Shown: positions 1 to 64,000 of the stretch, one piece after another | Position numbering within the stretch: position 1 is the first letter of the stretch | How the letters are laid out: each line of letters starts with the position of its first letter | Origin: Palleronia aestuarii | GTDB taxonomy: Bacteria > Pseudomonadota > Alphaproteobacteria > Rhodobacterales > Rhodobacteraceae | Reading direction: 5' to 3' | Length of the DNA stretch: 64,000 bases | Assembly (NCBI RefSeq): GCF_003253995.1 | Contig: NZ_QKZL01000016.1 | Location: 1-64,000, forward strand | Translations under genes and position numbers: made by a program | Notes under the pieces: generated by a model | Databases searched by the model: none | Seen by the model: the letters and a program-made list of their open reading frames with translations, nothing else | What the model was told of the DNA's origin: nothing

Positions 1-336
1 CCCCCCCTTTTGAAGGCGCAGGCTTGAGGCCGTCCGGTGCGCCTTCAGATGGATCGTGTCGATCATGATCGTCCGGCAATCGGCTTGCTCGGCGGCGAGC
101 CCCTCCATGATCCGCGCGAACGCGCCCATGCGGCTCCACCCGATCCAGCGATTGTAGAGCGTCTTGTGCGGGCCGTATTCACGCGGCGCGTCCCGCCAGC
201 GCAAACCGTTGCGATCGATGAATACAACACCACTGAGCACGCGCTTGTCGTCCACCCGCGGCCTGCCATGCGACTTCGGGAAACAGGGGCGCAGCCGCGC
301 CATCTGCGCGGCGGTCAGCCAGGCAACATTACTCAT
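1..336 (-). CDS. IS5-family transposase, N-terminal (OrfA) part, partial
   Basis: The frame starts MSNVAWLTAAQMARLRPCFP and contains the DUF4096-like N-terminal domain of IS5-type transposases: the segment DKRVLSGVVFIDRNGLRWRD followed by YGPHKTLYNRWIGW, then the start of the catalytic region with IMIDTIHLKAH (first Asp of the DDE triad). ATG at 336 follows a good ribosome-binding site (AAGGAGG). The frame runs to the window edge through CAAAAGGGGGGG, which translates QKGG. Several IS5 elements use such an A/G run for a programmed frameshift that joins OrfA to OrfB. Whether the full element is intact cannot be judged here. Confidence 0.85.
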   Translation of the reverse strand, partial: MSNVAWLTAAQMARLRPCFPKSHGRPRVDDKRVLSGVVFIDRNGLRWRDAPREYGPHKTLYNRWIGWSRMGAFARIMEGLAAEQADCRTIMIDTIHLKAHRTASSLRLQKGG

Positions 337-399
337 CGTCAGCCTCCTTCTGGCGAAGGCTAAATCACGCAGCGCCGTCCTGATCGATGGGTCCTGAGC
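1..399 (-). mobile_element. IS5-family insertion sequence, one end (truncated by window start)
   Basis: This holds the transposase N-terminal frame plus about 60 bp of terminal sequence that ends just before rpoD. Read on the minus strand, the outer end begins GGCTCAGGACCCATCGATCA. A CTAG tetranucleotide sits at 400-403, only 2 bp beyond the rpoD stop codon. Some IS5-family members target or duplicate TA or CTAG, so this may be the target site. The other end and its matching inverted repeat lie outside the window, so the exact boundary is uncertain by a few bases. Confidence 0.7.
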
Positions 400-404
400 C
401 TAGA

Positions 405-2405
<2,001 letters not shown>

Positions 2406-2459
2406 AGGCACTCCTTCACTCATGCGGGCAACCCCGTTCCGGCCCGAAACGTCCGTCAC

Positions 2460-2491
2460 GCCGAATCATTAGCGCGGCCAGATGATTCGGC
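2460..2491. promoter_or_regulatory. Perfect 10-bp inverted repeat upstream of rpoD
   Basis: The arms GCCGAATCAT and ATGATTCGGC are exact complements separated by 12 bp (TAGCGCGGCCAG). They sit in the 142-bp dnaG-rpoD gap, 55 bp before the rpoD start codon. On the rpoD strand the element is preceded by an AT-rich stretch (GGTTAATTTTT) and is not followed by a T-run, so it does not look like a simple intrinsic terminator. It could be an operator or a leader hairpin controlling rpoD. It does not match the CIRCE heat-shock element. Confidence 0.5.
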
Positions 2492-2547
2492 AAAAATTAA
2501 CCCTGATTCTCTTACCAAATTGCCGTCGGGCTTCCCAGCCGCCGAAC

Positions 2548-4491
2548 TTACTTTCCGGCTTTCCCGGGCCCGGACGGCCCAAGAAGCGAATCAAAGAGCG
2601 ACCGCGCGGCGGAAACCTGATCGCGGTCGAGGCGCACCCCATTCGGGGCGACCTCCCATTCCGTATCGGCAGAACCCGCGACATTCGACGCACGATGCAT
2701 CTCCTGGATCGCACTCGTAAGGCGATATGTCAGCGACTCGTCCGCGCCAGCGTCGAAATCCTCGATCGCCTCGATCAGTTCACGCTCCGCGCCGCGGCGG
2801 GCCGCGAGCTTCGCGAGTTCTTCAGCAAGACAAAGCCCGGCCGAAGCCGGATCGTTCCCGCGCATTGCCGGAACGACGGTCAGATGGCGCGCCGAAAGCA
2901 CATTTTCAAGGGTCTCCGGGCCAAGCGATGCCGCCACGCGATCCCTGACCGCCTCGGCCGGGGCGCCCGCGTTGGCAAGGATTGCCTCGGCGATCCGGGC
3001 GTGGTGCGGCAGGTCGAACTCTGTGCGGACCAGCGCTTCCTCGAACCGCTCGAGGAGGATGGGGTAGCGGAGGAGGAGCGCGAGGACGACGGCTTCCCGC
3101 AGATGGTGCTCCACCGTCGCGCCACCGCTCGCGAGAGCCGAATTGCGCGTCGCTGGGGCGGCATTGACCACCGGCGTGCGCGCGGCGCGGCCGCGGCCGG
3201 TCCGGCGAGGGTTGTAGAGATGCCACAACCGATCGCGAATCGCGGCACCGTAATGACGGCGGATCGCCTGATCGGAGATCCGGCCCACCGCCTCCCGCAA
3301 GGCCCTGTCGAGGGCCGCACGCCGCTCCGGACTGTCGACGGGATGTCGCGCGACCTCCCGCTGCCAGAGCAGGTCAACCATCGGCACCGCATTCGCGAGG
3401 AGGTTTGCCAACGCCTGACGACCCTTGGCGCGCAGGAGATCGTCCGGATCCTGCCCGTCGGGGAGCAGGCAGAAGCGCAGTGACCGACCGGCCTCGAGCA
3501 TCGGCAGGGCGAGATCGAGAAGCCGCATCGCCGCCCTCTGGCCCGCGGCATCGCCGTCGAGCGCCACAATAGGCTCGGGATGGAGGCTCCAGAGGAGGCG
3601 CAGCTGTTCCTCGGTAATCGCGGTGCCCAGCGGAGCGACGGAGGCAGTGAAGCCCGCCTCCGACAGGGCAATGACATCCATGTAGCCTTCCGCGACCACG
3701 AAAGGCTTCTCCTGGTTCGCGGATTTGCGGGCGGCTTCGTGATTGTAGAGGGAGCGGCCCTTGTCGAAGAGTTCCGTCTCCGGCGAATTTAGATATTTCG
3801 CCGTGTCGTCCGGGTCCATCGCGCGGCCGCCAAACGCGATCAGGCGCCCGCGCGCATCGCGGATCGGGAACATGACGCGATTTCGGAAGACGTCGTAAGG
3901 CGCGCGGCCCCGGTCGGAGGTCCGTGCGAGACCCGCCGCGACGATCAGGTCGGTCGCGATGCCCTTTCCCGTCAGATGATCCATGAGCCCCTGCCAGCCC
4001 GCGGGCGCGAAGCCGAGGCCCCACCGCCCCTGCGCCGCACGGTCGAGCCCGCGACGCTCGAGATAGGCGCAAGCCTCGGCACCTGCGCCAGAGCGCAGGC
4101 GGAGCGCGAAGAACGCCGCCGCCTCCTCGAGCACCTCCGTCAGTCGCGTCCGCCGGTCGGCCGTCTGCCGCGCCTGCGGATCGTCCTGCGGCATCGCGAG
4201 ACCAGATTCCTCCGCGAGCATCTTGACCGCCTCGATAAACGAGACGTTCTCCGTCGCCATGACGAAATTGATCGCGTCGCCCTTCTCGTGACAGCCGAAG
4301 CAGTAATAGAACCCCTTGCGGTCATCGACGTGAAAACTCGCGGTCTTCTCCTGGTGGAACGGACAGGGCGCCCACATGTCGCCACGTCCCTGATTCGATT
4401 TCCGCGTGTCCCAAGACACCTTCCGCCCGACCACTTGAACGAGGCTCAGGCGGGTACGAAGTTCGTCCAGAAAACCGGGTGGCAGGCTCAT
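2548..4491 (-). CDS. dnaG: DNA primase DnaG
   Basis: Synthesises RNA primers for replication together with DnaB helicase. It is 647 residues, the usual size. The N-terminal CHC2 zinc ribbon is visible: C43 and H46 in CPFH, C64 and C67 in CFGC. The catalytic TOPRIM region shows VVAEGYMDVIAL (acidic Glu) near residue 265 and DGDAAGQRAA (Asp pair) near 312. The C-terminal third is the poorly conserved DnaB-interacting region. It starts 102 bp downstream of the glutamate dehydrogenase stop and precedes rpoD on the same strand, an ancient macromolecular-synthesis arrangement. Confidence 0.97.
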   Translation of the reverse strand: MSLPPGFLDELRTRLSLVQVVGRKVSWDTRKSNQGRGDMWAPCPFHQEKTASFHVDDRKGFYYCFGCHEKGDAINFVMATENVSFIEAVKMLAEESGLAMPQDDPQARQTADRRTRLTEVLEEAAAFFALRLRSGAGAEACAYLERRGLDRAAQGRWGLGFAPAGWQGLMDHLTGKGIATDLIVAAGLARTSDRGRAPYDVFRNRVMFPIRDARGRLIAFGGRAMDPDDTAKYLNSPETELFDKGRSLYNHEAARKSANQEKPFVVAEGYMDVIALSEAGFTASVAPLGTAITEEQLRLLWSLHPEPIVALDGDAAGQRAAMRLLDLALPMLEAGRSLRFCLLPDGQDPDDLLRAKGRQALANLLANAVPMVDLLWQREVARHPVDSPERRAALDRALREAVGRISDQAIRRHYGAAIRDRLWHLYNPRRTGRGRAARTPVVNAAPATRNSALASGGATVEHHLREAVVLALLLRYPILLERFEEALVRTEFDLPHHARIAEAILANAGAPAEAVRDRVAASLGPETLENVLSARHLTVVPAMRGNDPASAGLCLAEELAKLAARRGAERELIEAIEDFDAGADESLTYRLTSAIQEMHRASNVAGSADTEWEVAPNGVRLDRDQVSAARSLFDSLLGPSGPGKAGK

Positions 4492-4593
4492 GGGGTCCCA
4501 TATTGTGCGAGACCCGGCGCGTGTCGAGTGGCACGAAGCCAGAACAGGGGATGCGCTGCCCCGCCGGGCGGCGCCGCAACGCTTGGATCGCCC

Positions 4594-6036
4594 CTAGAGC
4601 CCCTTCGCGCGATAGCTCGCCGCGACCTTGCCGATGGCCACGAGATAGGCAGCGGTCCGCAAGTCACCGACATCATCGCGACCGTGCCAGAGAGCGCGCA
4701 TGTCCTGGTAGGCGGTACGCATCGTGTCGTCGAGGCCGGAGCGGACGAGTTCGAGTTCCCCCGCACCTTGGAGGTAGCGCTGCTTGAAGCCCGGAGAAAG
4801 CGTCCATCCCAGATCGCGATCCTTCGAAAGCCTTTCGAGCTCGTCGATCAGAAGCTGGTGGCGCGACTCCTCCTGCCGGCGCTGCATCCGACCGAAACGG
4901 ATATGGCTAAGGTTCTTCACCCATTCGAAGTAGCTGACCGTCACACCGCCTGCATTGGCATACATGTCGGGGATGACGACGGTGCCCTTGCGCCGCAGGA
5001 TATCGTCCGCCGCGGCCGTGATCGGACCGTTCGCCGCCTCGACGATGAGCTTCGCCTTGATCCGCTCCGCGTTCTCCCGGTTGATCGTGCCCTCGAGCGC
5101 AGCGGGGATCAGGATGTCGCAGGATTCCTCGAGCAGCGAGGACCCGTCGCTGACGTGGTTCGCCCCCGCGAAACCCTCGACCCCGCCGTGGCGCATCATC
5201 CATTCATGCAGCGCGACGACATCGATCCCGTCGGCATTGAAGAGTCCGCCGTCGCGCTCGATCACGCCGACGATCCGCGCGCCGTCCTCCTCGCTCAGGA
5301 ATTTCGCGGCGTGGTAACCGACATTGCCGAGGCCCTGCACGATCACGGTCTTGCCCTCGAGCTCGCCCGTGAGCCCGGCAAGCCGCATGTCCTCGGTATG
5401 GCGGAAGAACTCGCGTAGCGCGTATTGCACGCCACGACCCGTCGCCTCCGTCCGGCCCTGAATACCGCCCGCATGGGCGGGCTTGCCGGTCACGCAGGCG
5501 GCGGCGTTGATGTCCGTGGTGTTCATGCGGCGGTACTGATCGGCGATCCAGGCCATCTCGCGTTCCCCCGTCCCCATGTCGGGCGCCGGCACGTTCTGCG
5601 ACGGATGGATGAGGTCGCGCTTGGCGAGCTCGTAGGCGAAACGGCGGGTGATCAGTTCGAGCTCGTGCTCGTCCCAGACGCGCGGATCGATCCGGAGTCC
5701 GCCCTTGGAGCCGCCGAACGGCACGTCGACGAGGGCGCATTTATAGGTCATCAGGGCCGCCAGCGCCTCGACCTCGTCCTGATGAACGCCGAGGGCGTAG
5801 CGGATCCCGCCCTTGACGGGCTCCATGTGCTCGGAATGGACGGAACGGTATCCGGTGAAGGTGTGGATCGATCCACGGAGCCGGACGCCGAAGCGCACCG
5901 TGTAGGTCGCGTTGCAGACGCGTATCTTCTCCTCGAGCCCGGGGCTCAGGTCCATGAGCGCGACCGCCCGATTGAACATCAGATCGACGGATTGGCGAAA
6001 ACTCGGCTCCGGCTCGTTCAGATCCCTAGGCGCCAT
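4594..6036 (-). CDS. gdhA: Glutamate dehydrogenase (Glu/Leu/Phe/Val dehydrogenase family)
   Basis: Interconverts glutamate with 2-oxoglutarate plus ammonium using NAD(P). Length is about 480 residues. The substrate domain shows PVKGGIRY and the catalytic-lysine motif GGSKGGLRIDP, followed by VPAPDMGTGEREMAWIADQY. The Rossmann domain begins KTVIVQGLGNVGYHAAKFL. Later residues IPAALEGTINRENA and IPDMYANAGGVTVSYFEWVKN are family signatures. The ATG at 6036 (MAPRDLNE) is preferred over upstream in-frame starts because GGGAGGAAGG lies just ahead of it. Family membership is clear; amino-acid and cofactor preference are inferred, with glutamate most likely. Confidence 0.9.
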   Translation of the reverse strand: MAPRDLNEPEPSFRQSVDLMFNRAVALMDLSPGLEEKIRVCNATYTVRFGVRLRGSIHTFTGYRSVHSEHMEPVKGGIRYALGVHQDEVEALAALMTYKCALVDVPFGGSKGGLRIDPRVWDEHELELITRRFAYELAKRDLIHPSQNVPAPDMGTGEREMAWIADQYRRMNTTDINAAACVTGKPAHAGGIQGRTEATGRGVQYALREFFRHTEDMRLAGLTGELEGKTVIVQGLGNVGYHAAKFLSEEDGARIVGVIERDGGLFNADGIDVVALHEWMMRHGGVEGFAGANHVSDGSSLLEESCDILIPAALEGTINRENAERIKAKLIVEAANGPITAAADDILRRKGTVVIPDMYANAGGVTVSYFEWVKNLSHIRFGRMQRRQEESRHQLLIDELERLSKDRDLGWTLSPGFKQRYLQGAGELELVRSGLDDTMRTAYQDMRALWHGRDDVGDLRTAAYLVAIGKVAASYRAKGL

Positions 6037-6272
6037 GGCCTTCCTCCCATTCAGGTTCGAGGGCTTCGAGATGGCCATGCGGCCGCTCAAGGACCCCCAG
6101 ATGACTCCACGCTATCACGCTTTCGGGAATATGCGAGAGCGACGGGAAGCGAGGGCTGCGCGGTAGCGGTCCCAACGCATCCTGGACACGTTCTGGTCAG
6201 ATTTGGGTGGCATTCTCGCGCCAGGACCGATGCGGAGAATCGCCATCGGCCAACGCGACCGGAGGCCCGACA

Positions 6273-7910
6273 GTGCGTACGAACCTGCTCACCCGATTGC
6301 GGGTGAAGCTCGCGAGCCGCAAGGCAGGTATCGGATCCGAGGACGGATCGCTGACGGTATTCGCCCTCTTCCTGTTCGCGGCGATGGTGCTGGTCGGCGG
6401 GCTTGCCGTGGATCTCATGCGCTTCGAGACCGGACGCATCCGGCTCCAGGCCGTGCTCGACCGGGCCGTTCTGGCCGCGGCAGATCTGCAGCAACTGCGG
6501 ACGCCCGAAGATATCGTGCGGGAGTATCTCGCGATGTCCGGCATCGAAGCCGGGAATGTCGCGATCGACGTCGACGAAATCTACGCGCGCCGTGAGGTCG
6601 GCGCGACTGCAGGCGAGAGCGAAACCGACCTCGTCCGGCGTATCGTGACGGCGAACATGCCCTATTCGATCGGAACCATCTTCCTGCCGATGGTGGACCT
6701 GAATTTCTTCAACTCGACGATCTGGTCGCAGGCGGAGGAAGAGGGCGACAAGATCGAAATCTCCCTCGTCCTCGATCTCTCGGGGTCGATGAACGACAAC
6801 AACAGGCTGGGAAACCTGAAGGTCGCGGCCAAGCAATTCGTCGATACCGTTCTGCGCGACGCGCCGACACGCGATCTGGTTTCGATCTCGATCGTGCCGT
6901 TCAGCGGTCAGGTTTCGACCACCCCGACGATCGTCAGCCTGCTGAACTTCAGCACGGAACACGATTACACGAACTGCGTCGATTTCGACGATTCCGCGTT
7001 CACGAAAACGTCGATCACCGCGATCGAACCACTGAAGCGTGCAGCCTATTTCGATCCTTACAGCGGTACGGACCTGGGCGTGGTAGATGTCGTATGTCGT
7101 AGGCGAACGGATCAGAGCCGATGGATCTTTCCGTTCTCGTCCGATCCGGACAGGCTCAAGAGCTATATCGATGCCTTTTCGGCCAACGGCGGAACCTCGA
7201 TAAATATCGGGGTGAAATGGGGCGCGTGGCTGCTCGATCCCTCCAGCATGCGTCTTGCCGATGCGGAGATCGCAGCCGGACGGATCAATCCGAAGCTCGG
7301 CGGCCGGCCCTACCAGTACCGCTCCGACGGTGTGCGCAAGATTCTCGTCGTGATGTCCGACGGCGAGAACTGGCAGCGGGTCGAGATGAAACGCGACTAC
7401 ATGACGGCGACATCCGAGGTCTGGCGCGATCCCGATGACGGGCGGCTCTCGGTTCGATACTGGGACGCATATTACGGCCGCTACCGGTGGCATGCGAGTG
7501 CGACCAATACCCGGTCGAACGCGCCGATCGACAACGACGGCAATCCGACGAACGGGATCGGTGACCCCGTGCGCCTCACCTATCCCGATCTCTGGAACCA
7601 GACCAACGTGCAGCGGCACTACCTGCTGCAATACAATGCCAACTCCAATAGCGGGGATTGGTACTGGCGCGTGCTGCGCGACGTTCCGGCAACGGATGCC
7701 GATCGGCAGCTGGACACGATCTGTACGGCGGCCAAGAACCAGGAAGTCGAGATCTACGCGATCGGGTTCGAAGCGACCGATCACGGCAACCAGACATTGA
7801 AAGGCTGCGCGACCGATGAGCCGCATTTCTTCGACGTCGACGGGATCGAGATCTCCGACGCGTTCGCAGCGATCGCGCGCAACGTGAGACCGTTGAGATT
7901 GTCGCGATGA
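6273..7910 (+). CDS. TadG-like protein with von Willebrand factor A domain
   Basis: Membrane-anchored protein of about 545 residues resembling TadG of tight-adherence (Flp) pilus systems. A short basic N-terminus is followed by one transmembrane segment (SLTVFALFLFAAMVLVGGLA) and a pilin-like DLMRFETGRIRLQAVLDRAV stretch. A vWA domain then starts near residue 164 with the metal-site motif DLSGSMNDNN; a further ILVVMSDGENW segment fits the vWA fold. A GTG start at 6273 is chosen because GGAGG lies 7 nt upstream; the frame is open earlier without a good site. Its stop overlaps the next start (ATGA), so the three genes form one operon. Confidence 0.8.
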   Translation: MRTNLLTRLRVKLASRKAGIGSEDGSLTVFALFLFAAMVLVGGLAVDLMRFETGRIRLQAVLDRAVLAAADLQQLRTPEDIVREYLAMSGIEAGNVAIDVDEIYARREVGATAGESETDLVRRIVTANMPYSIGTIFLPMVDLNFFNSTIWSQAEEEGDKIEISLVLDLSGSMNDNNRLGNLKVAAKQFVDTVLRDAPTRDLVSISIVPFSGQVSTTPTIVSLLNFSTEHDYTNCVDFDDSAFTKTSITAIEPLKRAAYFDPYSGTDLGVVDVVCRRRTDQSRWIFPFSSDPDRLKSYIDAFSANGGTSINIGVKWGAWLLDPSSMRLADAEIAAGRINPKLGGRPYQYRSDGVRKILVVMSDGENWQRVEMKRDYMTATSEVWRDPDDGRLSVRYWDAYYGRYRWHASATNTRSNAPIDNDGNPTNGIGDPVRLTYPDLWNQTNVQRHYLLQYNANSNSGDWYWRVLRDVPATDADRQLDTICTAAKNQEVEIYAIGFEATDHGNQTLKGCATDEPHFFDVDGIEISDAFAAIARNVRPLRLSR

Positions 7911-8443
7911 CCCGACCGACGCGCCTTCGAGCCCAGTTCCGGCGATTGACGGCGGCTGCCTGCCGCGAGGATGGCTCGGCGACGATCGAGTTCGTGATCC
8001 TTTTCCCGGTCTTCATGCTGATCTTTCTCTCCGCGGTGGAGAGCGGGGTCCTGATGGCGCGCAGCCTGATGCTCGATCGCGGAATGGACATCGCGGTCCG
8101 CGACCTCCGGGTGCGCACCACGGGCGGGACGGGGACCACCGAGATCAAACGCCGGATCTGCCAGTCGGCGCTGATGTTCGCCGATTGCGAGAACCGGATC
8201 CGCGTCGAACTCTCGCCCGTCGCGGCGGGTAACGAGCCCTTCTCGATCCCGCCACCGAATTGCGCGGCGGCGGAGGCCCCCTTCGATTACGGCGCCAACG
8301 ACCAGTTGATGGTCATACGTGCCTGCATGCCGGCCAGGCCCTTCTTCCCGATGTCGGGGCTGGGCCTGATGCTGCCGAAATCCGGCGACGGCGAATACAT
8401 GCTGGTGACGGCCAGCGCATTCGTGAACGAGCCCGTGCAATGA
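7907..8443 (+). CDS. TadE-like pseudopilin/assembly protein
   Basis: A protein of 178 residues with a class-III-pilin-like N-terminus: a basic leader, then GSATIEFVILFPVFMLIFLS. The Glu in the SATIEF context is the one found at position 5 of TadE-like proteins after prepilin cleavage. A periplasmic domain with several Cys follows (RICQ, ADCEN, PPNCA, RACM). It overlaps both neighbours by 4 bp (ATGA junctions), implying translational coupling with the TadG-like and second TadE-like proteins. It probably acts at the inner membrane in pilus or surface-protein assembly; the exact role is unknown. Confidence 0.75.
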   Translation: MTRPTRLRAQFRRLTAAACREDGSATIEFVILFPVFMLIFLSAVESGVLMARSLMLDRGMDIAVRDLRVRTTGGTGTTEIKRRICQSALMFADCENRIRVELSPVAAGNEPFSIPPPNCAAAEAPFDYGANDQLMVIRACMPARPFFPMSGLGLMLPKSGDGEYMLVTASAFVNEPVQ

Positions 8444-9000
8444 CCAATCGGCTGCGCGCTTCGATACGCCGTTTCGCTATATCGGAACGCGCCACGCTTT
8501 CCGTCGAGGCGGTCATCATCCTTCCCATCCTTTTCTGGGCCTACGCGGCGATGCTCGTTTTTTGGGACACCTACAGATCGGAGATGCTGGCGACGCGCAC
8601 CACCTACACGATCGGGGACATCCTGAGCCGGTCGGAAACAGTCGATACGGCAGAGCTGACCCGGATGAACGGGCTCTACGCCTCGCTGTCGGGCGCGCGC
8701 GAGGGCGCGCAAACCCGCATTTCGCTCGTTCGCGCCGAACTGGCCGCGGACGGAGAGACGGTCGAGACGCAACTGCGGTGGTCGCACGGCATGGACGGGG
8801 CGCCCGCCCACACGAACATGTCGGGGCTCGACAGCCGCTTGCCGGAGATGGTCGCCGGCGACCAGATGATCATCGTCGAGACCTTCCAGTACTACCGGCC
8901 ATTCTTCAATATCGGGCTCACCGATCGGACGATCTCGCGGTTCAGCTTCACCCGCCCGCGCGCGGCCCAGCTTCTCTGTTCCGATTGCAGCGGGGTCTAG
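8440..9000 (+). CDS. TadE/TadG-like membrane protein
   Basis: A protein of 186 residues. After a basic N-terminus it has the pilin-like segment ATLSVEAVIILPILFWAYAA, then an extracytoplasmic domain ending in a Cys pair (LLCSDCSGV). ATG at 8440 overlaps the preceding stop; a longer frame begins upstream but is only antecedent overlap. Third gene of the TadG-TadE-TadE operon. No prepilin peptidase, secretin or TadA ATPase genes are nearby, so the secretion machine must be encoded elsewhere. The stop overlaps by 4 bp the stop of the convergent gene at 8997. Confidence 0.7.
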   Translation: MTNRLRASIRRFAISERATLSVEAVIILPILFWAYAAMLVFWDTYRSEMLATRTTYTIGDILSRSETVDTAELTRMNGLYASLSGAREGAQTRISLVRAELAADGETVETQLRWSHGMDGAPAHTNMSGLDSRLPEMVAGDQMIIVETFQYYRPFFNIGLTDRTISRFSFTRPRAAQLLCSDCSGV

Positions 9001-9521
9001 CGCCCGTCCGTATCCTGAAACATCACATTCGTGCCCCCCTCGATCAGGACCATGAGACGCTCGGCCATCAGCCGCGCCTGCGCTGCAGGAAGGACGCCGC
9101 CCACGCCAAGTCTTCGGCCCACCCGCCACCAGAGCCCGGGAACCCAGCGGGTTTCCGCGGGCCGGCGCAAAGTCACGGCGAACCCGTTCGACGGCTTGAA
9201 CGCGAAGGAACCGCGGTCCACGCGAACCATCTCGGCAAGCGACGCGATCACCTGCCCGTCTCCGTCGCGCAATGCGTCGCCCGAAAGCACCAGGACGCCT
9301 CCCGTCGAACGCCAGAGGATCACGGAACAGAGGCAGGCCAAACCTCCTCCCGCGACCAGCGCCACGCGCCAGATCGCGCCAATCGGTTCGGTGATCCCCA
9401 TGGAAAGCAGCAGGACCCCCAGTGCAGCGAGCACGCCCACCGCAAAAGCGCGGCGCATGGGAGAGGCGCGAAGCGTCAGGGGCACCGCGTCTATGCCGAG
9501 ATCGGGATCGGTAGGAGCCAT
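8997..9521 (-). CDS. Hypothetical membrane protein
   Basis: A 174-residue protein not recognised as a named family. It has two adjacent hydrophobic segments near residues 24-42 and 50-67 (AFAVGVLAALGVLLLSMGIT and IWRVALVAGGGLACLCSVIL), followed by a soluble domain with SGDALRDGDGQVIASLAEMV that resembles small PH-like membrane-associated domains. ATG at 9521 has GGAGGAG ahead of it. It is convergent with the TadE-like operon and divergent from the lipoprotein gene. Confidence 0.6.
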   Translation of the reverse strand: MAPTDPDLGIDAVPLTLRASPMRRAFAVGVLAALGVLLLSMGITEPIGAIWRVALVAGGGLACLCSVILWRSTGGVLVLSGDALRDGDGQVIASLAEMVRVDRGSFAFKPSNGFAVTLRRPAETRWVPGLWWRVGRRLGVGGVLPAAQARLMAERLMVLIEGGTNVMFQDTDGR

Positions 9522-9634
9522 CCGCTCCTCCTATCCCCCAGGCGGCGGAGCGCAAGCCCGCGGCAATACCTTTCCCTCCAAGCCGTGACCTCTCTAGGAT
9601 GGGCCATCGGATACCAAGTCGCGACGGAACAGCC

Positions 9635-9940
9635 ATGCGCCTTCTCCCGCTCCTGACGCTCCTCGTGGCCGGCTGCGCCGCCGAGCTACCGGATTTTCCG
9701 CGGAGCGACGTCGATCCGGGCGCGCCGGAGCCGGTCCTGCTACCGCTTTCCCGCGTGCTGGCCGATTCTAATCGCCCGAACCGGATCGATGCCGCCGGGA
9801 CGGATGCGCTCGCAAACCGTGCGGCCACGCTGCGCGCTCGGGCCGATGCGATGCGCGGCGAGGTCCTGACGGATCGGGAGCGGGACCGACTCCGCGAAGC
9901 GCGCGGGACCGGAAAAGCGGATGATGCATCTCCACCCTAG
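9635..9940 (+). CDS. Small putative lipoprotein
   Basis: A 101-residue protein with a lipoprotein signal peptide: MRLLPLLTLLVAGCAAELPD, where LVAGC is a lipobox and the Cys would be lipidated. The mature part is hydrophilic and Asp/Arg-rich (NRAATLRARADAMRG, LTDRERDRLREARG) and predicted helical. ATG at 9635 is chosen because it begins the signal peptide; an upstream in-frame ATG would precede it with 12 unlikely residues. It is 59 bp upstream of hom on the same strand. Function unknown. Confidence 0.65.
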   Translation: MRLLPLLTLLVAGCAAELPDFPRSDVDPGAPEPVLLPLSRVLADSNRPNRIDAAGTDALANRAATLRARADAMRGEVLTDRERDRLREARGTGKADDASPP

Positions 9941-9999
9941 AGGTCTTTCGTCAAACCCGGTAAGCGCGGGCGACCCGTTCACCACCGAGGAGCCCGCCA

Positions 10000-11286
10000 A
10001 TGACATCCCCCCTTCGCCTCGGCATCGCAGGGCTCGGCACCGTCGGCACCGGCGTGGTCCGCATCGTCCAGCGCCACGCCGCGCTTCTCGCCGCCCGGGC
10101 GGGACGGGAGATTGCGATCAGCGCAGTCTCGGCCCGGTCGCGGCAAAAGGATCGCGGCGTGCGCCTCGGCGCCTATGATTGGGAGGACGATCCGGTCGTC
10201 CTCGCCCGGCGCGACGATGTCGACGTGTTCGTTGAGCTCGTGGGTGGCGATGCGGGCCCGGCCAAGGCCGCGGTTGAGGCGGCACTCGAGCTGGGAAAGC
10301 CGGTCGTCACCGCGAACAAGGCGCTGCTCGCCCTGAATGGCCAGGCCCTCGCCGAGACGGCGGAGGCGACAGGCGCACCGCTGCGGTTCGAGGCGGCCGT
10401 CGCCGGCGGCATTCCGGTGGTCAAGACCTTGACCGAAGGGCTCGCGGGCAACCGGATCGAGCGGGTCATGGGGGTCATGAACGGCACCTGCAACTACATC
10501 CTCACACGGATGGAGGATGCGGCGCTGCCCTACGACGACGTCTTCGCCGAAGCCGAGGCACTGGGATATCTCGAAGCGGATCCGACCCTTGACGTGGGCG
10601 GCATAGATGCCGCGCACAAGCTCGCGCTCCTCACGTCCATCGCCTTCGGCACGCGGGTCGATTTCCCCGCGATCTCCCTCGAGGGGATCGAGCGCGTGAC
10701 CATCGACGACATCCGCGCGGCCGCCGACATGGGCTACCGCATCAAGCTCCTCGGCGTGGCGCGAAGCTCGGGCCGCGGTGTCGAATCGCGGATGTCCCCC
10801 TGCCTCGTTCCGGTCGACTCGCCGCTGGGCCAGCTCGAGGGCGCGACCAACATGGTGGTTCTCGAGGGCGATGCGGTGGGCCGGATCGTGCTGCGCGGCG
10901 CGGGCGCCGGCGAGGGGCCGACGGCGAGCGCGGTGATGTCGGACGTGATCGAGATCGCCCGCGGCCAGCGCCTGCCGACCTTCGGACAGCCCGCGACAAG
11001 CCTCGCGCCCGCCCGACAGGCGGCGGAGCCGACGCCGGCGCCCTATTACCTGCGCATGGCCCTGCAGGACAAACCCGGCGCGCTCGCGAAGATCGCGACC
11101 TGTCTCGGGGAAGCCGGCATCTCCATCGACCGGATGCGGCAATACGGCCATGCCGACGTCACCGCGCCGGTCCTCATCGTCACCCATCGCGCCATGCGCA
11201 GCGCGCTCGACCGGGCGATCGAGGACATGGACCGAACGGGCGTCCTTGCCGGCGCGCCCGTCGCCCTGCGGATCGAGGAACTCTAG
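10000..11286 (+). CDS. hom: Homoserine dehydrogenase
   Basis: Reduces aspartate-4-semialdehyde to homoserine for threonine and methionine synthesis. It is 428 residues, the standard length for the monofunctional enzyme. The N-terminal nucleotide-binding motif is GIAGLGTVGTGVV. VVTANKALL (K107) precedes the catalytic domain, where D203 and K207 lie in LDVGGIDAAHKLALL, and NGTCNYILTRM is a family signature. A C-terminal ACT domain begins YYLRMALQDKPGALAKIA, suggesting allosteric control by an amino acid. An SD-like GAGGAG precedes the ATG. It is followed by a strong hairpin at 11291. Confidence 0.95.
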   Translation: MTSPLRLGIAGLGTVGTGVVRIVQRHAALLAARAGREIAISAVSARSRQKDRGVRLGAYDWEDDPVVLARRDDVDVFVELVGGDAGPAKAAVEAALELGKPVVTANKALLALNGQALAETAEATGAPLRFEAAVAGGIPVVKTLTEGLAGNRIERVMGVMNGTCNYILTRMEDAALPYDDVFAEAEALGYLEADPTLDVGGIDAAHKLALLTSIAFGTRVDFPAISLEGIERVTIDDIRAAADMGYRIKLLGVARSSGRGVESRMSPCLVPVDSPLGQLEGATNMVVLEGDAVGRIVLRGAGAGEGPTASAVMSDVIEIARGQRLPTFGQPATSLAPARQAAEPTPAPYYLRMALQDKPGALAKIATCLGEAGISIDRMRQYGHADVTAPVLIVTHRAMRSALDRAIEDMDRTGVLAGAPVALRIEEL

Positions 11287-11290
11287 CGAC

Positions 11291-11311
11291 CCCGCGCCGT
11301 ATCGGCGCGGG
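11291..11311 (+). terminator. Stem-loop directly after hom
   Basis: CCCGCGCCG and CGGCGCGGG form a perfect 9-bp GC-rich stem around a 3-nt TAT loop, starting 5 bp past the hom stop. There is no T-tract after it, so it may terminate weakly or protect the mRNA 3' end. Its position before the 370-bp gap to glpX favours a transcript end. Confidence 0.55.
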
Positions 11312-11659
11312 AACGATGACCCGCAAAGAGATGTGGTAGTCGTCGCGACGATCCAAACCCGTCAGCTTTTCACGGCATTGCTCCGTCCGCGAGCCGTCGA
11401 TCTCCGATGAAGAAATGCGCTCGTTGGCGCGACGTCGACCGCCCCATGCGAGCGGAGCACGGCATAAAACTCCGCTCCCCGACCCTCGAACGCCGCGGAT
11501 CGAGGTCACGCAATCCTTCACAACGCCCGGCGGATTGGCCGGCTTGCGCTTTGATACAGGCGTGCCCCGATAGGGGGCGGAGAGTGCCGCAATCGGCTTG
11601 CCCCGCCGCGAACCTCTGGGCTAGGTGTCGTCCACCAGTTTTCCGGGGAGCTTCGGCCG
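11312..11659. other. Intergenic region between hom and glpX
   Basis: About 350 bp without a supportable gene. Short open frames here have no Shine-Dalgarno site and look like chance frames in GC-rich DNA. The glpX promoter is expected in the last 150 bp. A weak candidate is TTGCGC near 11545 followed 17 bp later by CCGATA. I see no riboswitch-like or repeat structure. Confidence 0.4.
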
Positions 11660-12640
11660 ATGGCCCAGACCAACGATTTCAACGACCGCATGCTGTCTCT
11701 GGGCCTCGCCCGCGTCTCCGAGGCCGCAGCGCTGGCCTCCGCCGCCTGGATCGGCCGCGGTGACGAGAAGGCGGCCGACCAGGCCGCGGTCAACGCCATG
11801 CGCGACCAGCTCAACAAGCTCGAGATCGCCGGAACCGTCGTCATCGGCGAGGGCGAGCGCGACGAGGCGCCCATGCTCTATATCGGCGAGGAGGTCGGAA
11901 CCGGCAGCGGCCCGGACGTCGACATCGCGCTCGATCCGCTCGAAGGTACGACGCTGACCGCGAAGGACATGCCGAACGCGCTGACCGTGATCGCGATGGC
12001 CGGTCGCGGCTCCATGCTGCACGCGCCCGACGTCTACATGGAGAAGCTCGCCATCGGTCCGGGCTTTCGCAGCGGCGTCGTGACGCTCGACATGTCCCCT
12101 GCCGAACGGGTGAGCGCGCTCGCCTCCGCCAAGGGTTGCTCGACCCACGACATCACGGTCTGCGTGCTCGAGCGGCCGCGCCACGAGGAGATGATTGCGG
12201 AGCTGCGGACAACCGATTGCGCCATCCGCCTCATCACCGATGGCGACGTGGCCGGCATCATTCACTGCGCGGATGCCGGACGGACGGGAATCGACATGTA
12301 CATGGGATCGGGCGGCGCACCGGAAGGCGTGCTCGCGGCGGCGGCGCTCAAGTGCATGGGCGGACAGATGTTCGCGAAGCTCCTCTTCCGCAACGACGAC
12401 GAGCGCGGTCGCGCGAGCAAAGCGGGTATCACCAATTTCGGTCGGGTCTATACCCGCGACGACCTCGTCTCCGGCGACGTGATCTTCGCGGCGACCGGCG
12501 TGACCGATGGCTCCATCGTCGACGGCATCAAGCGCGAGCCGGGCTACCTTACGACGGAAACCATCCTGATGCGGTCGCGCACGGGTTCGGTCAGACGCAT
12601 GATCTACCGCAATCCGACGAAACATTCCGGGGTCCGCTGA
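11660..12640 (+). CDS. glpX: Fructose-1,6-bisphosphatase class II (GlpX)
   Basis: Hydrolyses fructose-1,6-bisphosphate to fructose-6-phosphate in gluconeogenesis. At 326 residues it matches the GlpX family. Recognisable segments are GEGERDEAPMLYIGEEVG (metal and substrate acidic residues), ALDPLEGTTLTAK (Asp and Glu of the metal site), RHEEMIAELR and GSGGAPEGVLAAAALKCMGG. ATG at 11660 begins MAQTNDFND; GGGGAG lies about 10 nt upstream. It precedes recJ with a 61-bp gap. In a genome region full of sugar catabolism, this supplies gluconeogenic flux for growth on C3 products. Confidence 0.95.
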   Translation: MAQTNDFNDRMLSLGLARVSEAAALASAAWIGRGDEKAADQAAVNAMRDQLNKLEIAGTVVIGEGERDEAPMLYIGEEVGTGSGPDVDIALDPLEGTTLTAKDMPNALTVIAMAGRGSMLHAPDVYMEKLAIGPGFRSGVVTLDMSPAERVSALASAKGCSTHDITVCVLERPRHEEMIAELRTTDCAIRLITDGDVAGIIHCADAGRTGIDMYMGSGGAPEGVLAAAALKCMGGQMFAKLLFRNDDERGRASKAGITNFGRVYTRDDLVSGDVIFAATGVTDGSIVDGIKREPGYLTTETILMRSRTGSVRRMIYRNPTKHSGVR

Positions 12641-12701
12641 TCGGCAGGGGGGCAATACCGATCCGGCCTGGTATCGCGGGCCATCGGCTCCGGAGGCGGC
12701 C

Positions 12702-14471
12702 ATGACGACGCGACCTGACGTTGCCGAACGCCCCGCCTTCCTCGAAGTCGAACGCTCGCTGACGGGGCGGACCTGGATCGGTCCGTCGGCGGAGGACGAC
12801 CGGCTCGCGGAGGCGATGTGCCAGCGCACGGGCCTCGCGGATCCGGTCGCGCGCGTCCTATGCGGGGCCGGCGTCACGCCCGATAACGCCGCGGCCTATC
12901 TCGCCCCCGCCCTGCGCGACCTGCTTCCCGATCCGCTGGCGCTCAAGGACATGGACCGGGCCGCGGCACGGTTTCTCGCGGCACTCGCGCGGCGCGAGCG
13001 GATCGCCGTCTTCGGCGATTACGACGTCGATGGCGGGGCATCCGCTGCCCTGCTGCTCGTCTGGCTCCGGGCGATGGGGAACGAGGCGACACTCTACATC
13101 CCCGACCGGATCGACGAGGGCTACGGGCCCAACGACGCGGCGATGAAGGCCCTCGCCCGCGATCACGACCTCATTGTCTGTGTCGATTGCGGCACGCTCT
13201 CGCACGGTCCCGTGTCGGCGGCAGAGGGGGCCGATGTCGTGATCCTCGACCACCATCTCAGCGGCGAGACGCTGCCCGCCGCGGTGGCGGTGGTCAATCC
13301 GAACCGGCAGGACGAGAGCGGCGATCTCGGCCATCTCTGCGCCGCGTCGGTGGTCTTTCTGCTCCTCGTCGAGGCGAACAGGAGGCTGAGATCTGAGGGA
13401 GTCACAGGCCCCGATCTGATCGCCCTCCTCGATCTCGTGGCCCTCGCGACCGTTGCGGACGTGGCGCCCCTGATCGGGGTCAATCGCGCACTCGTGCGGC
13501 AGGGGTTGACCGTCATGGCCCGTCGGCGCCGCGCGGGGCTCGTGGCGCTCAGCGATGTCGCGAAGATGGATACTGCGCCTACCGCCTTCCATCTCGGGTT
13601 CCTCCTCGGGCCGCGGATCAATGCGGGCGGCCGGATCGGACAGGCCGATCTCGGTGCGCGGCTCCTTTCCACCGACGATCCGCGGGAGGCCGAGCGGCTG
13701 GCCGAACGCCTAGACGCGTTGAATTCCGAACGCCGCGAGGTCGAGGCACGGGTGCGCGAGGAAGCGCTCGCCCAGGCGGAAGCGCGCGGCACGGATGGCG
13801 CGCTTGTCTGGGCGGCATCGCAGGGGTGGCATCCGGGCGTCGTGGGCATCGTCGCTGCCCGACTGACCGAGGCAACCGGGCGTCCGTCGGTCGTGATCGG
13901 ACTCGATCGGGGGATCGGCAAGGGATCGGGTCGCTCGGTCGCCGGCATCGACCTCGGGGCCGCGATACAGCGCGTGGCGGCCGAGGGCCTTCTACTGAAG
14001 GGAGGCGGCCACCGCATGGCTGCGGGCCTTACCGTTGCAGGGGACGGAATCGATGCCGCAATGGCGCGCCTGTCGGACCTTCTCGCCCGGCAGGGATCGG
14101 GCCAGGGCGAGGCGCGACCATTGCGGCTCGCGGGACTTCTGATGGCGAGCGCCGCGTCACCGGAGATCGTGGAGGAGATCGAACGTGCCGGACCCTTCGG
14201 CATGGGCGCGCCGGCGCCGCGCTTCGCCATCGCCAGATGCCGGATCACCTCTGCTCGCAGAGTCGGGGAACGTCATCTGAAGCTTTCGGTCACGGACGGT
14301 TCCGGACCGACGCTCGACGCCATCGCCTTCGGGGCCTTCGATAGCGATCTGGGTAACGCGCTCGAAAATCATGGCGGAGACCGTTTCCACCTCGCCGGCC
14401 GGCTCGAGCTCAATCATTGGCGGGGCCGCAGCCGCGCCCAACTTCGCCTCGAAGACGCGGCCCGCGCCTGA
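12702..14471 (+). CDS. recJ: Single-stranded-DNA-specific exonuclease RecJ
   Basis: 5'-3' single-strand DNA exonuclease used in recombination and mismatch repair. It is 589 residues, typical for RecJ. DHH-family motifs: GDYDVDGGASA (D106-D110), VCVDCG and ILDHHLSG (D183-H184-H185). The DHHA1 part has GPRINAGGRIGQADLGARLL and later KGGGHRMAAGLTV, followed by an OB-fold C-terminus. ATG at 12702 starts MTTRPDVAER with GGAGGCGGCC upstream. The order hom-glpX-recJ is, to my memory, conserved in Rhodobacterales. Confidence 0.95.
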   Translation: MTTRPDVAERPAFLEVERSLTGRTWIGPSAEDDRLAEAMCQRTGLADPVARVLCGAGVTPDNAAAYLAPALRDLLPDPLALKDMDRAAARFLAALARRERIAVFGDYDVDGGASAALLLVWLRAMGNEATLYIPDRIDEGYGPNDAAMKALARDHDLIVCVDCGTLSHGPVSAAEGADVVILDHHLSGETLPAAVAVVNPNRQDESGDLGHLCAASVVFLLLVEANRRLRSEGVTGPDLIALLDLVALATVADVAPLIGVNRALVRQGLTVMARRRRAGLVALSDVAKMDTAPTAFHLGFLLGPRINAGGRIGQADLGARLLSTDDPREAERLAERLDALNSERREVEARVREEALAQAEARGTDGALVWAASQGWHPGVVGIVAARLTEATGRPSVVIGLDRGIGKGSGRSVAGIDLGAAIQRVAAEGLLLKGGGHRMAAGLTVAGDGIDAAMARLSDLLARQGSGQGEARPLRLAGLLMASAASPEIVEEIERAGPFGMGAPAPRFAIARCRITSARRVGERHLKLSVTDGSGPTLDAIAFGAFDSDLGNALENHGGDRFHLAGRLELNHWRGRSRAQLRLEDAARA

Positions 14472-14528
14472 AACGCGGATCGGTGGAGCCCCCTGAGGCT
14501 TCGTCGGACTTCAGATCGTAAGGGAAAA

Positions 14529-14603
14529 TGGCAGCCCGTAGGGGAATCGAACCCCTCTTTCCAGGTTGAAAACCTGGCGTCCTAACCGATAGACGAACGG
14601 GCC
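14529..14603 (-). tRNA. tRNA-Glu (anticodon UUC)
   Basis: A complete cloverleaf reads on the minus strand. The acceptor GGCCCGT pairs with ACGGGCT (one G-U), the D-arm contains GTCTATCGGTTAGGAC, and the anticodon stem CCAGG/CCTGG encloses TTTTCAA with anticodon TTC. The T-arm is GAGGGGTTCGATTCCCCT. The 3' CCA is encoded. It lies between recJ and nikR. Confidence 0.97.
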
Positions 14604-14705
14604 ATTGGCGGCAGTTACTAGGGAAACCCTTCTGGGCACGCAAGCGGATTTTTCCGTCATTTTCACGATCTTTCGACATCGCCGATTTCGGCCCGAAAGC
14701 CCCGA

Positions 14706-15170
14706 TCAGAACCCGTCGCGGATCTTGTAATGCGCATGCGCATGCGGGGCGCCGCCGTGGGAATGCACGTCGCGCGTCGTCTCCACCGGGATGAGCGCGA
14801 GCCGTCCGTGTCGAACGCCGCGCTCCGAAAAGAGACCGTTGGCGAAATCCTCGACCCCCCCGAGCGCACCGCGCATCACGGTCACTTCCACGGCCACGTC
14901 GTGATCGATCGGAACGGAGATCGTCGCCACGGCCTGGTCGTGCCGGGCGTGACGGTTCTGCGGCACGCGGCGCGACAGATCGCGCGTCGAGAGTTCGAGC
15001 GCATAGCTCAGCACCCCGATGCATTCCGCGTCGTCCGGCGCATCGCGGCCGAGCGATCGCCGGATCAGCTCGCGCACGGCCTCCGACCGGTTGGTCGCCC
15101 CCGAGCGATCCATGTAGGCGTCGAGCTCGGCGAGGAGGTGATCCTCAATGGAGACCGTGATCCGCGGCAT
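14706..15170 (-). CDS. nikR: NikR-family ribbon-helix-helix regulator with altered metal site
   Basis: A 154-residue regulator with an N-terminal ribbon-helix-helix (MPRITVSIEDHLLAELDAYM, NRSEAVRELIRR) and a C-terminal ACT-like NikR domain (GVLSYALEL, FANGLFSERGVRHGRLALIP). Compared with the E. coli protein as I remember it, the high-affinity nickel ligands H87, H89 and C95 fall on Ser, Pro and Ala here (ATISVPIDHDVAVEV); only the H76 equivalent (RHARHD) remains. A C-terminal extension carries five His (DVHSHGGAPHAHAHYK). ATG at 15170 follows GGAAGGA. It is divergent from nikABCDE with a canonical NikR operator between them, so it almost certainly controls that operon, but its metal sensing may differ. 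Confidence 0.88.
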   Translation of the reverse strand: MPRITVSIEDHLLAELDAYMDRSGATNRSEAVRELIRRSLGRDAPDDAECIGVLSYALELSTRDLSRRVPQNRHARHDQAVATISVPIDHDVAVEVTVMRGALGGVEDFANGLFSERGVRHGRLALIPVETTRDVHSHGGAPHAHAHYKIRDGF

Positions 15171-15228
15171 CTGGCGTCCTTCCGTTTGGCACGCGATGGT
15201 TCCGTTCCGTGTCGCGGGACGCAAGCCC

Positions 15229-15256
15229 TTTACCTTCCTTGCCGAGGGCGTATGAA
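15229..15256 (+). promoter_or_regulatory. Candidate nikA promoter overlapping the NikR operator
   Basis: TTTACC at 15229-15234 and TATGAA at 15251-15256 are spaced by 16 bp and match sigma-70 consensus at about four of six bases each. The -10 element overlaps the left half-site of the NikR operator, so a bound repressor would block polymerase. The assignment is by eye. Confidence 0.45.
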
Positions 15257-15277
15257 TTTCGCAGGCGATTTTCATAC
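15250..15277. promoter_or_regulatory. NikR operator
   Basis: GTATGA (15250-15255) and TCATAC (15272-15277) are a perfect dyad with exactly 16 bp between them, identical to the consensus GTATGA-N16-TCATAC described for E. coli NikR. It lies 10 bp before the nikA start codon and 80 bp before the divergent nikR start, so it could repress nikA directly and perhaps autoregulate nikR. Confidence 0.9.
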
Positions 15278-15287
15278 CGGAGGGAAG

Positions 15288-16853
15288 ATGACCAAGCTGA
15301 CGGCAGCCGTCCTCTGCGCGGCAGTTTTCCTTTCGGCCCCGCTCTCGGCCCGCCCGCTCGTCCTCGCCGTGGGGGGCGAGCCGGACGGCGGCTTCGATCC
15401 CCTGACGGGCTGGGGTCGTTACGGCAATCCGCTCTTTCAGTCGACACTTCTGAAGCGCGATGCCGATCTGACGCTCGAGGGCGATCTCGCAACGGATTGG
15501 GGGCTGTCGGAGGATGGCCTGATCTGGAGCGTGACGCTGCGCGAGGATGCGCGGTTCTCGGACGGGGCGCCGGTGACCGCGGAAGACGTGGCCTTCACCT
15601 TCAATACCGCCCGCGATGCCGGCGGGCTCGTCGATCTGCAGGATTTCGTCGCCGCCCGGGCCACCGGGCCATTCACGGTCGACCTGGAACTGAGCGCACC
15701 GCGCATCTCCTTCGCCAGCCGTCTAGCCACGCTCGGCATCGTGCCCGCGAAGAGCTACGGACCCGGCTACGCCCGCGAGCCGATCGGATCGGGACCGTTC
15801 CGCATGGTCGAGTGGCAGGAGGGCGCGCAGCTCGTGGTCGAACCGAACCCCTACTGGCACGGTGGCGAGGTGCCATTCGAGCGGGTGAGCTTCGTGTTCG
15901 GCAGCGAGGATGCGGGGCTCGCCCTGGCCCGGACCGGCGTGGCCGATGTCGTCGCCGTTCCCGCATCGCAGGCCGATGCGCCACCCGAGGGGATGCGGGC
16001 GCTGCATATCGAGACGGTCGACAATCGCGGCCTCATGTTCCCCATGCGTCCCGATACCGGAGAGCGGAGTGCGGGCGGCGCGCCGATCGGCAACGACGTG
16101 ACGGCGGATCGCGCGATCCGCGTGGCGGTGAATCAGGCCCTAGACCGCGACGCACTCGTCGCGCTCGCGCTCGGCGGGCACGGTCGTCCGGCAACAGGGC
16201 CCGCCGATGGCCTGCCCTGGGACAACCCGGATGCGGGGCTGGCCGGGAACGATCCCGATGCCGCCCGCGCGACGCTGGAGGCGGCGGGTTGGGTCGATGC
16301 GGATGGGGACGGGACACGCGAGAAGGACGGTCTCCCCGCACGGTTCGCCATCGTCTATCCGTCGAGCGACAGCACCCGCCAGGCCCTTGCACTCGGTGCG
16401 GCGCAGCAGCTGCGCGGCATCGGCATCACGGCCGAGCCCGCGGGACGGAGCTGGGACGAGATCGGCGCGATGATGCATTCGAACGTCGTCGTTTTCGGGT
16501 GGGGCGCCCATGATCCCTCGGAGGTCTACAATCTCTATCATGGCCGGTTCGCCGCCATCGACGACTTCAATCCAGGCTACTACGACAACCCCGCCGTGAA
16601 CGCGCATCTCGAGGCGGCGGAGAGCGCGAACGATTTCGCCGCCTCGTTGCCACACTGGCGCGCGGCCGCCTGGGACGGGGAAACCGGTTTCGGGCCGCGC
16701 GGCGACGCGGCATGGGCTTGGATGGTCAATCTCGAACATTCCTACTGGGTGTCGGAATGCCTCGACATGGGCCCCATGCAGATCCACCCGCACGGACACG
16801 GCTTTCCGATCACCCACGATCTGCCCGGGTGGCGGTGGACCTGCGCAGAATGA
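15288..16853 (+). CDS. nikA: Nickel ABC transporter substrate-binding protein
   Basis: Periplasmic binding protein of the peptide/nickel family, 521 residues. An N-terminal signal peptide (MTKLTAAVLCAAVFLSAPLS) is followed by LVLAVGGEPDGGFDPLTGWG and NPLFQSTLLKRD, typical of NikA-type proteins rather than general oligopeptide binders. VTAEDVAFTFNTARD is a family-5 SBP signature. The ATG at 15288 has GGAGGGAAG ahead of it. First gene of nikABCDE; its stop overlaps the nikB start. The nickel assignment rests on the sequence character plus the NikR site immediately upstream; a nickel-chelate or cobalt ligand is possible. Confidence 0.88.
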   Translation: MTKLTAAVLCAAVFLSAPLSARPLVLAVGGEPDGGFDPLTGWGRYGNPLFQSTLLKRDADLTLEGDLATDWGLSEDGLIWSVTLREDARFSDGAPVTAEDVAFTFNTARDAGGLVDLQDFVAARATGPFTVDLELSAPRISFASRLATLGIVPAKSYGPGYAREPIGSGPFRMVEWQEGAQLVVEPNPYWHGGEVPFERVSFVFGSEDAGLALARTGVADVVAVPASQADAPPEGMRALHIETVDNRGLMFPMRPDTGERSAGGAPIGNDVTADRAIRVAVNQALDRDALVALALGGHGRPATGPADGLPWDNPDAGLAGNDPDAARATLEAAGWVDADGDGTREKDGLPARFAIVYPSSDSTRQALALGAAQQLRGIGITAEPAGRSWDEIGAMMHSNVVVFGWGAHDPSEVYNLYHGRFAAIDDFNPGYYDNPAVNAHLEAAESANDFAASLPHWRAAAWDGETGFGPRGDAAWAWMVNLEHSYWVSECLDMGPMQIHPHGHGFPITHDLPGWRWTCAE

Positions 16854-17833
16854 ACTGGCTCCGCCCGCTCCTTCTCGGGCGTCTTCTGAGGCTCGCCTGG
16901 CTGCTGCCGCTGGCGACGATCGGTCTTTTCACCCTCGTCTCGCTCGCCCCGATCGATCCCGTGCAGGCCTATATCGGCGATCTCAGCGCGCTCGTCGGCC
17001 CGGAACAGCGCGCGGCCATCGCCGCGACATGGGGTCTCGACCAGCCGGCGCCGGAGCGGTTCCTTTCCTGGCTCGGCGGGGCGATGACGGGGGATCTCGG
17101 GCGCTCCCTGACTTACGGCGTTCCGGTCGCGGAAGTGATCGAACGGCGCCTGCCCGCCTCGCTCGCGCTGATCGGTATCGCCTTCGTCCTCTCCTTCGTC
17201 CTCGGCACGGCACTCGGCATCGCCGCAGCGGCTTCCCGCGGCGGCAGGGTGGACCGCTTGATCCGCTTCGTGGCGGTGACGCTTTCCGTTAGCCCGGGCT
17301 TCTGGATCGCGCTGCTCCTGATCGCGGTCTTCGCCGTGGGCCTGGGCTGGCTTCCCGCCTGCTGTGCCGCGCCACCCGGGCTCACGGCAGCGGAGACGGG
17401 GATGGGCGACCGGCTTCGCCACCTCGTCCTTCCGGTGGCAACCCTGTCGCTCGTCGGGACGGCGCCGCTCGTCTTGCATACCCGGCAGAGGCTATTGGGA
17501 TTTCTCGAAAGCCCCGCGGCACTGCACTTGCGGGCGCATGGGCTATCCTGGCGGCGCGTCGCCTTCGGCGCAGGATTGCGCCACGCGTTGGGCCCGGCGC
17601 TGGCGCTTCACCTCGCGGGTGCCGGCGAGCTCTTCGGCGGATCGGTGCTGGCCGAGACGATCTTCGCTTGGCCCGGTCTCGGTCAGGCGACGGTTCGGGC
17701 GGCCACGGGAGCGGATGCGCCGCTCCTCATGGGGATCGGTCTCGCAACACTGCTTTTCGTGTTCTGCGGCAACCTGCTCGCCGACGTCGCGGCGCAACTC
17801 GTCGATCCGCGCCTCCGCCGGACGACCGCATGA
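16850..17833 (+). CDS. nikB: Nickel ABC transporter permease NikB
   Basis: Inner-membrane permease of about 327 residues in the DppB/NikB family. The N-terminal transmembrane helix (LAWLLPLATIGLFTLVSLAP) is followed by a periplasmic loop with RFLSWLGGAMTGDLGRSLTY, a strong family motif, then five more helices and the coupling EAA-like segment. The end shows DPRLRRT. It starts with ATG overlapping the nikA stop (ATGA). Together with NikC it forms the transport channel. Confidence 0.87.
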   Translation: MNWLRPLLLGRLLRLAWLLPLATIGLFTLVSLAPIDPVQAYIGDLSALVGPEQRAAIAATWGLDQPAPERFLSWLGGAMTGDLGRSLTYGVPVAEVIERRLPASLALIGIAFVLSFVLGTALGIAAAASRGGRVDRLIRFVAVTLSVSPGFWIALLLIAVFAVGLGWLPACCAAPPGLTAAETGMGDRLRHLVLPVATLSLVGTAPLVLHTRQRLLGFLESPAALHLRAHGLSWRRVAFGAGLRHALGPALALHLAGAGELFGGSVLAETIFAWPGLGQATVRAATGADAPLLMGIGLATLLFVFCGNLLADVAAQLVDPRLRRTTA

Positions 17834-18681
17834 CGGCGCTCGATATTTCGGCGGACGGAGAGGGAACCGTTCGAGGGATCCGACCCCCGCTCCATCGCGG
17901 GCTCTGGGCCGCATGCCTCCTCATCCTGGTCCTCGGAGGGTCCGCGCTCCTGCCCGCAAACCTTCTGGAGATCGACGCAAGCGCGATCGGCCGTGCGCCG
18001 GATCCGGGTCATCCCTTCGGCACGGACAGTCTCGGGCGCGACGTCGCCGCGCGGACGCTCGCGGCCCTCGCGATGAGCGTGAAGGTCGGACTGGTCGCGG
18101 CGACGGCCTCGACGGGGATCGCGCTCCTGCTCTCGCTCGCCGCGGCTTCAAACCGGGTGGCGGATCAGGCGGTGGGCGTCCTGACGGAACTCGCGTTGGG
18201 CCTTCCGCATTTCGTGCTCCTCATCATGATCGCCTATGCCATGGGCGGAGGGACGAACGGCGTCGTGGTCGCGATCGCGTTCACTCATTGGCCGCGTCTC
18301 GCCCGGCTTCTCCGCCACGAGGCGCAGGGCGTTGCTGCGTCCGACTACGTCGCGGCCTCGCAGGCGCTTGGACGACCGGCGCACTGGATTGCCCGCCACC
18401 ACATGGCGCCGCATCTCGCACCGCACCTCATCGCGGGCTTCGTTCTGATTTTTCCCCACGCAATCCTGCACGAGGCGGGGCTGAGTTTCATCGGCCTCGG
18501 GATCGAGCCGCACTTGCCGTCGATCGGCGTGATGCTGGCCGAGTCGCTGCGCGAGATCATCGCCGGACGATGGTGGGTGGCCGTAGCGCCCGGGGCTGGG
18601 CTCCTCCTCGTGGCGCTCGCCTTCGAGAGGTTCGGCGAAGCGTTGCGCGTGGCCGCGGAACCGCCCGGAGGCGCATCGTGA
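17830..18681 (+). CDS. nikC: Nickel ABC transporter permease NikC
   Basis: Second permease, 283 residues, DppC/NikC family. The conserved PFGTDSLGRDVAARTLAALAMS motif (shown in two parts: PFGTDSLGRDV, then AARTLAALAMS) precedes the helices. The EAA loop appears in ASDYVAASQALGRPAHWIAR, and LHEAGLSFIGLGIEPHLPSI is characteristic. ATG at 17830 overlaps the nikB stop. It heterodimerises with NikB. Confidence 0.87.
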   Translation: MTALDISADGEGTVRGIRPPLHRGLWAACLLILVLGGSALLPANLLEIDASAIGRAPDPGHPFGTDSLGRDVAARTLAALAMSVKVGLVAATASTGIALLLSLAAASNRVADQAVGVLTELALGLPHFVLLIMIAYAMGGGTNGVVVAIAFTHWPRLARLLRHEAQGVAASDYVAASQALGRPAHWIARHHMAPHLAPHLIAGFVLIFPHAILHEAGLSFIGLGIEPHLPSIGVMLAESLREIIAGRWWVAVAPGAGLLLVALAFERFGEALRVAAEPPGGAS

Positions 18682-19403
18682 GCCTGCGGGTCGAAAGTCT
18701 GGGGCTGGTCTTGCCGCGGGCCGATCGCCAGCCGGTCCGTCTTCTCGACGGTATCTCCTTCACGCTTGGCCGTGGCGAGATCCTGGGCATCGCGGGACGG
18801 TCGGGCGCAGGCAAGAGCCTCGTGGCCGCCGCCCTCGCGGGCATACTGCCTGCCGGTGCGAGGCGCGCGGGACGGATCACCGTGGACGGCCAGGCGCCAC
18901 GGCCACGCGACATCGCGCTCGCACCCCAGAGGCTCGACGCGCTCGATCCCCTCGCGCCGATCGGTCGCCAACTCCGCCGCCTCGCCCGCGGTCGGCGTGA
19001 TCCCGGAGGTTTCCTCGACCATGTCGGTCTGTCCCGGAACGTCGCGAGACTCTATCCGCACATGCTCTCGGGCGGCATGGCGCGCCGTGCGCTCCTTGCC
19101 ACGTCGCTCGCAAGCGGTGCGGATTGGATCGTCGCCGACGAGCCGACCGTCGGACTCGATCCGGACGCGGCCGATCATGTCATGTCGCTCCTGGGCCGCC
19201 TCGCGCAGGATGGACGCGGGTTCGTCGTCGTGAGCCACGACCTGACCCGTCTTACGCGTATTTCGGATCGGGTGCTGATCCTCGAGAATGGCCATCCGGT
19301 GGAGATCGCGCCGGCCGACGCCTTCACCGGTGACGGGACCGCGCTCTCGACGGTCTTCTCGCGGACCCTGTGGCGCGCCCAGCTTCCCGATACGGTATGC
19401 TGA
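18678..19403 (+). CDS. nikD: Nickel ABC transporter ATPase NikD
   Basis: Cytoplasmic ATPase of 241 residues. Walker A is GRSGAGKSL (usual Ser/Thr after Lys present, then Leu), signature LSGGMARRALLAT, Walker B WIVADEPTVGLDP, and the switch His is in VVVSHDLTRL. GTG at 18678 overlaps the nikC stop (GTGA). It is shorter at the C-terminus than oligopeptide DppD, as is usual for NikD. It pairs with NikE. Confidence 0.86.
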   Translation: MSLRVESLGLVLPRADRQPVRLLDGISFTLGRGEILGIAGRSGAGKSLVAAALAGILPAGARRAGRITVDGQAPRPRDIALAPQRLDALDPLAPIGRQLRRLARGRRDPGGFLDHVGLSRNVARLYPHMLSGGMARRALLATSLASGADWIVADEPTVGLDPDAADHVMSLLGRLAQDGRGFVVVSHDLTRLTRISDRVLILENGHPVEIAPADAFTGDGTALSTVFSRTLWRAQLPDTVC

Positions 19404-20029
19404 GCGCCGAACGGATCGGTCATGCCTTCGGGGGCAGTCCCGTCCTTTCCGAAGCAAGCCTCGCGCTCGGCGCGGGAGAGATCGTCGGGCTTGGCGGAAT
19501 GTCGGGCAGCGGGAAGAGCACGCTCGGACGCATCCTCGGCGGACATCTCGTGCCGCAATCCGGTCGAGTCCGGCTCGACGGCGCCCCTCTTCCGCCGCCC
19601 GGGGTCGGGCGTCCCGCACCCGTGCAATACGCGCCCCAGGCCGCGGAACTCGCGGTCGATCCGCGCTGGCGGATCGGGCGCATTCTTGCCAATGGCGGCA
19701 CGCCGGACCCGGAGGCGATCGCGGCCCTCGGCGTGGCGCCCGCCTGGACGGATCGGCATCCGTCGGAACTCTCTGGCGGTGAGCTTGCCCGGGTATCGCT
19801 CGCCCGGTTCTTCCATCCCGGGCTGCGCGCGCTCGTCTGCGACGAGATCACCGCGCAACTCGATGCGCTCGAGCAGGCAGCCCTGCTCGAGCGGCTGACA
19901 GGGGTGGCCCGCCGGCGGGGTCTGGCTCTCCTCCTCGTTAGCCACAGTGCAGGATTGCGGGCGCGATATTGCGACCGCTCGCTCATCCTTACGGAGGGTC
20001 GGCTCGTTCCGGAGGCGATGCCGCGTTGA
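19397..20029 (+). CDS. nikE: Nickel ABC transporter ATPase NikE
   Basis: Second ATPase, 210 residues. Walker [10 protein letters not shown], signature [15 protein letters not shown], Walker [13 protein letters not shown], and the switch His in LLVSHSAGL. It is compact compared with NikE of enterobacteria (about 260), lacking a C-terminal extension. ATG at 19397 overlaps the end of nikD. Last gene of the nik operon; 149 bp follow before the alcohol dehydrogenase gene on the same strand. Confidence 0.85.
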
Positions 20030-20178
20030 TCCCCCGCTCGGACGGACGCGGGTCTCGCCAAGGGTGGACGCCGGGTCGAACCTGTCCGACAAGGGCGCGT
20101 GGCCGGCGCCGCGAGGGGTCTCTGCGCCATTGTGCGGGCATCGGAGATCTCCGATCGACCCGAAGAGGGAGGATCAGA

Positions 20179-21303
20179 ATGAGCACGATAACCTATCTCA
20201 CCCAGGTGGAGTTCGGCGCGGGTGCCGTCGAGACGCTCGGACCGGCGCTTGCCGATCTCGCCATCTCGCGGCCCCTCCTGATCAGTGATCGCGGGCTCGA
20301 GGCCGCGGGGCTTCCGGATCGCCTCTCTGCCTATCTCCCCGCGGGAACGCCGATGTTCCTCGATGTGCCGACGAACCCGACGGAAGAGGCGCTCGACGCG
20401 GCGCTCGATTCATACCGGCAGGGGGATTGCGACGGGATCGTGGCCCTGGGCGGCGGCTCACCGATCGACCTCGCCAAGGGGGTGGCACTCCGGGCATCAC
20501 ATCCGGGTCCGCTCGCGCAATACGCCCTGATCGAAGGGGGGCTCGCACGCATCACGTCGGAGGTCGCTCCCGTCATCGCGATCCCGACCACCTCCGGGAC
20601 CGGTGCGGAGGTCGGCCGGGCCGCCCTTCTCACGCTTTCGGATGGCCGCAAGCTCGGATTCATTAGCCCACACCTGATCCCGAAGCGGGCGATCTGCGAT
20701 CCCACGCTCACGCTCGGCCTGCCGCCCGGCCTGACGGCAGCGACGGCGCTCGACGCTCTATCGCATTGCGTGGAAACCTTGTTCTCTCCGCGCTTCAATC
20801 CGCCCGCGGAAGCGATCGCCCTCGATGGGGCACGGCGGATCTGGCTCGCCCTGCCCCGCGCTATGGAGGACGGCGGCGATCTGGACGCGCGGAGCGAACT
20901 GATGATGGGAGCCCTGCAGGGCGGCCTGACGTTCCAAAAGGGGCTCGGCGCCATACACGCGCTGAGCCATGCCCTGGGCGGTCTGAAGGAGCCGGTCCTG
21001 CACCACGGGACGCTCAACGCCCTCCTCCTGCCGCCCGTCGTACGCTTCAATGCCGACCACGTGGGCGACAAGCTCGACCGCCTCGGGCATGCGTTCGACA
21101 CGGATGGCGGTGCGGTCGCGGACGCGCTCGACGCCCTCAACCGCCGTCTGGGCATTCCCGCCTCACTGGGCGCGATGGGGGTCGATCCGGCCATTCTGCC
21201 GCTCGTCGTCGAGCGCGCGCTTGCCGATCATAGCCACGCGACGAACCCCAGGGAGGCTTCGTCTGCGGATTACCGCGCCCTTCTCGACGAGGTCATGGGC
21301 TGA
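20179..21303 (+). CDS. Iron-containing alcohol dehydrogenase family protein
   Basis: A 374-residue member of the group III alcohol dehydrogenase / maleylacetate reductase superfamily. The nucleotide site is [19 protein letters not shown], then [10 protein letters not shown]. The metal-ligand His residues lie in [16 protein letters not shown] and [15 protein letters not shown] at 20179 follows GAGGGAGGATC. The substrate is unknown; it could be a small alcohol/aldehyde, maleylacetate or hydroxy acid. It follows nikE with a gap too long for tight coupling and is convergent with the hxlR gene. Placement beside the sugar island suggests an aldehyde-reducing role, which is inference. Confidence 0.85.
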
Positions 21304-21324
21304 ATGGATAGGGCTCCCGCGCGG

Positions 21325-22005
21325 TCACGCTTTCTCGGGAAGACGGAAGAGGTCGAGGACGGCACGGCCAAGCGCAGGATCGCCCGCGATGGACACGCCG
21401 GCCTCCGCCGGGAGTACGTCTGCGTAGAAGAGGGCGGCAAGGGGCGGGGCGCTCGCCGCGGCAAAGCGCAGATCGGGCGTATCCTTCTCGCCGCGGCTGA
21501 CCGGCATCTCTCCTCGTTCCAGCTCTGCGGTGAACCGGGCCGTTCCGATGGCGAAGAGCAGCGTGGCCTTCACGTCCCGGGCGGCCTCCCGGTCGAGCAT
21601 CGTGCGGAGCGACAGCATGAACGACGCGGGCGAGAGCGGAAGCGTCGGATCGTGCAGCGGCGAGGCTGCGGCCCATCGGCCGAGTTCCTGGATGATCGGC
21701 TCGGTCCGGTAGCCCCAATCGGTCAATCCGTAGAGCTGCGCGGGCGTGGGCTCGGGCGCGGTCTGGCGGCACACGATGCCGTTCGCCTCGAGCGCCACGA
21801 GCCGCTCCGTCAAGACTTTCGCGCTGATCCCCGGCAGGTTCGCACGAAGATCGGTGAAGCGCCGCGGCCCGAACATCATCTCGCGAACGATCAGCAACGA
21901 CCATCGCTCGCCCAGCAATTCCAGCCCGAAGGCCGTGCCGCATGCATCGCCGTACCATCTGCCATGGGGCCGAAGGTTCGAGTTGGTTTCTTTAGGTGAG
22001 TTCAT
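21325..22005 (-). CDS. HxlR-family transcriptional regulator
   Basis: A 226-residue regulator. The HxlR winged helix is evident in CGTAFGLELLGERWSLLIVR, then GPRRFTDLRANLPGISAKVL and ERLVALEANGIV. A long C-terminal part (residues ~115-226) goes beyond the roughly 110-130 residues of a simple HxlR protein and resembles an SCP2-like ligand domain found in some members. ATG at 22005 is chosen because the HxlR fold begins about 18 residues later. It has no Shine-Dalgarno site, and a promoter lies so close upstream that the mRNA may begin at the start codon. It is divergent from the TauE permease. Confidence 0.82.
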   Translation of the reverse strand: MNSPKETNSNLRPHGRWYGDACGTAFGLELLGERWSLLIVREMMFGPRRFTDLRANLPGISAKVLTERLVALEANGIVCRQTAPEPTPAQLYGLTDWGYRTEPIIQELGRWAAASPLHDPTLPLSPASFMLSLRTMLDREAARDVKATLLFAIGTARFTAELERGEMPVSRGEKDTPDLRFAAASAPPLAALFYADVLPAEAGVSIAGDPALGRAVLDLFRLPEKA

Positions 22006-22013
22006 CGTATACA

Positions 22014-22041
22014 AGAATAACGGGCCACGAAGGTCTGTCAA
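22014..22041 (-). promoter_or_regulatory. Candidate promoter of the hxlR gene, probably leaderless
   Basis: On the minus strand, consensus TTGACA (22036-22041) is followed after 16 bp by TATTCT (22014-22019), then only 8 bp to the ATG at 22005. Transcription would start at or next to the start codon. The palindrome GTATAC (22007-22012) sits between the -10 and the ATG and could be an autoregulatory site. Confidence 0.55.
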
Positions 22042-22195
22042 TCGGACGAAGCTGCCTCTCGGCGGCTCCGGCCGGCCGTGAAGATGTCCGCAGTCCCCGG
22101 CCTCGCCCCGGTCTGTCCCCCATGAATCTCGACAGCGCATCCATAACGGCGGAACCCGTCCGACCGACGTGTTCTCTCGTCCTGCGGACCGCTCC

Positions 22196-23035
22196 ATGAG
22201 TGGGTCGACATCTCTTTTCGCGGAGCCGCAGGTTCTGGCCCTGATGGCGCTTGGCCTGATCGTGGCCGGTGCGGCGATCGGGCTTCTTGCCGGGCTTTTC
22301 GGCGTCGGCGGGGGCGCGATCAGCGTTCCGGTCTTCTACCAGACGTTTCTCCTCATGGGGACACGGCCCGACATTGCCATGCCCCTCGCCGTGGGCACGT
22401 CGCTCGCGATGATCATTCCGACCTCGATCCTGTCCGCCCGGACCCATGCGGAATCGGGTGCGCTCGACATTCCGCATCTGCGCGCCTGGGCCGTGCCGGT
22501 CACCTGCGGCGTCCTTATCGGAAGCGCCGCGGCCCGCTACGCGCCCGCCGAACTCTTCCAGATCGTCTTCGTGGTGGTGGCGGGAACGAATGCCGTGAAG
22601 ATGCTCTTCGCGCGGGGTGCGTGGCAGCTTCGCGACGGGCTGCCCGGCAATCCGCTCCAAGCCGTTTATGGCGCGATCGTGGGTCTGCTGTCGGCGTTGA
22701 TGGGGATCGGCGGCGGGGCGATCTCGAACCTGATCCTCACGCTCCATGGCTGGAGCATGCATCGCGCGGTCGCGACCTCCGCTGGCGTCGGGGTGCTCAT
22801 CGCGATCCCGGGGACGATCGGCTACGTTCTCGCAGGATGGGGCAAGGCCGGCCTGCCGCACGATGCCTTTGGGTTCGTCTCCGTCGGTGCGCTGGTCCTG
22901 ACGATGCCCACCGCGATCCTGACGACGCGGCGTGGCGCGCGGCTGGCGCATCGCCTGTCGCGCGAGGTTTTGCAGCGCCTCTTCGGCCTCTTCCTGCTCG
23001 CCGTCACGATCCGCTTCCTCGTCGCACTGTTCTGA
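22196..23035 (+). CDS. TauE/SafE-family membrane permease
   Basis: Integral membrane protein of about 279 residues with eight or so hydrophobic helices, belonging to the sulfite/sulfoacetate exporter TauE/SafE (DUF81) family. The characteristic repeated motif appears twice: LLAGLFGVGGGAISVPV near the N-terminus and ALMGIGGGAISNLIL in the second half. ATG at 22196 is taken, although a GTG 27 bp upstream is also possible; neither has a strong ribosome-binding site. Substrate unknown, likely a small anion. Divergent from the HxlR gene, which may regulate it. Its stop is 4 bp from that of the convergent fdhD. Confidence 0.82.
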   Translation: MSGSTSLFAEPQVLALMALGLIVAGAAIGLLAGLFGVGGGAISVPVFYQTFLLMGTRPDIAMPLAVGTSLAMIIPTSILSARTHAESGALDIPHLRAWAVPVTCGVLIGSAAARYAPAELFQIVFVVVAGTNAVKMLFARGAWQLRDGLPGNPLQAVYGAIVGLLSALMGIGGGAISNLILTLHGWSMHRAVATSAGVGVLIAIPGTIGYVLAGWGKAGLPHDAFGFVSVGALVLTMPTAILTTRRGARLAHRLSREVLQRLFGLFLLAVTIRFLVALF

Positions 23036-23039
23036 GGGA

Positions 23040-23855
23040 TCAGGGCCGGTCGACGGGTTCCGACACGATGCGGCAGGGATCTGCGAAAAGCTCGAAACGC
23101 CCCTCCCGCGCCGATCCGGCGAGCGCGATCCCCGATGCCTCGGCGAGGCGAACCGCCTGAACGGTTGGTGCGGAGACGGCAACGAGGAGCGGCACCCGCG
23201 CCATCGCGCATTTCTGCACCAGCTCTATCGAGACCCGGCTCGTCATGACGATCGCGCCCCGTCTGCCGTCGATCCCTTCCCGCGCCAGTGCGCCGACGAG
23301 CTTGTCGAGGGCATTGTGCCGCCCGACATCCTCGCGTGCCATGACGATCGTGCCTTCCGGCCCGAGAAAGCCCGCCGCATGGACCGCGCCGGTCCGGTCA
23401 TGGAGGGATTGGTGCTGGCGCAGCGCGTCGGGCGCCCGTGCGAGCGTCGCCGCGTCGAACCGGCAATCGGCTTTAGGAAGGGTCGGCACAGAGCGCTGCG
23501 CTTCCTCGAGACTGTCGATCCCGCAGAGACCGCATCCGACCGGGCCGGCCATGTAGCGCCGACGCGCCGCAAGTCGCGCGGCCCTCTCCCCGGCAATCCA
23601 CATGCGAAGCTCGATCCCCTTCTCATGCGCGGCGATCTCCAGGCTTTCGATCTCTCCACCATGTGCGACGATGCCTTCGGTCAGGCTGAACCCCGTCGCG
23701 AGGTCCTCGAGATCCGATGGGGTCGACATGAGCACGGCCTGCGTCGTCTGCTGATAGACGAGGGCAATGGCCACTTCTTCCGCGAGATGGCGCGCAAGCC
23801 GCGTGGCATGACCGTCGCGGATCGCGAGGCCGTTCATCTTGCGCGACGTCGTCAA
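23040..23855 (-). CDS. fdhD: Formate dehydrogenase accessory sulfurtransferase FdhD
   Basis: Transfers sulfur from IscS to the molybdenum cofactor for formate dehydrogenase activation. It is 271 residues. The essential CxxC is present as C108-G-L-C111 in GPVGCGLCGID, and the family segments TGFSLTEGIV, HDRTGAVHAAGF, REDVGRHNALDKLVG and VMTSRVSIELVQK are all visible. No formate dehydrogenase structural gene or molybdenum cofactor gene is in the window, so its client is encoded elsewhere. Confidence 0.93.
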   Translation of the reverse strand: MTTSRKMNGLAIRDGHATRLARHLAEEVAIALVYQQTTQAVLMSTPSDLEDLATGFSLTEGIVAHGGEIESLEIAAHEKGIELRMWIAGERAARLAARRRYMAGPVGCGLCGIDSLEEAQRSVPTLPKADCRFDAATLARAPDALRQHQSLHDRTGAVHAAGFLGPEGTIVMAREDVGRHNALDKLVGALAREGIDGRRGAIVMTSRVSIELVQKCAMARVPLLVAVSAPTVQAVRLAEASGIALAGSAREGRFELFADPCRIVSEPVDRP

Positions 23856-24181
23856 AACTTCCCTCCGTCGAAATACACCCTGACCCGTGCCAACAGATCA
23901 ATCGCCGGACTCGTTCCGCTGTTGCCTGCCCCGTCTCCCGCGATGCACGGCAAGGACGTGGCAGACATAGGGAGAACCGGAGCCGATACGAAGACCTCCA
24001 ATACCAAGCCAGCATCACGGGATGTACGCAAAACGTCGTACGGGCAGACCGGATGACCATCCGAACTGCGAAGGCAATGTCGGTAGAACCGGCTCAGGTC
24101 TTAAAAGTTGACGCGAGTAAATCCGAGGCATACGGTTCTCCAATGGCGTCCCACAAGTGCGGCCGCTTAGGGAGGAACATT
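23856..24181. other. Intergenic region between fdhD and a sugar ABC operon
   Basis: About 325 bp separate two divergent units. A candidate promoter for the ABC operon is TTGACG (24108-24113) followed after 17 bp by TACGGT (24131-24136). An imperfect dyad with GTACG and CGTAC arms lies near 24025-24045 and could be an operator. Short frames here lack ribosome-binding sites. A good GGGAGG precedes the ATG at 24182. Confidence 0.4.
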
Positions 24182-25174
24182 ATGAATTCGATTTTCCGGC
24201 GGACCGCTATTGCGGCCGTTTTCGGTGCAGGTCTCGCCATGGCCGCGAGCGCCCAAGAGCAATCTCTGCCCGAGGATGTCAGCATCACGCTCGTACCAGG
24301 CCTGACGACGGATGCGTTCTACATTACGATGAACCGCGGCGCGCAGCTCGCTGCCGAAGCCCTCGGCATCGAGGTGAATTTCCAGGGTGCCGAGGAATTC
24401 GACCCGGTCCTGCAGACCCCGGTTCTCGACGCGGTAATCGCGCGCGGCCCCGATGCGATCCTGATCGCGCCGACCGACAGCACGCAGATGATCGAACCGC
24501 TACGCCGCGCCTCCGACGCAGGGATCCCGGTGATCACGGTGGATACCTATGTCGGCGACGGCACCTATCAGGACGGCTCGGGCGACGCCGATTTCCCGAT
24601 CTCCTACATCGCCTCCGACAACGTCCTCGGCGGTCGCATCGCGGCGCGCGCCATGGCAGAGCGGATCGACGAGGCGGGCAAGGTCTATGTCGCGCATCTG
24701 CGCCCCGGGGTCTCGACCATGGACCAACGCGAGGAGGGTTTCCGCGCCGAGATCGAGGAGAACTATCCCGATATCGAGGTGCTCGACACGCAGTACAACG
24801 AGAACGACGCGTCCCAGGCGGCCTCGCAGTTCCAGGCGGTCCTTGCACGTAACCCCGATATCAAGGGCGTCTTTGGCGCGAACCTCTTCTCCGCCCTTGG
24901 CGCGGCCAACGGGGTGGAAGGTGCCGACATGTCCGATCAGGTGACGGTGATCGCCTTCGACGCGCCGCCGAGCATCACCAACAACATCGCCTCCGGACAG
25001 GTCGATGCCGCGATCGCCCAGCATCCGGCCGAAATCGGCTATTACGGCGTGATGACGGCCTATGCCGTCCTGTCCGGGCAATCCGTCCCGACCCAGATCG
25101 GCACCGGCTTCACGGTCATCGACGCCGAGAACGTGGACAGCGACGAAGTCGCCCCGTTCATCTATTCCGAATAG
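24182..25174 (+). CDS. Sugar ABC transporter substrate-binding protein (RbsB-like)
   Basis: Periplasmic binding protein of 330 residues, type I fold. The signal peptide is MNSIFRRTAIAAVFGAGLAM with cleavage after ASA. Ligand-domain features: NRGAQLAAEALGIEVNFQGA, DAILIAPTDSTQMIEPL and VITVDTYVGDG, where Asp after VITV commonly contacts sugar. ATG at 24182 has GGGAGGAAC ahead. It is followed 9 bp later by the permease gene. Probably binds a pentose, hexose or polyol; the neighbouring enzymes suggest a rare ketose, aldose or pentitol. Confidence 0.88.
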   Translation: MNSIFRRTAIAAVFGAGLAMAASAQEQSLPEDVSITLVPGLTTDAFYITMNRGAQLAAEALGIEVNFQGAEEFDPVLQTPVLDAVIARGPDAILIAPTDSTQMIEPLRRASDAGIPVITVDTYVGDGTYQDGSGDADFPISYIASDNVLGGRIAARAMAERIDEAGKVYVAHLRPGVSTMDQREEGFRAEIEENYPDIEVLDTQYNENDASQAASQFQAVLARNPDIKGVFGANLFSALGAANGVEGADMSDQVTVIAFDAPPSITNNIASGQVDAAIAQHPAEIGYYGVMTAYAVLSGQSVPTQIGTGFTVIDAENVDSDEVAPFIYSE

Positions 25175-25183
25175 GGCGTAAGC

Positions 25184-26182
25184 ATGTTACAGATCGGCGG
25201 GGCTTCCTTCGTGAAGCCCCTACTCAACGCCTGGTCATGGCTTTTCCTGGCGCTGATCCTCGTCTTCTTCGAAGTCTACGCGCAAACGCAGACCGGGAAC
25301 ACGTTCCTCTTCCGTCTCTACTCGATCCAGTCGATCACCATCGCCGCGTCGCAGATCCTCCTCATGGCTCTGGGGCTCACCCTCGTTGTCGTGGCAGGGC
25401 ATATCGACCTCTCCATCGCCTTCTCCTCCGGCTTCGCCGCGGTGGTCATGGCGCTTGTCATCAATTTCGTCGGGTCCGATGCAGGTCTGGTCGCGTTCCT
25501 GCTCGGGGTCGTTGCAGGGCTCGCCGCCGGGGCGATCGTCGGCGTCATCAATGGCTGGCTCGTCTCTCGCCTCGACGTGCCAAGCTTCATCGGCACGCTC
25601 GGCACCTACGGGATCGCGCGCGGTGCGGCGCTCATCGTCGCGGGCGGCGCGGTGGTGTCGATCCAGAACGACGCGGCGCGGACCTTCGGCAACGGCGACG
25701 TCGCGGGCGTGCCGATTCCGGTCATCGTCGCGCTCGCCCTCGCACTTTTCTGCCACTACGTCCTGACCTACACCCGGTTCGGCGTGCATACCTATGCGCT
25801 CGGGGCCAGCCGTGCCTCGGTCGAGCGGGCGGGCGTGGACGTGAAGCGTCACCTGATGATCCTCTTCGTCCTCTCCGCGCTGACCGCGGCGGCCGGCGGG
25901 CTCGTCTATACCGGACGCTTCTCTGCGGGCGCGGCCAATGCGGGGGAGCCGGTCCTCCTCTATGCGGTGGCCGCGGTCTTCATCGGGGGGGCCTCGCTCA
26001 CCGGCGGACAGGGCACGGTGACGGGCACCGTCATCGGATCGCTGATCATCGCGGTGATCCAGTTCGGCCTCGTCTTCTCCGGCCTGCCGCCCTACTGGCA
26101 ATTCATCGCCGTGGGCCTCGTCATCATCGTCGCCGTGATCGTCGATCAGTCGCGCGACCGTATCGCGGGGGGACGATCATGA
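25184..26182 (+). CDS. Sugar ABC transporter permease (RbsC-like)
   Basis: Inner-membrane permease, 332 residues with 8-10 hydrophobic helices, ribose/xylose (BPD_transp_2) family. Typical features are HIDLSIAFSSGFAAVVMA, INGWLVSRLDVPSFIGTLGT, and near the end IGGASLTGGQGTVTGTVIGS. It forms a homodimeric channel. ATG at 25184 is 9 bp from the SBP gene stop and its own stop overlaps the ATPase start. Confidence 0.88.
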   Translation: MLQIGGASFVKPLLNAWSWLFLALILVFFEVYAQTQTGNTFLFRLYSIQSITIAASQILLMALGLTLVVVAGHIDLSIAFSSGFAAVVMALVINFVGSDAGLVAFLLGVVAGLAAGAIVGVINGWLVSRLDVPSFIGTLGTYGIARGAALIVAGGAVVSIQNDAARTFGNGDVAGVPIPVIVALALALFCHYVLTYTRFGVHTYALGASRASVERAGVDVKRHLMILFVLSALTAAAGGLVYTGRFSAGAANAGEPVLLYAVAAVFIGGASLTGGQGTVTGTVIGSLIIAVIQFGLVFSGLPPYWQFIAVGLVIIVAVIVDQSRDRIAGGRS

Positions 26183-26919
26183 CCGCGCTTCTGGAAGTCG
26201 ACGGCCTGAACAAGCGCTTCGGAGGAAACGAGGCGGTCAAGGATGTCTCCTTCACCGTGTCGCCCGGCGAATGCGTGGTGCTGGCGGGCGACAACGGGGC
26301 GGGCAAGTCGACGGTGATCAAGATGATCTCCGGCGTCTACACCCCCACGAAAGGCGAGGTCCGGTTCAAGGGTAAACGGCTGACCGGCAGTTCCCCCGAG
26401 GCGGTGCGCCGCGCCGGGATCGAGACGATCTATCAGGATCTGTCTCTCGCCGACAATCTCGATCCCGGGCTGAATCTCTATCTCGGGCGGGAGAAGATGA
26501 AGCGTGTCATGGGGATTCCCGTGCTCGACCGCGCCGGGATGCGGTCAGATGCGGCCAAGGTGATGAAGGGCCTCGGGATCGAGGTGCCGGATCCGAAGGC
26601 CGCGGTCCGGGAATTGTCGGGTGGACAGAGGCAGGCCATCGCCATCGCCCGCGCGATCCATTGGGAGGCGCAGCTCGTCATCATGGACGAGCCCACCGCG
26701 GCGCTCGGCGTTCCGGAACAGCGCGAGGTCATGGCCCTCATCGAGCGGTTGAAGGCGCGGAATGTCGGGATCATCCTCATTTCCCACAATCTACCCGATA
26801 TCTTCGCGGCCGCCGACCGGATCATCGTTCTCGCCCGCGGCGTCGTCGGCGGCAGCCGCAAGCCGTCCGAGACGACCGACGAGGAGATCGTGCGGCTGAT
26901 GATGGGCGCCGCGGCCTGA
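26179..26919 (+). CDS. Sugar ABC transporter ATPase, single domain
   Basis: A 246-residue ATPase. Walker A GDNGAGKST, signature ELSGGQRQAIAIARA, Walker B LVIMDEPTAALG, switch His in ILISHNLPDI. It corresponds to only the first half of an RbsA-type protein and resembles the single-domain FrcA/GguA-like group, unlike the two-domain ATPases at 48380 and 53122. A functional unit would be a homodimer. Starts at ATG overlapping the permease stop (ATGA). Last gene of this SBP-permease-ATPase operon. Confidence 0.88.
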   Translation: MTALLEVDGLNKRFGGNEAVKDVSFTVSPGECVVLAGDNGAGKSTVIKMISGVYTPTKGEVRFKGKRLTGSSPEAVRRAGIETIYQDLSLADNLDPGLNLYLGREKMKRVMGIPVLDRAGMRSDAAKVMKGLGIEVPDPKAAVRELSGGQRQAIAIARAIHWEAQLVIMDEPTAALGVPEQREVMALIERLKARNVGIILISHNLPDIFAAADRIIVLARGVVGGSRKPSETTDEEIVRLMMGAAA

Positions 26920-26920
26920 G

Positions 26921-26941
26921 CCGAATGGCCGGCCCATTCGG
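26921..26941. terminator. Bidirectional hairpin between convergent genes
   Basis: CCGAATGG and CCATTCGG form a perfect 8-bp stem around CCGGC, starting 1 bp after the ATPase stop and ending 15 bp before the stop of the convergent dehydrogenase gene. Its place between convergent genes supports a shared terminator, though no strong T-run follows on either strand. Confidence 0.6.
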
Positions 26942-26956
26942 GCCGACCTGTCGTCG

Positions 26957-27682
26957 TCAGATCTGCTGGCTGCGCGGCAGGATCACCAGATCGCGGATGG
27001 TTACGTTGCGGGGCCGGGTGAGCATGAACATCACCGCCTCCGCCACGTCCTCCGAGCGCAGTCCCTCTCCGGCGTCGGCCTTGCGGTCGATCTCCGCGGG
27101 ATCGGAGATACCCCAGAGATCGTTCAGGACGACGCCCGGCGCGACGGCCATGACGCGCACATCGTTCTTTCCCACCTGCTGGCGTAGAGAATGGACGAGC
27201 CCCTGCACCGCATGTTTCGTCGGGCTGTAGACTGGCTCCCACGGGATCATCTGGTGTCCGGCCACGGAACTCGTCACGAGGATATCGCCCTGCCCGCGCT
27301 CGATCATGCCGGGCAGGACGCGACGCACGAGGCTAAAGACGCCGAGGATATTCGTGCGGATCACCCGCTCGATCTGATCCGGGTCGGCCTCGATCAGATC
27401 GCCGCCGAGATAGATGCCGGCATTCGGCATCACGATGTCGAGCGGACCCAAGGCGTCCTCCGCCGCATCGACCATCGCATCGACACCGCCGGGAGCGGCG
27501 ACATCGGCCGTGATCGCCACCGCGTTGTCGCCGATCTCCGCCACCGCCCGCTCGAGCTTCTCGGTAGAGCGTGCGGCGAGCCCGACCCGCGCGCCCGCCT
27601 TCGCGAGAAGCCGCGCGGTTTCGAGCCCGATCCCGGTGCTCGCTCCGGTCACAAGCACCGTCTTTCCCGTCAGTTCCGTCAT
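26957..27682 (-). CDS. Short-chain dehydrogenase, ribitol-dehydrogenase-like
   Basis: An NAD(P)-dependent SDR of 241 residues. Cofactor motif TGASTGIG, PNAG variant of NNAG in IVMPNAGIYLGGD, catalytic Tyr/Lys in PVYSPTKHA. The C-terminal RPRNVTIRDLVILP and the GDILVTSSVAG and PWEPVY segments closely recall Klebsiella ribitol 2-dehydrogenase and its paralogue at 45901. It likely oxidises a polyol to a ketose, or the reverse. ATG at 27682 follows GGGAGGAC. It is downstream of the small gene at 27717 on the same strand (34 bp gap). Confidence 0.82.
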   Translation of the reverse strand: MTELTGKTVLVTGASTGIGLETARLLAKAGARVGLAARSTEKLERAVAEIGDNAVAITADVAAPGGVDAMVDAAEDALGPLDIVMPNAGIYLGGDLIEADPDQIERVIRTNILGVFSLVRRVLPGMIERGQGDILVTSSVAGHQMIPWEPVYSPTKHAVQGLVHSLRQQVGKNDVRVMAVAPGVVLNDLWGISDPAEIDRKADAGEGLRSEDVAEAVMFMLTRPRNVTIRDLVILPRSQQI

Positions 27683-27716
27683 TCCGTCCTCCCTGGAAAT
27701 CCTGAGTTCAGCGCAT

Positions 27717-28043
27717 CTAAAACGCGCGCACCGTGGTCTGAGACAATTTCGCGAGCACGGTGGCCGGAACGGCGCTGTAGATCTCAATGACCTGTTTGCC
27801 GAACCGGACAAGCCGCGCGGCGTGACCTGCCATGATGTCGATATGGTGAAGAAGGGCCGCAACATCGGTGACGCGTTCGATGACCAGAAACTCCGCCCGG
27901 TCCGTATCCTTGAAACATTCGCCGCGGAGCGTTCCGGGCTTGTTCGCTACGATTTCGTTGGCACCTTCGTTCGCTGCGACGAAATCCGTCCGCGCCATCG
28001 TCTGAACGATGAGCTTCGCGATAGTGTCAATCTCGGCCGTCAC
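27717..28043 (-). CDS. Small ABM-like (dimeric alpha/beta barrel) protein
   Basis: A 108-residue protein with the pattern of antibiotic-biosynthesis-monooxygenase / putative quinol monooxygenase domains: AANEGANEIVANKPGTLRGE, then AEFLVIERVTDVAALLHHID and a C-terminal VIEIYSAVPATVLAKLS. It starts with GTG at 28043, preceded by GGGGGAGGAA. It shares an operon with the SDR at 26957. Function is uncertain; it is not the RhaU-type mutarotase by sequence. Could be a mutarotase-like helper or an oxidative-stress protein. Confidence 0.55.
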   Translation of the reverse strand: MTAEIDTIAKLIVQTMARTDFVAANEGANEIVANKPGTLRGECFKDTDRAEFLVIERVTDVAALLHHIDIMAGHAARLVRFGKQVIEIYSAVPATVLAKLSQTTVRAF

Positions 28044-28110
28044 GTTTCCTCCCCCGACGTTGTCCAGCGAGCATGGCTGAGTTCTTTCAGCGAGTAAATA
28101 ATTGCGCGCG

Positions 28111-28131
28111 ACATGCTGCTTTGCAGCATGT
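28111..28131. promoter_or_regulatory. Perfect palindrome between divergent sugar operons, candidate operator
   Basis: ACATGCTGC and GCAGCATGT are 9-bp exact complements around TTT. It lies between the start of the gene at 28043 and the dehydrogenase gene at 28234, which are divergent, so it is better placed to be an operator than a terminator. A possible promoter toward the right follows: TTGACG (28173) and GAAAAT (28196) with 17 bp spacing. The LacI-type regulator at 31351 is the obvious candidate binder. Confidence 0.5.
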
Positions 28132-28233
28132 TCGTAATGCCTAATGCCCTATACAAGAGGGTTTATTCTCGATTGACGCGCTTAAAGAACGGAGCGAAAA
28201 TTCCGGTGATACGCGCCGGGGAGGGCGTCATTG

Positions 28234-29007
28234 ATGTATTTCGAAAAATTCGACTTGAAGGGCCGTAGGGCCGTTGTGACCGGCGGGGCGCAAGGGATCG
28301 GCGCGGCGTGTGCAGCGGCGCTGGCCGAAGCTGGAGCCCATGTTGTTATCGCCGATATCGACGAGGCCGGTGCAACGGTACGGGCCCAAAGCCTCCGCGA
28401 AGACGGACGCAGCGCGGAAGGTCGCCGCCTCGACGTGACGAATTCCGCGGAGATCGAAGCACTGGCCGAAAGCCTCGAGGCGGATGGACCGATCGACATC
28501 CTCGTCAACAACGCGGGCATCGTGAATACGAACATGCCCGCGGAAAAATGCGATGACGACCAATGGCGCCGTCACATGGCAGTGAACCTTGATGGGGTCT
28601 TCTACTGCGCGAGGAGCTTCGGGCAGCGGATGCTGGAACGCGGATCGGGCGTGATCGTGAACATGGGCTCGATGTCGGGGATCATCGTCAACACCCCGCA
28701 GGAGCAGTGTCACTACAACGCCTCCAAGGCGGGAGTGCATCATCTCACGAAGTCGCTTGCGGCCGAATGGGCCTCGCGCGGCGTACGCGTCAACGCCGTG
28801 GCCCCCACCGTGATCGAAACGGAACTCGTCGCCCGTTCGCTGAGGGAAGTTCCCGACATGAAGGCCCGCTGGCTCGACCTCACGCCGATGGGGCGACTCG
28901 GCCGGCCGGACGAGATCGCCTCCGTGGTCCATTTCCTCGCCTGCGACGCGTCGAGCTTGATGACGGGCGCGATCGTCTCCGCCGATGCGGGCTATACCTG
29001 CTGGTGA
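28234..29007 (+). CDS. Short-chain dehydrogenase (polyol/sugar)
   Basis: A 257-residue classical SDR. Cofactor motif TGGAQGIG, then DILVNNAGIVN, catalytic Ser in NMGSMSG, Tyr and Lys in HYNASKAG, and a C-terminal GAIVSADAGYTCW. ATG at 28234 (MYFEKFDLKG) is preferred over the TTG 3 bp upstream, with GGGGAGGG 8 bp ahead. Closest in character to sugar-alcohol dehydrogenases that produce ketoses. First gene of a coupled operon with a class II aldolase and an FGGY kinase, suggesting it makes the ketose that the kinase phosphorylates. Confidence 0.85.
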   Translation: MYFEKFDLKGRRAVVTGGAQGIGAACAAALAEAGAHVVIADIDEAGATVRAQSLREDGRSAEGRRLDVTNSAEIEALAESLEADGPIDILVNNAGIVNTNMPAEKCDDDQWRRHMAVNLDGVFYCARSFGQRMLERGSGVIVNMGSMSGIIVNTPQEQCHYNASKAGVHHLTKSLAAEWASRGVRVNAVAPTVIETELVARSLREVPDMKARWLDLTPMGRLGRPDEIASVVHFLACDASSLMTGAIVSADAGYTCW

Positions 29008-30050
29008 CGGAGTTGCCCCGCCCCCCGGGCTGCGCCGGGTTTCTGGAAATGTCCGCACGGCTCGGCACCGACCCGGCGCTCGTGCAGGCGGCAGGTGGCA
29101 ATACCTCGATCAAGTGCGGCGACAGGATGTGGGTGAAGGCGTCGGGCACGTGGCTCGCCGAGGCCGGCACCCGGGATGTCATGGTGCCCGTCCGCCTCGG
29201 GCCTCTTCGCGAGCGTATCCGGGACCGGACCCTCGTGGATGCGCATGTCGCGGAGGCGACGGAGGCCGGATCGCTCCGCGCCTCGGTGGAGACACCGTTC
29301 CATGCGCTTTTCGATCCCCCGGTGGTCGCGCATGTCCATTGCGTCTCCACCATTGCGACCGCCATCGCTGAGGATGGGCTGGATCGGCTGACGGGGCTGC
29401 TCGACGGTCTCGACTGGGCTTGGCAGGAGTACCTCAAGCCCGGCGCGCCGCTGACGCTCGCGCTTGCGGCAAGCGGCGCCGCGCAGTCACGGATAGTCGT
29501 GCTCGGAAACCACGGTCTGATCGTATCCGGCGAGACGCCCGAAGAGGTCGAGGCGACGATCCGGGATGTCCACCATCGGCTCGACGTGCCGATCCCCGCG
29601 CCCGGGCTCGATCGATCGCGCGTTTCCGGTTGGGATGAGACCGGGTATATCCCGGCGCCGGAAGGGCCGCTTCACGACCTCGCCGTTCGCCCGGACCTGA
29701 TCGAACTCGCGACGAAGGGACCGTTCGCGCCCGATTTCCTCGTCTTTTTTGGCCCGGATGTACGAATCGTCGATCCCGGTGCAACGCTACCCGCGCGATT
29801 GGCGGAGTTCACCGAAGTGCCGGCACCCTTCAACTCACTGGTGATCGTGCGCGACCACGGGGTCCTGCTGCGCCGCGACGCGCTCTCGGGTACGGCGGAA
29901 CTCGCAGGGGCGCTCTACGACGTCCTCGCCCGTTTCGCCGCGATGGGCGCGCCGCACCTGCGCTACTTCGACGATGCGGAGGCACGGGCGCTTCTCGACT
30001 GGGATGCCGAGAAGTACCGGCAGTCGCTCAATTCCGGAAACCCCGCATGA
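29004..30050 (+). CDS. Class II aldolase family protein, RhaD-aldolase-like
   Basis: A 348-residue protein of the class II aldolase/adducin family. It matches the aldolase half of RhaD-type proteins: QAAGGNTSIKCGDRMWVKAS, VETPFHALF, zinc His residues in VAHVHCVSTI and LGNHGLIVSG. It probably cleaves a ketose-1-phosphate into dihydroxyacetone phosphate plus an aldehyde. The start is GTG at 29004 overlapping the stop of the dehydrogenase (GTGA); the stop overlaps the kinase start (ATGA). Substrate not assignable; candidates are L-fuculose-, L-xylulose-, D-ribulose- or L-rhamnulose-1-phosphate. There is no fused dehydrogenase domain, unlike the RhaD at 59736. Confidence 0.78.
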   Translation: MTELPRPPGCAGFLEMSARLGTDPALVQAAGGNTSIKCGDRMWVKASGTWLAEAGTRDVMVPVRLGPLRERIRDRTLVDAHVAEATEAGSLRASVETPFHALFDPPVVAHVHCVSTIATAIAEDGLDRLTGLLDGLDWAWQEYLKPGAPLTLALAASGAAQSRIVVLGNHGLIVSGETPEEVEATIRDVHHRLDVPIPAPGLDRSRVSGWDETGYIPAPEGPLHDLAVRPDLIELATKGPFAPDFLVFFGPDVRIVDPGATLPARLAEFTEVPAPFNSLVIVRDHGVLLRRDALSGTAELAGALYDVLARFAAMGAPHLRYFDDAEARALLDWDAEKYRQSLNSGNPA

Positions 30051-31321
30051 GCCGGGATACGGCGCCGCGTCGAATGGCCATCTTCGACATCGGCAAGACG
30101 AATGCCCGCGTGGTGCTCGCCGATCTCGCGGAGCGGCGCGATCTTGCCATGGCCCAGCGGCCGAGCAAGGTTCTCGAAGGTCCGCCCTACCCCCATCTCG
30201 ACGTCGACGGACTGGCCGAGTTCCTGCTGACCACGCTCGGACAATGGCAGGCGGAGGCGCTGCTCGACGGGATCCTCGCAGTGGGGCACGGCGCGACATT
30301 CGGGTTGGTGGCGGGCGACGCCCTGGTCCTGCCGATCCTCGATTACGACCATTCCGGCCCCGAAGAGATCGCGGAGGAGTACGACCGCCAGAGGCCCCCC
30401 TTCGCGGAAACCGGATCGCCGCGGATGCCGGGAGGGCTCAATATCGGTGCGCAGCTGCAATGGCTCGAGGCACGGTTCCCGGCGGAGGTCGCGCGGGCGG
30501 ACCATGCGCTCTTCTGGCCGCAATACTGGACCTGGCGCCTGAGCGGCGCGGCGGTGACGGAGATCAGCTATGCCACAGGGCATACCGACCTCTGGTCGAT
30601 CCATAGCGGAGAGCCCGCGACGGAGCGCGCGCGCACGCTCTTCCCGCCCCTGAGCCCCGCAACGGAGATTGCCGGTCGCCTAAAACCCGATCTGGCGAAA
30701 CGCTACGGCCTGCCGGACGATCTGCCGATCCACACGGGCATCCACGATTCCTCCCTCGCCCTTGCGCCCTATGCCGCGGCGGATGAGGAGACGCCCTGCA
30801 CGGTGCTCTCGACCGGAACCTGGGTCACGGCTTTCGCGCTCGGGGCACGGGAGCTGCCGCAGGCCGAGGGCGACGGGATCATGGTCAGCCTCGACGCCCA
30901 GGCGCGGCCCGTTCCGAACATGCGCCGGATGACCGGCCGCGCCTTCGCGGAGCTGAGGGCCGGAGACGCCGACGGCCTGCCGCTGCGCTCGACGGCCGCC
31001 TGCCGCATCGACGGCGACGGGACGAGCTTCCGTCTCGTTGATCGCGAGAGCGGCATCCCTGTCGCGCTCGATCCCGGGACGGGGTCGCGGGACAACGCCT
31101 TGGGCGCCGTCATCGCACATGACGCGATGGCCGGAATGCGGGCAATCGGCGCCCGCGGTCCGGTTCATCTGAGCGGCCCGTTCGGTGGCAATGACGGCTT
31201 TGTCAGGACGCTCGAAGCGCATTGGGATGCGCCCGTGCGGGTCCTTCCCTATGAGGCGGGCTTGACCGAGCAGGTCGCGGACCTCTTTGCCTTACGGCCA
31301 CGGTCGCGGCAGATGCCCTGA
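30047..31321 (+). CDS. FGGY-family carbohydrate kinase
   Basis: A 424-residue kinase of the FGGY family. The phosphate-1 motif is RMAIFDIGKTNARVVL, a second nucleotide motif is in STGTWVTAFAL, and the adenosine region is HLSGPFGGNDGF. It resembles rhamnulokinase/fuculokinase-type proteins that phosphorylate ketoses at C1, consistent with the aldolase encoded directly upstream. At 424 residues it is on the short side for FGGY kinases (450-500). The ATG overlaps the aldolase stop. 29 bp precede the LacI regulator gene. Confidence 0.82.
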   Translation: MSRDTAPRRMAIFDIGKTNARVVLADLAERRDLAMAQRPSKVLEGPPYPHLDVDGLAEFLLTTLGQWQAEALLDGILAVGHGATFGLVAGDALVLPILDYDHSGPEEIAEEYDRQRPPFAETGSPRMPGGLNIGAQLQWLEARFPAEVARADHALFWPQYWTWRLSGAAVTEISYATGHTDLWSIHSGEPATERARTLFPPLSPATEIAGRLKPDLAKRYGLPDDLPIHTGIHDSSLALAPYAAADEETPCTVLSTGTWVTAFALGARELPQAEGDGIMVSLDAQARPVPNMRRMTGRAFAELRAGDADGLPLRSTAACRIDGDGTSFRLVDRESGIPVALDPGTGSRDNALGAVIAHDAMAGMRAIGARGPVHLSGPFGGNDGFVRTLEAHWDAPVRVLPYEAGLTEQVADLFALRPRSRQMP

Positions 31322-31350
31322 CGATCCGGCCACGCCAGGGAGTACGCCGC

Positions 31351-32385
31351 GTGACCCGCAAGAAGATAGACACGATGCAGGATCTAGCCGGCGAGATCCG
31401 CGTCTCCCGCCCGACGCTCTCTCGGTATTTTCAGGATCCCGGCACCGTCTCCCCGCGCATGCGCGAGAAGATCGAGCGGGGCCTCTCCGCCGTCGACTAC
31501 GTCCCGAACTTCTTCGCGGTGCAACTTGCCCGGAGAGGCGAAGGTCTGGTGGGTATCGTCATTCCCTCGCTCACGGATGTCTTCCAGGCCTCGATGTTCG
31601 AGGCCGCGGAACGGGCGCTCGCGGAGCGGGGACATCGGCTGATCCTGCAAAGTTCCGGCAATGACGTCGCGGGAGAGGATCGGGCCATCGACACGCTCCG
31701 TTCGATGAACGTGAACGGCATCCTGCTCGCCCCCGTCGCGGCACCGAACCGCCTGCCGCGGCTCCGGGAGATCGTCCGCTCCGTACCGGTCGTGCTCATC
31801 GATTCGGGCGTCGAGGGGGCGGAGGGGTATCTCGACGATGTGGGCATCGACAATCGTCAGGGGATCGAGTTGATCCTCGACTATCTCATCCGGGAGGGGC
31901 GAAATCCCGTCTATCTCACCATGCCCTGCGTCAATCGCAACGCGACGGAGCGGCGCGCGGCCTATGAGGCGGTCATGCTCGAGAACGAGCTCGAGCCGCG
32001 CTTCGTCGAGAGCGGCCCCCCCGTCGGGTGGAACTTCGAGGAATACGGCTACCGCACGATGGCGCGGTGTTTCGCCGAGGGGCGCCACGTCGCGGATACG
32101 CTGATCTGCGCCTCCGACCGGATCGCCACAGGTGCGATGAAGGCGGCGCATCAGTTCAAGCTCTTCCAGCCGGGTACACGGCGGTTCGGGATCGCGGGGC
32201 ACGACAACGACCTGCTCGCGCGCTTCCTGCATCCGGGCCTGACCACGGTGGAGCAGGACCTCGGGCGCATTGCCGAGACCGCCGTGGAAATTCTGCTCGC
32301 GCGCGTGAAGGATCCCGCGGGCGCGAGCGTGCCGATCCGGTCGCGGCGGATACCAGGTCGATTGATCGTCAGGGAATCGGCCTGA
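31351..32385 (+). CDS. LacI-family transcriptional regulator
   Basis: A 344-residue repressor. The helix-turn-helix is MQDLAGEIRVSRPTLSRYFQ, followed by RMREKIERGL and a hinge-like YVPNFFAVQLARRG. The periplasmic-binding-protein-like sensor domain begins LVGIVIPSLTDVFQASMFEA and includes ILLAPVAAPNRLPRLREIV. GTG at 31351 has CAGGGAG 8 nt ahead. Located inside the operon it probably controls; the palindrome at 28111 is a candidate binding site. The ligand is probably the sugar or polyol handled by the neighbouring enzymes. Confidence 0.88.
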   Translation: MTRKKIDTMQDLAGEIRVSRPTLSRYFQDPGTVSPRMREKIERGLSAVDYVPNFFAVQLARRGEGLVGIVIPSLTDVFQASMFEAAERALAERGHRLILQSSGNDVAGEDRAIDTLRSMNVNGILLAPVAAPNRLPRLREIVRSVPVVLIDSGVEGAEGYLDDVGIDNRQGIELILDYLIREGRNPVYLTMPCVNRNATERRAAYEAVMLENELEPRFVESGPPVGWNFEEYGYRTMARCFAEGRHVADTLICASDRIATGAMKAAHQFKLFQPGTRRFGIAGHDNDLLARFLHPGLTTVEQDLGRIAETAVEILLARVKDPAGASVPIRSRRIPGRLIVRESA

Positions 32386-32407
32386 CGCAAATGAGGGGAG
32401 GATGACC

Positions 32408-33133
32408 ATGACGAATTACGACGGACCGATCCTGGTGACGGGGGCAAGCGGCGGGATCGGCGGCGCGACCGTACGCCAGCTTCGCGCGGAGGGCGCCGAT
32501 GTCATCGCCGCGGGACGGAACGCGGAGGCCCTCGACCGTCTCGCCGCGGAAACCGGTGCACGGAGCCTGGTCTTCGATCTGACCTCCGAGGCGTCGGTCG
32601 AGGAGGCGCTCGGCGATCTCGATCTCTGGGGCGTCGTGAATTGCGGCGGGTTCGGTGGCGAGATCGCGACGCCGATGGAGACCGATATCGCCGTCTTCGA
32701 TCAGGCCATCGCGACGAACACGCGCGGCGCGCTCCTCGTCACGAAATACGCATCGCGATCGATGATCCGACTGGGACGCGGCGGCGCCATCGTGAATGTG
32801 TCGAGCCAGGCCTCGCTCGTCGCGCTGCATGGACATGTCTCCTACGCGGCGTCGAAGGGCGCGCTCGACAGCATCACGCGGGTCTCGGCGCTGGAGCTCG
32901 GCCCCCACGGGATCCGGGTCAACGGCGTCCATCCGACCGTGGTGATGACGGAGATGTCGGCCTTCTACTGGGGGCTGGAGGAGATCGGCGGACCCGCACT
33001 CGCCCGGATGCCGCTCGGCCGCTGGGCGACGGAGGCGGAAATCGCCGCGCCGATCGTGTTCCTGCTCTCGCCCGGCGCCGCGATGATCACGGCCGTGAGC
33101 CTGCCCATCGACGGGGGCTACACCGCCGTCTGA
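32408..33133 (+). CDS. Short-chain dehydrogenase, L-xylulose-reductase/DCXR-like
   Basis: A 241-residue SDR with TGASGGIGGATV and an unusual GVVNCGGFGG in place of the usual NNAG; catalytic Tyr/Lys in SYAASKGALD, and C-terminal SLPIDGGYTAV. Overall character recalls dicarbonyl/L-xylulose reductases. Two in-frame ATGs exist at 32402 and 32408; the second is chosen because GAGGGGAGG ends 6 bp before it. Its 3' end overlaps that of the convergent PfkB kinase by 16 bp. It probably interconverts a ketose and a polyol. Confidence 0.8.
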   Translation: MTNYDGPILVTGASGGIGGATVRQLRAEGADVIAAGRNAEALDRLAAETGARSLVFDLTSEASVEEALGDLDLWGVVNCGGFGGEIATPMETDIAVFDQAIATNTRGALLVTKYASRSMIRLGRGGAIVNVSSQASLVALHGHVSYAASKGALDSITRVSALELGPHGIRVNGVHPTVVMTEMSAFYWGLEEIGGPALARMPLGRWATEAEIAAPIVFLLSPGAAMITAVSLPIDGGYTAV

Positions 33134-34116
33134 TCCGCGAGCAGGCCGCGCAGCGTCTCGAGACCGTCCGTCGCCGTCCGGCCCCCGAGACAGGCGGCGG
33201 CGGCACGGAAGGCAAGTGCGATCGCGCGCTCGGCGTCCCATTCTTCGTGGAACCCGTGGAGGATGCCCGCGGCAAAGGCGTCGCCCGCGCCTACCGGGCT
33301 CACGATCCGCTCCGCCGGCACCGTTTCGGGGCGAAAGACCCGCGCGCCGCTTGCGCCCTGCCAGATCGTGACCTCCGCGGAATGGAGGATGACGGAATGG
33401 CGCACGCCGCAATCGATGAGCGCCTTTGCCGCGCTGGCCATCGCCGTCTCGTCCCCCGGGCCGGAGATATCGATCCCGGTACTGCGCGCCGCTTCCACCT
33501 CGTTGAGAAACAGCACGTCGACATCCGGCAGGGTCGCTTCCACGCGGTCGCGATATTCCTGCGCCTGGCTCGAGACCAGATCGAGGCAGGCCAGCATTCC
33601 CGCCTCCCGGGCGCGGGAAAGAAGCTGCGCCGCCCCCGTCCGACCATCCGCACCGATCCGGTCGAGCCGCGCGAGGAGGTTGAGATAGCCGAGGTAGAAG
33701 ACCTTCGCCCCGCCAGCCGCGAGATCCTCCACGTCGATCATCTCCTGCTCCAGTAGGTCGTTCGCGCCGGGATGGTAGAAGAAGGTCCGGCTGTCGCCCG
33801 GTACGTTCATCACATGGGTATGGGCCGTCGCGGCCTGCGACGTGCGCGCGATGCGCCCCGTGGACAGGCCCGCCCGATGGCAAAGCTGCAGCACCTCCTC
33901 CCCCATCGCGTCTTCACCGATCAGGCCCACCGGGATCACGGGATAGGGCGCGCCGAGCGTTGCCAGATCGACCGCCACGTTGGCGGGCCCGCCTCCTACT
34001 CCGGCCGTCTGATCGCGGATATGGACGAGGTCCGATTTCTCCGGCCAGCGTTCGACGTCGTGGACCACGTCGAGGATCCATGTCCCCGCGCAGACGATGC
34101 CTTTTCGTCCGGTCAA
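33118..34116 (-). CDS. PfkB-family carbohydrate kinase
   Basis: A 332-residue ribokinase-like kinase. N-terminal GVGGGPANVAVDLATLGAP and the C-terminal anion-hole motif SPVGAGDAFAAGILHG with catalytic Asp are clear. It starts with TTG at 34116, overlapping the isomerase stop (TTGA); GAGGGG lies upstream. Coupled to the D-lyxose/mannose-isomerase-like gene, which suggests the ketose product (D-xylulose or D-fructose) is its substrate; that is inference. PfkB members also include tagatose, deoxygluconate and nucleoside kinases. Confidence 0.83.
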   Translation of the reverse strand: MTGRKGIVCAGTWILDVVHDVERWPEKSDLVHIRDQTAGVGGGPANVAVDLATLGAPYPVIPVGLIGEDAMGEEVLQLCHRAGLSTGRIARTSQAATAHTHVMNVPGDSRTFFYHPGANDLLEQEMIDVEDLAAGGAKVFYLGYLNLLARLDRIGADGRTGAAQLLSRAREAGMLACLDLVSSQAQEYRDRVEATLPDVDVLFLNEVEAARSTGIDISGPGDETAMASAAKALIDCGVRHSVILHSAEVTIWQGASGARVFRPETVPAERIVSPVGAGDAFAAGILHGFHEEWDAERAIALAFRAAAACLGGRTATDGLETLRGLLADQTAV

Positions 34117-34772
34117 GCCGACCCCTCGTTCCAGAGAAGTCTCCAGGGTGCCTCATCCTCCTCGATCTCCGAGAACCGGCCGACACCCTCAAGGAAGAAA
34201 TTGTCCGTCCGGTCGTCGTTCCTCTGGCTGACCTCCGCCACGAATACGGGCGCGCCCTCGCCCCAGAAGCGGTGCTGGAGGCCGCGCGGGATGGTGATGC
34301 TCTGGCCCGGCTCGAGCCGGTGGACCTGGAAGGCCGGGACCCGCGCGCCGTCGATCATCGCATGATCGAAGAGCGGGCCTTCATCCGGCTCCACACTTCC
34401 CTCGTCGGTGAATTCGACGCAAAGCGTGCCGCCGCCGCGAACGATGATGTCCTCGAGCTTGTGCTTGTGGGCATGGTAGGGCGTCTCCTGATCCACGCCG
34501 ACCATCAGGAGCTTCTCCGCATAGGGACGCTCCTCCGGGCCGTCGAGGCCGTTGCGGATGCAGAAGAGCGCCAGACCGCGCGCCGCGAAATCCCCATGCC
34601 CGAAATCCGTTACGTCCCAGCCGATCTGGCGCTCCGCGAGCCAGCGGCTGCGCTCGGGCGAGGCTGCGTGGTCCTCGGCCGTCCACGCGGCGAAGTCGGG
34701 CATCGCGAAACCGTGGCGCGCGATCAGCGCATCGAAGTCCCTGATTGCCGCATTGATCTCGGATCTCTTCAT
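34113..34772 (-). CDS. D-lyxose ketol-isomerase-like cupin protein
   Basis: A 219-residue cupin resembling D-lyxose isomerases (YdaE / E. coli O157 type), which convert D-lyxose to D-xylulose and often D-mannose to D-fructose. The metal-binding cupin motif is TPYHAHKHKLEDIIV (H100, H102, E107), with a second His in RGLQHRFWGE. The N-terminal KRSEINAAI is typical. ATG at 34772 (MKRSEIN) follows GGAGGAC; an upstream extension of 81 residues is rejected for lack of a signal. Translationally coupled to the PfkB kinase. Confidence 0.75.
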   Translation of the reverse strand: MKRSEINAAIRDFDALIARHGFAMPDFAAWTAEDHAASPERSRWLAERQIGWDVTDFGHGDFAARGLALFCIRNGLDGPEERPYAEKLLMVGVDQETPYHAHKHKLEDIIVRGGGTLCVEFTDEGSVEPDEGPLFDHAMIDGARVPAFQVHRLEPGQSITIPRGLQHRFWGEGAPVFVAEVSQRNDDRTDNFFLEGVGRFSEIEEDEAPWRLLWNEGSA

Positions 34773-35184
34773 GTCTCGTCCTCCAAATCGACGATCGCGC
34801 TTCGCCTTCACGCCCCGGAACGGCGGTGACGAACGCGTGGATATATCGGCAGTCTCCGCCGGCTTCGTGCCGTGATACCGGATCACGGCGCCGCGGCAAT
34901 GACCCTCGTCAGTATCCGCGCAAAGCGGTCGGATCGCCCTGATGGTGCCGCCGGCGACGATGCGAATGGTCTCTTCGACCCATGAACTGACGGCTCTTTC
35001 GACGCGCCGCCGCATTCTGTGTCACAGATGGAGCCGAGCCGAGCGTGTCACGAACAAACGCACTCTCCGCATTTCGTCGCCCGAGACCCTTCGTTAGGGT
35101 CTCGACGCCTTTCTGAGGCTAACGCTCGGCCTTACTGAACGAGCATCAAGTCCCTGCCGCGCCCAAGGCATACCGCCGTTCGCT
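34773..35184. other. Intergenic region between isomerase gene and polyol-transporter operon
   Basis: About 410 bp that hold the promoter for the minus-strand isomerase-kinase pair and the 3' region of the polyol operon. A perfect stem-loop is at 35082-35104. Open frames crossing this region have no start signals and are judged spurious. A short AT-richer stretch near 35030-35080 is the only compositional change I see. Confidence 0.4.
35082..35104 (-). terminator. Hairpin downstream of the polyol ABC operon
   Basis: CGAGACCC and GGGTCTCG make a perfect 8-bp stem with a 7-nt loop (TTCGTTA), about 80 bp past the stop of the last gene of the minus-strand polyol operon. No U-run follows, so termination may be weak or Rho-assisted. 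Confidence 0.5.
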
Positions 35185-36246
35185 TCAGATAATCCTCTGT
35201 TCCGTCTCGCGATCGAAAAGATGCACCCGGGCCGGATCGATGATGAAACCGACCTCGTCGCCGGGACGGGCGCTGATGCGGTCCTTCACCACTGCATCGA
35301 TCAGGTCGTCGCCCGACCGCGCGAAGACCTGCGTCTCGGATCCCGTCGGCTCCGTCACGACCACCTTCATGCGTATCCCGCTGTCGCCGATGCCGATATG
35401 TTCGGGTCTGATCCCGTAGCTCACGGCTTGACCGTCCGACGCGGAGGTTTCGGGCAGCGGGAGGTGCAGCCCCTCGTCGGAGACGAAATGCTTGCCGCCC
35501 TGGTCCCGAATATGGCCATGGATGAAGTTCATAGACGGCGAGCCGATGAAGCCGCCCACGAAGACGTTCTGCGGATTGTCGTAGAGATCGAGCGGCGTGC
35601 CGATCTGCTCGACACGGCCGTCGCGCATCACCACGATCTTGTCGGCCATCGTCATCGCCTCGATCTGGTCGTGCGTGACGTAGACGATGGTGGTGTTGAG
35701 GCGCTGGTGCAGTTCCTTGATCTCGACCCGCATCGTCACGCGAAGCTTCGCATCGAGGTTCGACAAAGGCTCGTCGAAGAGGAAGACCTTGGGTTCCCGC
35801 ACGATCGCGCGTCCCATCGCGACCCGCTGCCGCTGTCCCCCCGAAAGCGCCCGCGGATAGCGATCGAGATATTTCGTCAGATCGAGGATATCTGCCGCGC
35901 GGCCGACCTTGTCGTCGATCTCCTGCTTCGGGCGCTTGGCCATCTTCAGCGGAAAGCCGATATTGTCGCCCACGGTCTTGTGCGGGTAGAGCGCGTAGGA
36001 CTGGAACACCATGGCGATGTCACGTCCCTTCGGCGGCACGTCGTTGACCACGCGGCCGCCGATCTCGATCGTCCCGTCCGAGATCGCTTCGAGCCCCGCG
36101 ATCATGCGCAGGAGCGTGGACTTACCGCAGCCCGACGGGCCGACGAGTACCACGAATTCGCCATCGGCGATGTCGACGTTGACGCCGTGCATCACCTGAA
36201 GCGATCCATAGCGCTTCACCACGTCCTTGATGGATACGTCCGCCAC
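35185..36246 (-). CDS. Carbohydrate ABC transporter ATPase (UgpC/MalK type)
   Basis: A 353-residue ATPase for a CUT1 importer. Walker [12 protein letters not shown]-loop [20 protein letters not shown], signature [15 protein letters not shown], Walker [13 protein letters not shown], switch [14 protein letters not shown], then a C-terminal OB-fold/TOBE region (GIRPEHIG). GTG at 36246 has GGGAGGG ahead. It is the last gene of the polyol operon, separated from the SBP and permease genes by the small membrane protein and the dehydrogenase genes. Confidence 0.92.
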
Positions 36247-36271
36247 GGATGCGGCCCTCCCTTTCTTCAGC

Positions 36272-37312
36272 CTATTGCGGCAATTCGATCTGCATCTTCA
36301 CGTCCGCCGGCGGCGCTTCCGCCGCGATCTCGAACGCCCGCACGCTTTCGTCGAACCCGAAGGTCCGGGTAATGAGCGGTTTCACGTCGATGGCGCCCGA
36401 GGACAGCATCGACACGCAACGCGGAAAGACATGTGCGTAGCGGAACACGTTCTCGACCCGCGCCTCGCGTACCATCGCGGCGCCCGCATCGTAGGCCACG
36501 GGTTCGGCTTGGCCGCCGATCATCACCACGCAGCCGCCGGGGGCGAGCGGCTCGAACACGCCGGCCGCCGCCGCGGGCGCACCCGATGCCTCGAAAAGGA
36601 CATCCGCGCCCCAGCCATCCGTCTCCGCCATCACGCGGTCCTTCAGCGCACCGCTCTTAGCCGGGACGGGCACGATCGCCTGTGACAGCGAGGCCGCGAT
36701 CTCGAGCTTCCGCTCCGACAGGTCGGTGACGAACACTTTCGCGCAGCCCGCCGCGAGGGCGGAGAGCGCCGTGACGAGACCGATCGGTCCCGCGCCGAGC
36801 ACCACGCCGATATCGCCAGGAGCCACGCGCGCCTTGGTCGCGGCATGGATCCCGACGGCGAGCGGCTCGACCATCGCGGCCTCCGCGAAGCTCACGTTGT
36901 CGGGCAGCTTGAATGTGAAGGCCTCCGGATGCACGCAGGTCGGCCTCAGGATGCCGTGGACGGGCGGGGTCGCCCAGAACCGCACGGCCGGGTCGACATT
37001 GTACTTGCCGAGCCGCGTCGCGCGCGAGTTCGGATCGGGCACGCCCGGTTCCATGCAGACGCGGTCGCCCTCGGCAAGAGTCGTGACCTCCGACCCGACC
37101 TCGATCACCGTACCCGACGCCTCGTGGCCCAGGACCATGGGCGCGTTCACGACGAAGGGCCCGACGCCCCCATGGGTGTAGTAGTGGACGTCGGAGCCGC
37201 AAATGCCGACCGTGTGCAGCTTGATCCGCACGTCCCGGGGGCCGAGCGTCTCATCCAGGGCGACATCTCTGAGAGAGAGCTCACCCTTTTTCTCGAGGAC
37301 AAGTGCGTCCAT
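36272..37312 (-). CDS. Zinc-dependent polyol dehydrogenase (xylitol/sorbitol dehydrogenase-like)
   Basis: A medium-chain dehydrogenase of 346 residues. Catalytic zinc ligands C38 ([10 protein letters not shown]), H63/E64 (LGHEASG) and a later Glu (MVEPLAVG) are present, and the Rossmann motif is [14 protein letters not shown]. The region where many members bind a structural zinc ([18 protein letters not shown]) contains no Cys, as in sorbitol and xylitol dehydrogenases. [19 protein letters not shown] is typical of xylitol dehydrogenases. Probably NAD-dependent oxidation of the imported polyol to a ketose. Encoded inside the transporter operon. Confidence 0.87.
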
Positions 37313-37316
37313 TCTT

Positions 37317-37583
37317 CTACCCCTTCCAGATCAGGACGATGCCGATCACCACGGCGATCGCATGTGCGAAATTGAGCGACAGGCCCGCGGGCTCAAGAAA
37401 TCTCAGCCAGAAAAGGCAGAGCCCGGTCCAGATCACGACGGAGATGAAGAGCCGGTCGAACCAGTTGGTCTGGATCGGGAGGAAACCCGGCGCCTTCGCA
37501 TCCGTGGGCGACTGGCGGCTCTCTTCCTGACGCTCGATCTCGTTCTGCGGCGTCTCGATGTCCTGCGGTTCGGTATGGGTCAT
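37317..37583 (-). CDS. Small membrane protein in polyol transporter operon
   Basis: An 88-residue protein. The first 35 residues are charged and Gln/Glu-rich ([20 protein letters not shown]); then two hydrophobic helices ([20 protein letters not shown] and [18 protein letters not shown]). I do not recognise a named family with confidence; small two-helix proteins of this kind occur in CUT1 polyol/glycerol transporter operons. It lies 4 bp before the start of the dehydrogenase gene and 4 bp after the permease stop, so it is surely co-transcribed. It may be an accessory subunit. Confidence 0.6.
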
Positions 37584-37587
37584 CCGT

Positions 37588-38424
37588 TCATCCCTTCACC
37601 GCGCCGAAGGTCAGACCCGCGACGATGTGCTTCTGGACCAGGCTGAAGACGATTAGCGCCGGGATCAGCGTGAAGACGGAGATCGTGGCCATCACCCCCC
37701 ATTCGGTACCTGTCGTGGTGACGTATTCGCTGAGGCCCGTGGTAAGCGTCCGCGCATTGAAGTTCGTTAGCGTCGCGGCGAGCAGGTACTCGTTCCAGGC
37801 AAAGACCCAGGTCAGCATCAGCGTGACCGCGACCCCGGGACGCGCGAGCGGGAACACCACTTCGGAGATGACCTTCCAAGACGACGCGCCGTCCATATAG
37901 GCAGCCTCGTCGAGATCCTTCGGGATTCCGTCGAGCGTCGGGCGCAGCGTCCAGATCGCGAAGGGCAGGTTGAGCGTGCAGTAGACGAGGATCAGCCCGA
38001 TCTTCGTGTCGAGGAGGGAGAAGTTGCCGATCCGGTAGTAGGATGTCATCAGGAGGAAAAGCGGCAGCAGGAACACCGCCGGCGGCGCCATCCGGTTGGT
38101 GATGGTCCAGAAGAAAATGCTTTCCTTTCCGCCGAGGTCGTACCGCGTGAGCGCGTAGCAGGCGAGAAACCCGAGCGTCGTGACGAGAAGCGCGTTGCCG
38201 CTCGAGACGATGAGGGAGTTCCACATGTACCCGCGCAGCGTCCGGTCGGTCAGCACGTCGAGGTAGTTCTGCCAGTAGAAGCTCTTGAGAAACAGGTCGG
38301 GCGTGGTGAAGAGATCGACCGCGGGCTTCACCGAGATCACGAAGAGCCAGTAGATCGGAAAGAGCGTGATCAGGCTCACCGCGATCCAGAAGACGAGCGA
38401 CAGCCAGGTACTTTGCCTCTTCAT
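37588..38424 (-). CDS. Sugar/polyol ABC transporter permease (MalG type)
   Basis: Inner-membrane permease of 278 residues with six helices. The EAA loop that docks to the ATPase is KDLDEAAYMDGASSWKVISE. LFPIYWLFVISVKP at the N-terminus is typical of MalG/SmoG-like permeases. It pairs with the permease encoded just upstream at 38428, 3 bp away. Residues TTTGTEWGVMATISVF near the C-terminus match polyol-type transporters by my recollection. Confidence 0.9.
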   Translation of the reverse strand: MKRQSTWLSLVFWIAVSLITLFPIYWLFVISVKPAVDLFTTPDLFLKSFYWQNYLDVLTDRTLRGYMWNSLIVSSGNALLVTTLGFLACYALTRYDLGGKESIFFWTITNRMAPPAVFLLPLFLLMTSYYRIGNFSLLDTKIGLILVYCTLNLPFAIWTLRPTLDGIPKDLDEAAYMDGASSWKVISEVVFPLARPGVAVTLMLTWVFAWNEYLLAATLTNFNARTLTTGLSEYVTTTGTEWGVMATISVFTLIPALIVFSLVQKHIVAGLTFGAVKG

Positions 38425-38427
38425 GGA

Positions 38428-39303
38428 TCAGGCCTTTTTGTTGCGCGGGGCGATGAGGCCGACGAAAAGCAGCCAGCACACCACGATGGTGAGGTAAAGG
38501 ACGATGACCGAGACCGCGGATCCGTATCCGTAATTGGTTCTCGGAAAGACCTCCCGGAAGATGTGGACGCCGAGATACCGCGTGGCCGATCCCGGCCCGC
38601 CCCCGGTGAGCATCAGCACCTCGTCGACGGTCCTCAGTGCATCCATCAGGCGAATGAAGACGGTGGCGAGGATCGCGGGGCTGATCATCGGCAGCGTGAT
38701 GTGCCAGAAGATCTGTCGCCGGTTCGCGCCGTCGATCTGCGCCTGCTCGAACGGGTCGGGCGGCAGCGAGACGAGCGCGGCGATGAGCGTGAGCGTGACG
38801 AGCGGCGTCCAGTGCCAGACATCCATGATAACGGTGATGGTGAAGGCCGCGATGGCACTCTGCCCGATGTTGAGATCGTAGCCGAACCACTGATCGAGGT
38901 AGTGCGGGATGATCCCGATCGACGGCGTGGTCATCAGCTTCCAGATCGACCCGACGATGATCGGCGCCATGATGAGGGGCAGCGTGTGAATCGTCCGGAA
39001 GATCGCTTTGCCGGGAAAGTCGCGCATGAAAGCCTGCGCCAGGACGTAGCCGAGGATCACCTGCGTCGTCACCGCGAAGAAGGTGAAGGCGAGCGTCACC
39101 CCGAGGGAGGACAGGAACGCTTGATCGAAAACCAGGCGGCGAAAGTTCTCCGCCCCGTTGTAGATGATCGTGGGATCGACGGCGAAGGGGTTCCACTGGT
39201 GGAAGGCCAGCCACACGACGTAGAGGAACGGCACCACGCCGAAGAAGAAGAGCACCACCAATGTCGGCGCCAGCAGGAACCAGCCCAGCTTGTTCGATTG
39301 CAT
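38428..39303 (-). CDS. Sugar/polyol ABC transporter permease (MalF type)
   Basis: Inner-membrane permease of 291 residues with six helices. N-terminal helix LAPTLVVLFFFGVVPFLYVV; the EAA loop is PPDPFEQAQIDGANRRQIFW, followed by HITLPMISPAI. It forms a heterodimer with the MalG-type permease. An 86-bp gap holding a strong hairpin separates it from the upstream SBP gene. Confidence 0.9.
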   Translation of the reverse strand: MQSNKLGWFLLAPTLVVLFFFGVVPFLYVVWLAFHQWNPFAVDPTIIYNGAENFRRLVFDQAFLSSLGVTLAFTFFAVTTQVILGYVLAQAFMRDFPGKAIFRTIHTLPLIMAPIIVGSIWKLMTTPSIGIIPHYLDQWFGYDLNIGQSAIAAFTITVIMDVWHWTPLVTLTLIAALVSLPPDPFEQAQIDGANRRQIFWHITLPMISPAILATVFIRLMDALRTVDEVLMLTGGGPGSATRYLGVHIFREVFPRTNYGYGSAVSVIVLYLTIVVCWLLFVGLIAPRNKKA

Positions 39304-39353
39304 CGAATTGACCTCAAGATCGGGAATGTGCGGCGCGGTGACCGCTTCCGAAT

Positions 39354-39379
39354 GGGGAGCCGCTCGCCGGCGGCCCCCC
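39354..39379 (-). terminator. Intercistronic hairpin after the polyol SBP gene
   Basis: On the minus strand GGGGGGCCGC and GCGGCTCCCC form a 10-bp stem (one G-T) with a 6-nt loop, starting about 11 bp after the SBP stop and before the first permease. Such structures usually raise SBP mRNA relative to the membrane genes by stabilising the upstream transcript or causing partial termination. Confidence 0.6.
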
Positions 39380-39389
39380 TATGCCGGGA

Positions 39390-40844
39390 TCAGTTGGTGC
39401 GGTAGCCCAGGTTCGTCAGTTCCTGCTCGGCCCGCTCTGCCATTTGGTCGAGCCCCTCATCGACCCCGGTCGAGCCCGTGAGGATCGAGTAGAAGATCGG
39501 CGCGACCGCTTCGCGCACCTGAGCGTGGAACGGATAGGGCGGCGCGCCCTGGAACAGAGCCCCGTCGTCCCGCATCATCGAGAAATAGCCCCCGAGATCC
39601 TCGTCGAGCTGCTGGACCCGCTCGGAATCGTAGGTGGAGGTCAGCGTGATGCGCGGAGCGGCAAGTGCCCATTCCTCCTGCAGGTCAGGCAGCGCAAGGA
39701 ACTGGGCGAAGAGAAGCGCCGCCTCATGGTTGTTCGAGGACACCGGGATCCCGAAGGCGCCCCCGTCGTAGTAGCCGATATAGCCGTTCCCGGCCTCGAT
39801 CTCTTCCATCACGCCGTCTTCGACGGGCGGCAGAGCGACGCCCACATTGCCGACGACACGTGACTGGTTCTCGTCGGACGCGATCCAGGCCGCGTTCTCG
39901 CCGTAGACCAGCCCCTGAGCGGCGCGGCCGGCGGCGAAGGTCGTGGCGACTTCAGTCCAGGTCGACTGCACCGACTCCGGCGGGGCGATGTCGCGCATGG
40001 AAAGCCACCAGGTCAGCGCCTCCTTCGCGGTGTCGGAGTTCATCTCGCCGCCATGCTCGACGGTCGCGGCATAATCTTCGTCCGCGTTGATGCCCCAGTT
40101 GTAGACACCGAACGTGGGCAGGATGGATTCCACGTATTCGTACCAGGAGGCGGGGTGGCCGGTATGGGCCTGTGCCGTCGTCCCCCAGATATCCTCGCCC
40201 TGTTCCTGGAAGTACTGGGTGAAGAACTCGGCGATCTCCGCGTATTCCTCGTGCGTCTTCGCAGGCTCGAGCTCGCGGCCCGTCTGCTCCTGGAACGCCG
40301 CGCGGATCTCCTCGTCGTCGAACAGATCGGTCCGGTAGAGATAGATCTTGATGAACGCTTCCATCGGGACGCCGAAGAGGTCACCGTTCTCGCCGCGGAA
40401 ATAGTCGGCGAACGTCGTGAAATTGTCCTCGGAATAGCCCGGCGCCTGAAGGTCGGAATTCTCCTCGAGCGCCGCCGTCATGTCGACGAGGAAGTCCCGC
40501 GACAGGTAGGAGTAGACAATGTCCTGCTCGATATAGACCACGTCGTAGATGCCGGTCCCGGCCTCCATGTCCTTGATGGCCTTGTCGTACATCTGGTCCC
40601 AGGACGTGGTCTCGATCTCCACGCGGATGCCCGTGAGCTCCTCGAACTTGGGCGCTATGACGTCGGTGACGAAATTCGACGGCGGCGTCGACTCGGTCAC
40701 GCCCCGGATCGTGACACCGTCGAACTTCGCACCGGCCTCCTGCCACCAATCGGCATTCTCGATCTGGATATCCTGGGCGAACGCCCCCTGCGCCGCGAGC
40801 GCGAGTGCCAGCGCCGATGCGCCTGCCTTCAATGAGATGGTCAT
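39390..40844 (-). CDS. Polyol/sugar ABC transporter substrate-binding protein (CUT1)
   Basis: A 484-residue extracellular solute-binding protein, family 1. Signal peptide MTISLKAGASALALALAAQG with cleavage after AFA. The mature protein shows KFEELTGIRVEIETTSWDQM, YDVVYIEQDIVYSYLSRDFL and GLVYGENAAWIASDENQSRV. The long form (more than 450 residues) fits polyol/sorbitol-type binding proteins. First gene of the operon that includes two permeases, a small membrane protein, a polyol dehydrogenase and the ATPase. ATG at 40844 has GGGAGGGAATC ahead. Confidence 0.88.
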   Translation of the reverse strand: MTISLKAGASALALALAAQGAFAQDIQIENADWWQEAGAKFDGVTIRGVTESTPPSNFVTDVIAPKFEELTGIRVEIETTSWDQMYDKAIKDMEAGTGIYDVVYIEQDIVYSYLSRDFLVDMTAALEENSDLQAPGYSEDNFTTFADYFRGENGDLFGVPMEAFIKIYLYRTDLFDDEEIRAAFQEQTGRELEPAKTHEEYAEIAEFFTQYFQEQGEDIWGTTAQAHTGHPASWYEYVESILPTFGVYNWGINADEDYAATVEHGGEMNSDTAKEALTWWLSMRDIAPPESVQSTWTEVATTFAAGRAAQGLVYGENAAWIASDENQSRVVGNVGVALPPVEDGVMEEIEAGNGYIGYYDGGAFGIPVSSNNHEAALLFAQFLALPDLQEEWALAAPRITLTSTYDSERVQQLDEDLGGYFSMMRDDGALFQGAPPYPFHAQVREAVAPIFYSILTGSTGVDEGLDQMAERAEQELTNLGYRTN

Positions 40845-40918
40845 GATTCCCTCCCGGTCGACCTACTAATAACGGATGTTCCTCCGGCATCGCTGCCCAC
40901 ATCCTTGGCCCTGATCCT

Positions 40919-40959
40919 GCAATTGTATCCTTCGGCTTTCAAGTGTAATTTTCAATTGC
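40919..40959. promoter_or_regulatory. Candidate SorC-type operator between divergent polyol operons
   Basis: GCAATTG (40919-40925) and CAATTGC (40953-40959) are inverted copies 27 bp apart in the 160-bp gap between the SBP gene and the SorC regulator. They are embedded in an unusually AT-rich stretch (CAAGTGTAATTTTCAATTG) for this genome. The placement fits an operator bound by the tetrameric SorC-family regulator encoded at 41005. Confidence 0.5.
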
Positions 40960-41004
40960 CCGGGCCCGCGGGGAGATGTAACCGGAGGACGGGAGGACTT
41001 GGCG

Positions 41005-41964
41005 ATGCAGCGCGACAACGGCGACGAAGAGGACGTGTTCGTCAGCGAGGTCTGCTGGAATTACTACGTGAACGAGATGACCCAGGCCGAGGTCGCGGCG
41101 GTCATGGGCGTCACCCGTCTTCGGGTGAACCAGGCGATTCAGAAGGCCCGGGCCCAGGGCATAATCCGCATCCAGATCGAATCGCCGTTCCTCGAAGGTC
41201 TGTCCTGTGCCGCGGAAGTGCGATCGGCCTACGGGGTCGCGAACGTGCTCGTCGCTCCCACCCATCCGGACAATTACAATTATCACGCCCCCGCCGGGGC
41301 GGCGCTTGCCTCTCATCTCACTTCGCGCCTATCGCAAAAGGCCTTTCGCAGCATCGGCGTTTCCTGGGGCATGACGCTCGAAGCCGCGGCGCGGCGCCTC
41401 GTGCGGCAAACCAATCCCGAGCTCGAGGTGGTGTCGATGCTGGGCGGTACGACCCGCGGCGCTTCCTTCAACACGTTCGGCGTGGCCTCCGCCTTCGCCG
41501 AGGCGCTCGGGGCGAAATACTCCCTGCTGGCCGCGCCGATCTATCTTGCGCCGGGCCTGACCCGTGACAGCTTTCTCTCGCAGGCGGTGTTCGAGGCCCA
41601 TTTCGAGCGACTGCGGACGCTCGACGTGGCCATCCTGACGGCATCCGACGTGTCCGCCCGATCGTTCCTCGTGGAAAACGGTCTGCCCCGGGACGTGACG
41701 CCGGAAGATCTCGGGGCCGCTGGCGCCGTGGGCGACGTTCTGGGTCAATTCCTCGATGCCGAGGGCAACGATATCGATCATCCGATCCACGAGCGGGCCG
41801 TCGCCATCGACCTGCCCACCGTGTCGCGGATCCCCGAGAAAATCCTCGCGGCCGCGGGACCGCACAAGGTCGACATCATTCGCGCGGCGATACGGCGCGG
41901 CCTCGTCGATACGCTCGTCACCGATGACCGGACCGCGCGCCTCCTCCTCGAGGCGGCCCGCTGA
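41005..41964 (+). CDS. SorC-family sugar-binding transcriptional regulator
   Basis: A 319-residue regulator. N-terminal helix-turn-helix WNYYVNEMTQAEVAAVMGVT, then RLRVNQAIQKARAQGIIRIQ; the C-terminal effector domain has GVSWGMTLEAAARRL, VSMLGGTTRG and TLVTDDRTARLLLEA, all typical of SorC/DeoR-like sugar-phosphate sensors. ATG at 41005 has GGGAGGA 7 nt ahead; a TTG 6 bp upstream is less likely. Divergent from the polyol transporter operon and heading the enzyme operon, so it probably controls both. Confidence 0.9.
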   Translation: MQRDNGDEEDVFVSEVCWNYYVNEMTQAEVAAVMGVTRLRVNQAIQKARAQGIIRIQIESPFLEGLSCAAEVRSAYGVANVLVAPTHPDNYNYHAPAGAALASHLTSRLSQKAFRSIGVSWGMTLEAAARRLVRQTNPELEVVSMLGGTTRGASFNTFGVASAFAEALGAKYSLLAAPIYLAPGLTRDSFLSQAVFEAHFERLRTLDVAILTASDVSARSFLVENGLPRDVTPEDLGAAGAVGDVLGQFLDAEGNDIDHPIHERAVAIDLPTVSRIPEKILAAAGPHKVDIIRAAIRRGLVDTLVTDDRTARLLLEAAR

Positions 41965-41987
41965 AGCATGAAACGAAAGGACCTACC

Positions 41988-42872
41988 ATGAGACGACTCG
42001 GCATCCATTCCTTCGTCTGGACGGACGGACAGACGCAGGAAGGCCTCGAATTCGCTTTGCGCAAGACCGCGGAGCACGGCTACCGGATGATCGAGTTCGC
42101 CTATCTCAAGGCCGACGAATTCGACCTCGACCGGCTGTCTAAGCTAGCGCGGGAGAACGACATCGAGATCACGGTGACCATGGGCCTGCCGGCCGACGCC
42201 GACGTCTCCTCCACGGACCGCGAGAGCGTGGCGCGCGGCAAGGAGATCCTGCGCAAAGCCGTGGGCTCGGTGCGCGACATCGGCGGCGTAAGGCTCGGCG
42301 GCATCCTCTTCTCCAAGCACGGCAAGTACGAATCCATGCCGACCGCCGACGGCTGGAAGCACTCCGTGGAAGCCGTGGCCGAGACGGCGGAACATGCGAA
42401 GGAGGCCGGCATCCAGATCGCCCTGGAAGTGGTGAACCGCTTCGAATCGAACCTTCTCAACACCACCGCGCAGGGCCTGAAATTCCTCAAGGATACCGGA
42501 CGGGACGACGTGAAACTGCACCTCGACTCGTTCCACATGAACATCGAGGAGCCCGATCCCGCCGGGGCCATCCGCCTCGCGGGCGACAAGATCGGCTACT
42601 ATCATATCGGCGAGAACTACCGTGGCTTTCTCGGCACCGGCACCGTCGACTTCCCGGCCGTCTTCTCCGCGCTCGTCGATATCGGTTTCGACCAGGACAT
42701 CACGTTCGAGAGCTTCTCGAAGGCGATCGTGGACGAAAGTCTCTGCTATGCCTGCGGCATCTGGCGCGATACCTGGACCGAGAACGACCCTCTCGCCGCC
42801 CATGCCCGCACCTTCATCGAGGAGAAATGGCGCGAGGCCGAGATGCGCGCGAAATCCCGCGCGGCCGCCTGA
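41988..42872 (+). CDS. Sugar epimerase of the D-tagatose 3-epimerase family
   Basis: A 294-residue TIM-barrel protein (AP endonuclease 2 superfamily). The four metal-binding residues of ketose 3-epimerases line up: E147 (ALEVVNRFE), D180 (LHLDSFHMNIEE), H206 (YYHIGEN) and E241 (TFESFSK). Such enzymes epimerise ketoses at C3, for example D-tagatose/D-sorbose, L-tagatose/L-sorbose or D-fructose/D-psicose. Its position just ahead of a tagatose-type kinase suggests it delivers the kinase substrate. A paralogue with identical spacing of all four residues is at 56904. Confidence 0.82.
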   Translation: MRRLGIHSFVWTDGQTQEGLEFALRKTAEHGYRMIEFAYLKADEFDLDRLSKLARENDIEITVTMGLPADADVSSTDRESVARGKEILRKAVGSVRDIGGVRLGGILFSKHGKYESMPTADGWKHSVEAVAETAEHAKEAGIQIALEVVNRFESNLLNTTAQGLKFLKDTGRDDVKLHLDSFHMNIEEPDPAGAIRLAGDKIGYYHIGENYRGFLGTGTVDFPAVFSALVDIGFDQDITFESFSKAIVDESLCYACGIWRDTWTENDPLAAHARTFIEEKWREAEMRAKSRAAA

Positions 42873-42873
42873 C

Positions 42874-43851
42874 ATGACACTTGCCCCCGACAGCCTCGGC
42901 CCGACCCTCGTGATCGGAGAGCTCCTCGTGGAGATCGTGGCGACCACTCTCGGCGAGGGGTTCCGCGAAACTCAGGATCTGATCGGCCCCTACCCGTCCG
43001 GCGCTCCGGCGATCTTCGCCAGCCAGTCGGCGCGGATCGGGGGCAGCACGGCGATGGCGGGTGGGGTCGGCCGGGACGATTTCGGCCGCATCCTGACCGA
43101 ACGGCTCGAGGCGGACGGCGTCGACCTCTCCGCGGTCCTCACCGACCCCGCCCTGCCCACGGGAACCGCCTTCGTACGCTACCGCCCCGATGGCGGACGG
43201 GATTTCGTCTACAACATGTGGACTTCCGCCGCGGGCAGCCTGACCTGGACCGACGCGCTCGCGGCGGTGGCGGAGCGTGCGGGCCATGTCCACGTCATGG
43301 GAACGCTCCTGCCCCGGCCGCAGATGGCCGAACTGATCGAGCGCGCCGCGGGCATCGTGAAGCGGCGCGGCGGGACGGTTTCTTTCGACCCGAACCTCCG
43401 CAAGGAGCTCATGGAGGGCGACGAGGCCGCGCTCGCCACATTCGAGCGGATGATCGACCTCACCGACCTGCTCCTGCCCTCCGGCGAGGAGCTGCTCGCC
43501 GCCGGCCGGACGGATACGCCGCGCGAGGCGGTTTCCGTTCTGCTCGACCGGGGCATCAAGGAGATCGCGCTCAAGGAGGGTGTTCATGGCGCAACCGGGT
43601 TCCGTCCCGACGCCGATCCGGTCCATGTCCCCGCCTTCGAGGTGGACGAGGTGGACCCGACCGGTGCGGGCGATTGCTTCGGCGGCGCCTATGTCGCCGC
43701 ACGGCGCATCGGCCTCGGTATAGAGGAGGCACTGACCTACGGGGCCGCCGCGGGTGCGCGCAACGTGGCCGTCCGCGGCCCGATGGAAGGGGCGGGCAGC
43801 CGCGCCGATCTCGACGCCTTCATCGCCGAGACGCCACGGAGGTCGGCATGA
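42874..43851 (+). CDS. PfkB-family sugar kinase, tagatose-kinase-like
   Basis: A 325-residue kinase. ARIGGSTAMAGGVGRDDFGR at the N-terminus and DPTGAGDCFGGAYVAARRIG at the C-terminus are PfkB signatures with the catalytic Asp. VSFDPNLRKELM is typical of deoxygluconokinase/tagatose-kinase relatives. The gene is one base after the epimerase stop and overlaps the GatZ-like gene (ATGA). In Agrobacterium, a PfkB kinase beside a GatZ homologue was reported as D-tagatose kinase; the same role is inferred here. Confidence 0.8.
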   Translation: MTLAPDSLGPTLVIGELLVEIVATTLGEGFRETQDLIGPYPSGAPAIFASQSARIGGSTAMAGGVGRDDFGRILTERLEADGVDLSAVLTDPALPTGTAFVRYRPDGGRDFVYNMWTSAAGSLTWTDALAAVAERAGHVHVMGTLLPRPQMAELIERAAGIVKRRGGTVSFDPNLRKELMEGDEAALATFERMIDLTDLLLPSGEELLAAGRTDTPREAVSVLLDRGIKEIALKEGVHGATGFRPDADPVHVPAFEVDEVDPTGAGDCFGGAYVAARRIGLGIEEALTYGAAAGARNVAVRGPMEGAGSRADLDAFIAETPRRSA

Positions 43852-45110
43852 AACTTTCCCTCGCCGATCTGGCCGGGACCCGTGCCACGCCCACGCCACG
43901 CGGTCTCGTCTCCGTCTGTTCCGCCCATCCGCTGGTCCTGCGCGCGACACTGCGCCATGCCCGCGATACGGAGACGACCGCGCTGATCGAAGCGACCTGC
44001 AACCAGGTTAACCATCATGGCGGCTATACCGGGATGACTCCCGCCGATTTTGCCGAACTCACCCGTCGCATCGCGCGGGAGGAAGGGTGCGACGAGGCGT
44101 TGATCCTTCTCGGCGGCGATCACCTCGGGCCCAATCCCTGGCGCGATCGTCCGGCCGAGGAAGCGCTGGCGGAAGCCGGGCGCATGGTGGCCGATTACGT
44201 CGCCGCGGGGTTCTCGAAGCTTCACCTCGACGCCTCGATGGGGTGCGCGGGGGAGCCGGAACAGACGGACGACGACCTCGCGGCGGAGCGTGCCGCGCGG
44301 CTGGCAGCCACGGCGGAGGACGCCGCGAAGACGGCCGGCCTTCCACCCCCGCATTACGTCATCGGTACCGAAGTCCCGCCACCAGGGGGGGCCGACCACG
44401 CGGTGGATGCCGTGACGCCAACGGCGCCCGAGGCCGCACGGCGGACGATCGACGTTCACAGGGATGTCTTTGCCAAAGCGGGGCTCGAGGAGGCATTCGA
44501 ACGTGTCGTCGCGGCCGTCGTTCAGCCGGGCGTGGAATTCGGGGTCTCCGGCGTCGCAATCTACGATCCGGAGGCGGCAGCGGGCCTGTCGGCGCTGCTT
44601 GACGACAGGCCGGACCTCGTTTTCGAGGCACATTCGACCGATTACCAAGGCGAAGCGCCACTCGCGGCGCTGGTGCGGACGGGGTTCCAGATCCTCAAGG
44701 TAGGCCCCGAACTGACCTTCGTCATGCGCGAGGCCCTCTATGCGCTCGATGCCATCGCCGCAGATCTCCTTCCGGAGCGGAAGGGCCGCGCTCTTTTCGC
44801 CGCGATGGAGTCCGCGATGCAGGGCGACCCGCGCCACTGGAAGCGGCATTACGCGGACAGCGAAGCGCATTGGCAGCGTCATTACGCCTTCTCAGACCGC
44901 ATCCGCTATTACTGGCCCGGCGCGCAGCACGCGCTCGACGACCTCTTCCACGCGATCGAGGGGCGTCGCATCCCCCTGCCCCTCCTGATGCAGCACGCCC
45001 CTTGGGCCCTTTCGGCGGCGGACACGCCGCTCGACCCCGCAGCCTTCGTGATGGACCGCATCCGCGTGTCCCTCGACGCCTATCACGCCGCAGCCAAGGA
45101 CATCTCATGA
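43848..45110 (+). CDS. GatZ/KbaZ-family protein, likely D-tagatose-6-phosphate 4-epimerase
   Basis: A 420-residue member of the GatZ/KbaZ family (COG4573). Typical segments: GLVSVCSAHPLVLRATLRHA, EATCNQVNHHGGYTGMTPAD, ILLGGDHLGPNPWRDRPAEE, GFSKLHLDASMGCAG and VIGTEVPPPGGA. In enterobacteria GatZ is a non-catalytic partner of the aldolase GatY/KbaY, but no GatY-type gene is in this operon or window. Agrobacterium homologues in polyol clusters were reported to be D-tagatose-6-phosphate 4-epimerases giving fructose-6-phosphate, which fits the kinase encoded upstream. Coupled to both neighbours by ATGA overlaps. Confidence 0.82.
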   Translation: MKLSLADLAGTRATPTPRGLVSVCSAHPLVLRATLRHARDTETTALIEATCNQVNHHGGYTGMTPADFAELTRRIAREEGCDEALILLGGDHLGPNPWRDRPAEEALAEAGRMVADYVAAGFSKLHLDASMGCAGEPEQTDDDLAAERAARLAATAEDAAKTAGLPPPHYVIGTEVPPPGGADHAVDAVTPTAPEAARRTIDVHRDVFAKAGLEEAFERVVAAVVQPGVEFGVSGVAIYDPEAAAGLSALLDDRPDLVFEAHSTDYQGEAPLAALVRTGFQILKVGPELTFVMREALYALDAIAADLLPERKGRALFAAMESAMQGDPRHWKRHYADSEAHWQRHYAFSDRIRYYWPGAQHALDDLFHAIEGRRIPLPLLMQHAPWALSAADTPLDPAAFVMDRIRVSLDAYHAAAKDIS

Positions 45111-45868
45111 CCCAGGACCCATTTCGCCTCGATGGCAAGATCGCCCTCATCACCGGTGGCAATCGGGGTATCGGCCTCGCCATCGCCCAGGCCTTCGGCA
45201 AGGCCGGCGCGCGCTGCATGCTGACCAGCCGGTCGCGTACCGACGGCCTCGAGGAACTCGTCGCGGACAGCGAGACCTATGCCTGGACCGAGGCCGACCT
45301 CACCGACACCGCCGCTCCGGGCAAGATCGTCGACGCAACGACGGAGCGGTTCGGCACGCTCGACATCCTCGTCAACAATGCGGGCGTCGCGGCCAATGGC
45401 AATTTCCATGAATTCGGCGACGAGGAACTCGAATACATCATGGGCACGAATTTCACCGCGCCCTTCCGCGTCGCCCGCGCCGCGATCCGTCCAATGCTCG
45501 ACAAGGGCGCAGGGGCGATCGTCAATATCGGATCGATCTCGGCCGTGGTCGCGAACCATCCGCAGCTTCAGGTCGCCTACAATTCCTCGAAGGCGGCGAT
45601 CCACCAGATGACGAAGGTGATGGCATTCGAATACGCCTCCCGCGGCATCCGCGTGAATGCGCTCGCGCCGGGCTACGTCATCTCCGATATGACGGCCGGG
45701 GGGATCGCCAATGAGGAATGGAACCGCATCTGGACGGCGAACACGCCCATGGGCCGCTTCGCCCGCCCCGAGGAAATGGCGACCTGCGCGCAATTCCTCG
45801 CGTCCGACGCCGCGAGCTACGTCACCGGAGCCATCCTGACCGCCGATGGCGGCTACACGACGCACTGA
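45107..45868 (+). CDS. Short-chain dehydrogenase (polyol/sugar)
   Basis: A 253-residue SDR. TGGNRGIG cofactor motif, DILVNNAGVAANG, catalytic Ser in NIGSISAVV, Tyr/Lys in AYNSSKAAIHQMTKVM, C-terminal GAILTADGGYTTH. Of the type of gluconate-5-/D-arabinitol-/sorbose-reductase-like dehydrogenases. ATG at 45107 overlaps the GatZ-like stop. As one of three consecutive SDR genes in this operon it likely oxidises one of several polyols to a ketose for the epimerase-kinase route. Confidence 0.85.
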   Translation: MTQDPFRLDGKIALITGGNRGIGLAIAQAFGKAGARCMLTSRSRTDGLEELVADSETYAWTEADLTDTAAPGKIVDATTERFGTLDILVNNAGVAANGNFHEFGDEELEYIMGTNFTAPFRVARAAIRPMLDKGAGAIVNIGSISAVVANHPQLQVAYNSSKAAIHQMTKVMAFEYASRGIRVNALAPGYVISDMTAGGIANEEWNRIWTANTPMGRFARPEEMATCAQFLASDAASYVTGAILTADGGYTTH

Positions 45869-45900
45869 CACCATACCTAAAGTTCCAAGAGGAGACCCTC

Positions 45901-46629
45901 ATGTCCGACATGTTCGGCGGCAAGACCGCCGCGATCACCGGCGCCGCGTCCGGGATCGGCCGCGCCACGACCGAAGCGCTGATCTCGCATGGCGCGCGCG
46001 TCGTGATGATCGACCGCGACGAGGCCGCGATGGCCAGGATCGTCGAGGCGCACGGCGAGAATGCGATCCCGCTGAAGCTCGACCTGCTCGATCCCGCCGA
46101 TTGCGACGGGCTCCTCGACGCGATCCTGGGCAAGGTCGATGCGCTCGACATCTTCCACGCGAACGCGGGCACCTATATCGGCGGCGACCTGTCGGACACC
46201 GACAACGCCACGATCGACCGGATGCTGAACCTCAACGTCAACGTGGTGATGAAGAACGTCCGGACGATCATGCCCCACATGATCGAGCGCAAGACCGGCG
46301 ACATCATGGTCACGGCGTCGGTCGCAGGTCATTTCCCGGTGCCGTGGGAGCCCGTCTATTCGTCATCGAAATGGGCGATCACCGCGTTCGTCCAGACCAT
46401 GCGCCGACAACTCAGGGAGCATGGTATCCGGGTGGGCCAGGTGTCCCCCGGCCCGGTGATCTCCGCCCTCCTCGACGATTGGGAGCCCGACCGTCTGCAG
46501 CGTGCCAAGGACGCGGGCACCCTGATGGAGCCCACGGAAGTCTCCGATGCCGTCATCTACATGCTGTCACGGCCACGCAACATCACGATCCGCGACATGA
46601 TCGTCCTGCCCACCGCCTTCGATCTCTGA
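45901..46629 (+). CDS. Ribitol-2-dehydrogenase-like short-chain dehydrogenase
   Basis: A 242-residue SDR strongly reminiscent of Klebsiella ribitol dehydrogenase: TGAASGIG, FHANAGTYIGGDLSDTD, GDIMVTASVAGHFPVPWEPV, catalytic Tyr/Lys in YSSSKWA, GPVISALLDDWEPD and the end RPRNITIRDMIVLP. It probably oxidises ribitol or a stereochemically related polyol at C2. ATG at 45901 follows GAGGAGACCC. It is a paralogue of the SDR at 26957, which shares the same C-terminal motif. Confidence 0.85.
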   Translation: MSDMFGGKTAAITGAASGIGRATTEALISHGARVVMIDRDEAAMARIVEAHGENAIPLKLDLLDPADCDGLLDAILGKVDALDIFHANAGTYIGGDLSDTDNATIDRMLNLNVNVVMKNVRTIMPHMIERKTGDIMVTASVAGHFPVPWEPVYSSSKWAITAFVQTMRRQLREHGIRVGQVSPGPVISALLDDWEPDRLQRAKDAGTLMEPTEVSDAVIYMLSRPRNITIRDMIVLPTAFDL

Positions 46630-46633
46630 TCCC

Positions 46634-47365
46634 ATGACCGATCTCACTGGATTGACGGCCCTCGTCACCGGCGCGGCCGGCGGCATCGGCCGGGAGATGG
46701 CGCATGCTTTCGCCGGCGCGGGCGCGCGTCTCGCCCTCGTCGATCTGGAGGATTGCGCCGATCTCGCACGGGAGCATGGCGAGGAGCATCGCGCCTACCG
46801 GCTCGACCTTACCGATCCGGACGCCATTGCGGCGACAGTGGCGCAAATCGGGGAAGAGACGGGTATCGACATACTCGTCAACAATGCGGGCCTCGGCGTC
46901 GTCTTCCCAGCCGACGATGTCCGCGTCGATACCTGGAACCGGACGCTCGACATCAATCTGCGCGCGCCATGGCTGGTGGCCGCGGCGGCGCTTCCCTTCC
47001 TCAAGCGTTCGGGTCGGGGGCGGATCGTCAACATCGCGTCGAAGGCGGGGCTCGTGGCGATCGACGAGCATGCCGCCTATGGCGCGTCGAAAGCGGGGCT
47101 GATCCAGCTCACGAAACAGCTCGCGCTCGAATGGGCGCCCTACGGCATCACGGCGAACGCCATCTCTCCCACCGTGGTGGAGACGCCGATGGCGCTCGTC
47201 GGCTGGGCCGGGGAGAAGGGCGAACGGGCGAAGAAGGAAATCCCGGCAGGCCGCTTCGCCCGTCCTGCGGAAATCGCGGCGGCCGCGCTCTACCTCGCGT
47301 CCGAGGAGGCGGGCATCGTCACCGGCGCGAACCTCGTCACCGACGGCGGCTACACGATCCGATGA
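46634..47365 (+). CDS. Short-chain dehydrogenase (sugar/polyol)
   Basis: A 243-residue SDR. TGAAGGIG motif, DILVNNAGLGVVF, catalytic Ser in NIASKAG, Tyr/Lys in AYGASKAGLIQLTKQL, and C-terminal GANLVTDGGYTIR. ATG at 46634 is 4 bp after the previous stop and relies on coupling, as no clear Shine-Dalgarno is present. Last gene of the SorC-epimerase-kinase-GatZ-SDR operon. It resembles galactitol-/gluconate-type dehydrogenases; the substrate is not assignable from sequence alone. Confidence 0.84.
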   Translation: MTDLTGLTALVTGAAGGIGREMAHAFAGAGARLALVDLEDCADLAREHGEEHRAYRLDLTDPDAIAATVAQIGEETGIDILVNNAGLGVVFPADDVRVDTWNRTLDINLRAPWLVAAAALPFLKRSGRGRIVNIASKAGLVAIDEHAAYGASKAGLIQLTKQLALEWAPYGITANAISPTVVETPMALVGWAGEKGERAKKEIPAGRFARPAEIAAAALYLASEEAGIVTGANLVTDGGYTIR

Positions 47366-47372
47366 CGTGAGC

Positions 47373-47399
47373 TCGGGCCGGCATCGTGAGCCGCCCCGA
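47373..47399. terminator. Bidirectional hairpin between convergent operons
   Basis: TCGGGCCGGC and GCCGCCCCGA pair over 9 of 10 positions (one C-C mismatch) around a 7-nt loop. It fills the 37-bp gap between the last dehydrogenase gene and the stop of the convergent permease gene. Confidence 0.55.
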
Positions 47400-47402
47400 T
47401 CT

Positions 47403-48383
47403 TCAGGCGGTTCGGAAGCGGTCGATCGCGACGGCAAGGATGATGACACCGCCCTTGATGATGTACTGCCAGATGTCGGAGACACCCATCAGGATCAGTC
47501 CGTTCGTTAGCACCGCGATGATCAGCGCACCGACGAGCGTTCCCCAGATCGAGCCGATCCCGCCCACGAAGCTGGTCCCTCCGAGGATGACCGCGGCGAT
47601 GGCGTCGAGCTCGTAGGCCTGCCCAAGCTGCAGCCCGTTCGCGGCATAGAGGCGCGCGGCCGACATGATCCCGCCGAGCCCCGACAACAGGCCCGAGACA
47701 CAATAGACGAAGATCAGGACGAGCGGCACCTTGATCCCGGCGAGCGCCGCCGCGTCGGCATTGCCGCCCACCGCATAGATCCAAGTGCCGAGGACCGTGC
47801 GCCTGAGGATGAACCACGACAGCACGATGACGGCTAGCGCGATCACCACGAGCCACGGCACACCGAAGAGCGTGCCGTTGCCGATCCAGGCGAAGGGCAG
47901 GTTCGAGTTGAAGACCGTCGCATCGTCCGCGGTCAACCGCGCGACCCCGCGCACCGCGGTCAACGCGCCGAGCGTCACGATGAAGGGCGGCAGTTTCAGC
48001 CCCGCGATCAGCGCCCCGTTCGCCGCCCCGCAGGCGAGCCCGGCGCCGAGCGCGGCCGGAATGGCGAGCCAGGCCAGGGCCGGATCGCCCGTCACCGCGA
48101 CCGCCACCACCGCCGAAAGCGCGAGGATCGATCCCACCGACAGGTCGATCCCGCCCGTGAGGATAACGAAGGTCATGCCCGCGGCCAGCACCGTGTTGAT
48201 GGAGGCCTGCTGCATGACGATGGAGAGATTGTTGAAGGTCAGGAACCGCCCCGACGCGATCTCGAACCCGACGCAGAGCAGGATCAGGATCGGCAGCATC
48301 CCAGATAGTCGCAGGAGCGCCCGCATCCGCTCCCGCCGGCCCGGACCGGCATCGGTCGTGGTCTCCGTGGTGGCCTCGCTCAT
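47403..48383 (-). CDS. Sugar ABC transporter permease (RbsC-like), system C
   Basis: A 326-residue permease, ribose/xylose family. [20 protein letters not shown] is the hallmark motif; [20 protein letters not shown] and [20 protein letters not shown] complete the pattern. About ten helices. ATG at 48383 overlaps the ATPase stop by 4 bp. With the ATPase at 48380 and the SBP at 49991 it makes a complete RbsBAC-type importer. Confidence 0.92.
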
Positions 48384-49939
48384 GCTGTCTCCTCCTCATG
48401 GGCCTTTGCGGCCCCCTTGTTCTCCCGCGGGCCGGCGGAGAGCGACATGATCGCCTCCTGCGTGGCCGGGGAGTCCCTCGTATTGGCGACCTCGCCCGCG
48501 ATCCGACCCTCCCGCATCACGAGGATCCGGTCCGACGTGCCGATCACCTCCGCGAGCTCGCTGGAGATCAGGATGACCGCCAGCCCGTCGGCTGTCAGAC
48601 GGTCGATGAGGCCGTAGATCTCGGATTTCGCCCCGACATCGACGCCTCGCGTGGGTTCGTCGAGGATCAGGACGCGCGGCGCCGCCTCGAGAAGCCGCGC
48701 AAGCAGAACCTTCTGCTGGTTCCCGCCCGAAAGATTGCCCACCCGCGTCGACGCACCCGCGCCGCGGATGTCGAGCGAGGAGATATGGTCACGTCCCATC
48801 TTCGCCGCGATCTCCGGCGTCATGACGCCGCCCGCGAAGGCACGGTCCCTCAGGACGCTCATCGCGACGTTGTCGGCCACCGGCATTTCGAGGAACAGCC
48901 CGAGCCCTTTGCGGTCCTCCGTCAGATACGCGATGCCGTTGTCGAGAGAGCGACGCGGCCCGCGGTTCTCGAGAAGCTCGCCGTCGAGCCGCACGCTTCC
49001 CCCCGTCGCGCGGTCCGCGCCGTAGATCAGCCGCGCGAGCTCCGTCCGGCCGGAACCCACGAGCCCCGCGACCCCCAGCACCTCGCCCGCACGCAGATCG
49101 AAGCTGCAGGGCCCGACCCGGGCCCCGTCAGTCAGATCGCGCACCTCGAGGAGTGCCGGCGCCTCCGATGGCGGGCGGTGCGCCTTTTCGTAGAAGCTCG
49201 ACGCCTCGCGGCCGACCATCATGGAGACGAGGCGATCGGGGTCGAGTTCCTCGCGCTCGAGCGTCCCGATATAGGCGCCGTCGCGCAGCACGCTGCACCG
49301 ATCGGAGAGGCGGTAGACCTCGTCCATCCGGTGGCTGATGTAGATCATCGCGATCCCCTCGTCGCGAAGCCGGTCCACGAGACGAAAAAGTTGCTCGCTC
49401 TCGCGTTCGCTGAGCGCCGTGGTCGGCTCGTCCATCACGATGATGTCGGCATCGGATTCGAGCGCGCGGGCGATCTCCACCATCTGCCGCTGGCCGAGCG
49501 ACAAATCCATCACCCGCGTTCCGGCGGTGAAATCTGCGCCGAGACGTTCGAGCACGGGCGCCGCCGCGCGACGCTGCGCCCCGCGATCGAGCAGTCCGAA
49601 CCGCGTGCGTTCGCGGCCGAGGAAGATGTTCTCCGCCACGGTCAGGTTCGGCGACAACGCGAGTTCCTGGTATATCACGGCAATCCCGCGGTCGCGCGCC
49701 TCGTGCGGGTTGGACATCTGCACGACCTCGCCGCGGATGCGGATCTCGCCGCCGGAATCGGCGCGCAGCGCGCCGGCGAGAATCTTCATAAGCGTCGACT
49801 TGCCGGCGCCGTTCTCGCCCATCAGCGCGTGCACCTCGCCGCCGCGGACGCTCAATGACACGTCACGAAGCGCTCGGATCGCGCCGAACGTCTTCGAGAT
49901 ACCCCGCATCTCGAGGCGGGGCGTCGAACTCTCGTCCAT
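48380..49939 (-). CDS. Sugar ABC transporter ATPase, two-domain (RbsA-like), system C
   Basis: A 519-residue protein with two ATPase domains. Domain 1: Walker [10 protein letters not shown], signature [15 protein letters not shown], Walker [13 protein letters not shown]. Domain 2: degenerate Walker [11 protein letters not shown] (normal for this family), signature [15 protein letters not shown], Walker [14 protein letters not shown]. Energises sugar uptake with the permease encoded downstream. ATG at 49939 is preceded by GGAGGTTTTGCC. Confidence 0.92.
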
Positions 49940-49963
49940 GGCAAAACCTCCAGAAGCGTGTAC

Positions 49964-49985
49964 GGGGCCGCCCGAAAGCGGCCCC
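49964..49985 (-). terminator. Intercistronic hairpin after SBP gene of system C
   Basis: GGGGCCGC and GCGGCCCC form a perfect 8-bp stem with a 6-nt loop, starting 5 bp downstream of the SBP stop and 24 bp before the ATPase start. Likely separates high SBP expression from lower expression of the membrane components. Confidence 0.6.
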
Positions 49986-49990
49986 TCCGG

Positions 49991-50950
49991 TCAGTTCCCG
50001 GTGCTCCAGGCATCCCAATCGGCGGCATTGTCCTGCGTGACGAGTTCCGTGTCGAGAAGGACTTCAGTCTCGCCGACCTCCTCCCCGTTCATCATCTGGA
50101 TGCCCATGTCGGCCGCCTGCCGCGCCATGCCGTAGGGGTCCTGCGAGGCGGACGCGACGAGAAGCGTGCTGTCCTGGTTCATCGCATCCACGAAATCGGG
50201 CGAGCCGTCGACGCCGCCGATCACCATCTCCGTGCGTCCGAATTGCTGCGCGGCCAGTTGCGCCCCGATCGCGGTCGGATCGTTCGCGCCGAAGACCGCG
50301 TCGATCTCGCTAAAGCGGGTCAGGAGGTTCTGCATCACCTGGAACCCGCCATCGCGGCTCGCCTGGCCGTCCTGATTGTCCGACAGCAACTCGATGTCAG
50401 GGTAATTTTCGAGCGCCTCGTGGCAGCCCTGCACGCGGTCGGTGATCGAGGAAACCGGCGGACCGTTGATGATGATGAAGTTCCCCTCGCCACCGATCTG
50501 CTCGGCGAGGTATTCGCAGGTGATCCGGCCCGCCTGCACGTTGTTCGTCATCACGGTGAGATCGGCACCGGCGGCCGACACGTCCACCGCGGCGACCGTC
50601 ATGCCCGATTGCTTCGCCCGTTCCACGGCGGGTCCGACCGCCTGCTGGTCCACCGCGTTCAGGATCAGGAGCTGCGCGCCGCCCGCGATGAAGCTGTCGA
50701 TCTGGGAGGATTGCTCGTTCAGATCGTAATCGGCCCCGACGGTGGTGATCTGCGCGTCGGGATTGGCTTCCTCGATCCGGTCCGTCGCCCCCGCGATCAC
50801 CACCTGGAAGAAGGGGTTGCCGAGCGTGCCGACCGTGATGGCCGCACGCTCCGGCCCGGAGCTTTCCTGTGCCGCGACACCACCGGCGGCGAGCGCCAGA
50901 GCGGAACCGAGACCCGCCAGTACGACCCTATGTCTCTGCGATTTCGTCAT
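49991..50950 (-). CDS. Sugar ABC transporter substrate-binding protein (RbsB-like), system C
   Basis: A 319-residue periplasmic binding protein. Signal peptide MTKSQRHRVVLAGLGSALAL with AAA-like cleavage region (GGVAAQ). Core motifs: TVGTLGNPFFQVVIAGATDR, QLLILNAVDQQAVGPAVERA and FGANDPTAIGAQLAAQQFGR. This is the ribose/galactose type I fold. ATG at 50950 follows GGGAGGGAAAG. It begins 137 bp after the last gene of system D and is probably transcribed from its own promoter. Confidence 0.9.
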   Translation of the reverse strand: MTKSQRHRVVLAGLGSALALAAGGVAAQESSGPERAAITVGTLGNPFFQVVIAGATDRIEEANPDAQITTVGADYDLNEQSSQIDSFIAGGAQLLILNAVDQQAVGPAVERAKQSGMTVAAVDVSAAGADLTVMTNNVQAGRITCEYLAEQIGGEGNFIIINGPPVSSITDRVQGCHEALENYPDIELLSDNQDGQASRDGGFQVMQNLLTRFSEIDAVFGANDPTAIGAQLAAQQFGRTEMVIGGVDGSPDFVDAMNQDSTLLVASASQDPYGMARQAADMGIQMMNGEEVGETEVLLDTELVTQDNAADWDAWSTGN

Positions 50951-51087
50951 CTTTCCCTCCCTTCGGGGCACAATCACACCCCTCCAGCGGACGAACCCGT
51001 TTCGCCCGCGTTACATCTGCAAGGTAAGGATTACAGAAGTGACGAGGTCAAGTCCGGTCCGCCCCAATTCAATCGAGGGGAAGATGG

Positions 51088-52113
51088 CTAGCTCGAGACG
51101 GATCGGAAGAGGGCCTGGCCATAGCGACCCCAGAGATAGCGCAGCCCCATGACGACGATGAGAATTCCGCCCCAGAGCGCCGTCGCGAGATGCTGATTGG
51201 TGCCCAGGAGGTTCAGGCCGGAGCCGATCACCTGAAGAATGACGAGCGCCAGGACGACCGGCGCGATGCGGCCGAATCCCCCGAACGGATCGACGCGGCC
51301 GAGGAAGCAGGCCAGGACGGTGATGAGGAGATAGGCTTCTCCATGACCCACCCGGACGGAGTTGAAGCGCGCCGCCATCACGATCCCCGCGACCGCGCAC
51401 ATGACGCTCGAGAGTAGGTAGACCATGACGAGCGCCCGGCGCGTGTTCACCCCCGAATAGCGCGACGCGTCAGGGTTCGATCCCAGCATGTAGATCGTGA
51501 ATCCCAACCGGGTGCGGTTCAGGATCAGCGCCCAGACCCCGATCGCCCCCAGGAACACGAGGAGCGGCGCCGGGATTCCGAGAAACGTCCCCTGCCCGAT
51601 CGCGATCAGCGCCGGTGGAAACCCCGAGATGCTGGCCCCACGGGTGAGAAACTCACCCAGGCCGCGCAGGAAGATCATCATGGCGAGGGACGCCAGGATC
51701 GGATGCGCGCCCGTATAGGCGACCACCATGCCGAGCACCCAGCCGATCGCCGCGCCCGCGAGGATCGCCAGAGCCATCCCGAGGATCATCGCGCCAAGCC
51801 CCGCATCGGCCCCGCCGAGCCAGGTCAGCGTCCAGGCGAGCACCAGCCCCGAGAGGTTCGCCGAGAAGGTGACGGCAAGATTCAGCCCGCCCGACAGGAG
51901 CGGGATCATCATCGCCAGCGTCAGAAGCCCCAATTCGGGAAGCTGGAACGCGATCGACGCGAAGGTCGCGCCGGTCAGGAACCGGTCGGTCAGCGCGCTG
52001 AAGAGAACGACGAGCAGGGCCAGCACTGCAAGGAGGGCCAACGATTCTCCGCTCGGCCGGAGGGCAGTCCAACCGCCGGAGCGCCGGGTCGCGTCGAGTT
52101 GCACGTTGCTCAT
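51088..52113 (-). CDS. Sugar ABC transporter permease 2 (RbsC-like), system D
   Basis: A 341-residue permease. MMIPLLSGGLNLAVTFSANL is the RbsC-type motif with Asn replacing the usual Asp of GGIDLS. TGAHPILASLAMMIFLRGLG and DPFGGFGRIAPVVLALVIL follow. ATG at 52113 overlaps the previous stop by one base (TGATG). With the permease at 52113-53129 it makes a heterodimeric channel like LsrCD or RhaPQ. Confidence 0.87.
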   Translation of the reverse strand: MSNVQLDATRRSGGWTALRPSGESLALLAVLALLVVLFSALTDRFLTGATFASIAFQLPELGLLTLAMMIPLLSGGLNLAVTFSANLSGLVLAWTLTWLGGADAGLGAMILGMALAILAGAAIGWVLGMVVAYTGAHPILASLAMMIFLRGLGEFLTRGASISGFPPALIAIGQGTFLGIPAPLLVFLGAIGVWALILNRTRLGFTIYMLGSNPDASRYSGVNTRRALVMVYLLSSVMCAVAGIVMAARFNSVRVGHGEAYLLITVLACFLGRVDPFGGFGRIAPVVLALVILQVIGSGLNLLGTNQHLATALWGGILIVVMGLRYLWGRYGQALFRSVSS

Positions 52114-53129
52114 CAGGCCGTTCCCTCCGCCCGTCCGGTTGCGCGATGACGGCGTACCTTCTCGCGCAGCACGGCGAAGGTATCGCTCGACATGCTGATC
52201 GCGACGAGGATGATCGCCCCCACGATCATGCGGAACGCGTAGGGCGAAATCCCGAGAAGGTTCAGGCCGTTCTGCGTGATGGAGATCAAAGCGAGGCCCA
52301 GCACGGCGCCCAGAAGCGTACCACGTCCGCCACCGAGACGTGCTCCGCCGAGGACCACGGCGGCCAGCACCTCGAGCTCGCGGCCATAGAGCGCGTTCGG
52401 CACGACTTCCCGGGCATAATGCGCCTGCATGAGCCCCGCGATACCGGCACAGGCCCCGAGCCAGCAATAGGCGAGATAGTGCATCGCGCCGATGTTGATC
52501 CCGAGCCTCCGCGCGGCCTCGGGATTGTCGCCCATCGCGAAGAGCTGCCGCCCGATGCTGAGCCGGTTGAGGAGCGCCCAGGTCGCGACGAGGACCGCCA
52601 CCATCACGGCGACGGGTAAGGTGATCTCCGCCCAGCCGAAGGATGTCTCGTGTTCGAAAAGGATCACGCGGGAGGAGAGCCAATCGGGCAACAGGTAGAG
52701 CGAGACGCCCCCGCTGAAGAACATCAGCAGGCCGAAGAAGAGGTTGAACGTGGCGATCGTCACGACGATGGAGATGATCCGGAAGTGATAGATCAGCGCC
52801 GCGTTTATCGCCCCGAGCGCGGCGCCGAAGAGAATCGCGAGCGAGATGCCAACCGCCCAATTCCCGCCGCCGATCTGCATCAGCGTGATCACCACGAGAT
52901 ACTGTACCACGGAAGCGCCCACGGCGAAGGAGATGTCGATCCCGCCCGCGATCAGGACCACGAGGAGGCCGGCGGCGAAGATCAGATTCACTGCCGAATA
53001 GTTCAGCAGGTCGAAAGCGTTGACGAGGGTAAGAAACGTCTCCGTCGTCAGCGATAGGCACACGCAGATCAGGAGGATCACGGCGAGAAGCCACGCCTCC
53101 GTACCGCCGATGGGAAGTCGTCTAGCCAT
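52113..53129 (-). CDS. Sugar ABC transporter permease 1 (RbsC-like), system D
   Basis: A 338-residue permease with LVVLIAGGIDISFAVGASVV, the conserved sugar-permease motif, and VLGGARLGGGRGTLLGAVLG. The C-terminus is hydrophilic and basic (REKVRRHRATGRAEGTA). Its start overlaps the ATPase gene end by 8 bp. Paired with the second permease, an arrangement typical of AI-2, rhamnose and related importers. Confidence 0.88.
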   Translation of the reverse strand: MARRLPIGGTEAWLLAVILLICVCLSLTTETFLTLVNAFDLLNYSAVNLIFAAGLLVVLIAGGIDISFAVGASVVQYLVVITLMQIGGGNWAVGISLAILFGAALGAINAALIYHFRIISIVVTIATFNLFFGLLMFFSGGVSLYLLPDWLSSRVILFEHETSFGWAEITLPVAVMVAVLVATWALLNRLSIGRQLFAMGDNPEAARRLGINIGAMHYLAYCWLGACAGIAGLMQAHYAREVVPNALYGRELEVLAAVVLGGARLGGGRGTLLGAVLGLALISITQNGLNLLGISPYAFRMIVGAIILVAISMSSDTFAVLREKVRRHRATGRAEGTA

Positions 53130-54633
53130 GGACGGCCGCCTCCATGTCGTCGAGCGCCATGGCGTCGGGGCGGAACGTCTCGACGATCCGTCCGTCGCGC
53201 ATATGCAGCACCCGGTCCGCGTTGAAATAGACCTCCGGCGTCTCGTCGGAGATCAAGAGGATCGCCATTCCCTCCCGCGCGAGACCGTCCACGATGTCGA
53301 AGATGCCTGCCCGCGCGCCCACGTCGACACCGACGGTGGGGGAATCGAGGATCAGGAGCTTCGGCCGCGTCGCCAGCCATTTCGCGAGTACGATCCGTTG
53401 CTGGTTGCCGCCTGAGAGGGTCGAGACGGCATCCGAGGGTTGGCCGATCTTCACCTTCAGGCGCGCGATCCAGTCATCCGCGACCTCCGCCTTCCGCGCG
53501 GGCGACAGGAGCCCCGCGGATCCGAGCAGCCGGTCGAGGACGGTCACCACCACGTTGTCCTCGATGGGCTGGTCCTGCACGAGGCCCAGCGAGAGCCGGT
53601 CCTCCGAGACGTAGGCGATGCCCGCGTCGATCGCGTCGCGGTTCGAGCCCAGGCGCAGCGGACGCCCTTCGAGAAGGATGCGCCCCCGGTCGGGCGGCGT
53701 CATCCCAAAGATCGAGAGCGCGAGCTCGGTCCGTCCCGAGCCGAGCCGCCCGGTCAGCCCGACGATCTCTCCGGGCGCGATGCTGAGCGAGACGTCCTCG
53801 TACTCGCCCGCGCGTCCGAGCCGTTCGGTCTCGAGGATCGGGGTGCCATCCGTCGCCCGTGAGGTATGCGTCTCGTAGTCGAAGGTCGCCCCGGTCATGA
53901 GTTCTGTAAGACGCGTCTGTGTCATCCCCTCTGTGGGATAGGTCCCGACGAGCTTGCCGTCGCGCAGCACCGTCACACGCGAGCAGATGTCTAGCACTTC
54001 GGCCAGCCGGTGGCTCACGAAGACGACGGCGATCCCCTCGTAGGACAGGCGCCGGACGATGTCGATGAGCGCCTCCGTCTCCGCGCGGGAAAGCGACGCG
54101 GTGGGCTCGTCCATGAAGATGAGGGCGGCGTCGGCGACGAGCGCGCGGGCGATGGCCACGAGCTGTCGCCGGGCGATGGAGAGGGAACTCACCGGCGCGT
54201 CGAGGTCGATCTCGACACCGAGGCGCGACAGGATCGCGTCCGCCTCCCGACGCATGGTCGCATAATCCACGACCGTCGGTCGCGCGCCCAGATTACGCTC
54301 GAAGGCGATATTCTCGGCGACGCTCATATGCGGGAACAGGGCCAGATCCTGCCAGATCACCTGAATGCCGATCCCCCGCGCGGATGCCGGATCCATGCTT
54401 CCGAGCGTCTCGCCCCGCCATTCCATCACCGCGCCCGGATCGGGCTGGTGGACGCCGCTGATCGTCTTGATCAGCGTCGACTTGCCCGATCCGTTCTCTC
54501 CCGCGAGGCAGAGGACCTCGCCCGGGTGAACCTCGAAGGCGACATCGTCAAGTGCCTGCACCCCGCCGAACCGCTTCGAGACATGTTCGAGCTTCAGGAG
54601 CAGCGTGTCCCCGCTCCGCGCCGTGTCGTCCAT
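53122..54633 (-). CDS. Sugar ABC transporter ATPase, two-domain (RbsA-like), system D
   Basis: A 503-residue double ATPase. Domain 1: Walker A GENGSGKST, signature-equivalent SSLSIARRQLVAIARAL (the LSGGQ is altered to LSIAR), Walker B LIFMDEPTASLS. Domain 2: Walker A GRLGSGRTEL, signature LSGGNQQRIVLAKWL, and Walker B LILDSPTVGVDVG where the usual catalytic Glu is Ser. These changes are seen in some LsrA/RhaT-like members, so it may be functional with one active site. ATG at 54633 follows GGGAGGAGGGGAAG. Confidence 0.88.
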   Translation of the reverse strand: MDDTARSGDTLLLKLEHVSKRFGGVQALDDVAFEVHPGEVLCLAGENGSGKSTLIKTISGVHQPDPGAVMEWRGETLGSMDPASARGIGIQVIWQDLALFPHMSVAENIAFERNLGARPTVVDYATMRREADAILSRLGVEIDLDAPVSSLSIARRQLVAIARALVADAALIFMDEPTASLSRAETEALIDIVRRLSYEGIAVVFVSHRLAEVLDICSRVTVLRDGKLVGTYPTEGMTQTRLTELMTGATFDYETHTSRATDGTPILETERLGRAGEYEDVSLSIAPGEIVGLTGRLGSGRTELALSIFGMTPPDRGRILLEGRPLRLGSNRDAIDAGIAYVSEDRLSLGLVQDQPIEDNVVVTVLDRLLGSAGLLSPARKAEVADDWIARLKVKIGQPSDAVSTLSGGNQQRIVLAKWLATRPKLLILDSPTVGVDVGARAGIFDIVDGLAREGMAILLISDETPEVYFNADRVLHMRDGRIVETFRPDAMALDDMEAAVHG

Positions 54634-54664
54634 CTTCCCCTCCTCCCGGAGCCGCACCGCCAGG

Positions 54665-54687
54665 GGCCGGCCCCATCGGGACCGGCC
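54665..54687 (-). terminator. Intercistronic hairpin after SBP gene of system D
   Basis: On the minus strand GGCCGGTCCC and GGGGCCGGCC form a 10-bp stem (one T-G wobble) with a 3-nt loop, 7 bp after the SBP stop and 31 bp before the ATPase start. Same position as the hairpins at 39354, 49964 and 63868. Confidence 0.6.
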
Positions 54688-54694
54688 ACCGGGA

Positions 54695-55702
54695 TCAGAG
54701 CCCCAGTGCCGCGAGATCGTCCACGGTGTCTTCGTTGATCTCGACGAGTTGGTCGACGATGATCGTGCGGTTCTCGACATCGGGCTCGATCGTTCCAAGC
54801 CCCTCGATTTCCATCCCCGCCTCGATCTCCTCGCCGTTCGCGATCATGTTCCCGAGCGTCACGAAGACCTCTCCGGCCTGCTTCGGATTCCACATGAAGC
54901 CGCCCGTGAGGATCCCGTCATGGACGAGCTGCCGTCCCTGCCCCGGGGAGAACGGGCCCAGCACGACGATCTCGCCGCCGCGCCGCCGCTCCTGGACCGC
55001 ACGCGCCGCGCCGATCGGCCCCTGGCTTCCGAAGGCCAGGAAGCCGCCGAGATCCTCGTTCGCGCGCATCAGGTCGAGGGCAGTGCGACGGGAGGCATCC
55101 ACGTCCTCGGCCACGCCGTAGCGGTCACCGATGAGCTGCATATCGGGGTGGTTCTCCTCGATATAAGCGATCGCGGCATCGGCCCAGGCGTTGTGGAGCG
55201 GCACAGACAGCCCGCCCACGAAGACCGCGTATTGACCCGTCCCGCCCATCTCCTCGGCAAGCCGGGCGCCATAGGCTTCCCCGAAGCCCTGGGCGGAGGC
55301 GAGCTCGAAATCCCAATCGACGTTCTTCTGGCCCGGGGATTCATGCGTGATGACGTGGATGCCCTGTTCCATCGCACGGCCGAGCACCGGTTCGAGCACG
55401 TCGGCGTCGTTCGGCACCACGCCGATCACGTCGACGCCCTGCGCGATCAGGTCCTCCACCGCGCGCACCTGAAGCGCGGGATCGGCGCTGGTCGGGCCCA
55501 CCATGAAGGCCTCCACGCCGAGTTCCTCGGCCTTCTCGGTGATCCCCGCCTCCATCGCGTTGAACCACGGTATCCCGCCGATCTTCACGACCACGCCGAT
55601 GGTGGTGGTGTCGTCCTGCGCCGCGGCGGGCAGCGTAAAGCCGGCGGCAGCCATCGCCGCCGCGACCATCAGCCCGCGCCTGTCAAACGAGTATGTCGGC
55701 AT
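54695..55702 (-). CDS. Sugar ABC transporter substrate-binding protein (LsrB/RhaS-like), system D
   Basis: A 335-residue binding protein. N-terminal SFDRRGLMVAAAMAAAGFTL is a signal peptide beginning with an Arg pair; cleavage after AAA. Core: GVVVKIGGIPWFNAMEAGIT, VIGVVPNDADVLEPVLGRAM and VITHESPGQKNVDWDFELAS. The His-Glu-Ser in ITHESP and following Asn-Val-Asp match autoinducer-2/rhamnose-type binding proteins more than RbsB. ATG at 55702 follows GGGAGGAC. Divergent from the LacI regulator at 55853. Confidence 0.87.
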   Translation of the reverse strand: MPTYSFDRRGLMVAAAMAAAGFTLPAAAQDDTTTIGVVVKIGGIPWFNAMEAGITEKAEELGVEAFMVGPTSADPALQVRAVEDLIAQGVDVIGVVPNDADVLEPVLGRAMEQGIHVITHESPGQKNVDWDFELASAQGFGEAYGARLAEEMGGTGQYAVFVGGLSVPLHNAWADAAIAYIEENHPDMQLIGDRYGVAEDVDASRRTALDLMRANEDLGGFLAFGSQGPIGAARAVQERRRGGEIVVLGPFSPGQGRQLVHDGILTGGFMWNPKQAGEVFVTLGNMIANGEEIEAGMEIEGLGTIEPDVENRTIIVDQLVEINEDTVDDLAALGL

Positions 55703-55788
55703 GAAGTCCTCCCTGAGATGTCTCGCAATATCTTCCGGCGTTCTTTCTCACGCCCCCTCCGAGGATGTGATGCCGGTGTCCGACGTTT

Positions 55789-55804
55789 GCTAAATCCTTT
55801 TAGC
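55789..55804. promoter_or_regulatory. Candidate LacI-type operator
   Basis: GCTAAA and TTTAGC are a perfect inverted repeat with a 4-bp centre (TCCT), in the 150-bp gap between the divergent SBP gene (55702) and LacI gene (55853). The AT-rich site stands out against the GC-rich surroundings and is well placed for LacI-family control of both directions. Confidence 0.55.
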
Positions 55805-55852
55805 TTGTGCTGTCAATCGTGATCGCGCTAGGAGAACGGCAATGGAGGACGC

Positions 55853-56884
55853 ATGGGAAAGCCGCGCGCATCACGTGGAGGACGGACGACGATCCGCGAC
55901 CTCGCCGCGCGCGCCGGTACCTCCGTATCGACGGCGAGCCTCGTCATGAATGGAACGTGGGAGCGGTACCGGATCACCCGGACCACGGCCGATCGCGTCC
56001 GTACCGCCGCGGCGGAGATCGGCTATGCGCCGAACCCGCGTGCTCAGGCGCTCAGGACGCGCAGGTCCGCGCTGGCCGGGATGATCGTGCCGCACCACCG
56101 CAACCGCTTCTTTGCGGGCCTCGCGGAGAGCTTCGAGGCGCGGGCGCGCGATCTCGATCTCGTGCCCATCGTCGTCAGTACGCAGCGCGACCTCGCGACG
56201 GAACAGGCGGTCGCCCGTACCCTCGTCGCTCAAGAAGTCGAAATCCTGATCCTCGCGGGAACTGAGGATCCGACCGCGATCAATCGGCTCTGCCGGGCCA
56301 GCGGCATATGGTGCGTCAATGTCGACCTGCCGGGTCCGGAGGCGTTTTCCGTGGTGAGCGACAACCGCAATGGCGCGAACCATCTGACCGCCCGCCTCCT
56401 CGCGCATGGCGAAGGTCCGGTCGTGTTTCTTGGCGGGCGCGAAGGCGAATACGCGACGGAGGAACGGGTGGCGGGCTTTCTTGCCGCCTGCGACGCGGCG
56501 GGGCGGGCCCGGGCCGATATACGTATCCTTCGGTGCGGCTATCGGGCCGATGACGCTTGCATCGCCCTGTCGGAACTGCTCGACGCGGGGCCGTTTCCCC
56601 CCGCACTCCTCATCAATTCGATCACCGCTTTCGAGGGCTTCGCGTCCTTCTGGCAGGCGGAGGGGTCGCGGATCGGCCGGCCGAACCTCGCCTGCTTCGA
56701 CTGGGATCCGCTCGCCGCCTGCCTTCCCCTGCCGATCATCATGCTGCGCCAGAATGTCGAGGCCCTGATCGGCGCCTGTTTCGACCGTTTCGCGGCGGAT
56801 GGGGACGAAACGGGCGGCCTGATGCTGATCCCGCCCAGCGTCGCCCTCGACCGCCTCGACGACACCCAATCCCCACACCCGTAA
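55853..56884 (+). CDS. LacI-family transcriptional regulator
   Basis: A 343-residue repressor. Helix-turn-helix TTIRDLAARAGTSVSTASLV, with an unusual NGTWERYRITRTT loop before the third helix, hinge PNPRAQALRTRRS, and an effector domain starting AGMIVPHHRNRFFAGLAESF. The effector domain has VILAG-type ILILAGTEDPTAINRL. ATG at 55853 follows GGAGGAC. Heads the operon with the epimerase-family and kinase genes and is divergent from ABC system D, which it likely controls. Confidence 0.88.
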   Translation: MGKPRASRGGRTTIRDLAARAGTSVSTASLVMNGTWERYRITRTTADRVRTAAAEIGYAPNPRAQALRTRRSALAGMIVPHHRNRFFAGLAESFEARARDLDLVPIVVSTQRDLATEQAVARTLVAQEVEILILAGTEDPTAINRLCRASGIWCVNVDLPGPEAFSVVSDNRNGANHLTARLLAHGEGPVVFLGGREGEYATEERVAGFLAACDAAGRARADIRILRCGYRADDACIALSELLDAGPFPPALLINSITAFEGFASFWQAEGSRIGRPNLACFDWDPLAACLPLPIIMLRQNVEALIGACFDRFAADGDETGGLMLIPPSVALDRLDDTQSPHP

Positions 56885-56903
56885 AGATGAAAGAGAGCGA
56901 GAC

Positions 56904-57806
56904 ATGAACAAACTCGGATTGCACGCCAATGTCTGGGTCGCCGGATGGAGCGAGGCGGAAGCGGACCGGGCCATCTCGATGACTGCGAAGACCGGATTCG
57001 AGCTTCTCGAGATACCGGCCTTCGAGACCGAGCTTCTGCGTCCCGAGGCGACGCGCCGCGCGATCGAGGCGGCCGGGATCTCCTGCACGCTCTCGTTGGG
57101 CCTGCCGCCGGAAGCGGACATCGCCTCCCGCGACCCCGATCGGGTGAAGGCCGGCGAGGCGCAATTGATGCGCACGATCGAGAGCGCCGGCGCGGTCGGA
57201 GCGACCCATATCTCCGGCATTCTCTACGGCGCCTTCACCAAACATTCGGAGCCACCCCTGCCCGACGGCATCCGCGAATCCGCCGAGATCGTCGCGCGCG
57301 CCGCAGAGGAAGCGGCCAAACACGGTGTCACGCTCTGCATGGAGGTGGTGAACCGCTACGAGACCAACATCCTCAACACCGCGGCGCAGGCCCGCGCGTA
57401 TTGCGACATGGTGGGGCGCGAGAATGTCGGCGTGCATCTCGACGTCTATCACATGCATATCGAGGAGAACGATCCGCTCACGGCCATCACCGACACCGCG
57501 GAGCAGCTCGTCTACTTCCATACGGGAGATTCCCACCGCGGCTACATGGGCAGCGGCTCGGTCGATCTCGCCGGTACTTTCCGCGCACTCGTCCGGGCGG
57601 GCTATGAAGGACCGATCACCTACGAATCCTTCTCTTCCGAGGTCGTCGGCCAGCCGCTCACGGGCATCCTCGGGATCTGGCGCAACACCTGGGAGGACGG
57701 TGAAGATCTCGCGCGTCATGCCCATGCGTACACCACCTCGCAGCTCAAGGCGGCGCGGGAAGCGATGCGCCGGGAATCCGCGCTGCCCGGCGCCGCGGGG
57801 CGCTGA
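56904..57806 (+). CDS. Sugar epimerase/isomerase of the D-tagatose 3-epimerase family
   Basis: A 300-residue TIM-barrel protein. Metal-binding residues E147 (CMEVVNRYE), D180 (VHLDVYHMHIEE), H206 (YFHTGDS) and E241 (TYESFSSE) occupy the same positions as in the paralogue at 41988, and NTAAQARAY parallels NTTAQGLKF. Likely a ketose 3-epimerase acting on the sugar imported by system D. ATG at 56904 follows AGAGAGCGAG. The kinase gene follows 4 bp later. Confidence 0.8.
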   Translation: MNKLGLHANVWVAGWSEAEADRAISMTAKTGFELLEIPAFETELLRPEATRRAIEAAGISCTLSLGLPPEADIASRDPDRVKAGEAQLMRTIESAGAVGATHISGILYGAFTKHSEPPLPDGIRESAEIVARAAEEAAKHGVTLCMEVVNRYETNILNTAAQARAYCDMVGRENVGVHLDVYHMHIEENDPLTAITDTAEQLVYFHTGDSHRGYMGSGSVDLAGTFRALVRAGYEGPITYESFSSEVVGQPLTGILGIWRNTWEDGEDLARHAHAYTTSQLKAAREAMRRESALPGAAGR

Positions 57807-57810
57807 ACGG

Positions 57811-58431
57811 ATGGCGGGAGACGATCTCGCGACGCTCACGACCCGGCTCCGCACGCTGGCGGAGGCGGGCCCGCGCCGTCTCGCCGCCATCGCGGGGCCA
57901 CCGGGCGCGGGCAAGTCGACGCTCGCCGAGGCGCTTCACGCCGCGCTCGAGGAAAGCCATCCGGGTCAGAGCGCGATCCTGCCGATGGACGGTTTCCATC
58001 TCGACGACGGTCTCCTCGCCGCGCGGGGCGATCTGGCGCGGAAGGGCGCGCCGCACACCTTCGATCTCGACGGGTTCCGCATCACGCTGGAGCGTCTGGC
58101 GCGGGACGACGCGCCCGTCATCGTTCCGGTCTTCGACCGCGCGCTCGAGATCTCGCGTGGCGGTGCGCGGATGATCGGGCCCGAGCGGCGATTGCTGATC
58201 GTGGAGGGGAACTATCTCCTCCTCGATCTGCCGGGCTGGGCCGATCTGCGTGAGACATTCGATCTGACGGTGTTCCTCGACGTGCCCTACGAAGTGCTGC
58301 GCGCGCGGCTCGCCGAACGCTGGGCCTCCCTCCCTCCCGACGTGGCGATGGCGAAGCTCGAGGCGAACGACCTGCCGAACGCGCGTCTCGTCCTCGAACG
58401 GTCTGGACCGGCCGACATCCGCCTTCGCTGA
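57811..58431 (+). CDS. P-loop kinase, FrcK/uridine-kinase-like
   Basis: A 206-residue nucleoside/sugar kinase-like protein. P-loop AIAGPPGAGKSTLAEAL, substrate region LPMDGFHLDDGLLAARG, then RKGAPHTFDLDGFRITLERL and LIVEGNYLLLD. This pattern is shared by FrcK of rhizobial fructose transport operons, pantothenate kinase and uridine kinase relatives. In this context, next to a LacI regulator, a 3-epimerase-family protein and ABC system D, a sugar kinase role is the best inference. ATG at 57811 is 4 bp after the preceding stop. Confidence 0.75.
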   Translation: MAGDDLATLTTRLRTLAEAGPRRLAAIAGPPGAGKSTLAEALHAALEESHPGQSAILPMDGFHLDDGLLAARGDLARKGAPHTFDLDGFRITLERLARDDAPVIVPVFDRALEISRGGARMIGPERRLLIVEGNYLLLDLPGWADLRETFDLTVFLDVPYEVLRARLAERWASLPPDVAMAKLEANDLPNARLVLERSGPADIRLR

Positions 58432-58441
58432 AGCGGATTGG

Positions 58442-59716
58442 TCAGACGATGCCGCCGCCGCCGCCGGCCGATTTCGGCCGCGTCTCCGCGATCCGCGCCC
58501 GGTAACCCGAGGCGCGGTAAACCGACAGCGGATCGATCGCGCAGCCCTTCTCGAGCCGTGCCATCTGCAGGATCGGGGTGACGTCGGTGCGGAAGGCGCG
58601 CTTCAATGTCTCCGACGCCATCATCGGATCGTTCTCCTCCTGATACTCCTCGAGCGCCGCGCGCTCCACGATCAGCGCCTGGGCATAGGCACGCTGTACC
58701 TCCATCGCGGAGTTCATAAGGCTTTCGATCGGGTCGGTGACGTTGTGGCTCTGGTCGAGCATGTGGGCGGGATCGAAGTCGGGCGTGCCCGCGGCATCCA
58801 CCAGTTCGTTGAAGACGAGGAAGAGGCGGTAGGGATCGATAGCCGCCGTGTCGAGATCGTCGTCGCCGTACTTGCTGTCGTTGAAGTGGAATCCGCCGAG
58901 CTTGCCGAACTGGATCAGCCGCGCCACGATCATCTCGATATTCACATTGGGCGCGTGGTGACCGAGATCGACGAGACATTGCGCGCGCTCGCCGAGCTCG
59001 GTCGCGATCAGGTAGTTGGTCCCCCAATCCTGCACGACCGTGGAATAGAAGGCCGGCTCGAAGACCTTGTGCTCGGTGAAGAGCCGCCAATCCTCCGGGA
59101 GCCCTGCATAGATCGCGCGGGCGCTGTCGAGATACCGCTCGAATTGCCGCGTGAAATGCGATTGTCCGGGGAAGTTCGACCCGTCGCCCACCCAGATCGT
59201 AAGCGCCTTCGAGCCGATCTTCGATCCGATCTCGATGCAGCGGAGGTTGTGCTCCACCGCCTGCCGGCGCACCGGCGCCTTAGTATGACTGAGCGATCCG
59301 TATTCGTAGGAATGCGGATCGCCAGCGTGGTCCTGAAAGGTGTTCGAGTTCATGGCGTCGAAACCGAGCCCCGTCTCCTCCGCCTTCGCGATGAGGTCTG
59401 CCGGATCGGCGTCGTCCCATGGGATGTGCAGGGAGACCCGAGGCGTCGCGCCCGTAAGCCGGTGGATCACGCCGCAATCGTCGAGCTTTTCGAAGACCGA
59501 TGTGGGCTCTCCCTCGCCCGGGAAGCGGGCGAAGCGCGTGCCGCCCGTGCCCACGCCCCAGGACGGTACGGCGATACCGTAGGCCGCGACCTTCTCCTTC
59601 ACGCCTTCGATGTCCACGCCGCGCCGGTCGAGCTGGACCCCGAGCGCGTCGTAATCGGCGCGCAGGGCGGCCTCCGCCGCCTCGTTGGCCGAGGCGATCT
59701 TGTCCGTGTGAATCAT
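58442..59716 (-). CDS. rhaI: L-rhamnose isomerase (RhaI type)
   Basis: Converts L-rhamnose to L-rhamnulose. A 424-residue TIM-barrel isomerase of the rhizobial RhaI / Pseudomonas type. Metal-site segments: FTEHKVFEPAFYSTVVQDWG (Glu), QCLVDLGHHAPNVN (Asp), LGGFHFNDSKYGDDDLD (His, Asp). SVFEKLDDCGVIHRLTG near the N-terminus is typical. ATG at 59716 (MIHTDKI) follows GGGAGGACACC. Located 19 bp downstream of rhaD in the rhaD-rhaI operon. The C-terminus ends in an odd Gly-run (SAGGGGGIV). Confidence 0.9.
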   Translation of the reverse strand: MIHTDKIASANEAAEAALRADYDALGVQLDRRGVDIEGVKEKVAAYGIAVPSWGVGTGGTRFARFPGEGEPTSVFEKLDDCGVIHRLTGATPRVSLHIPWDDADPADLIAKAEETGLGFDAMNSNTFQDHAGDPHSYEYGSLSHTKAPVRRQAVEHNLRCIEIGSKIGSKALTIWVGDGSNFPGQSHFTRQFERYLDSARAIYAGLPEDWRLFTEHKVFEPAFYSTVVQDWGTNYLIATELGERAQCLVDLGHHAPNVNIEMIVARLIQFGKLGGFHFNDSKYGDDDLDTAAIDPYRLFLVFNELVDAAGTPDFDPAHMLDQSHNVTDPIESLMNSAMEVQRAYAQALIVERAALEEYQEENDPMMASETLKRAFRTDVTPILQMARLEKGCAIDPLSVYRASGYRARIAETRPKSAGGGGGIV

Positions 59717-59735
59717 GGTGTCCTCCCTTCGTCCT

Positions 59736-61838
59736 TCAGCGCGTGAAGGACTGCACGTTGCCTGCATCCACGTTCAGGATGTTGCCCGTCGATTTCGAGC
59801 TCTCGTCCGAGGCCAGGAAATAGCAGGCGCGCGCGATATCCTGCGGCAGGACGGAGCGCTTGAGAAGCGAGCGCTCGCGGTACATCTCCTCGAGGCCCTC
59901 CTTGTCGGTACCGTAGGTCGAGGCGCGCTGGTCGAGCCATTCGCCGGACCAGATCTTGGAGCCCTGGAGGACCGCGTCGGGATTGACCACGTTCACGCGG
60001 ATGCCGTCGGGCGCGCCTTCGAGCGCCAGGCAGCGCGCGAGATGGATTTCGGACGCCTTCGCGGTGCAGTAGGCCGACGCGCCCGGCGAGGCGGCGAGGC
60101 CGTTCTTCGAGGCGACGAAGACGATCGCCCCGCCGATGCCCTGCGCCTTCAGCATCACGAAGGCCTCCCGCGCGACGAGGAAGTAGCCCGTCGAGAGGAT
60201 CGACATGTTCCTGTTCCAGAGATCGAGCGTGGTGTCCTCGACCTTGGCCGAAGAGGCGATCCCGGCATTCGAGACAACGATGTCGACCCCGCCGAACTCT
60301 ACCGCCATCTCGGCATAGGCGCGCGCCACCGCATCCTCGTCGGTGACGTCCATGACCACGCCGCGCACGACATCCGTCGAGTGGCGACCAGCGAGGGCGT
60401 CCCTCGCCTGATCCAGCGCGGCCGCGTCGATATCGGCCAGCACCACGCAGGCACCCTTCGCGAGATACGCCTCCGCCGTGGCCATGCCGATCCCGCCGGC
60501 GCCGCCGGTGACGATGGCCACCCGGCCCGCGAGCGCCTTCGGCGCCGGCATCCGTTGCAGCTTCGCTTCCTCGAGGAGCCAGTACTCGATGTCGAACGCC
60601 TCTTGCTCCGGCAGGCCCTGGTAGGTTGAGACGGCGTGCGCGCCGCGCATGACGTTGATCGCGTTGACGTAGAACTCGCCCGAGATCCGCGCCGTGGCCT
60701 TGTCCTTGGCGAAGGTGATCATGCCGACGCCCGGCACGAGGTAGACCACCGCGTTTGGATCGCGCATGGCAGGGCTGTCATCGTGTCTGCACCGCTCGTA
60801 ATACGCGGCGTAATCGGCACGGTAGCTCTCGATCATGCCTTTCAAAGCCGCGAGCGTCGCATCGACGTCCGGGTTCGCGGGATCGTAATCGACCACCAGC
60901 GGACGGATCTTGGTCCTGAGGAAATGGTCGGGACAGGACGTCCCGAGAGCCGCGAGTGTCTCCATGTCCTTCGCGCAGACGAACTCGAGCACCGCATCCT
61001 GATCGTCGAAATGGCCGACCTTGTGACTGCCTTCGGAGATCATGCCACGGATCGCGGGCATGAGCTTGGCGGCGACGGCCCGGCGCTCTTCGGCGGGCAG
61101 CGTCGGCGCGGCTTCGCCGCCAAAGGCCGGCACGCCATCGGTCTTCTCCGCGAACCAGTCGATCGCGCGATTGATGATCCGGAGCGTCAGCGCATAGCAC
61201 TCCTCCGCATCGTCGGCCCACGTGAAGAGGCCGTGGCTCTCGAGGACGACGCCCTTCGCGTCCGGGTTCTTCTCGCAGAAATCCCGAAGCCACATGCCCA
61301 GTTCGAAGCCGGGGCGCTTCCAGGGCAGCCAACCGATCTCGTCGCCGTAGATTTCCTGCGTGAGCGCCTTCGAGTTCTCCGCCGCGGCGATGGCAATGAC
61401 GGCATCGGGATGGACGTGGTCGACATGGCGCTTCGGCACGAAGGCGTGGAGCGGCGTGTCGATGGAGGCCGCACGCGGATTGAGGTCGAAGGTGCAGTGC
61501 GGCAGGTACCCCACCATTTCGTCCTCGTGCTCCACGCCGCGGTAGAGCCCTCTCAACGCGTCGAGCTTCTCCATGTAGAGCGTGGCGAAACCGTCCATCG
61601 CGATCGAACCGATATCGCCGCCCGAGCCCTTGACCCAGAGGACCTCCACCTCGCCGCCCGACAGGGGATCGGTCTCCATCACCTTGGCCGAGGTATTGCC
61701 GCCGCCGTAATTCGTCACCCGCTTGTCGGAGCCGAGAAGGTTCGAGCGGTAGAGCAGCTTCTCCGCCTCGCTCATCCCCCCGGCCTTCGAGGCGTCCCAA
61801 TAGTTTGCGATGCGATGGCCTGCGTTATCCTTGGGCAC
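59736..61838 (-). CDS. rhaD: Bifunctional rhamnulose-1-phosphate aldolase / L-lactaldehyde dehydrogenase (SDR)
   Basis: A 700-residue fusion. The N-terminal class II aldolase half has NYGGGNTSAKV, TPLHAFVPKRHVDHVHPDAV with zinc His residues, and ESHGLFTWADDAEECYALTL. The C-terminal half (from about residue 430) is an SDR with VTGGAGGIGMATAEA, VSNAGIA, catalytic Tyr/Lys in AYCTAKASE. It cleaves rhamnulose-1-phosphate to dihydroxyacetone phosphate and lactaldehyde and oxidises the latter. GTG at 61838 (VPKDNAG) follows AGGGGGG. Divergent from rhaR; the same rhaD-rhaI / rhaRST arrangement is known in Rhizobium leguminosarum. Confidence 0.93.
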   Translation of the reverse strand: MPKDNAGHRIANYWDASKAGGMSEAEKLLYRSNLLGSDKRVTNYGGGNTSAKVMETDPLSGGEVEVLWVKGSGGDIGSIAMDGFATLYMEKLDALRGLYRGVEHEDEMVGYLPHCTFDLNPRAASIDTPLHAFVPKRHVDHVHPDAVIAIAAAENSKALTQEIYGDEIGWLPWKRPGFELGMWLRDFCEKNPDAKGVVLESHGLFTWADDAEECYALTLRIINRAIDWFAEKTDGVPAFGGEAAPTLPAEERRAVAAKLMPAIRGMISEGSHKVGHFDDQDAVLEFVCAKDMETLAALGTSCPDHFLRTKIRPLVVDYDPANPDVDATLAALKGMIESYRADYAAYYERCRHDDSPAMRDPNAVVYLVPGVGMITFAKDKATARISGEFYVNAINVMRGAHAVSTYQGLPEQEAFDIEYWLLEEAKLQRMPAPKALAGRVAIVTGGAGGIGMATAEAYLAKGACVVLADIDAAALDQARDALAGRHSTDVVRGVVMDVTDEDAVARAYAEMAVEFGGVDIVVSNAGIASSAKVEDTTLDLWNRNMSILSTGYFLVAREAFVMLKAQGIGGAIVFVASKNGLAASPGASAYCTAKASEIHLARCLALEGAPDGIRVNVVNPDAVLQGSKIWSGEWLDQRASTYGTDKEGLEEMYRERSLLKRSVLPQDIARACYFLASDESSKSTGNILNVDAGNVQSFTR

Positions 61839-62014
61839 GACGATTCCCCCCTTGCACGTGTCGGTCGCGCGGACAATCGGCCGGCTCGCCGTTCAGGTCA
61901 ATCTATTTCGATCACCTTTAATCATGCTGCGGCGCAGAACTGCGGCTCGATGAAAGTTGATGATTGACAATGACCGGTCCGCCGGGAAAAGGTGAGCCGA
62001 GAGGGAGGATCACG

Positions 62015-62818
62015 ATGATCGAGACGGAGCGCCATCGCGTCATCCTGTCGGCCGTTCAGGCCCGGCCGGTCGCGACCGTGGCCGAACTCGTCGAACTCAC
62101 CGATGCCTCCGAGGCGACGGTCCGCCGCGACATCGCCGCACTCCACATGCAGAAAAAGGTCCGCCGTGTGCGCGGTGGCGTGGAGGCGGTGGCGCCGCCG
62201 CAATTCGTGGGGCTCTCGGGCCGTCCGTTCGAGATGAACGCCACCCGCCACGTGGCCCAGAAGCGCGCCATCGCCCAGGCGGCGGTGGAGATGTGCGACG
62301 ACGGCGACGCAATCATCATCAACGGCGGCACGACGACGTTCCAGATGGTCCATCCGCTCGCCAACCGCCGCTGTCTCGTCTTCACCAACTCGTTCCCGAT
62401 TGCCGAGCACCTGCTGAAGCAGTCGAAGAACACTGTCATGCTGGCCGGGGGGACGATCTACCGCGAACAGAACATCGTCCTGTCGCCTTTCGAGAACGAC
62501 GTGACCCGCAATTTCGCCGCACGGCGGATGTTCCTCGGGGCCAAGGGGGTCTCGCGGCTCGGGGTGATGGAGCAGGACCCCCTCATCATCCAGGCGGAGA
62601 CGAAGCTCATCGGGCAGGCCGACGAGGTCGTGCTGATGGTCGACAGCTCCAAGTTCCGCGACCGCTCCAGCCTGATCCTGTGTCCGCTGGAGCGGATCCA
62701 GACGCTTATCACCGACGACGGCCTGGAGGAGGCCGACGCCGCCATGATCGAGGCGGCGGGGGTGAACCTCGTCGTCGCGCCGGTCACCCGGACGGAGGAA
62801 CGCTCTAGGGCCGGTTGA
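62015..62818 (+). CDS. rhaR: DeoR-family regulator of rhamnose catabolism
   Basis: A 267-residue DeoR repressor. Helix-turn-helix ELVELTDASEATVRRDIAAL, then VRRVRGGVEAV; the sensor domain shows IINGGTTTFQMVHPL, VFTNSFPIAEHL and MLAGGTIYREQNIVLSP. ATG at 62015 (MIETERHR) has GAGGGAGGA 5 nt ahead and is preferred over upstream in-frame starts. Divergent from rhaD and directly upstream of rhaS, matching rhizobial rhaR. Likely senses a rhamnose intermediate. Confidence 0.9.
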   Translation: MIETERHRVILSAVQARPVATVAELVELTDASEATVRRDIAALHMQKKVRRVRGGVEAVAPPQFVGLSGRPFEMNATRHVAQKRAIAQAAVEMCDDGDAIIINGGTTTFQMVHPLANRRCLVFTNSFPIAEHLLKQSKNTVMLAGGTIYREQNIVLSPFENDVTRNFAARRMFLGAKGVSRLGVMEQDPLIIQAETKLIGQADEVVLMVDSSKFRDRSSLILCPLERIQTLITDDGLEEADAAMIEAAGVNLVVAPVTRTEERSRAG

Positions 62819-62844
62819 ACGCTTGTCATTCCAGGGAGGAAACG

Positions 62845-63858
62845 ATGACGACCACAAGACGTATCGCGATCGGCGCGGGCCTTGCCGCCGGTCTGTCGGC
62901 GAGCCTCATGGGCGGCGCCGCGACGGCGCAGGACACCGTCCGCATCGCCCTCGTGGCCAAGGCCCTCGGGATCGGCTTCTTCGAGGCCGCCGCGCGCGGC
63001 GCGGAGGAGGCGGCCGAGGAACTCGGCGATGTCGAGATCATCTATACCGGGCCCACGACCACCACCGCCGAGGGCCAGATCGAGGTCGTCAATTCGCTGA
63101 TCGCGCAACGCGTGGACGCCATCGCGATCTCCGCCAACGATCCCGACGCGCTCGTCCCGGCGCTCGAGCGGGCGATGCAGCGGGGCATCACGGTCGTCTC
63201 ATGGGATTCCGGCGTGGCGCCCGCGGGCCGGGAGATGCACCTCGCCCCCTCCTCCGACCAACTCATCGGCGAGACGATCATCACGCTCGCGGCCGACCAC
63301 CTGCCGGACGAGGCGGGCAAGGTCGCCGTCCTCTCGGCCACCTCCACATCGACGAACCAGAACGTCTGGATCGCGGCGATGAAGGAATACATGGCCGACA
63401 CCTATCCCGACATCGAGCTCGTCGCGACGGTCTACGGCGACGACCTCGCCGACAAATCCTACCGCGAGACGCAGGGGCTGCTGCAATCCTATCCCGATCT
63501 CGACGCGATCATCGCGCCGACCTCCGTGGGCATCGTCGCCGCGGCGCAGGCGGTGCAGGACGCGGGCAAGGTCGGCGAGGTGAACGTCACCGGCCTCGGC
63601 CTGCCGTCGGAGATGGCGGGCGCGATCGAGAGCGGCGCGTCGGAGAGTTTCGCGATCTGGAACCCGATCGATCTCGGCTACGCGGTCACGACCATCGCCT
63701 ACGAACTTGCGACCGACGCGGCAACGGCGGAGCCCGGCGCCGAACTCTCGATGGGCCGGGTCGGCACCGCCACGCTCGACGAGAACAACGAGGCGGCGAT
63801 GAGCGAGCCCTTCACCTACGACGCCTCGAACATCGACGAGTTCGCGAGCGTCTTCTGA
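62845..63858 (+). CDS. rhaS: Rhamnose ABC transporter substrate-binding protein
   Basis: A 337-residue periplasmic binding protein. Signal peptide MTTTRRIAIGAGLAAGLSAS with ATA cleavage. The mature protein shows RIALVAKALGIGFFEAAARG, IYTGPTTTTAEGQIEVVNSL, VDAIAISANDPDALVPALER and VVSWDSGVAPAGREMHLAPS, all typical of RhaS. ATG at 62845 follows GGGAGGAAAC. Followed by a strong hairpin and then the ATPase gene. Orthologous to rhizobial RhaS by context and motif. Confidence 0.9.
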   Translation: MTTTRRIAIGAGLAAGLSASLMGGAATAQDTVRIALVAKALGIGFFEAAARGAEEAAEELGDVEIIYTGPTTTTAEGQIEVVNSLIAQRVDAIAISANDPDALVPALERAMQRGITVVSWDSGVAPAGREMHLAPSSDQLIGETIITLAADHLPDEAGKVAVLSATSTSTNQNVWIAAMKEYMADTYPDIELVATVYGDDLADKSYRETQGLLQSYPDLDAIIAPTSVGIVAAAQAVQDAGKVGEVNVTGLGLPSEMAGAIESGASESFAIWNPIDLGYAVTTIAYELATDAATAEPGAELSMGRVGTATLDENNEAAMSEPFTYDASNIDEFASVF

Positions 63859-63867
63859 TCCGTGCCG

Positions 63868-63889
63868 CCCGGCCCCCTCGCGGGCCGGG
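63868..63889 (+). terminator. Intercistronic hairpin after rhaS
   Basis: CCCGGCCC and GGGCCGGG form a perfect 8-bp stem with a 6-nt loop, 9 bp after the rhaS stop and 26 bp before the next start. It matches the pattern seen after three other SBP genes in the window. Confidence 0.6.
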
Positions 63890-63915
63890 CCCTGCCCCAT
63901 CCGGGAGGTCGCAAG

Positions 63916-64000
63916 TTGAAGGATACGAGCCCCGAGAGCCGCGAGGTCCTGAGCCTCGAGGCGATCACCAAGACGTTTCCCGGCGTCACCGCACTTAACG
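63916..64000 (+). CDS. rhaT: Rhamnose ABC transporter ATPase, N-terminus only (window end)
   Basis: Only the first 28 codons are in the window: a probable TTG start at 63916, 7 nt after GGGAGG, reading LKDTSPESREVLSLEAITKT and then FPGVTALN. The FPGVTALN segment is typical of the start of RbsA/RhaT-like ATPases just before Walker A. Position directly after rhaS supports RhaT. The rest, and the expected rhaPQUK genes, lie beyond the window. Confidence 0.75.
   Translation, partial: MKDTSPESREVLSLEAITKTFPGVTALN

Follow-up and report, generated by a model that had tools for sequence, protein, structure and literature searches.

The NikR protein encoded in the analysed DNA of Palleronia aestuarii (the window, a single stretch of 64,000 nucleotides) is placed in its family by ancestry, fold, operator and neighbouring genes but lacks the feature for which the family is best known, the His3Cys site. 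It belongs to a clade of alphaproteobacterial proteins that, judging from the alignment, have lost the classical ligands and a large part of the surrounding second shell as a block. The derived event is this loss together with the fixing of a C-terminal tail motif. The reading favoured here, held with modest confidence, is that of a repressor of nickel uptake whose classical site has been dismantled throughout the clade and whose metal signal would now be read by a C-terminal hairpin of four His residues. NikR is a model metal sensor, and a clade that lacks the classical site and yet has the operator and importer targets at most loci makes it possible to ask directly how a metalloregulator may acquire a different sensing site and still control the same output. 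It also bears on what the classical site of NikR is needed for.

Loss of the classical site in the window protein and its clade

The gene and the residues discussed below are placed as follows in the window:

14706-15170, minus strand: nikR variant, 154 amino acids and stop, with an RHH DNA-binding domain, an ACT-type NikR_C domain and a C-terminal His tail
14952-14954, minus strand: R73, clade-specific invariant Arg, Q75 in E. coli, adjoining the lost H76 position
14949-14951, minus strand: H74, the E. coli H76 position, His in the window protein and variable across the clade
14910-14918, minus strand: S85-V86-P87, the E. coli H87 and H89 ligand positions
14892-14894, minus strand: A93, the E. 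coli C95 ligand position
14709-14786, minus strand: C-terminal tail, residues 129-154, H136xH138-loop-H145xH147-x6-F154

Profile searches with Pfam find both domains of a NikR, RHH_1 (28.6 bits, cut-off 20.5) and NikR_C (60.3 bits, cut-off 22). The two NCBIfam models for NikR disagree, as NF002815 is above its cut-off (135.3 bits, cut-off 83) and TIGR02793 below (124.6 bits, cut-off 175.45). It is the one NikR match in the 4.54 Mb genome. The best Foldseek matches of its structural model are NikR structures, and the nickel-bound regulatory domain 1q5y_B superimposes at an rmsd of 1.1. In the phmmer alignment with E. coli NikR (1q5v), residues 1-130 align with an E-value of 2.6e-29 and residues 51-130 have no gaps, which rules out that the ligands are simply misaligned. 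E. coli H76, H87, H89 and C95 correspond to H74, S85, P87 and A93, and the window protein therefore has no His3Cys site. This confirms the first-pass annotation, made from the sequence alone, in which H87, H89 and C95 were read as Ser, Pro and Ala. None of the three substituted positions is occupied by a different His or Cys, and the alignment half of the check that the annotation had set against itself therefore leaves the claim standing.

Relatives were collected from 10 of 248 genomes in one sample of the same family and 20 of 394 in another, from 17 of 385 genomes with a match in a sample of the class, from the order of Ancylobacter (115 matches in 112 of 397 genomes), from plasmids (55 records, 4 fetched) and from the best 80 loci listed in a scan of species genomes. 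The clade is defined by Ser in place of H87 and Pro in place of H89, a pair present in 52 distinct alphaproteobacterial proteins and in none of 89 other distinct NikR proteins. Identical copies were removed before counting, which took the clade from 60 rows to 52 and the others from 90 to 89, and L053 and L110 were left out. All four classical ligands are present in 83 of the 89, referred to here as canonical. The Ser-Pro type accounts for 16 of the 20 NikR-bearing genomes in the family sample of 394 and for 26 of the 30 matches read in the order of Ancylobacter, the other 4 being canonical. The unread matches of that order all score at most 142.6 bits, and the weakest clade member read anywhere scores 205.1; scores with the clade model leave a gap between clade members (at least 205 bits) and others (at most 156). 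Of the 17 matching genomes in the class sample, none but the window genome yielded a clade member; 16 of these proteins were read, the exception being L110, a weak match.

The clade has a median pairwise identity of 51% and a minimum of 37%, and it holds together in phylogenetic analysis. One branch splits off the Ser-Pro proteins with a support of 100/100 in a tree of 23 rows built on the first 135 residues, from which L003 and L008 (duplicates), L053 (running off its contig) and L108 and L109 (very divergent) were left out. The branch has an SH-aLRT support of 100 when the tail is removed along with the four ligand columns (48 rows), and 100/100 when nine ligand and second-shell columns are taken out (41 rows, LG+G4). 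Both of these trees additionally omit most non-proteobacterial rows, the former also identical rows and the latter rows of more than 90% identity and L106. The alignment and phylogeny that had been suggested as a check thus give 52 distinct proteins with the same substitutions in one clade. Fixation in so many distinct proteins means that the substitutions are not due to chance, and because the reading frames are open in all of them decay to a pseudogene is also ruled out.

Some departures from the classical ligands were seen outside the clade. The four positions read HQQR in Roseicella frigidaeris (L046), HRHL in a plasmid protein of Paraburkholderia acidisoli (L013) and HQHC in two Marinobacter proteins (L055 and L059), all with His-rich tails. 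Two very divergent NikR-like proteins of the same class, L108 and L109, have RQPY and RHHT and are without a His-rich tail.

Within the clade the H87 and H89 positions are Ser and Pro in 52/52 (His in 83/83 canonical proteins), and the C95 position holds Ala in 25, Ser in 22, Thr in 4 and Met in 1. The first-pass annotation regarded the H76 equivalent as retained. This is true of H74 in the window protein but not of the clade, where the position holds Leu in 28, His in 15, Gln in 8 and Met in 1, and all four classical positions have therefore been released. The surroundings of the site have changed as well. H62, present in all 83 canonical proteins, is found in 5 of the 52, and Tyr at position 60 in none (73/83 canonical). 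Position 116, Ile in E. coli, is Phe in 51/52 against 0/83. Position 75 is Arg in every clade protein and in no canonical one, Gln being found in 52 of the 83, and E. coli position 97 (window 95) is always an acid in the clade (Glu 31, Asp 21). R3, T5 and E30 are kept. According to one paper, conservation of the His3Cys sites extends across NikR homologs (PMC9860126). In the literature searched, largely outside subscription journals, no description of a NikR group without this site was found.

These changes suggest that a fixed arrangement of R73, S85, P87 and the acid at 95, which needs no metal, has taken the place of the His3Cys site between the subunits of the tetramer, and that within it R73 and E/D95 might form a salt bridge in the old site and so hold the interface formerly held by nickel. 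The same invariant Arg, right beside the lost H76 position, and the invariant acid also suit a repressor that is independent of metal or answers a non-metal signal, with R73 mimicking the charge of the metal and the tail acting as a nickel store or delivery arm. This is the least probable of the readings considered. Four invariant His residues, fixed in their spacing over 52 proteins, exceed the apparent need of a store. Furthermore, the clade protein is the sole NikR match (E <= 1e-10) in 42/42 clade genomes of the Ancylobacter-order and family samples, as scored on limited candidates per genome, a procedure that might overlook a further NikR of strongly diverged sequence. Only Roseomonas marmotae, outside these 42, was seen to depart from this. 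Metal independence would therefore leave nickel uptake in these genomes without nickel control of the NikR type.

Operator, importer genes and the identity of the metal

Upstream of nikR and on the opposite strand are an operator and five importer-like genes:

15250-15277, plus strand: NikR operator GTATGA-N16-TCATAC, 12/12
15288-16853, plus strand: nikA-like solute-binding protein (SBP_bac_5), by Pfam/NCBIfam
16850-17833, plus strand: nikB-like permease
17830-18681, plus strand: nikC-like permease (start placed at the ATG in the translation; search run with 17818-18681)
18678-19403, plus strand: nikD-like ATPase
19397-20029, plus strand: nikE-like ATPase (start placed at an ATG by eye; search run with 19370-20029)

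GTATGA-N16-TCATAC is the known operator consensus of E. coli NikR. The perfect site ends ten bases before the nikA ATG, as expected from the earlier description of a canonical operator at this position, and it is the only site in the window with fewer than three mismatches and the only one in the 4.54 Mb genome with fewer than two. A chance operator is ruled out, since the other 12 sites in the genome all have two mismatches, a level that 8 sites reach when the pattern is reversed as a control. Among the clade loci, 35 of 52 have an operator of at least 10/12 in the 350 bp preceding nikR, 27 with a perfect 12/12, and 17 fall below, compared with 4 of 20 non-clade loci that reach 10/12. The first-pass annotation spoke of rewired metal sensing with conserved DNA recognition, and this agrees well with the loss of the old site, the four invariant His of the tail and the retention of R3, T5, E30 and, at these 35 loci, the operator. 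The window protein most likely still works as a repressor of nickel import, as far as can be judged from sequence.

Importer genes of the NikABCDE or NikKMLQO type adjoin 38 of the 52 clade loci: 14 have the NikA type and 24 the DUF4198/NikK-CbiM type (NikKMLQO). Other ABC or ECF parts adjoin 7. Beside L017, CbiM with a PDGLE domain, CbiQ and a CbiO-like ATPase were found. No importer gene was recognised at the remaining 7, of which 5 are only 2-3.5 kb long and two (L023 and L063) 14 kb.

Three further observations concern the surroundings in the window. A tRNA-Glu (ttc) lies directly downstream of nikR (14529-14603, minus strand). Genes for a TauE-type transporter and FdhD, a formate dehydrogenase accessory protein, are adjacent at 22169-23855, the nickel operon being some 2-3 kb away. 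A His cluster near the C-terminus of the nikA-like protein (16776-16817, IHPHGHGFPITH) possibly provides metal ligands of its own.

In a less likely reading the tail would sense cobalt, zinc or copper, with transporters that carry the same metal or are tuned by it, and motifs of the form HxH...HxH are not specific to nickel. The nikABCDE-like proteins of the window match nickel-transporter models, each below the NCBIfam nickel cut-off, and NikA is far below it (82.6 against 393). One study describes NikK and NikL as nickel-related components, and five proteobacteria have a NikKMLQO system that is there predicted to transport cobalt (PMC2667541). A cobalamin riboswitch is present in the Rhodovulum kholense locus (L019, 7888-8099, minus strand), about 400 bases beyond nikR and pointing towards it. 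Against this, the same operator precedes importers of two kinds that are unrelated to each other and are both, as a rule, of the nickel class. No cobalamin riboswitch reached the gathering score in the window, in nine other loci or in L015, L016, L017 and L025, and the clade gene of Roseomonas marmotae (L011) lies between NikKMLQO-type genes and a urease cluster. A sensor of another metal is thus considered distinctly unlikely, and nickel is kept as the probable signal of the tail. A different riboswitch, for xanthine (NMT1, 40.8 bits), was found in the Aquimixticola soesokkakensis locus (L026, 1600-1647).

Nickel enzymes were also searched for. The window genome has a urease alpha match, and urease was found in 21 of 22 clade genomes. 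Urease does not discriminate, because the family background is nearly as high (119 of 149 genomes over the cut-off). Matches to [NiFe]-hydrogenase families were found in 8 of 17 genomes searched, one of the 8 being the non-clade genome of L028, and none in the window genome.

The C-terminal tail as a candidate sensing site

The tail of the window protein has five His residues past E. coli residue 130. The earlier statement that a His-rich tail is present was correct, but to call it gained is misleading, because canonical NikR proteins often have such tails too. Of the 89 non-clade proteins, 54 carry three or more His in this region and 40 carry HxH...HxH. The gain of a tail is thus probably not special to the window protein. 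The complete motif, HxH-loop-HxH-x6-F, is far more restricted. H136, H138, H145, H147 and F154 are invariant in all 52 clade proteins, and only 3 of the 89 others, all with canonical ligands, have the same form (L010, L028 and L150). The spacing of six residues between H147 and F154 is constant in 52/52 and the loop between H138 and H145 varies from 5 to 11. At most other positions of the tail the commonest residue reaches only 19-60% in the clade; the exceptions are 129 (79%), 143 and 148 (65%) and 150 (85%). The four His residues are encoded by CAT and CAC in mixed proportions (29/23, 28/24, 16/36 and 32/20), indicating that silent changes have accumulated without change of the amino acid.

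An AlphaFold prediction of the window protein (monomer, no metal, alignment of 40 rows) has strands at 119-136 and 143-150 and a tail pLDDT of 83-88. The control L035, with canonical ligands and a His tail (32 rows without the clade), has a pLDDT of 63-66 in the last 17 residues. It is also given two short tail strands, 139-143 and 152-156, at lower confidence, and a tail hairpin is therefore not unique to the clade. With residue 136 opposite 143, H136, H145 and H147 should face one side with H138 in the turn, a geometry taken from the strand register of the prediction.

Four frozen His residues in an otherwise loose tail are best explained by the tail being the new sensor, and of the three options in the first-pass annotation (nickel bound through the tail, response to another metal, or independence of metal) the first appears best supported, by conservation. 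His tails in canonical NikR need not be the sensor, and for this reason the tail may be auxiliary. Nickel could then be sensed in the core, at a new or previously secondary site formed by H77, H90, H121 or C50 or at the interdomain site of E30 and D34, the tail only helping to collect metal. H77, H90, H121 and C50 are invariant in 52/52. E30 is also invariant, and Asp is found at position 34 in 50/52 (Glu in the window protein); in the accessible part of a review, E. coli NikR is described as having a second, low-affinity site and as binding K+ by Glu30 and Asp34 (PMC7055735). However, H77, H90 and H121 are also frequent in canonical NikR (76, 69 and 68 of 83) and Cys is found at the C50 column in many canonical rows, so that these residues are not specific to the clade, which the complete tail motif (52/52 against 3/89) is. 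Sensing in the core is accordingly regarded as unlikely.

In the favoured reading, with the sensor in the tail, a repressor of the NikR family would bind GTATGA-N16-TCATAC before nikA and regulate the nickel-uptake operon. The C-terminal beta-hairpin with H136, H138, H145 and H147, perhaps joined by the conserved core residues H77, H90 and H121, would read the metal signal, for which Ni(II) is the most likely candidate. Metal bound at the tail might make the edge of the ACT sheet more rigid and in this way favour the DNA-binding conformation.

The three non-clade proteins with the complete motif may represent two-site intermediates, to go by their sequences. Like the clade they have the HxH...HxH...F C-terminus, but all four classical ligands are kept and position 75 is His, not Arg. 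In L010 and L028 the operator is absent within 350 bp. The three proteins are sister to the clade in one of three trees, that of 41 rows with nine columns removed, with a support of 76/31. L010 and L028 fall elsewhere when the ligand columns are kept (23 rows), and all three do so when only the four ligand columns are removed (48 rows). A history in which the tail came first is therefore compatible with the trees, no more. It is proposed tentatively, and with less confidence than the sensing role of the tail itself, that nickel sensing moved to the four-His hairpin by way of two-site intermediates, some of them surviving as L010, L028 and L150, with a fixed Arg-acid pair holding the empty site and DNA recognition preserved to the letter.

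Comparison with known NikR proteins

The window protein shares the two-domain fold with E. coli NikR (1q5v, 2hza and 3od2), with 41% identity to 2hza_A in Foldseek. R3, T5 and E30 are common to both, and both genes adjoin a nikABCDE-like operon. It differs from E. coli NikR in that three of the four His3Cys ligands are absent, with all four unconserved in the clade, in its changed second shell and in about 20 extra C-terminal residues with five His. Helicobacter pylori NikR (2cad and 6mrj) has the same fold with 27-28% identity (Foldseek). Unlike the window protein it has kept the His3Cys site, and it is described as extended at the N-terminus and as having longer linkers (PMC9860126).

A further comparison is offered by Roseomonas marmotae, where the protein encoded beside the urease cluster on plasmid p1318-3 (WP_336512714.1, L011) belongs to the same clade as the window protein. 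Unlike the 42 clade genomes with one NikR, R. marmotae has a second, canonical NikR (L014) beside nikABC genes. Despite its place in the clade, L011 is annotated as 'nickel-responsive transcriptional regulator NikR', a warning that this annotation does not imply the classical site.
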